DNA of 37,376 bases from Phycisphaeraceae bacterium (lineage in GTDB: Bacteria; Planctomycetota; Phycisphaerae; Phycisphaerales; Zrk34), in the NCBI GenBank assembly GCA_028282805.1, contig JANQHD010000013.1, positions 1 through 37,376 on the forward strand. Direction: 5' to 3'. Both the position numbers and the translations under genes were made by a program. How positions within the stretch are numbered: the stretch's first letter is position 1; each line of letters begins with the position of its first letter. The notes beneath the pieces were generated by a model. It ran no database searches. It was not told the origin of the DNA and saw nothing but the letters and a program-made list of their open reading frames with translations. Below are positions 1 to 37,376 of this stretch, piece after piece.

Positions 1-45
1 CAAGAGGTTCACCCGGCCCGCCCGCTCGGTCGCATCCTTGCTCAT
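1..45 (-). CDS. possible 5' end of a gene leaving the window
   Basis: An ATG on the minus strand at 45 opens a frame that stays open to the window edge (15 codons, beginning MSKDATERAG). A weak purine stretch (GGG) touches the start, so no good ribosome binding site is visible. Its upstream side carries the insertion sequence, so if it is real, the element sits just in front of it. Too little is visible to name a product. Confidence 0.25.
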   Translation of the reverse strand, partial: MSKDATERAGRVNLL

Positions 46-97
46 CCCAACAGTGGAGCGCAACAGACACGACCCGTCAAATGGTTTCTACTGAGCA

Positions 98-112
98 AAC
101 CGGTTTCAAAAC
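98..112 (+). repeat. left terminal inverted repeat of the IS
   Basis: AACCGGTTTCAAAAC, the exact reverse complement of 981-995. The stop codon of the transposase (TGA, complement of 106-108) lies inside this repeat, so the element has essentially no spare sequence at this end. Confidence 0.8.
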
Positions 113-911
113 TGCCTCAGCGTGATCAGTAGGCACGCGACGTGGAAGAACGCCTGATACATCTTGATCTGCCGTTCGTAACGCACGACCAGGCGGCGGA
201 AGTTGCCGATCCAGGCGATGCTGCGTTCGATTTTCCAGCGATGCCTGTACCGCCTCAGCTTCCGCCCGTCCTGCGTCGCGGGCTTGACCCGGTTGGCCTT
301 GTGCGGGCAGATCTGGTCGATGCCCCGGCGCCGAAGCCGCCTGCGCAACGGGTCGCTGTCCGCGGCCTTGTCGTAGATCAGGCGCCTGGGGCTCTTGCGT
401 GGCCGGCCCCGGCCCGGGCGTGGCACGGCCACACGCTCCAGCGTCGACTCGATCAGCGTCGCTTCGTGCGGCGCCGCCGAGGTGAGTTGAACTCCCAGAG
501 GAACACCTTCGCCGCTTGCCACCACCATCCACTTCGTGCTCTTGCCGCGTTTGGTCTTGCCGACGCCGTCGCCCCTTTTTTTGCCGGGGCGAAGCTGCCG
601 TCGGCGAACGTCTGCTCCCAGCCGAGCAGGCCCCGCTCGTCCAGCTCGCTCAGGAACGCACGCCACATCGTCAGCCAGGCGTCGGCGTCCTCCCAGTCCC
701 GCAGCCGACGCCAGCACGTGCTCGGCGACGGGTACTTCTCGGGCAGGTCCTTCCAGCGTGCGCCGCTGCGCAACACCCACAGGATGCCCTCGAAGCACCG
801 CCGGTCGCTGATGCGTTTGCGTCCGCCCTTGGGCGACGGCTTGGCCTTGGGCAGCAGCGGTTCGATCTTGTTCCAGAGTTTGTCCGTGAGTTCCGAATCG
901 TGTCGTGCCAT
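106..911 (-). CDS. IS5-family transposase made by -1 frameshifting
   Basis: DDE transposase that cuts and pastes the element. The first frame starts at 911 (MARHDSELTD) and carries the N-terminal DUF4096-like DNA-binding region, with typical 'LWVLRSGARWKDLP' and 'TFADGSFAPAKKG' segments; alone it would stop at 453. The second frame continues from the A7 run to the stop at 106 and supplies 'LIYDKAADSD' and the 'RHRWKIERSIAWIGNFRRL' C-terminal signature with the last acidic catalytic residue. Slipping back one base on the A7 run joins ...PAKK to RGDGVGKTKRGKSTKW, giving a continuous protein of about 268 residues, the usual length. Both frames look intact, so the copy may be active. A +1 sequencing error in the A run is the alternative explanation, but frameshifting is normal for this group. 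Confidence 0.88.
576..582 (-). promoter_or_regulatory. A7 slippery sequence for -1 frameshift
   Basis: Seven consecutive T on the plus strand read as A AAA AAA followed by GGGG on the coding strand. The zero frame reads GCA AAA AAA GGG; the -1 frame reads AGG GGC GAC and re-enters the second transposase frame. This is the standard programmed -1 shift site of IS427-type elements. Confidence 0.8.
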
Positions 912-980
912 GAAAAGGGCTCCTTCCCATGGCCGATTGGTTCATAAGTGCGTCAAGGGCGCAAGGTTAGAAACTGGACG

Positions 981-995
981 GTTTTGAAACCGGTT
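981..995 (-). repeat. right terminal inverted repeat of the IS
   Basis: GTTTTGAAACCGGTT, reverse complement of 98-112. It lies 5' of the transposase start, so it probably also holds part of the transposase promoter. Confidence 0.8.
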
Positions 996-1058
996 CTAGT
1001 ATAATTTCGGACCCGCCTGGCGCCTTGATTTGCGTTAATCTGTAGGGGTATAGGTGGT

Positions 1059-2300
1059 CTACAGCAGCTCGCCCGTGATCGTGTCGGCGACCAACAGCCC
1101 GCGGCGGGTCAGCTTCAAATGTGTGTCGGTGTACGTGAGCAATCCCCGTTCAACGAATCGCTCGACCACCCGCGTGCGCCGCGGGTCGACGTGGTCGCCG
1201 ACCCACCGCAGCGGCACGCCCTCGCGCAAACGCAAACGCATCATCAACTGTTCGCCGACCGACGCGGCCGGGTCGAGCTGTTCGATATCAACGATCGGCG
1301 CACCACCGGTTGACGCGAGGTATTTACCCAAGTGCGGCACGTTCTTCCATCGCACCCCGCCCACGTGCCCCGAGGCGCTCGGCCCCAGCGCCAGCCAGTC
1401 GCCGTTGGTCCAGTACACCAGGTTGTGTCGGCAGCGGTAAATGGCAGCCACCGAGCCATCCGCCTCCAAGCCACCGAGAACGGCGGACGCTTCATCCTTC
1501 TCGATGGCTGGTTGGCTTGATGGCTCGGTGGCTGTTGCCGCAAAGTTACTCACCTCGTAATGCTCGAAACCCACACCGGTCAGCGTGTCGATCGTGCACT
1601 CGAACATCGCCGCTTCGAGTTCATCGTCGGTGCGTTCGATCTGCCCGAGTTCGAGCTTCTTCGTCATCGCCGTGTTCGGCTCGTAGGTCAACGCGTAGCA
1701 CGACAGGTGCGTCGGCCCCAGCGACAGAGCGGCGTCCAGGTCGGCCCGCCACTCGTCGAGCGTTTGCCCGGGCACGCCGAATATCAGGTCGAGGTTGATG
1801 TTGTCGATCCCCACGGCCTGGGCGCGCTCGACCGCCCGCGCCACGTTGACCGGGTCGTGCCACCGTTCAAGCGTTTTCAAATGGCGGGCATCGAACGACT
1901 GTGCGCCGAATGAAACACGGTTCACGCCGCCCGCCGCCAGCGTTTCCATCAGCGCCGCGCCACTCGGCTCGGCGACCGTTTCCGGGTTGGCCTCCACGGT
2001 GAACTCGCAACCCGGTGCGATTTGAAATGCTTGTTTCAACTCATTTAATAGCGATCGCCAGAGGTCCGCCGCCAACAGCGTGGGCGTGCCGCCGCCGACG
2101 AATATCGTCGCGACCCGGCCGGTCGTGTGCGGCGAGAGGGCACGGATTTCCTCGATCAGCCGTGCCGTGAACGCGCCTTGCCGGTCCCGGTCGTCGACGA
2201 TCGAATAAAAGTCGCAGTAGTGGCATTTGTGGAAACAGAACGGCACGTGCAGATACAATGAGCAGGTCGACGCCGGGGCGAGCCGGCGCAACAAATCCAC
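1059..2300 (-). CDS. hemW: HemW-like radical SAM haem chaperone
   Basis: Radical SAM protein of the coproporphyrinogen oxidase-like family; HemW homologues bind haem and deliver it to respiratory enzymes rather than oxidising coproporphyrinogen. The [4Fe-4S] motif is CFHKCHYC (CxxxCxxC) close to the N-terminus, followed by 'IFVGGGTPTLL', 'EANPETV', 'RVSFGAQSF' and 'DLIFGVPGQT', then the HemW-type 'CRHNLVYW' and C-terminal 'LGPSASGH'. About 34 residues rich in A, E and S are inserted between the conserved SNFA and CRHN blocks; they are encoded by the palindromic octamer repeat at 1443-1537. The frame is open upstream to 2579, but that runs into the FHA gene. I place the start at a GTG (2300), which gives 413 residues, or about 379 without the insert, the normal size. 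ATG at 2384 is the alternative. Confidence 0.9.
   Translation of the reverse strand: MDLLRRLAPASTCSLYLHVPFCFHKCHYCDFYSIVDDRDRQGAFTARLIEEIRALSPHTTGRVATIFVGGGTPTLLAADLWRSLLNELKQAFQIAPGCEFTVEANPETVAEPSGAALMETLAAGGVNRVSFGAQSFDARHLKTLERWHDPVNVARAVERAQAVGIDNINLDLIFGVPGQTLDEWRADLDAALSLGPTHLSCYALTYEPNTAMTKKLELGQIERTDDELEAAMFECTIDTLTGVGFEHYEVSNFAATATEPSSQPAIEKDEASAVLGGLEADGSVAAIYRCRHNLVYWTNGDWLALGPSASGHVGGVRWKNVPHLGKYLASTGGAPIVDIEQLDPAASVGEQLMMRLRLREGVPLRWVGDHVDPRRTRVVERFVERGLLTYTDTHLKLTRRGLLVADTITGELL
1443..1537. repeat. inverted octamer array inside hemW
   Basis: Two arms of about 40 bases face each other around a short core. The outer 16 bases match perfectly: CAGCCACCGAGCCATC at 1445-1460 and its reverse complement at 1519-1534. 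Further in, both arms go on as imperfect copies of an 8-base unit (consensus NAGCCAYC on the plus strand), one unit of the left arm being 7 bases, and both end in GAGAA. The whole element is translated in frame as part of HemW. Confidence 0.75.
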
Positions 2301-2315
2301 GCTGTCGGACGCGGT

Positions 2316-2344
2316 TTGAACCTCCGCTCCGCCACCGTTACACT
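2316..2344 (+). promoter_or_regulatory. probable promoter of the FHA gene
   Basis: TTGAAC (2316-2321), 17-base spacer, TACACT (2339-2344), which puts the start near 2351 and leaves a leader of about 32 bases before the ATG at 2383. Both boxes match consensus at 4 of 6 positions. Inferred from sequence only. Confidence 0.4.
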
Positions 2345-2365
2345 GCCCACGAATTGGCTTTTTAA
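2337..2365 (-). promoter_or_regulatory. probable promoter of hemW
   Basis: On the minus strand, TTAAAA (2365-2360), 17-base spacer, TGTAAC (2342-2337). Its -10 box overlaps the -10 box of the plus-strand promoter. A start near 2330 fits the GTG start of hemW at 2300 and argues against the upstream ATG at 2384. Confidence 0.35.
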
Positions 2366-2382
2366 CGTCCAAGGGTGGCCTC

Positions 2383-3009
2383 ATGCAGGTAAAGCTGGTC
2401 ATGTTCAAGTCCAACGGGGACCGCAAGGACTTCCCGTTGAGCAAGCCGAAAGTGGTCGTTGGTCGCAAGGTCAATTGCGACTTGAGGATACCGCTTTCGT
2501 CGGTTTCGCGCCAGCACTTCGCGATCGAGATCGGCGATGACGAGGTCAAACTCCGCGACCTGGGCTCGTCCAACGGCACATACTACAACGACGAACGGGT
2601 CATGGAAGCCACCCTCGCGCCCGGTGACCAGATCCGCGTGGGGCCCGTGGTGTTCGTCGTGACCATCGACGGCGTGCCCGAGCCGGTCGAGCCGATCGCT
2701 ACCCGCCTGCCCGCCGCCGCCGACAACCAGGTCCAGCCCGGCGAGCCCGACGACATGACCGCGCCCGTCGCCGAGGCCGCCGACCCCGGCGCCTCGGACA
2801 CCGGCGAAGCCATCGCCGCGGCCATGCTCATCGACGACGACGATGACGATGACAACTCCGACCCCCTCGGCGCACTCGAACAGTTCACCGCCGACGATGA
2901 CGAAGACCCCATCGCCGCCCTCGAAGCCCTCGCCGGCGACGACGATGACGACGCGTCCGATGTGATCCCGATCTTCGACGACGACGACGAAGAAGACCTG
3001 ACTAAATGA
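2383..3009 (+). CDS. FHA-domain protein with aspartate-rich tail
   Basis: A 208-residue soluble protein. Residues 1-95 form a forkhead-associated domain, which binds phosphothreonine peptides: GR at 27-28, SRQH at 42-45 and LGSSNGTYYN at 60-69 are the phosphate-binding signatures. Residues 96-145 are a Pro/Ala-rich linker. From about 149 to the end the chain is extremely acidic, with three Asp runs separated by short 'PLGALEQF', 'PIAALEAL' and 'VIPIF' segments, so this part is probably disordered or calcium-binding. AGGGTGG lies a few bases before the ATG. No kinase gene is adjacent, so its phosphorylated partner is not visible. Divergent from hemW; asd lies downstream beyond a hairpin. Confidence 0.85.
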   Translation: MQVKLVMFKSNGDRKDFPLSKPKVVVGRKVNCDLRIPLSSVSRQHFAIEIGDDEVKLRDLGSSNGTYYNDERVMEATLAPGDQIRVGPVVFVVTIDGVPEPVEPIATRLPAAADNQVQPGEPDDMTAPVAEAADPGASDTGEAIAAAMLIDDDDDDDNSDPLGALEQFTADDDEDPIAALEALAGDDDDDASDVIPIFDDDDEEDLTK

Positions 3010-3080
3010 CCGGCGGCGAGCTGGATCACCTGCCGGATTAACCGCTCGAGCTTCGCCTAAGTAAACACGAACCAAACCCA

Positions 3081-3108
3081 GTGGACGGCAGGCCGTCCAC
3101 TTTTGCTT
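3081..3108 (+). terminator. hairpin terminator between FHA gene and asd
   Basis: Perfect 8-base stem GTGGACGG / CCGTCCAC around CAGG, followed by TTTTGCTT. It ends 22 bases before the asd start, so it could end the FHA transcript or act as an attenuator in the asd leader. Confidence 0.65.
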
Positions 3109-3122
3109 GTGAGAAGACGACC

Positions 3123-4148
3123 ATGAACAACCCACCCCGCTTAGCGATCGCCGGCGTCACGGGGGCCGTCGGCCAAGAGTTCCTCCGCATCCTCGAGCAG
3201 CGCAACTTCCCGTTCGCCTCACTCAAGCTGTTGGCCAGCGCCCGCTCGGCCGGCAAGACGATCGAATACCAGGGCACGACCTACACCATCGAGGAGCTGA
3301 CCGTCGATTCGTTCGACGGCGTCGACATCGCGCTGTTCAGCGCCGGCGGGTCGGCCAGCAAGAAGTTCGCCCCCGCCGCCGCCGAGGCCGGCTGCGTGGT
3401 CGTCGACAACAGCTCCGCGTTCCGCATGGACCCCGGCACGCCGCTGGTCGTGCCCGAGGTCAACCCGCAGGAAGTGGCCAATCACAAGGGCGTCATCGCC
3501 AACCCCAACTGCTCGACGATCATCATGAACGTGCCGGTCTGGCCGCTGCACCAGAAGTTCGGCGTTAAGCGTGTCGTGGTCAGCACCTACCAGGCCGCCA
3601 GTGGCGCCGGCGCCGCGGCGATGGCCGAGCTCGAGCAGCAGGCCCGCGACTGGGTGGCCGGCGAGCCGATCACGCAGGACATCTTCGGCCGCCAATACAT
3701 CTGGAACCTGTTCAGCCACAACTCCGACATCGACCCGGCCACCGGCTACAACACCGAAGAGACCAAGATGATCAAGGAGACGCGGAAGATATTCGGCGTC
3801 GAGGACATCAACGTCTCGGTCACCTGCATCCGCGTGCCGGTGCTGCGGGCCCACTGCGAGTCGGTCAACCTCACGTTCGCCCAGCCGGTGACCGAACAGC
3901 AGGTGCGCGATGCGCTGGCCGAGGCGCCGGGCGTTTCGATCATCGACGACCGCGAGAACAACGTGCACCCCGAGCCGCTGGTCGCCTCCGACGAGGACGA
4001 CGTGTACGTCGGCCGCATCCGCCAGGACCTCGGCCAACCGGGCGGCGTGGGCGTGGAGATGTTCATCGCCGGCGACCAGATCCGCAAGGGCGCGGCGCTG
4101 AACGCGGTGCAGATCGCCGAGCTGCTGCTGGAGAAGGTGCCCGCCTGA
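3123..4148 (+). CDS. asd: aspartate-semialdehyde dehydrogenase
   Basis: NADPH-dependent reductive dephosphorylation of aspartyl phosphate to aspartate semialdehyde, the branch point to lysine/diaminopimelate, threonine and methionine. The protein has 341 residues, the normal length. The N-terminal Rossmann motif is GVTGAVGQE (11-19). 'SAGGSASKKFAPAAAEAG' (73-90) and 'VVDNSSAFRMD' (92-103) are family signatures, and the catalytic cysteine is C130 in 'NPNCSTI'. 'YQAASGAG' and 'TCIRVPVLRAHCES' complete the active site, the latter holding the conserved Arg and His. The frame is open from 3081, but homology begins at the ATG at 3123 (MNNPPRLAIAG). It is flanked by terminator hairpins and is probably transcribed alone. 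Confidence 0.96.
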   Translation: MNNPPRLAIAGVTGAVGQEFLRILEQRNFPFASLKLLASARSAGKTIEYQGTTYTIEELTVDSFDGVDIALFSAGGSASKKFAPAAAEAGCVVVDNSSAFRMDPGTPLVVPEVNPQEVANHKGVIANPNCSTIIMNVPVWPLHQKFGVKRVVVSTYQAASGAGAAAMAELEQQARDWVAGEPITQDIFGRQYIWNLFSHNSDIDPATGYNTEETKMIKETRKIFGVEDINVSVTCIRVPVLRAHCESVNLTFAQPVTEQQVRDALAEAPGVSIIDDRENNVHPEPLVASDEDDVYVGRIRQDLGQPGGVGVEMFIAGDQIRKGAALNAVQIAELLLEKVPA

Positions 4149-4174
4149 TCCGACACGGCAACCGAACCCGCCAA

Positions 4175-4199
4175 CCCCGCCGACCGAGCGGGGTTTTTT
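4175..4199 (+). terminator. rho-independent terminator of asd
   Basis: CCCCGC (4175-4180), 7-base loop, GCGGGG (4188-4193), then six T. It lies 27 bases after the asd stop. Confidence 0.85.
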
Positions 4200-4345
4200 C
4201 TTGGGCCGGTTGTATGGGTTGTGCCAAATAGGCGGCTTGTGATTAAGGCGCCGGGCGGATCGGTCGATGGGGCGGATAGGTCGTGCACGGTTTCCGTGCG
4301 TTGGGGGATCCGATTGTCCGGCACAACGCCGGGTGAGAGGATTCG

Positions 4346-6124
4346 ATGCCTCGATACGCGCCGCAACCTCACCAGCGGTTCGCAGCTATGGCGGGCGTGC
4401 TCATCGTGATCACCGCGGTGGTGTCCGTGATCTCGTACGTCACGCTCGGCTTGGTGCAGCGCGACACGAACCACCTGATCGACCGCGACGTGCCCGCGAT
4501 GACGTTCTTGCTGCGGCTCGACCGCGACCTGACCGATGCGCAGCTGTTGCTGATCGAAGCCCACCACCACGCCGACACCCCCAAACGCGATGTCCTGCTG
4601 ACCCAGTTCGATCGCGACGTGAAATCGATTGCGCACGGCTTGGAGCGTGTGCGACAGATCAGTTCGAGTATGGCGACCGGCCCGCAGCTCTCCGGGTTCG
4701 AACGCGCGTACCGGCAATGGCTCGAAGCGGCGCAGCACGCCCGACGGGTGATGGCGCAAGGCGCACCGCTTCACCAGCGCAAGGCGATCGTCGAACGGAC
4801 CGAAGCCATGTTCACGCCGGTGCACGCGTTGGCCGCGAGCCTCGAGAACGAGCTCTACGACAAACAGGTCGCTACGACGTCGGCCCGCATCAAGCGTGAG
4901 GCCGTCGCGGCACGCACGGCCCTGTTGTGGGTAGGCATCGGCGCGGTGGTGCTGAGCGTCGCGGCGTCGGGCGTGATCGCGGTATCAATGCGTAACCGGC
5001 AACGCCAATTCGACCGGCGTGCCGCCGAGCAAGACCGATACAACGCGCAACAGGTTTTTACCGGCAGGTTGACCAAGGCGTTCGAGATGGCCGAGTGCGA
5101 AGAAGACGTGTTGCGGCTGGTGGAAGAGGTGTTGCATCGCACCACGCCGGGGGTGACGGCGGAGCTGCTGTTGGCCGACTCGAGCCAGGCCCACCTGCAC
5201 CAGGTCGCCACGACCGACAGCGAAACACGCGGCCCGGGCTGCACGGTCAAGACCCCGCGCCAGTGCCCGGCCGTGCGGCAGGGTACCACGCTCAGTTACG
5301 CGCAGTCCGACGAGTTCGACGCGTGCCCTTACCTGCGGCGGCGTGGCGACAAGCGGTGCGCCGCGACGTGCGTGCCGCTGACCATCATGGGGCAGACCGT
5401 CGGTGTGCTGCACGGCACCGCCGCCAGCGCCGAAGTGTTTGACGAACAGACCAACGGGGCGCTGTCGGTCGTTGCAGCCCGTTCGAGCGAACGCATCGGC
5501 ATGCTGCGTGCCTTCACCCAGAGCCAGACCCAGGCCTCGACCGACCCGCTGACGGGCTTGCTCAACCGGCGCAGCTTCCAGGACCAGGTCGCCGAGATGA
5601 TGCACGCGGGCAAGCCGTTCACCGTGGCGTATTGCGACCTCGACCACTTCAAGGCGCTCAACGACAAGCACGGCCATGACACCGGCGACCGGGCGCTTCG
5701 CCTGTTCAGCAAGGTGCTCGAGGACTCGATCCGCCCCGACGACCGGGCGGCGCGGTGGGGCGGCGAGGAGTTCGTGGTGGCGTTGTGCGGCGTGGGTGTG
5801 GGCGAAGCGCTGGTGATCCTCCGCCGGGTGCGTTCGGCGTTGGCGCAGGCGCTATCGAGCGGGACGATGCCGAACTTCACCGTGTCGATGGGCGTGAGCG
5901 ACACGGAGATGTCGGAGGACTTAGAAGTGGTGTTGGCCGCGGCGGACGACGCGCTGCTCACGGCCAAACACGAGGGGCGGGACCGCATCGTTGTGGCGGG
6001 GCAGGCCGAACAACGGCATTACCTGGAGAGCGAACTCGATGCGCTGTTCGCCAACGCTGAGCAGGTGCAATCCGAGGCGGAACAGGCGCTCAAAGAGGGG
6101 GCGGAGGCGGAACCCGCGGATTGA
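4346..6124 (+). CDS. membrane diguanylate cyclase with GAF-like Cys-rich domain
   Basis: Makes c-di-GMP from two GTP. Layout over 592 residues: membrane helix at about 13-36; an extracytoplasmic helical sensor (37-190) resembling a four-helix MCP-type domain; a second membrane helix (191-215); a coiled linker; a GAF-like domain (about 240-385); and a GGDEF domain (about 398-555) with an acidic tail. The active site is GGEEF (472-476), intact, and the inhibitory I-site R463-x-x-D466 lies five residues before it, so product feedback is expected. The GAF-like part has five cysteines (299, 307, 327, 338, 342), a pattern that could bind metal or an Fe-S cluster. GAGAGG sits five bases before the ATG. 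The PilZ gene 1 kb away on the other strand is a plausible reader of the product. Confidence 0.92.
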   Translation: MPRYAPQPHQRFAAMAGVLIVITAVVSVISYVTLGLVQRDTNHLIDRDVPAMTFLLRLDRDLTDAQLLLIEAHHHADTPKRDVLLTQFDRDVKSIAHGLERVRQISSSMATGPQLSGFERAYRQWLEAAQHARRVMAQGAPLHQRKAIVERTEAMFTPVHALAASLENELYDKQVATTSARIKREAVAARTALLWVGIGAVVLSVAASGVIAVSMRNRQRQFDRRAAEQDRYNAQQVFTGRLTKAFEMAECEEDVLRLVEEVLHRTTPGVTAELLLADSSQAHLHQVATTDSETRGPGCTVKTPRQCPAVRQGTTLSYAQSDEFDACPYLRRRGDKRCAATCVPLTIMGQTVGVLHGTAASAEVFDEQTNGALSVVAARSSERIGMLRAFTQSQTQASTDPLTGLLNRRSFQDQVAEMMHAGKPFTVAYCDLDHFKALNDKHGHDTGDRALRLFSKVLEDSIRPDDRAARWGGEEFVVALCGVGVGEALVILRRVRSALAQALSSGTMPNFTVSMGVSDTEMSEDLEVVLAAADDALLTAKHEGRDRIVVAGQAEQRHYLESELDALFANAEQVQSEAEQALKEGAEAEPAD

Positions 6125-6187
6125 GATCCGTTGCGGGTTTCATCCCGGGGAGCATCCGGGGGAGTCCGGGGGAACCGTTCGTGTAAG

Positions 6188-6221
6188 GGCGGCCGCGTGT
6201 TTACCGCGGCCGCCTTATTTT
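6188..6221 (+). terminator. rho-independent terminator of the cyclase gene
   Basis: Nine-base stem GGCGGCCGC / GCGGCCGCC (6188-6196 and 6206-6214) around a 9-base loop, followed by TTATTTT. Confidence 0.8.
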
Positions 6222-6236
6222 GTGTGATGCCGGGGC

Positions 6237-6294
6237 TAGCCGGCGGCATACCTGCCGCCGGTCCGGGACCGGCACCAGGTATGGTGCCGGCTAT
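6237..6294. repeat. REP-like double hairpin, copy A
   Basis: Two adjacent hairpins: CCGGCGGCA-TACC-TGCCGCCGG, then CCGGCACCA-GGTA-TGGTGCCGG. The two loops (TACC and GGTA) are complementary, and the whole is an imperfect palindrome. Copy B at 12123-12179 matches at 54 of 57 positions. It lies between convergent gene ends. Confidence 0.8.
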
Positions 6295-6332
6295 CGCTCG
6301 AACGGGAACGGACATTGATGATGCGAGACGCG

Positions 6333-7127
6333 CTAGCTTGTTTGGAGGGTCAGGCCGTCGTATGCGAGGTACACGTGCTCGGGGAGCTTGGGCTCGAGGT
6401 CGGCGTGCTTGACGTCGTGGGCGACGTGGGTGAGGTACGCGCGTTTGGGTTGGACCTGGTCGATGACCTGCAAGGCCTGGTCGATGGTCAGGTGCGTGGG
6501 GTGGTGGCGGTAGCGCAACGCGTCGAGCACCAGCAGGTCGAGGCCTTCGAGGTGGGGCCAGGTCTCGGGGGGGATGCTGGACACGTCGGTGCAGTAGGCG
6601 AGCTTGCCGACGCGGAAGCCCACGACCGGCAGCTTGCCGTGCAAAAGGCGCAGCGGCAGCCATTCGACGCCGTGCAGGTTCAACGGCCGGCCGGGCTCGA
6701 TGGGGTGGGCGATGAGCGTGGCGACGAACGAGTCGTTGACGTTCTTTTGTGGGTCGAAGATGTAGCGGAAGGTGTGGCGGAACGATTCGATCACGCGCGG
6801 TTCGGCGTAGATGTCGATCGGCTGCTGCTGGACGGTGTTGAACCGGCGCAGGTCGTCGAGGCCGAAGATGTGGTCGGCGTGGTTGTGGGTGTAGACGACG
6901 CCGTCGATCGCCATCACGCGGTGGCGGATCATCTGCTGGCGCAGCTCGGGCGAGGTGTCGATGAGCACGCGGCGGGGGGCGCCGGCCGGGTCGGTGTACT
7001 CGACCATGGCGGCGGTGCGGTCGCGGCGATCGCGCGGGTCGGTCGAGGTGCACACCGCGCACTCGCAGCCGATCATCGGCACGCCCGTGGAGGTGCCGGT
7101 GCCCAACAGGGTGAGGGTCAACGTCAT
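6333..7127 (-). CDS. PhnP-like metallo-beta-lactamase-fold phosphodiesterase
   Basis: Metal-dependent hydrolase of 264 residues. The start 'LTLLGTGTSTGVP' and the cysteines C21, C23 and C26 in 'GCECAVC' match PhnP, where they hold a structural zinc. The catalytic metal motif is HNHADH (81-86), and later 'GFRVGKLAYCTD' and 'RAYLTHVAHD' carry the remaining ligands. PhnP cleaves cyclic ribose phosphates in phosphonate breakdown; relatives act on other cyclic or linear phosphodiesters, and no phn genes are nearby, so the substrate is open. The frame is open upstream, but homology starts at the ATG at 7127. It is last in a minus-strand series after the PilZ gene (50-base gap). Confidence 0.85.
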   Translation of the reverse strand: MTLTLTLLGTGTSTGVPMIGCECAVCTSTDPRDRRDRTAAMVEYTDPAGAPRRVLIDTSPELRQQMIRHRVMAIDGVVYTHNHADHIFGLDDLRRFNTVQQQPIDIYAEPRVIESFRHTFRYIFDPQKNVNDSFVATLIAHPIEPGRPLNLHGVEWLPLRLLHGKLPVVGFRVGKLAYCTDVSSIPPETWPHLEGLDLLVLDALRYRHHPTHLTIDQALQVIDQVQPKRAYLTHVAHDVKHADLEPKLPEHVYLAYDGLTLQTS

Positions 7128-7177
7128 GCGGTGGATGTTACCAGAGAAGCCCGGTTTTGCGGCCGTCGTTAAACGGG

Positions 7178-8026
7178 TCAGCGTTGGCGTTGGAGCTTTT
7201 TGCGTTGCTGATGCGCGGCGTAGCGACAGATCTGGTCGGTGACGAAGATGCCGTGGGCCTTGTAGTACTCGAAGCAGAAGTTGATGCCGACGAACAATTC
7301 GTGGCCGGCGAACTCGTCGATGCGCACGACTTGACCGACCACGGCGATGGGCAGCTCGACGCCGGGCAGGTTGAACTCGATCCACAACCGGTTGACCTCG
7401 CTGAACAACGGGCGGTTGGCCATGTCGGTGATCAACGCCATGCCGTTGCCGGACAGGTCGAACAGGCGCGCGGCCACGGGTTGGCCGACGTCCGGCTTGA
7501 CGGTTTCGGGGTCGAACTCCTGGTTGTTCTCGGCCAGGCGGTGCATGCGTTCGTTGGCGTACTCGGCTTGCCGGATGGTCGTCAGGTCACGGATGGGGTA
7601 CACCCGCACCGGCGGCAGGCTCACCGCGGCCAGCGGCACCCGGTAATAAGCGCGGCGCTGGACGACGTGCACGTCGCGCGGCGCCGCGAGACGCAGCGCC
7701 GGCACCCGGCGGTCGTCGTTGAGGCTGAACAGCTCGACGCTCACCACACGGGAGTTGAACCCGAAGCGCTGAGCGTCGGTCTGCACGATGCCGAACACGT
7801 CGCGGTCCTCGGCCAGCCCCAGCTCGCCGGCCTTGGCGAACGGGCGCTCGACGATCCACTGGCCGTCGGCGATCTGCAACAGGCGCACCTTGAACTCCAC
7901 GGCGTTGAGCGCACGCTTGTCTGCCTCGTCGGCTTGCGGATAGAGCGTCACCGTGCCGTTCCGACTGGCGATCTCCTTGACAAGGCCGAACCATTCGCTT
8001 GGCGGCGTCGTGTTTGTGCTGGCCAT
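7178..8026 (-). CDS. PilZ-domain c-di-GMP receptor, YcgR-like
   Basis: A 282-residue cytoplasmic protein without membrane segments. The N-terminal half (about 1-118) resembles the YcgR-type barrel. The PilZ domain begins with QRRAYYR (123-129; RxxxR at 125-129) and continues with DLSGNG (190-195; DxSxxG), the two c-di-GMP contact motifs. They are separated by about 60 residues, longer than usual, because of a charged helical insert around 150-178. YcgR proteins slow flagella when c-di-GMP is high; no flagellar genes are visible here, so the target is unknown. The diguanylate cyclase at 4346-6124 is a possible source of ligand. Confidence 0.85.
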   Translation of the reverse strand: MASTNTTPPSEWFGLVKEIASRNGTVTLYPQADEADKRALNAVEFKVRLLQIADGQWIVERPFAKAGELGLAEDRDVFGIVQTDAQRFGFNSRVVSVELFSLNDDRRVPALRLAAPRDVHVVQRRAYYRVPLAAVSLPPVRVYPIRDLTTIRQAEYANERMHRLAENNQEFDPETVKPDVGQPVAARLFDLSGNGMALITDMANRPLFSEVNRLWIEFNLPGVELPIAVVGQVVRIDEFAGHELFVGINFCFEYYKAHGIFVTDQICRYAAHQQRKKLQRQR

Positions 8027-8130
8027 ACCCTACGTCCCGATAACCCGGCCACTCCCCACTGGTGCGGCGTCATTGGTTTCATCGACGCGGGCCCACAGGC
8101 ACTTAACCGCGCAGCTTGGTTGGGTGAAAA

Positions 8131-8901
8131 TTATCGGCCGGGCCCGGCTCCGGCGAGGTCGGCCCAGATGGGGAAATGGTCGGAGCAGTAGGGGGCGAAG
8201 CCGTTGCGCTCGACGCCCGCACCGCTGAGGCGGTCGGCCAGCGCGGGGTTCGCGAAGATGTAGTCGAGGCGCGTGGAAGGGAAGCCCGTCGAGAACGTGT
8301 GCGGCACCGGGTCGGGGCCGGCCGCAACCAGCGCGTCGGTCCAACCCCCCGCTTGCAGGTGCTCAACGACGTCGTGGCAGATCAGCCCGGGCTCGGCGGC
8401 CAGCCGGCGGCGCACGGCCGGTTCGGCGGCGTCGGGGTCGACCGGGTGGTCGGGGCTGTTGGCGTTCAGGTCGCCGACCAGCGCGGTGGGCACGCCGTCC
8501 AACCCGTCGTGGGCGAGGATGTCGCGCAACTCGGCGAGGCGCACGGCCTCAAGCTCCGCGCCCAGCCCGCTGATCAGGTGCGCGACGATCACCCGCAGCG
8601 GCCCGGCGGGGGTGTCGACGATCGCCGCCAGCGCCGCCCGGCTCAACTGCGGCCGGCGGACGCCCAGGTTGATCATCTCCACGATCGGCCACCGGCTCAG
8701 CAGGGCGACGTGGAACGGGCCGCTGGGCGACTCGGCCAGCGCGTGGTGTGCGCCGGTGCGCTTGGCGAGGTAAGCGACCGCGTTGGGGTCGTTGGCTTCG
8801 ATCAAGGCGGTGATGTCGCCGTCGATGTCGAGCAGGGTTTCGGCGATGGGGTCCAGCCGGCCCATGCCGCCGCAGAGGATGTTGTACGCCACGATCCGCA
8901 T
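8131..8901 (-). CDS. endonuclease/exonuclease/phosphatase-fold hydrolase
   Basis: A 256-residue member of the Mg-dependent EEP superfamily (DNase I, ExoIII, sphingomyelinase). Signatures in order: 'RIVAYNILCGG' (metal Asn), 'ITALIEAN' (metal Glu), 'VIVAHLISG', 'LVGDLNANS' (catalytic Asp/Asn), 'TRLDYIFAN' and terminal 'CSDHFPIWADL' (Asp-His). No signal peptide is visible. The substrate cannot be told from sequence: DNA, phosphoinositide-like lipids and other phosphodiesters are all known in the family. It lies 47 bases after the MFS gene on the same strand and 104 bases before the PilZ gene. Confidence 0.85.
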   Translation of the reverse strand: MRIVAYNILCGGMGRLDPIAETLLDIDGDITALIEANDPNAVAYLAKRTGAHHALAESPSGPFHVALLSRWPIVEMINLGVRRPQLSRAALAAIVDTPAGPLRVIVAHLISGLGAELEAVRLAELRDILAHDGLDGVPTALVGDLNANSPDHPVDPDAAEPAVRRRLAAEPGLICHDVVEHLQAGGWTDALVAAGPDPVPHTFSTGFPSTRLDYIFANPALADRLSGAGVERNGFAPYCSDHFPIWADLAGAGPGR

Positions 8902-8948
8902 GAGCCGGCGATTGTAAGCGCTGGGCGCATCGCGTGCAGGTCAGCGGG

Positions 8949-10349
8949 TCAGTCGCCGTCGAGCGCATCGTTGTGGCCGATCGAGCGCGACAGCGACCAG
9001 AAGCCCAGCGACCCGATCATCGACAGGGCGAAGGTGACCATGAACACCCACGGCCCGATGCCCGCGAACGCGGGGATGAGCGTGGCGTCGCCGAGCTTCA
9101 GCACCGACCAGCCGGTGTAGAGCCACATGCCGAGGAACGGCGCGAACACGCCGCGGATGCCGGTGAGCACCTGGTGGACGCCCATGTACAGCGAGACCAT
9201 GTGGCGTGAGGCGAAGTCGTTGTGGCCGAGCTGCCAGGCGAGGATGCCCGCGCCCATGGACAAGCCGTTGGCCACCCGGCCGAGGGCGATGAACACCAGC
9301 CCCGCGACGACATAGCCGCGCACCGCGAACATCGCGCCCATCCAGAGCAGCAGCATCATCGCGATCCACGTGCCCGCCTGCTTGACCCGGAAGCTGGCGA
9401 TGTGCATCCGGTCCAGCAGGTGGCCCCACAGCGGCATCGACAGGCTCGCGGTGAGCATCGGCACCACGCTCGACAGGCCGATGCTGATCACGAAGCCCTG
9501 GTCCAGCTCGGCCGCGTCGGAAAGGATGTAGATCACCACGGGGATGGACATCATGTTCGCCACGCCGGCGAAGAACTGCCAGACCATGTACCAGCGGAAC
9601 CGCCGGTCGTCGCGCAGCACCGACCAGATGCTGAACTCGTCGGCCTTGGGGTCGTACTCGTAGATCGGCGAGCCGCTGCCGTGCGGCGTGGGTTGGGCGC
9701 CGGGTCGCAGCTCGTAGCGGCGCAGCAGCCGTTCACCGCGCACGCGGACCTTCGACACCGCCACCACGCCCACCGACGCGATCAACGCGCCGACCGGGTA
9801 GAGGAAGCGGAAGTTGTCCGGGTCCGACCGCAACAGCAGCGAGGCGATGAGCATCGCCACCACGTTAAACAGCGTGGCGACCTGGCCCAGCCGCCCGGTG
9901 ATCCGGCCGCGCAGGTGGCGGGGGTAGTTCTGGCGCCAGATCGTGCTGCGCATGGTCAGCACGCCCGCGAACAAACACCGCGCCACGACCACGACCGCCG
10001 CCAGCAGCCACCCGCCGAACCGGGTTGCCGGCAGCGTCGCCACCACCACCAGCAACGCCAGCAAGGCCACCCACAAGCCCACCAGCACCGCGATCTTGCT
10101 GCGCCCGCGCGCCAGGTGCGCCCACAGGAAGCTGGTGAGGTTCGCGATCATCGGCGCCGCAGTGATCAGCGCGATCAGCTGCGGGCCGGCGTCGAACACC
10201 TTGTTCGCCAGCACGCCCGCCACGCCCCCCTCGAGCAGCGCCATCGCCCACGGCATGGTCATGAAACCCACCAGCTCGCGCCGGTAGCTCGGCCGGGTCA
10301 TCATCGGCAACTGCTCGGCGCTGAAGTGGTTGTTGACGGCTCGGATCAT
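8949..10349 (-). CDS. MFS-type transporter
   Basis: A 466-residue integral membrane protein with about 12 hydrophobic segments in two halves joined by a charged cytoplasmic loop (around 210-250, with 'LLRRYELRPGAQ'). Segments such as 'GPQLIALITAAPMIANLTSFLWAHLARGR' and 'LTASLSMPLWGHLLDRMH' have the major-facilitator loop 2-3 pattern (G...hydrophobic...L.DR). The substrate is unknown. An odd N-terminal stretch (MIRAVNNHFSAEQLPMM) precedes the first helix; an internal Met is a possible alternative start. No clear ribosome binding site. It probably heads the minus-strand group with the EEP, PilZ and PhnP-like genes. Confidence 0.8.
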   Translation of the reverse strand: MIRAVNNHFSAEQLPMMTRPSYRRELVGFMTMPWAMALLEGGVAGVLANKVFDAGPQLIALITAAPMIANLTSFLWAHLARGRSKIAVLVGLWVALLALLVVVATLPATRFGGWLLAAVVVVARCLFAGVLTMRSTIWRQNYPRHLRGRITGRLGQVATLFNVVAMLIASLLLRSDPDNFRFLYPVGALIASVGVVAVSKVRVRGERLLRRYELRPGAQPTPHGSGSPIYEYDPKADEFSIWSVLRDDRRFRWYMVWQFFAGVANMMSIPVVIYILSDAAELDQGFVISIGLSSVVPMLTASLSMPLWGHLLDRMHIASFRVKQAGTWIAMMLLLWMGAMFAVRGYVVAGLVFIALGRVANGLSMGAGILAWQLGHNDFASRHMVSLYMGVHQVLTGIRGVFAPFLGMWLYTGWSVLKLGDATLIPAFAGIGPWVFMVTFALSMIGSLGFWSLSRSIGHNDALDGD

Positions 10350-10363
10350 GGCAACGGCGGGAT

Positions 10364-10391
10364 AAAAAAATCCTCCCTACACGGGAGGATT
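10364..10391 (-). terminator. rho-independent terminator of the small lipoprotein gene
   Basis: On the minus strand, ATCCTCCC / GGGAGGAT stem (10390-10383 and 10377-10370) with a 5-base loop, followed by seven T (complement of 10364-10370). It lies 27 bases after the lipoprotein stop. Confidence 0.85.
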
Positions 10392-10417
10392 GAAAAGTTC
10401 GAATCTCACGCTCGGGT

Positions 10418-10672
10418 TCAGTCGACCGGGTAGTACATGCTCCGGCTGGGGCGGTCGAGCAGCAGCAGGCGGGTCAGGTCCTCGTTGGCCTTGTCGATGT
10501 TGAGGATCATCGTCCGCGCGACCCGGCCGTCGTGTTCGACCTGCGTGCGAGCGGGCGCGGCCATGTCCTTGCCCATCTCCTTGTAGTAGTGGTACGCCAC
10601 ATCCTTCCGGCTGCAGGCGGTAAGCGACAGGGCCAAGACGGCTAACAAGGTGGCTGCGGCGAAGGCTTTCAT
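10418..10672 (-). CDS. small predicted lipoprotein, unknown function
   Basis: An 84-residue protein starting MKAFAAATLLAVLALSLTAC, a signal peptide with an LTAC lipobox, so cleavage and lipidation at C20 are expected. The mature part of about 65 residues is charged and helical ('YHYYKEMGKDMAAPARTQV') and ends in 'SRSMYYPVD'. I recognise no family. The frame is open further upstream, but the signal peptide sets the start at 10672, with AGGA about 11 bases before it. It has its own promoter (10728-10701) and terminator, so it is a single-gene unit. Confidence 0.75.
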   Translation of the reverse strand: MKAFAAATLLAVLALSLTACSRKDVAYHYYKEMGKDMAAPARTQVEHDGRVARTMILNIDKANEDLTRLLLLDRPSRSMYYPVD

Positions 10673-10700
10673 GGTAGGGACCATCCTTTCAAGTCGTATA

Positions 10701-10728
10701 ATTATCAAGCACTTGGGCGATGTGTCAA
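10701..10728 (-). promoter_or_regulatory. sigma-70 type promoter of the lipoprotein gene
   Basis: TTGACA (10728-10723), 16-base spacer, GATAAT (10706-10701) on the minus strand: perfect -35 and 5 of 6 for -10. Predicted start near 10694, 22 bases before the ATG. Confidence 0.75.
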
Positions 10729-10786
10729 CCGCCCCCGTCGGTGCATTTGTTTTTGGATTGCTCCGTCACGCCGCGGGGTGCCGATG

Positions 10787-10792
10787 TATAAT
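10787..10792 (+). promoter_or_regulatory. -10 box of the structured RNA
   Basis: Perfect TATAAT seven bases before the first base of the long RNA stem. No good -35 hexamer is visible at 16-18 bases upstream. Confidence 0.5.
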
Positions 10793-10798
10793 GTGGAG

Positions 10799-11005
10799 AC
10801 AGAAAGCTTCGCAGACCGCAGGGTTCTCGGTGGCTTCGACGCGTATTTGCCGAACCGTTAAGCCGAACCCCAAGGGAACGTCGCCCGCCGCGATGGTCAA
10901 GCCGCCCACGAGCGGAAGGCCTGGACAGCACCGCGGCGTACCCACCTGTTAGCGGGGTTCGTGCAAATTCGTCGAATCCCACCGCCCCTGCACTGCGGAG
11001 CTTTT
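10799..11005 (+). ncRNA. rod-shaped structured RNA, 6S-like
   Basis: The region has no credible coding frame, yet its two ends pair over about 45 base pairs with only small bulges. Examples: 10803-10814 with 10993-11004; 10818-10823 with 10986-10991; 10828-10833 with 10979-10984; 10835-10841 with 10970-10976; 10845-10850 with 10963-10968; 10851-10855 with 10957-10961; 10856-10861 with 10949-10954. A larger asymmetric bubble follows (24 bases on the 5' side, about 10 on the 3' side), then an inner stem (CGCCGCG with CGCGGCG) and an apical hairpin. A perfect TATAAT precedes the start and TTTT follows the closing stem. Length (about 205 bases) and closing stem-bubble-terminal stem layout fit 6S RNA, the RNA polymerase mimic. 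The name is inference: SRP RNA was considered, but the GGAA/AGCAG domain does not fit. It ends 130 bases before cysE, so a leader role is not excluded. Confidence 0.6.
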
Positions 11006-11136
11006 ATCGTTAGAACCGCTAAGCCCACGTGCTGCTACGCGCGGGTTTTCTTCGTCCCCGGCCCGTAACCGCCGCCCGCCCACCCTCATCAGATCGGCCA
11101 TTGGCTCACCACCGGGGTGTGCCTTAGGATGACTTG

Positions 11137-12105
11137 ATGCCCGATACCCCGCCCCAACCGTCCGACCGCCCCAGCCTCGAGAAGCTGACCGGCGGCATCG
11201 TCGATTCCTACCAGGCCGGCCTGCGCGCCGAGCACATCGACGCGACCTTCCTGCCCAGCCGCGACGCGGCGATCTCCGTCCTCGGCCTGGTCCACGAACT
11301 GGTCTTCCCCGGCTTCATCGGCGAACAAAAACTCACCAGCGACAGCCTGCTCGACCACGTCTCGACGATCGTCGCCCAGGTCCGCGAATCGCTCGAGCAA
11401 CAGATCGACGCCGCCCTGCGCTACAGCCGAAACCTCGAGTCCGACGGCAAGGGCGACGACTGCCAGCAGTGCACGTTGCTCGCCCGCCGGATCGCCGACG
11501 AGTTCCTCGCCGCCGTGCCCGCCCTGCGGCAGCGGCTCGCCCTCGACGTGCAGGCCGCCTACGACGGCGACCCCGCCTGCCGCAACACCGACGAGGCGAT
11601 CTTCTGCTACCCCGGCGTGTACGCCATCTTCGTCCACCGCGTGGCCCACGAGCTGTTCCTGCGCGACGTGCCGCTCATCCCGCGCATCATGAACGAGCAC
11701 GCCCACTCCAAGACCGGCATCGACATCCACCCCGGCGCGCAGATCGGCGAATCCTTCTTCATCGACCACGGCACCGGCGTCGTCGTCGGTGAGACCTCCG
11801 TCATCGGCAACCGCGTCAAGCTCTACCAGGGCGTCACCCTCGGCGGCAAGGCCGATGCCCTCTCACGCTCGGCCCGCGGCACCAAACGCCACCCCACCAT
11901 CGAGGACGACGTGGTCATCTACGCCAACGCCACGCTGCTCGGCGGCGACACCATCGTCGGCGCAGGCTCCATCATCGGCGGCGGCGTGTTCCTCACCAAT
12001 TCCGTGCCGCCCGGTCACTTCGTCTACAACAAGACCCAGGAACTCAAGTACCGCTCGGCCGAGAAGCTCAAGGCCCTCGAAGCCCAGGCCGCCGAACAAC
12101 AGTAA
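11137..12105 (+). CDS. cysE: serine O-acetyltransferase
   Basis: Acetylates L-serine with acetyl-CoA to O-acetylserine, the first step of cysteine synthesis. The 322-residue protein has a helical N-terminal part (about 1-190) ending in 'EAIFCYPGVYAIFVHRVAHEL', then a left-handed beta-helix of hexapeptide repeats: 'TGIDIHPGAQIGESFFIDHGTGVVVGETSVIGNRVKLYQ' split over 205-243, with the conserved D-I-H-P and D-H-G-T segments, and 'GVTLGG'. The tail 'VPPGHFVYNKTQELKYR' is typical of the long SAT form. AGGA precedes the ATG at 11137 closely; an in-frame TTG lies just before it. No cysK is adjacent. It follows the structured RNA on the same strand. Confidence 0.93.
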   Translation: MPDTPPQPSDRPSLEKLTGGIVDSYQAGLRAEHIDATFLPSRDAAISVLGLVHELVFPGFIGEQKLTSDSLLDHVSTIVAQVRESLEQQIDAALRYSRNLESDGKGDDCQQCTLLARRIADEFLAAVPALRQRLALDVQAAYDGDPACRNTDEAIFCYPGVYAIFVHRVAHELFLRDVPLIPRIMNEHAHSKTGIDIHPGAQIGESFFIDHGTGVVVGETSVIGNRVKLYQGVTLGGKADALSRSARGTKRHPTIEDDVVIYANATLLGGDTIVGAGSIIGGGVFLTNSVPPGHFVYNKTQELKYRSAEKLKALEAQAAEQQ

Positions 12106-12122
12106 CCCCCACCCTCCGCGAG

Positions 12123-12179
12123 AGCCGGCGGCATACCCGCCGCCGGTTTGGGACCGGCACCAGGTATGGTGCCGGCTAT
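12123..12179. repeat. REP-like double hairpin, copy B
   Basis: Second copy of the 57-base double hairpin, 18 bases after the cysE stop. It differs from copy A at three positions: one in the base of the first loop, two in the linker between the hairpins. Both stems stay paired. Confidence 0.8.
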
Positions 12180-12267
12180 TCTTAGCAGCGGATCAAATCG
12201 TTCGACCACGAACGGAACCTGTGCGGACGACTTCGCTTGCCATGTCCCATCACGAGCCGACGCAGTG

Positions 12268-12307
12268 CAAGACCGCGCTCGCCCGGAGCACAAGACCGCG
12301 CTCGCCC
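12268..12307. repeat. direct repeat, 17 bases with 23-base period
   Basis: CAAGACCGCGCTCGCCC occurs at 12268-12284 and again at 12291-12307. Two copies only, so it is not a CRISPR. Confidence 0.7.
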
Positions 12308-12341
12308 ACACGAACTGCCCGAACAACACGCAAGGAAGTGA

Positions 12342-12368
12342 TATAGTTTTTAGTCTAAAAACTATAAT
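12342..12368 (+). promoter_or_regulatory. AT-rich perfect palindrome overlapping a -10 box
   Basis: TATAGTTTTTAG and its exact complement CTAAAAACTATA flank a single T (12342-12366); the right arm runs into TATAAT (12363-12368). In this GC-rich setting, such a 12-base dyad next to a perfect -10 looks like a repressor operator. No plus-strand gene follows for over 2 kb, so what it controls is unclear. Confidence 0.45.
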
Positions 12369-12427
12369 ACTTACACCGTGCGCCAAGCCGGCGCTGTTCA
12401 CACGATTGGTATTCGGGCAGGTCTGCA

Positions 12428-12476
12428 CTCGAGCCTCGAGCCTCGAGCCTCGAGCCTCAAGCCTCAAGCCTCAAGA
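12428..12476. repeat. heptamer tandem array
   Basis: Seven units of 7 bases: four CTCGAGC, two CTCAAGC, one CTCAAGA, with a decayed CTCACAC behind. The change from CTCGAGC to CTCAAGC is shared by adjacent units, which points to local duplication. Confidence 0.85.
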
Positions 12477-12485
12477 CTCACACCT

Positions 12486-12511
12486 CCGGCAGCAGGCATG
12501 CTGCCGGCTAT
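12486..12511. repeat. REP-like single hairpin, copy C
   Basis: CCGGCAGCA-GGCA-TGCTGCCGG followed by CTAT. It matches the second hairpin of copies A and B except for three bases; two of these are a paired C-G to G-C swap across the stem, so the structure is conserved. Confidence 0.7.
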
Positions 12512-12516
12512 TTGAG

Positions 12517-13344
12517 TTACACCCGTTCGACCGCGAGCAGGGAGTCGCGGGCCGTGTTGATTGGCACGGTCTGTCGCTCGCGGGCGAGGAAGAAGCTGAC
12601 CGACTCGAAGCCGATCGCTTGCAGCAGGTCGAGCGCCTCGACGAACTGGTCGCCCACGCGTCGGGGGGTGTGGCTGTCGGAGTTGATCACGACCGGGATG
12701 CGGCGCTCGCGTAGCTGCTCGAGGATCGCGGGCCCGGGGTTGTACTCGCAGATCGTCTTGTACAGGCCCGACGTGTTCAGCTCCATCGCCACGCCGGTGT
12801 CGGCGATGCGGTCGAGTGCTTTTTGAATGTCCGGCATCACCCGCCCCAGGTCCCAGTGGCGCGCCGTGAAGTTCTTGATCAGGTCCGGGTGGCTGAGCGT
12901 GTCGAACAAGCCCGTCTCCGCCGCCTGCGCCAGCAGGTCGAAGTACATCCGCTGCGCGCCGTAGGGGTCGTGGTTGAAGCAGGCCCAGTGGTCACCGATG
13001 AACGGGTGCACCGAGCCGAGCACGTGGTGGAGCCGGTCGTCGGTGAGTTGTCTTTCCAAAAACGTCTCGAGCCCCGGGATGTAGTCGGCCTCGACGCCGA
13101 GGCGCACGTCGACCCGTCCCTCGAACTCGCGCCGCGCGTGGTCGACCAGCGAGACGTAGGTCTCCCACTCGTCGAGCCGCATCCGCACCGCGCCGCTCAG
13201 CCCGTCGGGCAGGGGGTTGTGGCACGTGACCACGATGCCCGCCAGCCCGCGCCGCTCGGCGGCGAGCGCGTAGTCCTCGGGCATGCCCTCGGCGTGCTTG
13301 CACAACGGCGTGTGCATGTGGCTGTCGTACAGAACGCGGCCCAT
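12517..13344 (-). CDS. PHP-domain phosphatase, histidinol-phosphatase-like
   Basis: A 275-residue PHP metallohydrolase, probably dephosphorylating histidinol phosphate as HisJ/HisK does. Metal-binding signatures: 'YDSHMHTPLCKH' at the N-terminus (H9, H11, H17), 'GVEADYI', 'VLGSVHPF', 'LSHPDLIKNF' and C-terminal 'VINSDSHTP'. The frame is open upstream, but homology begins at ATG 13344, which has GAGAGG seven bases before it. It lies 26 bases after the sulfatase maturase gene on the same strand, so the two may share a transcript. No other histidine genes are near, so other phosphate esters are possible substrates. Confidence 0.87.
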   Translation of the reverse strand: MGRVLYDSHMHTPLCKHAEGMPEDYALAAERRGLAGIVVTCHNPLPDGLSGAVRMRLDEWETYVSLVDHARREFEGRVDVRLGVEADYIPGLETFLERQLTDDRLHHVLGSVHPFIGDHWACFNHDPYGAQRMYFDLLAQAAETGLFDTLSHPDLIKNFTARHWDLGRVMPDIQKALDRIADTGVAMELNTSGLYKTICEYNPGPAILEQLRERRIPVVINSDSHTPRRVGDQFVEALDLLQAIGFESVSFFLARERQTVPINTARDSLLAVERV

Positions 13345-13370
13345 TGAAAAACCTCTCCCCACCATATCGG

Positions 13371-14849
13371 TCAGCCCGCCACCCGACCGCAGCAGTTCTT
13401 GAACTTTAGGCCCGAACCGCACGGGCAGGGCGCGTTGCGGCTCGTTTTCTTCCCTTTTTTCACCGGCGCAGCCCGCCCGACGGCCGAATCCCGCGCCGCG
13501 CCCGCCCCCACGTTCCGCTCGACCGGCGGCGGTGGCTGGCCACGACGCAGGTAGCCGGCCAACCACGCCAACCGCTCCATCGCGTGCTCGTAGAAACGGA
13601 TGTACCCCTCACACAACACGCTCGGTTCGGGCGTCTCACCGCCGCGCGGCCGGTGCTCCGGGCAACCGCCGTAACAGCAGGCCAACCACTCACACGCTTC
13701 GCACTGCGCGGCGAGCTTCTGCTTGCGCGCCGCGAACGCCGACAACCGTTCGGCGTCGGCGCGACCAAACCAACCCGTGTCAAGCGTTTGCCCGCCGTTG
13801 TCGTTCGTGGTGTAGCGTGCGTTCACGTCGTCGGCGCAACCGATGTCGCGCCCCGCGTGCGCGGTGTTGGGCCGGTAGCCCGTGCCGTGGATCGTCAGGC
13901 CCACTTCCTGCTTGCCTTCCAGGTCGATGTCGTTTTGCCAATCGGGTTGGCCTATCTGCGCAAGTTGCCACCGGCGTTCGACGAAGTGGTCGCAGCCGAA
14001 TACGTCGCCGTTGTGTTCGATGGTGACCTGGCCGTGGCACGAGCCGTCGAGGATGCAGAACGGCATGCGCCCCGTCACCAGGCGCTGCAACACCGCGTCG
14101 AACAAACGCACCGACACGCGTTGGCGGTAACGCTCAAACCACAAATCGAACACGCGCGCCATGAACGTGCCGTACGCCCGCGGGTCGGGGCAGTGCTCGG
14201 CCAGCCGGTTTTCATCGGGCCGTTGCGGGTCGGGTTCGAACACGACCTCGGGGATGAATTGCAACCAGCGCGACCCGAGGTTGAGCAGGTAGCCCAACAC
14301 CTCGTCGGGCTTGTCGACGTTGGCGGCGCTGAGCACGCAGAGGATGTTGTATTCGACGCCGTGTTGTTGGAGTGTTTTCAAGCCGCGCATGACCGCGTCG
14401 TGGCTACCAGCCCCGGTGTTGGTCAGTCGGTAGCGGTCGTGCAGGTGGGCCGGGCCGTCGACGGACACGCCGACGAGGAACCGGTGGGTGCGGAGGAACT
14501 TTGCCCAACGGTCGTCGATGAGCGTGGCGTTGGTTTGCAGGGCGTTGGCGATGCGCTGGCCCGGCCGGGCGTGTTTGGCCTGAAACGCGACGGCCTGTTC
14601 GAAGAACGCCAGGCCCGCCAGCGTGGGTTCGCCGCCTTGCCAGGTGACGGTGACCTCGTCGCCCGCGTGGGGCAGGAACCCGGCGAACACCGACTCGAGC
14701 GTGTCCAGCCGCATGCGGTGCTCGCGGCCGGCGTACACGTCCTTCGTCGGCAGGTAGTAGCAGTATTCGCAGTCGAGGTTGCACAACGCCCCGACGGGCT
14801 TGATCATCAGCGTGACGCTCGACGGCTGGATGAGGGGCAAGCGCGGCAT
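13371..14849 (-). CDS. anaerobic sulfatase-maturating enzyme with SEC-C tail
   Basis: Radical SAM/SPASM enzyme that oxidises a cysteine or serine of sulfatases to formylglycine. 492 residues: SAM cluster C23NLDC27EYC30, 'VTWQGGEPTLAG' (67-79), 'VGVSVDGP' (126-133), SPASM cysteines including 'GSCHGQVTIEHNGDVFGCDHF' split over 269-289 and C-x2-C...C-x4-C in 'CEACEWLACCYGGCPEHR' (383-400). Two additions: an unusual stretch of about 68 residues (about 301-368, with 'GTGYRP' and 'NDNGGQTLDTGWFG') before the last cysteine cluster, and a C-terminal SEC-C zinc motif (PCPCGSGLKFKNCCG) after a Pro/Ala/Lys linker. I chose the ATG at 14849, where homology begins. No sulfatase gene is in the window, so it presumably serves sulfatases encoded elsewhere. 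Confidence 0.88.
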   Translation of the reverse strand: MPRLPLIQPSSVTLMIKPVGALCNLDCEYCYYLPTKDVYAGREHRMRLDTLESVFAGFLPHAGDEVTVTWQGGEPTLAGLAFFEQAVAFQAKHARPGQRIANALQTNATLIDDRWAKFLRTHRFLVGVSVDGPAHLHDRYRLTNTGAGSHDAVMRGLKTLQQHGVEYNILCVLSAANVDKPDEVLGYLLNLGSRWLQFIPEVVFEPDPQRPDENRLAEHCPDPRAYGTFMARVFDLWFERYRQRVSVRLFDAVLQRLVTGRMPFCILDGSCHGQVTIEHNGDVFGCDHFVERRWQLAQIGQPDWQNDIDLEGKQEVGLTIHGTGYRPNTAHAGRDIGCADDVNARYTTNDNGGQTLDTGWFGRADAERLSAFAARKQKLAAQCEACEWLACCYGGCPEHRPRGGETPEPSVLCEGYIRFYEHAMERLAWLAGYLRRGQPPPPVERNVGAGAARDSAVGRAAPVKKGKKTSRNAPCPCGSGLKFKNCCGRVAG

Positions 14850-14917
14850 AACCCCCAAGCCTAGCCCTCGACCCCCGGCCGGTAAAGCAAACGCATGCCT
14901 CACTTCCGGGGGCGGTG

Positions 14918-14946
14918 TTGCCAAAGCCGTGAACTGGCCTTATCGT
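14918..14946 (+). promoter_or_regulatory. probable promoter of the response regulator gene
   Basis: TTGCCA (14918-14923), 17-base spacer, TATCGT (14941-14946), which puts the start near 14953, ahead of the gene at 14987. Both boxes are partial matches. Confidence 0.4.
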
Positions 14947-14986
14947 CACTTGGGACGTGCTGTTCGTTACTTCGATGGAGCGACCG

Positions 14987-15478
14987 ATGAACGCGCCCGA
15001 TCAGTCGGCCGACGCCAACAATGAAAAACTCGACCTGACCGAATCGACGATCCTCATCGTCGACGACAACCGCCAGAACCTCGAGCTGCTGCAGGCGTAC
15101 CTCGAAGAGCTGCCCTGCACGATCATGACCGCCGACGACGGCGTCGAGGCGCTGGAGGTGGTTGACCGCGAGACGGTGGACCTGATCCTGTTGGACGTGA
15201 TGATGCCGCGCATGAGCGGGTTCGAGGTCTGCAAAAAACTCAAGAGCGCCCCCGAGACGCGCACCATCCCCATCATCATGGTCACCGCGCTGACCGAGAT
15301 CGGCGACATCGAGCGCGGCGTCGAGTGCGGCACCGACGACTTCCTCTCCAAGCCCATCAAGAAGCTGGAGCTGGTCACGCGCGTCAAGTCCTTGCTGCGG
15401 GTCCGCCACCTCAAGCGCGAGCTCGACCGCACCATGGCCTACATCCAGGACATCCGCGACGAAGACGAAGATGCGTAA
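14987..15478 (+). CDS. single-domain response regulator
   Basis: A 163-residue protein consisting of one receiver domain with a helical tail. Signatures: 'ILIVDDNRQN' (acidic pocket), 'DLILLDVMMPRMSGFEV' (phosphorylated Asp), 'IIMVTAL' (switch Thr), 'DDFLSKPIKKLEL' (conserved Lys). The tail 'KSLLRVRHLKRELDRTMAYIQD' is an amphipathic helix like the one that links PleD-type receivers to an output domain, but here the protein ends in an acidic stretch (DIRDEDEDA). No output domain and no histidine kinase are nearby, so it probably works by protein contact. GGAG lies six bases before ATG 14987; in-frame starts at 14957 (GTG) and 14975 (ATG) are alternatives. Confidence 0.9.
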   Translation: MNAPDQSADANNEKLDLTESTILIVDDNRQNLELLQAYLEELPCTIMTADDGVEALEVVDRETVDLILLDVMMPRMSGFEVCKKLKSAPETRTIPIIMVTALTEIGDIERGVECGTDDFLSKPIKKLELVTRVKSLLRVRHLKRELDRTMAYIQDIRDEDEDA

Positions 15479-15540
15479 ACCGCCGCGGCCGTCGCGTCAT
15501 GCCGTTAACCCCATGCCCACCGTGCTTGTGGAGAGCGCCC

Positions 15541-18312
15541 ATGTCTCGCGTCATCGCGTTGATCGTGCTGGTCGGCTTGACCTTCTTACTTACCGGTTGC
15601 CCACAGAAAGGTGAGTTGCTCGTGACCAAGCCCGTCGCGGAACAAAGCACCCAAGACGCCACCGTGCTCCAGCAACGGCCCGACCGCACGATCGCGCAGC
15701 TCAACAACGGCCTGGTCGTCATCGCCCAACGCATCCCCACCGCGCCCGTGGTGAGCGTGCAGTGCTGGATCAAGACCGGCTCGATCTACGAACAGCAGCA
15801 CAACGGCGCGGGCCTCAGCCACTTCCTCGAGCACCTCGTGTCCGGCGGCACGACCGCCAACCGCACCGAGGCCGAGTCGTCGGCGATCCTCGGCCGGATC
15901 GGCGCGCAGACCAACGCCGCGACCTCGCTCGACACCGTGCGGTACTACGTGAACACCTCGTCCGATCATGCCGCCGAGGCGATCGACCTGGTCAGCGACT
16001 GGATGCAGAACTCGGTGATCACACAGGCCGAGTTCGACCGCGAGCGCGACGTGATCCAACGCGAGTTCGACATGGGCCGGGGCGACCCGGGGCGCATCTT
16101 CTGGAAGCTCACCCAGCAGGCCCGCTACCAGGCCCATCCGGCGCGCCACCCGACCATCGGCTACCTCGACGAGTTCCTCACCATCACGCGCGACGAGATC
16201 TACGCGTTTTACAAGCAGATGTACGTGCCGAATAACATGGTCTTCGTCGTCACCGGCGACGTCGACCCCCGGAAGGTGGTCGCGCAGGTTGCGGAGCTCT
16301 GGGCCGATGCCGAGCCGGGCGAGCTGCCCGCGCTGGCGTTCCCCATCGAACCGGTGCCGGAAGCGGGCACGACCATCACCGGCGCGGCCGACATCCACCG
16401 GGCGCGCATGCGGTTGGCCTGGCCGGGCGTGCGGCTGACGGGCGAGCACGACTACGCGCTGGACCTGCTGGCCCGCATCCTCGGCGGCGGTGAGCTGTCG
16501 CGCCTGGTCAAGCAGGTGCGCGACGAAAAACAACTGGTCACGTCGATTGACGCGTTCAACTACAGCGCACACTGGGGCGAGGGTTTCGTGGGCATCGATG
16601 CCGTGGCCGAGGCCGACAAGCTCGACGCCGCCAAACGCGCGATCCTCGATGAAGTGAAGCGCATCCGCGAGCACGGCGTGCGCGCCGACGAGCTGGCCCG
16701 CGCGAAAAGCCAGACCATCGCTGACGTGGTGATGGGTTCGCAGACCGCCGAGGCCGCCGCGTCGCGCCTGGCCAGCGACTTCATCGCCACGGGCGACCCC
16801 GACTTCCTCAGGCACTACGCCGAGGCGATCGAGTCGGTGACCGCCGACGATTTGCAAGCCGCGGCCAACGCGATCCTCACCGACGAGCGGGCGCTGACCG
16901 TCAAGCTGCTGCCGAGCGACAAGCCGATCGCGATGGCCCGGCCCGCCGAGCCGACGATCGAGTTCAAAACCCAGCCCTACGACCTCGACAACGCGCGGCT
17001 GGTCGAAAAGCTGCGTGAGCTGTCGCGCACACAGGCCGCCGCACCCGCCGCCGAGGTCGGGCCGATGACCATGACCACGCTGCCCAACGGCCTGCGCCTG
17101 ATCACGCAACGCAACACGCGGTTGCCGGTCGTGGCGATGCAGTGGTACCACCTCGGCGGGCAGCTGGCCGAGTCGCCCGACAACCCCGGCATCGCCAATG
17201 CCATGGCGACCATGCTCATCAAGGGCGCCGGCGACCGCAGCGCCGACGACATCGCTCGCCTGCTCGAAGAGACCGGCGCGTCGATGTCGACCGGCTCGGG
17301 CAGCAACACCTTCTACGTCAACGCCGAAACGCTTTCGAAAGACTGGCGGCCGATCATGCGGTTGATGGGCGATGTGATCCAACAACCGACGTTCGACTCA
17401 AGCGAGTGGGCGAAGCTCAAGCCGCGCTTGCTCGCGGCGATCGCGTCGGCCGACGACCGCTGGTCCAGCGAGCTGTTCAACCGGTTCCACGAGGCGTGGT
17501 ACGGCGAGCACCCGTGGTCGGCCTACCCGATGGGCAAGGCCGAGGTGGTCGAGCAACTCACCGACGCCGACCTGTTGCGTTACCACGCCGATCGGCTCAG
17601 CGCCGCGTCGAGCGTGCTCGTAGTGGTCGGCGACGTCGACCCCGACGAGGTGACCGCCGAGGCGAGGCGGGTGTTCGCCGCGCTGCCCGACAAAGCGAAG
17701 GTCGCGTTCGACGCGCCGCAGCCGTCGCAGGTGAGCGGGGCGGTGCTGCCGCGCGAAACCAACAAGCCCATGGCGGCGGTGGTCATCGGCTACGGCCCCG
17801 TGCTGCCGCGCCAACACGACGACTACGCGACCATGAACGTCGCCACCCGCATCGTCAGCAACTTCCCTTCGGGTTGGCTCAGCCAGGCGTTGCGGGGCGA
17901 GGGGCCGGGCTTGGTTTACGCGTCGTGGGGTTTCTACCGCACGGGCGTCGTGCCGGGGTACTGGGCGATGGCGTTCAACACCCAGCCGGCCAAGGCGAAC
18001 CTCGCCATCGAACGCTCGCTGGCCATCACCGAGCGGTTGCGCAGCGAGCTGGTCGATCAGCAAACCCTCGACCGCGCGATCGCCGCGGCGCTCGTCCGTG
18101 AGGCGCTGGGCGGCCAATCCAACGGCCAACGCGCCACCGCCGCCGCGCTCGACGAGCTGTACGGCCTGGGTTACGACCACCAAAACGAGTACCTCGACAA
18201 GGTCCGCCACGTCACCGCCGCGCAGGTCCGCGCCTTTGCGCAAAAATACCTGAACGACCCCATTATCATGGTGCTGTCGAACGAGCCGGTCGAGGTGAAC
18301 GCCGCCGAATAA
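15541..18312 (+). CDS. M16-family zinc metalloprotease, lipoprotein
   Basis: A 923-residue protein with a lipoprotein signal peptide (MSRVIALIVLVGLTFLLTGC, lipobox LTGC, lipidated C20), so it is anchored in a membrane facing the periplasm. Two pitrilysin-type halves lie in one chain. The first (about 48-500) has the inverted zinc motif H94FLEH98 and 'ERDVIQREF' with the third ligand. The second (about 510-920) repeats the fold but lacks HxxEH ('NPGIANAMATMLIKG'), so it is the inactive lobe that closes the clam-shell. Such enzymes degrade short peptides. GGAG precedes the ATG. It starts 62 bases after the response regulator and may be cotranscribed. The open frame further upstream overlaps that gene and is not used. 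Confidence 0.9.
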   Translation: MSRVIALIVLVGLTFLLTGCPQKGELLVTKPVAEQSTQDATVLQQRPDRTIAQLNNGLVVIAQRIPTAPVVSVQCWIKTGSIYEQQHNGAGLSHFLEHLVSGGTTANRTEAESSAILGRIGAQTNAATSLDTVRYYVNTSSDHAAEAIDLVSDWMQNSVITQAEFDRERDVIQREFDMGRGDPGRIFWKLTQQARYQAHPARHPTIGYLDEFLTITRDEIYAFYKQMYVPNNMVFVVTGDVDPRKVVAQVAELWADAEPGELPALAFPIEPVPEAGTTITGAADIHRARMRLAWPGVRLTGEHDYALDLLARILGGGELSRLVKQVRDEKQLVTSIDAFNYSAHWGEGFVGIDAVAEADKLDAAKRAILDEVKRIREHGVRADELARAKSQTIADVVMGSQTAEAAASRLASDFIATGDPDFLRHYAEAIESVTADDLQAAANAILTDERALTVKLLPSDKPIAMARPAEPTIEFKTQPYDLDNARLVEKLRELSRTQAAAPAAEVGPMTMTTLPNGLRLITQRNTRLPVVAMQWYHLGGQLAESPDNPGIANAMATMLIKGAGDRSADDIARLLEETGASMSTGSGSNTFYVNAETLSKDWRPIMRLMGDVIQQPTFDSSEWAKLKPRLLAAIASADDRWSSELFNRFHEAWYGEHPWSAYPMGKAEVVEQLTDADLLRYHADRLSAASSVLVVVGDVDPDEVTAEARRVFAALPDKAKVAFDAPQPSQVSGAVLPRETNKPMAAVVIGYGPVLPRQHDDYATMNVATRIVSNFPSGWLSQALRGEGPGLVYASWGFYRTGVVPGYWAMAFNTQPAKANLAIERSLAITERLRSELVDQQTLDRAIAAALVREALGGQSNGQRATAAALDELYGLGYDHQNEYLDKVRHVTAAQVRAFAQKYLNDPIIMVLSNEPVEVNAAE

Positions 18313-18321
18313 CGTTTAGCC

Positions 18322-18337
18322 CGGTCGCTTGCGACCG
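18322..18337. terminator. hairpin after the M16 gene
   Basis: CGGTCGC-TT-GCGACCG ten bases after the stop codon. No T-tract follows, so it may only mark or protect the 3' end. Confidence 0.35.
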
Positions 18338-18434
18338 ACACCGGCGCAAAAAGAACACGCCCGCCTGCCGGCCGACGTGTTCGCTCACTCTACTCCACCA
18401 GCACACCCGCATGGCGGTTGGGTAAGGGACCGAT

Positions 18435-18629
18435 CTATTTCTGTCGTGTCACGATCGCGGGGGTCTCGACGGGACGGATCCACCGGGCCGAGCCGTTGCG
18501 CGGCCGACGCCGGTATTCGAGGTGGTTCAGGTAGTTGTGCAGCGCCTCTTCGTTGAAGCCCATCAGGAAGTCCTGCGTGGCGCTGCGGTTGTGTACCTGG
18601 ATGGCCTCGATTAACTGCTGCTTGCTCAT
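18435..18629 (-). CDS. small conserved-looking protein, unknown function
   Basis: A 64-residue soluble protein: a predicted helical part (MSKQQLIEAIQVHNRS, then FLMGFNEEALHNYLNHLEYR) followed by a basic, Arg-rich segment ending in 'WIRPVETPAIVTR'. From memory, proteins with this plan and the same 'TPAIVTR' end occur in planctomycete genomes, but I know no function. The ATG at 18629 has AAGGG six bases before it, which decides against the nearby upstream ATGs. It is convergent with the M16 gene and divergent from the RND gene. The length and the charged tail would fit a small nucleic-acid- or ribosome-associated protein, but that is a guess. Confidence 0.65.
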   Translation of the reverse strand: MSKQQLIEAIQVHNRSATQDFLMGFNEEALHNYLNHLEYRRRPRNGSARWIRPVETPAIVTRQK

Positions 18630-18813
18630 GTCCATCCCTTCTCGAGTGCGACTTGCGAATAAGCTCATCGGCCGATGCCGATCCAACGCATGAACGTGTA
18701 ACCAAACGGGACGCTCGGCCGGACTTATCGGCCGGTTGACGTAAACGCCCGCGCGCGGTCATATACTCCGCTCAACCACCACGCACAGGGCGCACGAGGC
18801 AACGCGACACGAC

Positions 18814-21540
18814 ATGCACGAACACCTGCGAGACCGACTGCTGCGATGGTGGGCCGAGCTGGTCTGCGATCGGCCGGTCGCGCTGCTGGTTATTTCATTG
18901 CTCGTCGCTGCGGCGGGCGTATACCTTGCGGTCACGCGCCTCGGCTTCCAGCCCGACCGCAACGCGCTGATCAGCGCCGAGCTCGACTGGAACGCGCGCT
19001 ACATCGAGTACCGCAAGCAGTTCGCACACGACGGTTTGACCGCGGTAGTCGCCGTGCCCAAGGGCGACGACGGCGCCCGACGCGCCGAGGCCTACGCCGA
19101 TGCGCTCGGCCGGCGCCTCGAGCAAGCCGAGTACGTCCGCCGGGTCGTGTGGCGCGTCGACATCGACCGGCCCACGCCCGCGATCCGCATGCTGCCGGCC
19201 GAGCGGTTCGAGCCGGTCGTCGCGGCGATCGAACAGATGCGCCCCGTGTTTGAGTCGCCCAACGTCGCCCGCCTGCTCGCCGCTACGCCCGACATGCTCA
19301 AAGCCAACGCCGATACGCCCCCCGATGGTTTGGCGACGCGCATCGGCCAGTTCGCGCAGTTCGTCGAAACCATTGAGGCGGCGCTCGACGGCGAAACCGC
19401 CGAACAGCTGCGACAGCGTTTGACGCGCGCCGCGGCCGCGCCGCCGTTCTACCTCACCGGGGGCGGCGGGGCGTACTTGTTCGTGCAGATCGAACCGCGC
19501 AAGGTCGACGACCAGCTCGAACCCGTGCAGCCCGCCGTCGACGAGGTCCGCGCCGTCATGGCCGAGCTCGCCGAGGCGCAGCCCGACATCGAGGCGGGTT
19601 TGACGGGCGTGCCGGTGATCGAAGCCGACGAAACCGTCGTCACCGAGCGCGACGCGACGCGGGCGTCGATCCTCGCGGTGGTGCTGATCGCGATCATGCT
19701 GATCGTGGCGTTCCACTCGTGGCCCAAGCCGCTGATGGCCGTCGCCGCGCTGCTCGTGGGCATCGCCTGGTCGTTCGGCTACCTCACGCTCGCCATCGGC
19801 CACCTGCAACTGCTCAGCGTCGTGTTCACGGTGATCCTGCTGGGCCTGGGCATCGACTTCGGCATCCACATCATCAGCCGGTTCGAGATGGTGCGCCACG
19901 AGCACCCGCCGGGCGTGCCGGGTTTCCGCGAAACGATGGTCGACACGCTGCGCGTGATGGGCCCGGGCATCGCCACCGGCGCGCTGACCACGGCCGTGGC
20001 GTTCAGCACCACCCTGTTCACCGACTTCGAGGGCATGGCGGAGATGGGCCACATCGCCGGCGCGGGCATCGTGCTCTGCCTCATCGCCATGTTCACGGTG
20101 CTGCCGGTGCTGATGCGCTTGTTCCGCCCGCGCCGCCGGCACGTCAAACCGATGCACGAGCGCAACGTGCACCTCTACCAGCACCACTGGTGGCAGCCTT
20201 TCTTCTCGCGGCCGTGGCGCACGATCGGCGGGGCGCTGCTGCTGACCGTCGTCGGCGGGTACTTTGCGCTGGGCATCCGCTACGACTACAACCTCTCGAA
20301 CCTGCTGCCGCGCGACATCGAGTCGGTGCGGTGGTTCAACCGCATCGCCACCGGCGGTGGGCAGGGCGGCAACGGCGGCTCGTCGGTGTGGTTTGGGGCG
20401 TCGGTCGTCAAAGACGGCGACCTCGAAACCGTCAAGCTCCGCGCCCAACAGTTCCGTGCTTTGCCCACGGTGGCCCAAGTCGGCGGCGCGGGCTGGCTGG
20501 TGCCGGCCGACGACGCGGCTAAACGCCAACGCCTCGCCGACGCCCGCGCCGTCGTCGGCCCATCGGCCGATGCCAACGCCGAACTGCCCGACCAACCCGC
20601 CACTCGTATCGAGTTTGTTGCCGCGATGACCGAACTAGCCAACAAGTTTGGTGAAAACACGATCACCACCAGCGATGAACTCGGCCCCGGGGCCGCACAA
20701 CAAATCGCTCGTGTTCGCGGGGCGTTTGCGCGGCTCAGCGGTCGGCTGCTCACCGACGACGGCGCACAAACCAACGCACGCCTGGCCGTGTTGCACGAGG
20801 CGTTCGTCGCGTGGCGCAGCGAGTTGCACACCGCGACCGCACGCACGCTGGGCGACGGCGACATGCGGCCCGACGACCTGCCCGAGGTGGTGCGACGCAT
20901 CGCCGTGGGGCGCGACGGGCGGGGCTTGATGATCCAGGTGTTCCCCAAGGGCAATGTGTACGACCCGACCGAGCTCGAGCCGTTCATCGAACAGTTGCAG
21001 CGCGTCGACCCGCAAGTCACGGGCACGGCCGTGCAGATCTACCGGTCGAGCGCGCTGATGGTCGGCAGCTACATCAAGGCGGGCGCCTTCGCGCTGGTCG
21101 CGGTGTTCTTGCTGGTGCTGCTCGATTTCCAAAAGCCGTTCGATGCGCTGCTGTGCCTGGTGCCCGTGGCCATGGCGTTCGTCATGCTGCTCGGCGTGCT
21201 CGCGGCGTTCGACATGCCCATCAACCCCGCGAACATCATCGTGCTGCCGCTGCTGTTCGGCATCGGCGTCGACTGCGGCGTGCACATCATGCACCGCTAC
21301 CGCGTCGCGCCCGACGAACACCCGCCCGGCTTAGCGGCGGGCACCGGCAAGGCGATCTGGCTCACCTCCCTGACCAGCAGCATCGGCTTCTCGTCGCTCA
21401 TGATCGCCAGCCACCGCGGCATCGCCTCGCTCGGCTTCACCCTCGCGCTCGGCCTCGGCCTGACCGTGCTGATCTGCATGACCGTGATGCCGTCGATCCT
21501 CGAGCTGCGCAGCCGGCGGCGTGAAGCGGTGAATCAGTGA
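18814..21540 (+). CDS. RND/MMPL-family membrane exporter, HpnN-like
   Basis: A 908-residue inner-membrane transporter with two repeated halves. Each has one N-terminal membrane helix (first at about 24-42, 'VALLVISLLVAAAGVYLAV'), a large periplasmic domain, and a block of five or six helices. The proton-relay style helices read 'GLGIDFGIHIISRF' (around 346) and 'FGIGVDCGVHIMHRYR' (around 815), each with the conserved Asp. This plan, without a partner membrane-fusion protein, is that of the MMPL/HpnN branch that moves lipids such as hopanoids; no hopanoid genes are in the window, so the cargo is open. The C-terminus (...REAVNQ) and stop codon fall inside the inverted octamer array. Confidence 0.87.
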   Translation: MHEHLRDRLLRWWAELVCDRPVALLVISLLVAAAGVYLAVTRLGFQPDRNALISAELDWNARYIEYRKQFAHDGLTAVVAVPKGDDGARRAEAYADALGRRLEQAEYVRRVVWRVDIDRPTPAIRMLPAERFEPVVAAIEQMRPVFESPNVARLLAATPDMLKANADTPPDGLATRIGQFAQFVETIEAALDGETAEQLRQRLTRAAAAPPFYLTGGGGAYLFVQIEPRKVDDQLEPVQPAVDEVRAVMAELAEAQPDIEAGLTGVPVIEADETVVTERDATRASILAVVLIAIMLIVAFHSWPKPLMAVAALLVGIAWSFGYLTLAIGHLQLLSVVFTVILLGLGIDFGIHIISRFEMVRHEHPPGVPGFRETMVDTLRVMGPGIATGALTTAVAFSTTLFTDFEGMAEMGHIAGAGIVLCLIAMFTVLPVLMRLFRPRRRHVKPMHERNVHLYQHHWWQPFFSRPWRTIGGALLLTVVGGYFALGIRYDYNLSNLLPRDIESVRWFNRIATGGGQGGNGGSSVWFGASVVKDGDLETVKLRAQQFRALPTVAQVGGAGWLVPADDAAKRQRLADARAVVGPSADANAELPDQPATRIEFVAAMTELANKFGENTITTSDELGPGAAQQIARVRGAFARLSGRLLTDDGAQTNARLAVLHEAFVAWRSELHTATARTLGDGDMRPDDLPEVVRRIAVGRDGRGLMIQVFPKGNVYDPTELEPFIEQLQRVDPQVTGTAVQIYRSSALMVGSYIKAGAFALVAVFLLVLLDFQKPFDALLCLVPVAMAFVMLLGVLAAFDMPINPANIIVLPLLFGIGVDCGVHIMHRYRVAPDEHPPGLAAGTGKAIWLTSLTSSIGFSSLMIASHRGIASLGFTLALGLGLTVLICMTVMPSILELRSRRREAVNQ

Positions 21541-21657
21541 ATTGGTCGATCAGTCAATCAGTCAATCAGCTAAACGACGAGGCCCGCTTCAGCGGGCCGG
21601 GTTGGCCGAATACAATCTAATTGACCAGTTGACCGATTAACCAATTCACCGATTCAC
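21529..21657. repeat. inverted octamer array between convergent genes
   Basis: Left arm (21529-21568) is five tandem octamers beginning GTGAATCA, GTGAATTG. Right arm (21618-21657), read on the other strand, is five octamers beginning GTGAATCG, GTGAATTG. The arms match at 32 of 40 positions and face each other around a 49-base core holding a GC hairpin. The last codons and the stops of both flanking genes (V-N-Q-stop and V-N-R-stop) are read from the outermost units. Confidence 0.8.
21581..21598. terminator. hairpin at the centre of the octamer array
   Basis: GGCCCGC-TTCA-GCGGGCC, a perfect 7-base stem. It sits between two convergent genes and can serve both directions; no T-tract is present. 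Confidence 0.6.
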
Positions 21658-22164
21658 CTTGCTTCTTTTCTTCTCGCGCCGGCGTTTGCGGAAAAACCTT
21701 TTCAACACCCGCCCGCTCTCGCCTGCACACACGCCCGCGGTCACGTCGACGCGGTGGTTGAGGCGCTGGTCGTTGCACAGCTCGAACAGCGTGTGCACGG
21801 CCCCGGCCTTCGGGTCGGCCGCGCCGTACACCAGTCGCCCGAGGCGCGCGTTGACGATCGCCCCAGCGCACATCGGGCACGGCTCGAGCGTCACGTACAG
21901 CGTGCAATCGTTCAGCCGCCACTCGCCCAGCGCGTCGGTGGCCTGTTGGATGGCCCCGATCTCCGCGTGGCCGAGCGGGTCGTTGCGGTTCTCGCGCGTG
22001 TTGCGCCCGACGCCGACGCGTTGGCCGTGGCGATACAGCACGGCCCCGACGGGCACCTCGCCCTCGGCCGCGGCGCGCCGGGCCAGCGCCAGCGCCTCGC
22101 GCATGCGGCGCTCGTCGAGCGACGGGGTGCCGCGCATCCGCGTGTTGCGCCGACGCCGCAACAT
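21646..22164 (-). CDS. tadA: tRNA adenosine(34) deaminase
   Basis: Deaminates A34 to inosine in the tRNA-Arg anticodon. Zinc and catalytic motifs are intact: HAE at 66-68 ('GHAEIGAI') and PCxxC at 95-99 ('EPCPMCAGA'). 'GEVPVGAVL' and 'NDPLGHAE' are family signatures. 172 residues from the ATG at 22164; ATG 22137 (MRGTPSLDERR) is equally possible and nearer the usual N-terminus, while the longer open frame overlaps tatC. The C-terminus is very basic (KRFFRKRRREKKRSK) and ends V-N-R inside the octamer array. It follows tatC by about 19 bases, so they probably share an mRNA. Confidence 0.92.
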   Translation of the reverse strand: MLRRRRNTRMRGTPSLDERRMREALALARRAAAEGEVPVGAVLYRHGQRVGVGRNTRENRNDPLGHAEIGAIQQATDALGEWRLNDCTLYVTLEPCPMCAGAIVNARLGRLVYGAADPKAGAVHTLFELCNDQRLNHRVDVTAGVCAGESGRVLKRFFRKRRREKKRSKVNR

Positions 22165-22183
22165 GGCGCAGCTTTGGCTCGGC

Positions 22184-23200
22184 TTACGTCGTTTCAATTC
22201 CGCCACCGGCTTTGCGTTTGCCCGTCCATTTGACCAGCACCAGGCCGAACAGGTACAGCAGGAACATCGGCACGGCCATCGACACCTGGCTGATCGGGTC
22301 GGGCGGCGTGAGGAACATCGCCATCACGAAGCAGCCCAGCAGCACGTACTTCCACGCCGCGGCCATCGTCTCCACACGCATCAGCCCCGTCCAGCCCAGC
22401 AGCAGCATGACCAGCGGCAGCTGGAACGAGACCGCGAACGCGATCGCCATCCACATCACGAAGCTGATGTACTCGGTGACGTGGTAGCCGGAGTTGTCGA
22501 AGATGCTCTTCGGCGCGGTGCGCATCAGTATCCGTGCCTTGCCGTCGTACACGTACTTGATCGCGCTGTCGCGCGTGTTGATCCACACCTGCCCCTCGAC
22601 GGGCTTGGCCGGGTCTTGCGTGTAAACCGGCAGCACCAGTGTGTCCTTGGGGTCGGATTCGTCGCCGTCTGTCGCTCGGTCTTCATCGGCCTGCGAGATC
22701 GTCATCACCCGCTGCTGCACGAACGTCGGCGTCATGTCCGCCATGCCGAAGCTGCTGGCGAAGGTGACGAAGAACCACATCGTGATCGGCAGCATGACGT
22801 AGTACATGAACAACACGCCCGTCGCCGCCAACGCCGCGCTGCCCGGCAGAAGGAACACCACGAACTTCCGCTCGTGCTTGTACAGCCCCGGCGCGATGAA
22901 CAGCCACCCCTGGTACAGCAGCCAAGGCAACCCCAGCACCACCGCCCCCAGCAGCGCCACCTTGATGTACACCCCGAACGCGCTGGTCACCGAAGGCATC
23001 TCCAGCGACGGCGCCATCCCCTGCGTGTGCAGCTGGTACAACAGCGGCTGGCAGATGATCACCACCAGTTTTTTGGCGATGAACAGCATGAACACCAGCC
23101 CCACGCCCACGCCGATCAGGCCGAAGACGATCCTCCGGCGCAGCTCTTCGAGGTGGTCGCCGAGGCCCATGGTCACGTCGTGGGGGCGGTCGTGGGTCAT
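22184..23200 (-). CDS. tatC: twin-arginine translocase subunit TatC
   Basis: Receptor of the Tat pathway that binds twin-arginine signal peptides. 338 residues with six membrane helices; the N-terminal 'LGDHLEELRRRI' (13-24) is the signature. Helices lie at about 24-42, 77-105, 112-140 and 240-262, plus two near the C-terminus. The family norm is about 250. The excess is in the second external loop between helices 3 and 4 (about 145-235), which holds an acidic stretch (QADEDRATDGDESDPKD) and a beta-rich part around 'VWINTRDSAIKYVYDGKAR'. No tatA/tatB is adjacent. The ATG at 23200 fits the family; the open frame upstream would overlap the divergent gene. Confidence 0.93.
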   Translation of the reverse strand: MTHDRPHDVTMGLGDHLEELRRRIVFGLIGVGVGLVFMLFIAKKLVVIICQPLLYQLHTQGMAPSLEMPSVTSAFGVYIKVALLGAVVLGLPWLLYQGWLFIAPGLYKHERKFVVFLLPGSAALAATGVLFMYYVMLPITMWFFVTFASSFGMADMTPTFVQQRVMTISQADEDRATDGDESDPKDTLVLPVYTQDPAKPVEGQVWINTRDSAIKYVYDGKARILMRTAPKSIFDNSGYHVTEYISFVMWMAIAFAVSFQLPLVMLLLGWTGLMRVETMAAAWKYVLLGCFVMAMFLTPPDPISQVSMAVPMFLLYLFGLVLVKWTGKRKAGGGIETT

Positions 23201-23315
23201 GGCGATATCAGACCAATACTTCGCCAAACCCGCAACCGCCGGGTTTCCTGCGATTGGCTCTTGATCCGCCGCGCCACCGGCCGATACGATAGAGCCAAGC
23301 TTCCCGAGGCCCACC

Positions 23316-24188
23316 ATGCTCCTGATCGACGAACGCGACCAGTGGAAAACCCATCACCGTCTCCGCCACCGGGCGTCGATCAAGGCGTTCCGCTGGCTGT
23401 CGCGCAAGAACATCATCAAGGCGCGCCCCGGCGAACGCTTCCGCATCCAGCGCCACACCGTGCGCATCGCGGGCCTGCCCGGTGAGCTGGCCGGGCTGAC
23501 CATCGCGCACCTGTCCGACCTGCACGTGGGCACGATCATCCGGCCCGAGTTCCTGCCGTCCATCGTCGACAAGATCAACGCCATCGGCGCCGACCTCATC
23601 GCCAACACCGGCGACCTGATCGACCACGACAACCAATACCTCGCGCCCACCGTCGAGGCGCTGGCCGGGCTCGAAGCGCCGCTCGGCGTGTACCACGTGC
23701 TCGGCAACCACGACTACCGCGACGACGGCCCGGCCGTCATCGACGCGTTGCGCGCCGCGCAGCTGAACGTGCTCGTCAACGAACACCACCGCGTCGCCCA
23801 CCGGGGCCGGCACATCGCCGTCGCCGGCATCGACTGGGCCCAGCACCCGGTCAACATCGCCCACCTCGTCGATCACGCCTGCGGCCAGGCCAACGGCGAC
23901 GACTTCAAGCTGCTGCTCGCCCACCACCCCCACGCCCTCGACCCCGCCGCCGAGCACGGCGTGCACCTCGTGCTCGCCGGCCACACCCACGGCGGGCAGT
24001 TCGTCTTCCGCAAGAACCGCCACGGCCGCGAGTCCATCGGCCTCGGCAACTTCAAGTTCCGTTATGCCCAGGGCCACTACACGCGACACCGCACGCACCT
24101 GTACGTGACCAGCGGTCTCGGCGGCAGCTTCCCGCTGCGCTTCCGTTGTCCCGCCGAGGTCGGCGTGTTAGAGTTGCACCCGGCCTGA
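23316..24188 (+). CDS. calcineurin-like metallophosphoesterase, YkuE-like
   Basis: A 290-residue binuclear metal phosphoesterase. Motifs in order: D68-L-H70 ('AHLSDLHVG'), 'NTGDLIDH' (D100), 'VLGNHDYRDD', 'LLLAHHPHA' and 'VLAGHTHGGQ', then 'GLGNFKF' and 'TSGLGGSFPLRFRC', which is typical of the YkuE/YaeI branch. Some members of that branch act on lipid-linked substrates and reach the membrane by an N-terminal signal, but here the N-terminus is basic and not hydrophobic, so it is probably cytoplasmic or peripheral. It is divergent from tatC across 115 bases. Confidence 0.87.
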   Translation: MLLIDERDQWKTHHRLRHRASIKAFRWLSRKNIIKARPGERFRIQRHTVRIAGLPGELAGLTIAHLSDLHVGTIIRPEFLPSIVDKINAIGADLIANTGDLIDHDNQYLAPTVEALAGLEAPLGVYHVLGNHDYRDDGPAVIDALRAAQLNVLVNEHHRVAHRGRHIAVAGIDWAQHPVNIAHLVDHACGQANGDDFKLLLAHHPHALDPAAEHGVHLVLAGHTHGGQFVFRKNRHGRESIGLGNFKFRYAQGHYTRHRTHLYVTSGLGGSFPLRFRCPAEVGVLELHPA

Positions 24189-24218
24189 TCTCACATCACT
24201 CAATTGGGGGATGACATC

Positions 24219-25352
24219 ATGCACCACCGTCACGGATTCACGCTGGCCGAACTGGCTGCGCTGCTCTTGGTTGTTGCGTTGACCCTGTCGCTGTTCGTGG
24301 TCACCGGTTACGCCGAGGGCTCGTTCTTGAACCGCAGGGCCCGCGCCAAGTGCGCGGCGAACCTGAGGAGCTTGGGTCAGGCGATGTTCATTTATGCCCA
24401 GGTGGAAGACGACGCGTTCCCCGTTGCGGGCAAGGCCGACCCCGACAAGCCGGCCCAGGGCTTCCAAAGCAAGACGCTCGGCGGGATGGAACGCTACCCC
24501 TTGGACGTGCCGGAGTACCAGAACAACCTGACCGCGTCGATGTGGCTGCTCGTGCGCGACGGCTCGGCCAGCATGAAGACCTACATCTGCCCCGAGTCCG
24601 GCGACGTGCGCGACTCGCTCGAACGCAAGGGGCGGGTGACCGTCCTCAAGCACACGTGGGACTTCGGCAAACGCGAGAGCCTGTCCTACTCGATGCCCAA
24701 CTTTTATCACAAGTTGGTCCGGCGCCACTGGAGCACGAGCGCCCGCGGTTCCACGGTCCTTCTCGGCGACAACAATAACGCCGACGGCCCCGACATCCAC
24801 ACGCTCGCCGCCGACCGGATGCCCTCGCAGGAAGAAGTCGCCCGGCTCGAAAACTCCCACAACCATAGGCAGGACGGCCAGAACTTCCTGTTCGCAGACG
24901 CCTCGGTCAGGTTCTTCACCACCCCGTTCCAAGGCGTGGAGTACGATAACGTTTACGCGATGACCATCGGCGGCAAGAACGCCGCGCCGTCGCTGAAGCT
25001 CAACGCCGGCGATCACAACGCGGTCGCGATGGGCCAAGACGTCGCGCTGATCCCGCTCAGCGGAAACAACGGCGTGTCGCTGTCCGGCAAGCCCGGCGTG
25101 GCCGAGAAGAAAACCCAACCGACAGCCGACACCCAGCCGAAGCCCGCACCGACCACCACCGCGCCCAGCACGCAACCCACCACCGATACGTCGAGCAAAC
25201 CGGCCGAGTCGAAACCGGCTAACGTTGACCCGGCCGAGCCGACCGGGTCGGCGGCCGGCGCCAGCAGCGGGTTGTTGCTCACGCTCGCCGCCGTGGGCGT
25301 GATCGGTTTGGCCATCGTGATCGTGATCGTGCTGGCGACCAAGCGGGGTTGA
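24219..25352 (+). CDS. prepilin-like protein 1, with C-terminal membrane helix
   Basis: A 377-residue protein of the planctomycete type II secretion/pseudopilin-like group. The class III signal is intact: G6-F7-T-L-A-E11, then a hydrophobic helix (about 12-30). The globular part has 'NNLTASMWLLVRDGSAS', 'LSYSMPNFYH', 'LLGDNNNADG' and the H-X9-DG style motif in degenerate form ('NHRQDGQNFLFADASVRF'). 'IPLSGNNGVSLSG' is shared with the two paralogues downstream. A Thr/Pro/Ser-rich linker (about 295-340) leads to a second membrane helix ending in KRG. GGGGGA lies about 7 bases before ATG 24219. First of three tandem paralogues; function unknown beyond an expected exported, surface or envelope location. 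Confidence 0.85.
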   Translation: MHHRHGFTLAELAALLLVVALTLSLFVVTGYAEGSFLNRRARAKCAANLRSLGQAMFIYAQVEDDAFPVAGKADPDKPAQGFQSKTLGGMERYPLDVPEYQNNLTASMWLLVRDGSASMKTYICPESGDVRDSLERKGRVTVLKHTWDFGKRESLSYSMPNFYHKLVRRHWSTSARGSTVLLGDNNNADGPDIHTLAADRMPSQEEVARLENSHNHRQDGQNFLFADASVRFFTTPFQGVEYDNVYAMTIGGKNAAPSLKLNAGDHNAVAMGQDVALIPLSGNNGVSLSGKPGVAEKKTQPTADTQPKPAPTTTAPSTQPTTDTSSKPAESKPANVDPAEPTGSAAGASSGLLLTLAAVGVIGLAIVIVIVLATKRG

Positions 25353-25697
25353 ACCCCCGCCGCGCAGCGCAGAAAGCGCGCCGCGCCAGAAGAACCCTGA
25401 AAAACAGTTGAAACCGCGCCCCGCCGCGCCGATAATACAGGTGGAGCGAGTGCGGAAAACGGCGGCCTGAAAACGTCATCATCATTCCCTTTTATCGCGG
25501 CCCCGCTTGATGCCCTCGCCTCCCGGGCATGGTTGATCGGGGTGCCCGCGTGGGATCACCACCCAACCAACCCGTCGGTCCACCACCTGTCTTGCGCCAT
25601 TGATCTCGTGACCCGCCCCGATCGGCGCGTGCGCGTTCGCTGCGCGATCGCAGTGCCCGCGCCGCACACGGATCAACCGTAATCGGAGGCATAAGCC
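25353..25697 (+). other. intergenic leader region before prepilin-like gene 2
   Basis: 345 bases without a gene. It contains a good promoter at 25408-25436 and therefore a leader of about 255 bases. The leader holds a GC-rich hairpin around 25619-25651 (CGATCG ... CGATCG with an inner GCGC stem). I see no match to a riboswitch class I know. Confidence 0.5.
25408..25436 (+). promoter_or_regulatory. sigma-70 type promoter of prepilin-like gene 2
   Basis: TTGAAA (25408-25413), 17-base spacer, GATAAT (25431-25436); 5 of 6 matches in each box. Predicted start near 25443. Confidence 0.65.
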
Positions 25698-26582
25698 ATG
25701 AGACATCAAAAGGCGTTCACACTCGTGGAGCTGCTGGTGGTCATCGCGATCATCGCGCTGTTGCTGAGCATCCTGCTGCCGGCGATCAGCCACGCGCGTG
25801 AGTTGGCCAACCGGGTCTACTGCGCCGCCAACCAGCGCGGCGTCACCACGGCGTTCATGATGTACGCCCAGCAGAACGACGACGAGTACCCCATCGCCGG
25901 CGAGTTCGGCTCGGGCAACGCGGTCGGGTTCGACTTCGACGACCGGGCGCGCGACGACGTGGGGCCCAGCGAGCTGACCAACAACGTCACGGCCTCGCTG
26001 TGGCTGGTGGTCCGCGACGGCACGGCCAACGCGCAGCAGTACGTCTGCAGATCGACCAGCGATGAGAAAGACAGCTTGACGGTCAACGGGCTTGCGGGGG
26101 CAAACCGAGCATCGTTGAAGCGCATCTACGATTTTGCGGGCAGTCGGAACCTGTCGTACTCGCCGGTCAACATGTACCACCAGACCGCGCGACGGGACTG
26201 GTCGACGGGTGGCTCGTCGGCCAAGCCGCTGCTCGCCGACAACAACAACGCCGACGCCGAGACCGGCCTGCACACCCACGAGGCCGCCGAAGACCTCCCG
26301 GCGCAGCGTATCGAACAGGAGGAAAACAGCCTCAACCACAACGGCGACGGCCAGGTCATCGCCTTCCCCGACGGCCACGCGAAGTTTTACCGCACGCCGT
26401 TCCAGGGCCGCGGCGACGACAACGTTTTCGCCGGCGACACGTCGGGCCCCGGCGCCGATGAAAACGCGGTGCCGCCAAGCCTGTCGGTCACGATGCTCAA
26501 CCGCAACCCGAACCGCAACACGGTGCTGCTGCCGGTCACCGGCAACGGCGGCGGCAACGGTTCGCTGGACCCGGGTGATTGA
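25698..26582 (+). CDS. prepilin-like protein 2
   Basis: A 294-residue paralogue of the preceding gene product. The class III signal is nearly canonical, K5-A6-F7-T-L-V-E11 followed by LLVVIAIIALLLSILLP, with Ala instead of Gly before the cleavage site. The globular part keeps 'NNVTASLWLVVRDGTAN', 'LSYSPVNMYH', 'LLADNNNAD' and the best H-X9-DG motif of the three ('NHNGDGQVIAFPDGHAKF'). It ends 'LPVTGNGGGNGSLDPGD' and lacks the C-terminal membrane helix of proteins 1 and 3. GGAGG stands nine bases before ATG 25698. A GC-rich hairpin follows the stop. Confidence 0.88.
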   Translation: MRHQKAFTLVELLVVIAIIALLLSILLPAISHARELANRVYCAANQRGVTTAFMMYAQQNDDEYPIAGEFGSGNAVGFDFDDRARDDVGPSELTNNVTASLWLVVRDGTANAQQYVCRSTSDEKDSLTVNGLAGANRASLKRIYDFAGSRNLSYSPVNMYHQTARRDWSTGGSSAKPLLADNNNADAETGLHTHEAAEDLPAQRIEQEENSLNHNGDGQVIAFPDGHAKFYRTPFQGRGDDNVFAGDTSGPGADENAVPPSLSVTMLNRNPNRNTVLLPVTGNGGGNGSLDPGD

Positions 26583-26600
26583 ACCGGTGATAAACGGATC

Positions 26601-26625
26601 GCCCCCGGGCATCGAGCCCGGGGGC
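26601..26625 (+). terminator. strong GC hairpin after prepilin-like gene 2
   Basis: GCCCCCGGGC-ATCGA-GCCCGGGGGC, a perfect 10-base stem 18 bases after the stop codon, with only a weak T-tract (TTGGT). Confidence 0.65.
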
Positions 26626-26689
26626 TTGGTCGGATGAACACGTCCTTGTATCGGTTGAACAACGCACAACAAGGAGCTAGAAGTCAATC

Positions 26690-27682
26690 ATGAAACGGAT
26701 TTCCGGACACTGCCTGGCCGACCTGATCGCGCTGATCGCGGTGGTGTTATTCGCGATCGCTGTGCTGCTTCCAACTCTGGATAAACCCGGGGCAAAACAC
26801 GCGGCTTCGGGCGCAAACCTGAGAAACATCTATCTTGGATCGGCGATGTACGGCTATCAAAACGACGACCAATACCCTGTCGCGGGCGTGACCGATTGGG
26901 GCAAGCCCATGGTCGGTTTCCACGGCGAACTCAACGGCTCAACCGACGTGACCCCCCAGCACCCGGCGATGGTGAACAACGTGACCGCCTCGTTGTGGAT
27001 GCTGGCGCAAGACGGTTCCGTGAACACGAGATCGTTCATCAATCCCAGTACGGGTAACGTGCGGCAAGTCGTCGAAGGATCGCTGAACGCGACGTGGGAT
27101 TTCGCCGGCCATCAACACTTGTCCTATTCGATGTCCAGCATGTACCACGCGGCGAGCCGACGCTGGTGGCACGCGGAACCACTGGGCAGTATCGTCCTGT
27201 TGGGTGATGACAACAACAACGACCATGCGGAGCGTCATACGCTAGCCGTCTCGGATGGCGCCACAACCAAACAGGTACGAGAGCGCGAGAACTCATCGAA
27301 CTATGGTGGTGTCGGCCAGCAATTGGCCTATGCCGACGGTTCGGTAAGGTTCACACGTGATCCCTTCCGAGGCCCGAGCGACGACAACGTCTACGCGATG
27401 ATCGTCGACGGCCGCAACGCGCCGCCCACGCTCGGCTTGAACGACGGCGACGCGGCGACCGACCAAACGCTGCTGGACAACGTCCTCGTGCCCCTGACCG
27501 GCAACGGCGGGGCGAGCCTCAGCGGCCAGCCGCCGTCCGTCGCCCGTGGGTACGAACCATCGGCGGTCGTCTGGCTGCACGATCTTGGTTGGCTGCTCGG
27601 CGTGATCGCGATCTGGGTGGCGGTTCGTGGGGTTGCGTACGCGCTGCGCAAACGCAAGTCCGTTGAGCCCACGAACGCGTGA
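26690..27682 (+). CDS. prepilin-like protein 3, degenerate cleavage motif
   Basis: A 330-residue third paralogue. The N-terminal signal is altered: G6-H7-C-L-A-D11 instead of G-F-T-L-x-E, so the invariant Glu at +5 is Asp and Phe at +1 is His; the hydrophobic helix (LIALIAVVLFAIAVLLP) is kept. Shared blocks: 'NNVTASLWMLAQDG', 'LSYSMSSMYH', 'LLGDDNNND', 'NYGGVGQQLAYADGSVRF' (Tyr replaces the motif His) and 'VPLTGNGGASLSG'. A cysteine present in proteins 1 and 2 (YIC, YVC) is FIN here. A C-terminal membrane helix (about 293-316) ends in RKRKS. AAGGAG lies 13 bases before the ATG. It may stay uncleaved and span the membrane twice. Confidence 0.83.
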   Translation: MKRISGHCLADLIALIAVVLFAIAVLLPTLDKPGAKHAASGANLRNIYLGSAMYGYQNDDQYPVAGVTDWGKPMVGFHGELNGSTDVTPQHPAMVNNVTASLWMLAQDGSVNTRSFINPSTGNVRQVVEGSLNATWDFAGHQHLSYSMSSMYHAASRRWWHAEPLGSIVLLGDDNNNDHAERHTLAVSDGATTKQVRERENSSNYGGVGQQLAYADGSVRFTRDPFRGPSDDNVYAMIVDGRNAPPTLGLNDGDAATDQTLLDNVLVPLTGNGGASLSGQPPSVARGYEPSAVVWLHDLGWLLGVIAIWVAVRGVAYALRKRKSVEPTNA

Positions 27683-27721
27683 CCGTGACCCGTGCGCCGG
27701 TCTTTCACGGGCGATTGGTGT

Positions 27722-28930
27722 TTACAACTCGAGGACGCGGATCACCTCGTCGAGGTCTTTGTCGCCGCGGCCGGAGAGGTTGATGAGGATGTGCTGGTCT
27801 TGCGGCATCGTGCGGGCGAGCTTGATCGCTTCGGCCAGGGCGTGGCTGGACTCGAGCGCGGGGATGATGCCTTCGAGCTTGCACAGAAGTTGAAACGCGT
27901 CGAGCGCCTCGGCGTCGGTCGCGGCGGTGTAGGTGGCGCGGCCGGTGTCGTGCCAGTGGGCGTGCTCGGGGCCGACGCCGGGGTAGTCGAGGCCCGCGCT
28001 GACCGAGTGCACGTCGCCGGTCTGGCCGTCGTCGTCCTGCATGACGTAGCTGCGCGAGCCGTGCAGCACGCCGGGCCGGCCGAAGTTGAGCGGGGCGGCG
28101 TGGTCGCCGGGCGCATCGGACCGCCCGCCGGCCTCGACGCCGACGAGCTTGACCTGTTCGTCTTCGATGAAGGGGTAGAACATGCCCGCGGCGTTGGACC
28201 CGCCGCCGACACAGGCGACGACCACGTCGGGCAGCCGGCCGGTGTGTTCGAGCAGTTGGGCGCGTGACTCGACGCCGATGACCGACTGGAAGTCGCGCAC
28301 GATCATGGGGAAGGGGTGCGGGCCGACGACGGAGCCGAGGATGTAGTGGGTGTGTTCGACGCTGCCCATCCAGTCGCGCATGGCTTCGTTGGTGGCGTCC
28401 TTGAGCGTGCGTGAGCCGGACTCGACGCCCACGACCTTCGCGCCGAGCAATTGCATGCGTACGACGTTGGGGCGTTGGCGGCGCATGTCTTCGGTGCCCA
28501 TGTAGACCTCGCAGTCGAGGCCGAGCAGGGCGGCGGCGGTGGCGGTGCCGACGCCGTGCTGGCCGGCGCCGGTCTCTGCGATGACGCGCTGCTTGCCCAT
28601 GCGTTTGGTGAGCAGGCCCTGGCCGAGGGTGTTGTTGATTTTGTGTGCGCCGCTGTGGGCGAGGTCTTCGCGTTTGAGCCAGATCTGTGCGCCGCCGACG
28701 TGGTCGGTCAACCGTTGCGCGCGTTGCACGGGCGTGGGTCGGCCGACGTAGTGCTTGAATAGCGCATCGAGTTCGTTTCGAAAACCGGGGTCGGCCTTGG
28801 CCTTGGCGTATTCGTCTTCGAGCTCGTGGAGCGCGGCCATGAGCGTTTCGGGCACGAACACGCCGCCGAACTCGCCGAAGTAGCCGTGCGAATCAGGGCT
28901 GTCAGAGGTCGCGGGGTGGTTCATGACCAT
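27722..28930 (-). CDS. trpB: tryptophan synthase beta chain
   Basis: PLP enzyme joining indole and serine to tryptophan. 402 residues, normal length. The PLP lysine is K97 in 'HSGAHKINN', '[17 protein letters not shown]' is the family signature, and '[12 protein letters not shown]' binds the cofactor phosphate. It belongs to the standard TrpB1 form ('[15 protein letters not shown]'). The frame is open far upstream, but homology starts at ATG 28930 or 28924. No trpA is next to it, so the trp genes seem dispersed. It is on the same strand as fumC, but a strong hairpin separates them. Confidence 0.96.
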
Positions 28931-28962
28931 AGTGTAGGCCGCGCGACCGCATCGATAAAGCA

Positions 28963-28996
28963 ACACAGAGCCCCCGGCACGCCGGGGGCTCTGTGT
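28963..28996 (-). terminator. long-stem terminator between fumC and trpB
   Basis: A perfect 16-base inverted repeat (28963-28978 and 28981-28996, outer part ACACAGAG/CTCTGTGT, inner part GC-only) with two bases between the arms. It lies 20 bases after the fumC stop and 33 bases before the trpB start. Confidence 0.75.
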
Positions 28997-29016
28997 GCGT
29001 TGACGTTCGGTTTGGC

Positions 29017-30426
<1,410 letters not shown>

Positions 30427-30505
30427 GGTGCGGTCCCTTGGGGTCGGTTGGGGGGTGGGGCGGTACAGGGTAGCAGCGGCGGCCCGCCGTGCAACGCGCG
30501 GCGGC

Positions 30506-31285
30506 TCAACCCTTGGTGGGCACCACCAGGCAGTCGCCGACGTTCAACCAGCTTTTCGCCTTCAACGCCTCGGCGTACGTGCCGAACCGGCCCGCCTGCA
30601 CCAGGTACAGCGTCCGCCCGTCGATCGTGGCGCTGACGATGCGCGGCCCGCTCATCCGTGCGGCGCGCACCTTCGACTGCACCGCCTGCGAGCGCTTCTG
30701 CGCCAACGGTTGTTTCGAATAAGCCCCGAACTGCAACGCGAACCCGCTCACGTTGCGCTCCTGCAACAGCTTGCGGCGCAGCGCCATATCGCCGGTCGCC
30801 TCGCGTGCGGCGTCGAAGCTGGCGCGGGCCTGCACGAACCGCCCCAGCCTTTGCTGCACGACGCCCAGTTCGTAGTACGCCCGGGCCTTGTCCTCGCCAT
30901 CGAGCTTCTGCGCCGCCTGTCGCAGGTAACGCTGCGCCTCGGCGTGGCGGTCGCGGTCGCGGTAGATCAGGCCCACCGTCGCCGCCGAACGCCCGGCGAT
31001 CGCGGCGTCGGCGCTCCGCGTGACGGGGATCAACCGCACCAGCGCGCGGTCGTGCTTGCCCAGCCGGTAGGCGCTGACGCCGGCGATGTACGCCATCTCG
31101 TCGCGCCCTACGCCGTCGGCCGAGCCGTACACCACCTCGGCGCCGTCGTACGCCCGTTGGTAGCGGGCCGCCTGGTAGTCGGCGATCACGCCGTCGCGGC
31201 TGACCTTCTGTTTTTCGTCGCACCCGGCCGCCGGCACGAGGGCGAGCAACGCGAGCAACGCGAACGGGCGAAATGTGCTTGGCAT
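30506..31285 (-). CDS. lipoprotein with TPR-like repeats and a SPOR domain
   Basis: A 259-residue predicted lipoprotein. The N-terminus MPSTFRPFALLALLALVPAAGC is a signal peptide with an AAGC lipobox. Residues about 30-175 are helical repeats of tetratricopeptide type ('AAIAGRSAATVGLIYRDRDRHAEAQRYL', split; 'ARAYYELGVVQQRLGRFVQARASF'). Residues about 180-255 form a SPOR domain ('FALQFGAYSKQP', 'YLVQAGRFGTYAEA'), which binds denuded glycan strands at division septa. The protein therefore probably sits in the cell envelope and contacts peptidoglycan. The frame is open upstream; the signal peptide sets the start at 31285. It is divergent from the AMP-binding gene. Confidence 0.83.
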   Translation of the reverse strand: MPSTFRPFALLALLALVPAAGCDEKQKVSRDGVIADYQAARYQRAYDGAEVVYGSADGVGRDEMAYIAGVSAYRLGKHDRALVRLIPVTRSADAAIAGRSAATVGLIYRDRDRHAEAQRYLRQAAQKLDGEDKARAYYELGVVQQRLGRFVQARASFDAAREATGDMALRRKLLQERNVSGFALQFGAYSKQPLAQKRSQAVQSKVRAARMSGPRIVSATIDGRTLYLVQAGRFGTYAEALKAKSWLNVGDCLVVPTKG

Positions 31286-31358
31286 GGCGTCGATCCATCC
31301 GTGGGTTGGAAGCGTCGGGTTCGGGCAGGTATTGTAACCGCAGATCCGAATCGTTCGT

Positions 31359-32858
31359 GTGAGCTTATTCGATATGGCATCCATGCTCTGGCCGATCCTC
31401 CGTCGTGCCCTGTCCGCCCCCATGCGCGAGGTCGTTGTCGACGACCAACGCACCTGGCGGTACATCGACCTTGTCGGTGGGGCGATGCACCTGGCCGAGC
31501 GGCTCAACGGCGCCTCGGCCACCAAGCACGTCGCCGTCATGCTGCCCACCGGCGGCGTGTTCCCCATGACGCTGCTCGCCTGCTGGATCGCCGGCCGCGT
31601 GCCCGTGCCCGTCAACTACCTGCTCGGCGATGACGAACGCCAGTTCATCCTCGACGACTGCGACACCGACACGCTCATCACCGTCGGCCCCATGCTCGAA
31701 CACCTCGGCGGGCCCGAGCCGCGCGGCGTGCACGTCATGAAGCTCGACGAACTCAACTTCGCCGGCCCGCCGCCCCTGCGCGTGCCCGCGTTCCCCATGG
31801 GCCGCGACCTCGCCGTGATCATCTACACCTCCGGCACGTCCGGCCGACCCAAGGGCGTCATGCTCACCCACCGCAACCTCCGCTCCAACGTCAACACCGC
31901 GATCAAGCACGTCGGCCTGACCCGCTCCAACGGCTTCCTCGGCGTGCTCCCGCAGTTCCACTCCTTCGGCCTGATGGCCATGACCCTCGTCCCCCTCCAG
32001 CTCGGCGCCAAGGTCATCTACACCGCGCGCTTCGTGCCCGCCAAGCTCGTCCGCCTCATCGAAAAGCACCGCCCCGACGTGTTCATGGCCATCCCCTCGA
32101 TGTACAACGCGCTGGCCGGTGTCAAAAACGCCGAGCCCGATGCGCTCAAGTCCATCGTCATGGCCGTCAGCGGCGCCGAGCCCCTGCCGAAAGACGTGGC
32201 CGAACGCTTCGAAGAACGTTTCGGCGTGCACATCCTCGAGGGCTACGGCCTGAGCGAAACCTCGCCCGGCGTCTCGTGGTCCACCCCCTGGGCCAACCGC
32301 GAAGGCTCCGTCGGGCGCGCCCTGCCCGGCATCGAGGTGTTTGCCGTCGACGACAAAAACCGACGCCTGCCCGCCGACACCGAGGGCGAGCTGGTCGTGC
32401 GCGGCCCAAACGTCATGGCCGGCTACTACAAACGCCCCGACCTCACCGCCCAGGCCATCGACGAAGACGGCACCTTCCACACCGGCGACATCGGCCGCGT
32501 CGACCACGACGGCTTCATCTTCATCACCGGCCGGATCAAAGAGATGATGATCATCGGCGGCGAAAACGTCTTCCCCCGCGAGATCGAAGAGGTGCTCGTC
32601 GCGCACCCTTCGCTCACCGCCGCCGCCGTCGTGGGCAAGGCCGACGCCTCACGCGGCGAGGTCGCCATCGCCTTCGTCGAAGCCGCCGACGAACAACCCT
32701 TCGACGAAGCGACCCTCCGCGCCTGGTGCCGCGACTCGGGCCTCGCCGGCTTCAAGGTGCCCAAAGAAATACGCCTGGTCGACGAACTGCCCCGCAGCCC
32801 GACCGGCAAAGTCCTCCGCCGCCAGCTCACCGAACAAGTCCGCGCCGAACCCACCTAG
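31359..32858 (+). CDS. acyl-CoA synthetase-like AMP-binding enzyme
   Basis: A 499-residue ANL-superfamily enzyme that activates a carboxylic acid, probably a fatty acid, as the acyl-adenylate and passes it to CoA. The phosphate loop is [11 protein letters not shown] (156-166). Then come '[10 protein letters not shown]' (A5), '[15 protein letters not shown]', '[10 protein letters not shown]' (A7), '[16 protein letters not shown]' (hinge) and C-terminal '[10 protein letters not shown]' with the catalytic Lys. Transmembrane or carrier domains are absent. The start is GTG 31359 ([10 protein letters not shown]); ATG 31374 is the alternative, and no clear ribosome binding site decides. The ThuA-like gene follows after 53 bases. 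Confidence 0.88.
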
Positions 32859-32911
32859 CCGCTCGCGGCTTAGCGCTTTTCACTCAGCGCTTTTCGCACA
32901 CGGAGCGCCCC

Positions 32912-33664
32912 ATGCCCCAGCCCACCCGCGTCACCGTCTGGCACGAGTACCGCCACGAACACACCGACCCGCGCGTCGCGGCGGTCTACCCCCACGGCAT
33001 GCACGCCGCGCTCAAAGCCGGCCTCGAAAAGATGCTCGGCGACGGCGTCGCCGTCACCACCGCCACGCTCGACCAAAACGACAACCACGGCCTGTCCGAC
33101 CAACTGCTGGCCGACACCGACGTGATGACCTGGTGGGGCCACATGGCGCACCACGAGGTGCGCGACGAAATCGCCCAGAAGGTCGCCCAGCGCGTGCGCG
33201 AGGGCATGGGCCTGATCGTGCTGCACTCCGGCCACTACGCCAAGCCGTTCAAACTGCTCATGGGCACCAACTGCCACCTCAAGTGGCGCGAGGTCGGTGA
33301 ACGCGAACGCCTGTGGTGCATCGCGCCCGGCCACCCGATCACCGCCGGGCTGTCGGCCGATTACATCGAGCTCGAACACGCCGAGATGTACGGCGAGCCG
33401 TTCGACGTGCCCGAGCCCGACGAGCTGGTCTTCGTCAGTTGGTTCGCCGGCGGCGAAGTGTTCCGCAGCGGCTGCGTCTGGCGCCGCGGGGCGGGGCGGG
33501 TGTTCTACTTCCGGCCGGGCCACGAGACGTATCCGATCTACCAAAACGACGAAATCATGCGCGTGCTGGCCAACGGCGTACGCTACGTCGCGCCGACTGC
33601 AAATACGGTGGCTTACCTCAACGATTCGCCTAACATAGGGACGCCGCTTTCGCCAACCCAATAG
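32912..33664 (+). CDS. ThuA-like protein
   Basis: A 250-residue cytoplasmic protein of the ThuA/glutamine-amidotransferase-like fold. '[10 protein letters not shown]', '[14 protein letters not shown]', '[19 protein letters not shown]' and '[16 protein letters not shown]' are typical ThuA signatures. ThuA family members are linked to use of trehalose and related disaccharides, but their reaction is poorly defined, and no sugar genes are next to this one. CGGAG lies seven bases before ATG 32912. It follows the AMP-binding gene on the same strand. Confidence 0.85.
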
Positions 33665-33706
33665 CACAGGAGCGAGACAGGGCGGCGCACGCGAGGTGTT
33701 GCTGCG

Positions 33707-34120
33707 ATGCGCCTAAACCCTTCCGAAAACACCATGGACCAGATCGACGCCGCCCAACAGCAATGGGCCCAGGCTATCGAGAGCCGCGACATCGAACGCG
33801 TGTTGGCGCTGTACGACGCCGAGCGCGGGGTGTTGTGGGGCACCGTCGCCAACCACCTGCGCCAAGGCCACGCCGCGCTGCGCACCTACTTCGAGCGTTT
33901 CCTCGCGCACGAAGGCATCAAGGTCGCCTTCGAGAGCTCACTCACGCGCGAGTTCGGCCCGATCGCCATCAGCTCCGGCGCTTACCGCTTCCAGTGGCAC
34001 GACCCCGGTCAGCAGCCGGTCGACCTGCTCGCGCGGTTTACCTACACCTACCGCCGCGACGCCGACCGCTGGCTCATCGTCGACCACCACTCGTCGGCCA
34101 TGCCCGAAAACGGCATTTGA
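33707..34120 (+). CDS. NTF2/SnoaL-like fold protein
   Basis: A 137-residue protein resembling the SgcJ/EcaC or calcium/calmodulin-kinase association-domain group. It has an N-terminal helix 'QQQWAQAIESRDIERVLALYDAE', 'VLWGTVANHLRQGHAALRTYFERFL', and strands ending 'ARFTYTYRRDADRWLIVDHHSSAMP'. Such domains dimerise and hold small ligands in a pocket; the specific role is unknown. The start could be ATG 33707 or ATG 33734 (MDQIDAAQQQ), where homology probably begins; neither has a good ribosome binding site. Convergent with the HAD gene 44 bases away. Confidence 0.78.
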   Translation: MRLNPSENTMDQIDAAQQQWAQAIESRDIERVLALYDAERGVLWGTVANHLRQGHAALRTYFERFLAHEGIKVAFESSLTREFGPIAISSGAYRFQWHDPGQQPVDLLARFTYTYRRDADRWLIVDHHSSAMPENGI

Positions 34121-34163
34121 ACTCGTCGAAGCCGGGGCCTGAGCGCAGCGAAGACCCGGATAC

Positions 34164-34850
34164 TTACCGTTCGATCATCGCGTACAGCGCCGACGCATCG
34201 CCGAGGTGCTCGACCGCGTCGTCGGCGCCCGCGTCACGCAGCTCGTCGACGGTATAACGCCCAGTGCCCACACCAAGGCACCGGCAGCCGTTCGCCTTGG
34301 CGCAGTCGACGTCGCGCGGCGTGTCGCCGATCACGATCACGTCGTGCGGCTGCAAACCGTTGCCGAACTGCGCGTGGTAATCGTCGATCGCGTGACGCAC
34401 CAGCGACGGCCGGTCCGGCCCGTGGTCAGAGAACGCGCCGACGACAAACCACGACGGGTCGAGTTGCGCGAGTTTGAGTTTCACTTTTGCCGCACGGTGG
34501 TAGTTGCCGGTGACCATGCCGACCACGACGCCGTCGTGCGCCACCAGCGCCGGCAGCAGCTCGCGCACGCCGGGCATGACCTCGAGCTTGTGCGGGTTGG
34601 CGTGCAGGTCGCGCTCGAGTTGCTGGACGTAGCAGTCACGGAATCGCTCGTGGTGCACCGCGTGGTCGGTCAGGCCGCTGCGCTCGGCGGCCTCGGCGTA
34701 GAGCTGGTGGTCGACGCCGCCGGAGGTGACCACGCCCTCGAAGCTGAACGCCGGGCCGAGCACCTGTTGGCCGGCGTGTTGCATCGCGCCCATACCCGTA
34801 CCGCCGGTGAGCAGTAACGTGCCGTCGATATCCCATAGCAGTAGTTTCAT
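34164..34850 (-). CDS. HAD-family phosphatase, phosphoglycolate-phosphatase-like
   Basis: A 228-residue haloacid-dehalogenase hydrolase. Motif I is 'LLWDIDGTLL' (D7 nucleophile, D9 acid), motif II 'GMVTGNYH', motif III Lys in 'RAAKVKLKL', and motif IV 'VIGDTPRDVDCAKANG'. The helical cap after motif I places it in subfamily I with Gph-like enzymes. The exact phosphate ester cannot be told. The start at 34850 fits motif I at residue 5. It is the last protein gene before the rRNA region. Confidence 0.85.
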   Translation of the reverse strand: MKLLLWDIDGTLLLTGGTGMGAMQHAGQQVLGPAFSFEGVVTSGGVDHQLYAEAAERSGLTDHAVHHERFRDCYVQQLERDLHANPHKLEVMPGVRELLPALVAHDGVVVGMVTGNYHRAAKVKLKLAQLDPSWFVVGAFSDHGPDRPSLVRHAIDDYHAQFGNGLQPHDVIVIGDTPRDVDCAKANGCRCLGVGTGRYTVDELRDAGADDAVEHLGDASALYAMIER

Positions 34851-34947
34851 GCCGGTATGGTAGCGACGGAGCGGGCGCGTGATCGGACGTTGCCCGGCCG
34901 GGTGCGAGAAAACGTGGGAAAATGTCGATCACAAGCGGTTGGACGGG

Positions 34948-34975
34948 TTGATTCGTGTTGCGAATCGATTAGAAT
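34948..34975 (+). promoter_or_regulatory. promoter of the candidate small RNA
   Basis: TTGATT (34948-34953), 16-base spacer, TAGAAT (34970-34975). An inverted repeat GATTCG-TGTTG-CGAATC (34950-34966) covers the -35 box and spacer and could be an operator. Confidence 0.55.
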
Positions 34976-34981
34976 GGCGTG

Positions 34982-35092
34982 TCTGACAGGGCAACCGGAT
35001 GAAAGGCTGAATGCACTACCGCATGGACAACGCCATCCCGTAAAACCGGTGGACGACCGTAGGACTTCAAGGCCCGCGGCGCTGCCGTGGGC
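34982..35092 (+). ncRNA. candidate small RNA upstream of 23S
   Basis: A unit of about 110-116 bases between a promoter (34948-34975) and a rho-independent terminator (35072-35097). No coding frame of note. Local pairings: GGATG with CATCC enclosing AUGC-ACUACC-GCAU, then CGGU-GGACG-ACCG, then the terminator stem. Its start (GACAGGGCAACCGGATGAAA) superficially resembles a c-di-GMP-I riboswitch, but the rest does not fit. It may be a small RNA or a terminated upstream leader of the 23S gene. Confidence 0.45.
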
Positions 35093-35097
35093 TTTTT
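35072..35097 (+). terminator. rho-independent terminator of the candidate small RNA
   Basis: GCCCGCGGC-GCT-GCCGTGGGC (35072-35092) followed by TTTTT. One C/T difference gives a G-U pair. Confidence 0.8.
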
Positions 35098-35155
35098 CGA
35101 TGGCTGGTCAAAGCGGTGGTGCGAAAAAAAGACTGAAAAAGGGCCCTTACCCCGG

Positions 35156-35183
35156 TTGACAGGCTAAAAAGGCTGATTAACAT
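35156..35183 (+). promoter_or_regulatory. 23S rRNA promoter
   Basis: Perfect TTGACA (35156-35161), 16-base spacer, TAACAT (35178-35183). A-rich tracts directly upstream (35124-35140) could act as an UP element. Predicted start near 35190, about 250 bases before 23S. Confidence 0.75.
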
Positions 35184-35245
35184 ACGCGGCTCGCTTCGAA
35201 TGAACGACCACACCAAAAAGTGGGCGATCACCCGCGGCGAGCGGG

Positions 35246-35273
35246 GCGGCGAAAGCCGCGAGGTCTTTGACAA
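35246..35273 (+). promoter_or_regulatory. rRNA antitermination signals (boxB-like hairpin and boxA)
   Basis: GCGGC-GAAA-GCCGC hairpin (35246-35259) directly followed by GGTCTTTGACAA (35262-35273), close to the boxA consensus of rRNA leaders. Its presence shows that 23S has its own antiterminated leader. Confidence 0.65.
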
Positions 35274-35441
35274 GTGAACAAGCGTGATCAACGTTGCATC
35301 TCTCAGGATTGCAACGTGGTCTGTACCGAGATGACTCAAGAGCGCTTTTGGGCTTGCTCGCTTGGTGTGAGGTTTACCGCTCACCCCAGGCGGGTCCGTC
35401 AATCGCAAAGTTGACGGGATGACATCGGCTGTCGGTCGATG

Positions 35442-37376
<1,935 letters not shown>

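Follow-up and report, generated by a model that had tools for sequence, protein, structure and literature searches.

The hemW gene of this Phycisphaeraceae bacterium is interrupted by 90 nt of octamers, CCAHCNAG, arranged as an inverted array. We consider this array, with a probability of roughly two in three, to be a miniature S23-type element that lacks an ORF and was probably mobilised in trans. The window analyzed (37,376 nt) is the entire contig C51 of a 3.9 Mb genome that is 99.8% complete, and the features of interest are listed in Table 1. Read on the minus strand, which is that of hemW, the element runs CAG CCACCGAG CCATCAAG CCAACCAG CCATCGAG / AAGGATGAAGCGTCCGCCGTT / CTCGGTGG CTTGGAGG CGGATGG CTCGGTGG CTG, while arm 2 reads CTCGATGG CTGGTTGG CTTGATGG CTCGGTGG CTG on the forward strand. 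An earlier note on this DNA had described two facing octamer arms with a perfect outer match of 16 bases. Both are present, with 21 nt between the arms and perfect pairing of positions 1445–1460 with 1519–1534; the inverted array itself is real, and only its size, put at 95 nt in that note, is reduced to 90 nt. Tandem Repeats Finder independently reported a period of 8 at 1500–1533. The folding that had been proposed as a check gave −41.6 kcal/mol for the DNA of the element strand (z −7.5; none of 200 shuffles was as good) and a long stem with a z of −7.8 for the RNA, both far beyond chance.

Table 1. Features of the window related to word arrays and their host gene
Feature	Position	Strand	Remarks
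hemW (radical SAM family heme chaperone HemW)	1059..2378	-	TIGR00539, 265 bits, above cut-off; position of start codon provisional
Whole inverted octamer-array element	1445..1534	none	Borders CAG...CTG; TAG...CTA in most other copies
Arm 1	1445..1478	+	CAG + CCACCGAG CCATC-CG CCTCCAAG CCACCGAG; one base missing from one unit
Spacer, 21 nt	1479..1499	none	AACGGCGGACGCTTCATCCTT; reverse complement like the spacers of other copies (AAG-ATGRAGCGCCCGCATT)
Arm 2	1500..1534	-	Minus-strand reading CAG + CCACCGAG CCATCAAG CCAACCAG CCATCGAG
One-sided heptamer array, CTCAAGC/CTCGAGC	12428..12486	+	Word GGCTTGA, as in the arms of S23 gene G000:C27:6808-7119
Second mini, other family	21528..21658	none	5 octamers of GGTCAATC type / 51-nt spacer / 5 inverted octamers

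The product of the host gene contains the domains Radical_SAM and HemN_C, and the element interrupts it in frame between SNFA and CRHN. Most relatives lack the insert, as shown by the comparison of HemW proteins that the earlier note had suggested: the stretch from YE[IV]SN..A to HN comprises 16 residues in most of them and 46 here. When exactly 90 nt are removed, the flanks join as VSNFAATIYRCRHN (VSNFA-ATIYR-CRHN) and the loop assumes the standard length of 16 residues; the element is thus cleanly inserted and adds 30 residues, fewer than the 34 given before, with the frame kept as had been claimed. This evidence for an empty site is the length of the HemW loop and not a nucleotide alignment, the single same-genus genome being distant and incomplete. 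Just past the 3′ end of hemW, at 77–945, transposase-like ORFs are divided between two minus-strand frames and appear IS5-like by eye.

In 66 parsed HemW loops, a set that is not random in that genomes with long inserts were examined by preference, arrays with a period of 7 or 8 are inserted in frame in nine genomes of five genera, namely the source genome (G000), G029 and G060 (one genus, different words), G045, G046, and the congeneric G072, G108, G123, and G159. Comparable periodicity occurs in only 0.2–1.5% of random stretches of the same length as the inserts. The G029 insert and an S23 gene of that genome (L276) have the word CGGGTNC in common, and the word of the G060 insert, ACAGTGA, is also that of L261, an S23 gene from its genus. 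HemW offers a natural series in which different words are inserted in frame at one loop. In three genomes (L192, L195, and L334 in G007, G005, and G078), this loop also carries, in frame, REP-type palindromes or hairpins whose sequences are unrelated. The variety of inserts indicates that the loop is tolerant, and as it takes REP-type palindromes too, recurrent insertion there need not mirror any property of the word-array elements.

The hemW element belongs to a dispersed family. BLAST returned 66 places for it in its own genome, and exact double octamers (CCAHCRAGCCAHCRAG) occur 50 times, compared with 4 times for a reversed control. By inspection, the octamer word was found at 28 loci on 15 contigs, 27 of them without an ORF, and the earlier proposal that the insert is palindromic, in frame, built of octamers, and distinct from the palindromic elements of Rickettsia is supported. 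Neither outcome that the earlier note had named as refuting it was observed, since most HemW relatives lack the insert and the same array type recurs in the genome. A typical copy measures 85–95 nt and has TAG...CTA borders and a spacer of 13–25 nt, often similar to AACGATGRAGCGCCCGCATT; the border is TAG or CAG and the base before it varies. Four words per arm are present in 28 of 36 arms. Among 143 units, octamer positions 1, 2, 3, 5, 7, and 8 are fixed at 93–99%, while C, T, or A occurs at position 4 and any base at position 6. No covariation between arms was detected at the variable positions, where mirrored units agree no more than shuffled ones; perfect pairing is therefore not maintained. 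According to crude gene calls, most copies are intergenic or overlap gene ends. Candidate in-frame half-arrays were noted by eye, from the sequence only, in two other genes, at C7:58653 and in an argininosuccinate-lyase-like gene at C5:61144. A possible target-site duplication (TTGAA) was seen at C50:121219 only, with no consistent duplication among the copies. Two copies, C50:14030 (L078) and C52:107835 (L075), have about 100 bp of common flank and carry 4 and 7 octamers, respectively, indicating that the number of units shifts after duplication. At four composite loci, L069 (C40:18789), L071 (C50:80705), L070 (C47:178564), and L072 (C41:20974), an octamer arm faces a heptamer arm (CCANNAG/GCANNAG), and in two of these the arms are nested within TTTAGCCGCGACCC palindromes.

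One locus of the family contains a gene. At C31:45671-46188 (L077/L226), between atpH and atpA, the octamer arms enclose a gene for a 126-residue protein that belongs to PF05635/TIGR02436 (S23 or 23S-rRNA-IVP), a four helix bundle. The protein is related to PDB entries 2gsc and 2rld, both of which contain five chains. PF05635 resembles the DGR protein Avd, and the 2GSC structure is an assembly of five four-helix bundles (PMC10053308), while other members of PF05635 are encoded by intervening sequences of 23S rRNA (PMC4990558). The one PF00078 gene of the genome, a possible reverse transcriptase partner in an Avd-like reading, is not near octamers. In the sister genus (G008), the same atp site holds an S23 gene 67% identical to this one. 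Its arms are made of the same word as those of the source genome, here CCATCAAG/GCATCGAG, and this word also builds at least nine minis, that is, copies without an ORF, in G008. The other S23 genes of the source genome are, by eye, mostly bracketed in the same manner, each by its own word (GGCTTGA, GGTCAATC, CCGGARTC, ATTGGTGA, and GGGTTCCG).

These words allowed a prediction to be tested: if every S23 word is accompanied by its minis, the word of a further S23 gene should likewise be scattered over the genome. The word GGTYAAYC, taken from the S23 gene L228 (C23), was found in 62 tandem pairs in the genome, compared with none for the control; facing pairs 30–100 nt apart occur at about ten loci, and several copies have a common spacer of 40 nt, CGAGGCCCGCTTCAGCGGGCC...GAATACAATCT. 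The second mini of the window (Table 1) shares its word with the S23 gene G000:C23:22307-22621, has no ORF, folds with a z of −6.6 and has a conserved spacer that includes a hairpin. Two S23 words were tested for minis in the source genome, and an ORF-less family was obtained for each. The link between the octamer minis and S23 genes is strongly supported.

The association was also observed outside the source genome. An arm score, obtained by aligning the left flank of each S23 gene to the reverse complement of its right flank, had a median of 39 for 69 S23 genes of the source genome and its relatives and of 18 for 1397 random control pairs. Forty-five of the 69 genes exceeded the 99th percentile of the control (P 9e-21, only a guide as the S23 genes are not phylogenetically independent), and 24 were without clear arms by this score. 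The arm period in the 45 genes is 7 in 30 cases and 8 in 14. S23 genes between inverted word arrays were identified on plasmids as well, in Nostoc, Calothrix, Geminocystis, Picosynechococcus, Anabaena, Azospirillum, and Gemmatirosa (15 S23 genes against 80 control CDS, P 2e-5); two plasmid genes, L314 and L317, show no clear arms. Three of the cyanobacterial plasmid S23 genes with word arrays (L306, L309, and L312) are located amid CRISPR-Cas operon genes (cas10/cmr3 and cas6/cas4). Short tandem words occur also without S23.

It has to be considered whether the arrays arise and grow where they stand, by replication slippage and template switching, with S23 genes merely settling in the resulting hairpins much as IVSs do in 23S rRNA hairpins; the hemW array would then be a local palindrome. 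The shift from 4 to 7 units between the two flank-sharing copies fits such growth, as do the homogeneous octamer arrays of many unrelated bacteria. However, local growth would yield neither a single genome-wide word nor its match to an S23 word, and it sits poorly with the one word, TAG...CTA borders and similar spacers at 28 loci of one genome, with the 40-nt spacer common to the GGTCAATC copies, and with a same-genus genome free of any copies. We regard this explanation as unlikely.

The distribution among relatives bears on a second alternative. Of 301 genomes of the order, 6 contain the inverted octamer form, and the control gave none. Beyond the source genome, the carriers are G008, which belongs to another genus of the same family, and four genomes of another family; the octamer element is absent from the distant and incomplete same-genus genome and from most of the family. 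Copies related to the hemW element were detected in the Phycisphaeraceae isolate SJ399 (L151), which makes Phycisphaerales the most likely order. A scan of a wider contig collection for octamers gave mainly homogeneous direct arrays in unrelated taxa, and only L151 resembled the hemW element. If the arrays were kept by selection as sites to which a regulatory or chromosome-structuring protein of the host binds, with S23 as that protein or a bystander, the fixation of six of eight positions at 93–99% with two left free would be as in protein-binding repeats, and the location of most copies between genes or at their ends would be readily understood. So patchy a distribution argues against this, and insertion into the coding sequence of hemW, with two candidate half-arrays in other genes, is unexpected of selected sites, making the explanation improbable. 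Least probable of all is a REP/BIME-type element moved by the host Y1 (RAYT) transposase: four to five PF01797 genes are present, the borders contain TAG, and some composite loci combine octamer arrays with TTTAGC..GCTAAA palindromes, but the arms are word arrays and not a single GTAG-tagged hairpin, and this candidate was rejected as the mover because none of the five PF01797 places has an octamer pair within 1.5 kb, although two of them have TTTAGC palindromes nearby.

Compared with known systems, the hemW element resembles Rickettsia palindromic elements (RPEs), MITEs, and 23S IVSs and fits none of them fully. RPEs are likewise short palindromic repeats located in frame in protein genes; by description they differ in their length of about 150 bp, in belonging to another phylum, and in that neither an octamer build nor an S23-bearing copy is described (PMC10969869). 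MITEs share with the octamer minis a size of 50–500 bp, terminal inverted repeats, multiple copies, the lack of an ORF, presumed help in trans, and a parent copy with an ORF (PMC10969869). In contrast to a MITE parent, the gene-bearing copy of the octamer family encodes a four-helix-bundle PF05635 protein and not a transposase, and a pattern search of the whole genome revealed no MITE-type parent with a transposase and matching termini. REP, REPIN, and BIME sequences with RAYT are, like the octamer family, short dispersed palindromes with TAG at the border (PMC3733652), whereas the octamer family has no single GTAG hairpin and is unlinked to the Y1 transposase genes of the genome. The 23S rRNA IVS with an S23p ORF, known from Leptospira, Coxiella, and others and suggested to be selfish (PMC4990558), resembles the S23-bearing copy here in that a PF05635 ORF is flanked by terminal inverted repeats. 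Unlike that IVS, the octamer family lies outside rRNA, as in hemW, has arms of 7- to 8-nt words and many ORF-less copies per genome, and is inserted in frame in a protein gene. The 23S rRNA gene of the window (35443–37376) is cut by the contig end and spans model positions 1–2004 in 1934 nt; the part present thus contains no IVS. Cyanobacterial STRR are heptanucleotide repeats of a kind similar to the TAACTGA repeats of Beggiatoaceae and cyanobacteria. Like the word arrays here, the latter are tandem, dispersed, and lineage-specific, with an unexplained origin; they are described as direct, and S23 genes between inverted arrays are not reported there (PMC4679880). A literature search, in which few subscription papers were covered, did not turn up any account of S23 genes flanked by word arrays of their own.

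We infer that the octamer elements are selfish and spread by copying. As an S23-type miniature, the hemW insert would have been carried in trans, with the S23-bearing copy serving as the autonomous or helper copy. An S23 oligomer, possibly a ring of five bundles as in its relative 2GSC, could recognise the repeated word as a DNA hairpin or as RNA, in which case the fixed bases CCA.C.AG may represent contacts and positions 4 and 6 free linkers. Ring proteins such as TRAP bind spaced RNA triplets, and by analogy there is perhaps one word per subunit of the S23 ring. The insert in hemW may survive because the loop is tolerant, no stop codon lies in frame, and the length is a multiple of three.

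More broadly, it seems to us an even call that these elements form a class of selfish DNA that is widespread in bacteria and has no recognised recombinase. Such an element would consist of an Avd-like S23/IVP gene flanked by inverted arrays of a 7- to 8-nt word of its own, would have minis lacking an ORF that are spread in trans, and would occur in at least Planctomycetota, Cyanobacteriota, Pseudomonadota, and Gemmatimonadota. Proteins of the S23/IVP family (PF05635) are common, and we know of no established function for them; to our knowledge no recombinase or nuclease activity has been attributed to S23 proteins. Nor do we know of an established origin for the dispersed 7- to 8-nt tandem repeats of bacteria. 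The present data join the two subjects, as each S23 gene has its own word and the tested words are dispersed in the same genome as ORF-less hairpins, and some word-array hairpins enter protein genes in frame. If such a class exists, the long-known dispersed heptamer and octamer repeats would be explained and the S23/IVP family would be given a role, and S23 function and the origin of the repeats would become testable with one set of experiments.
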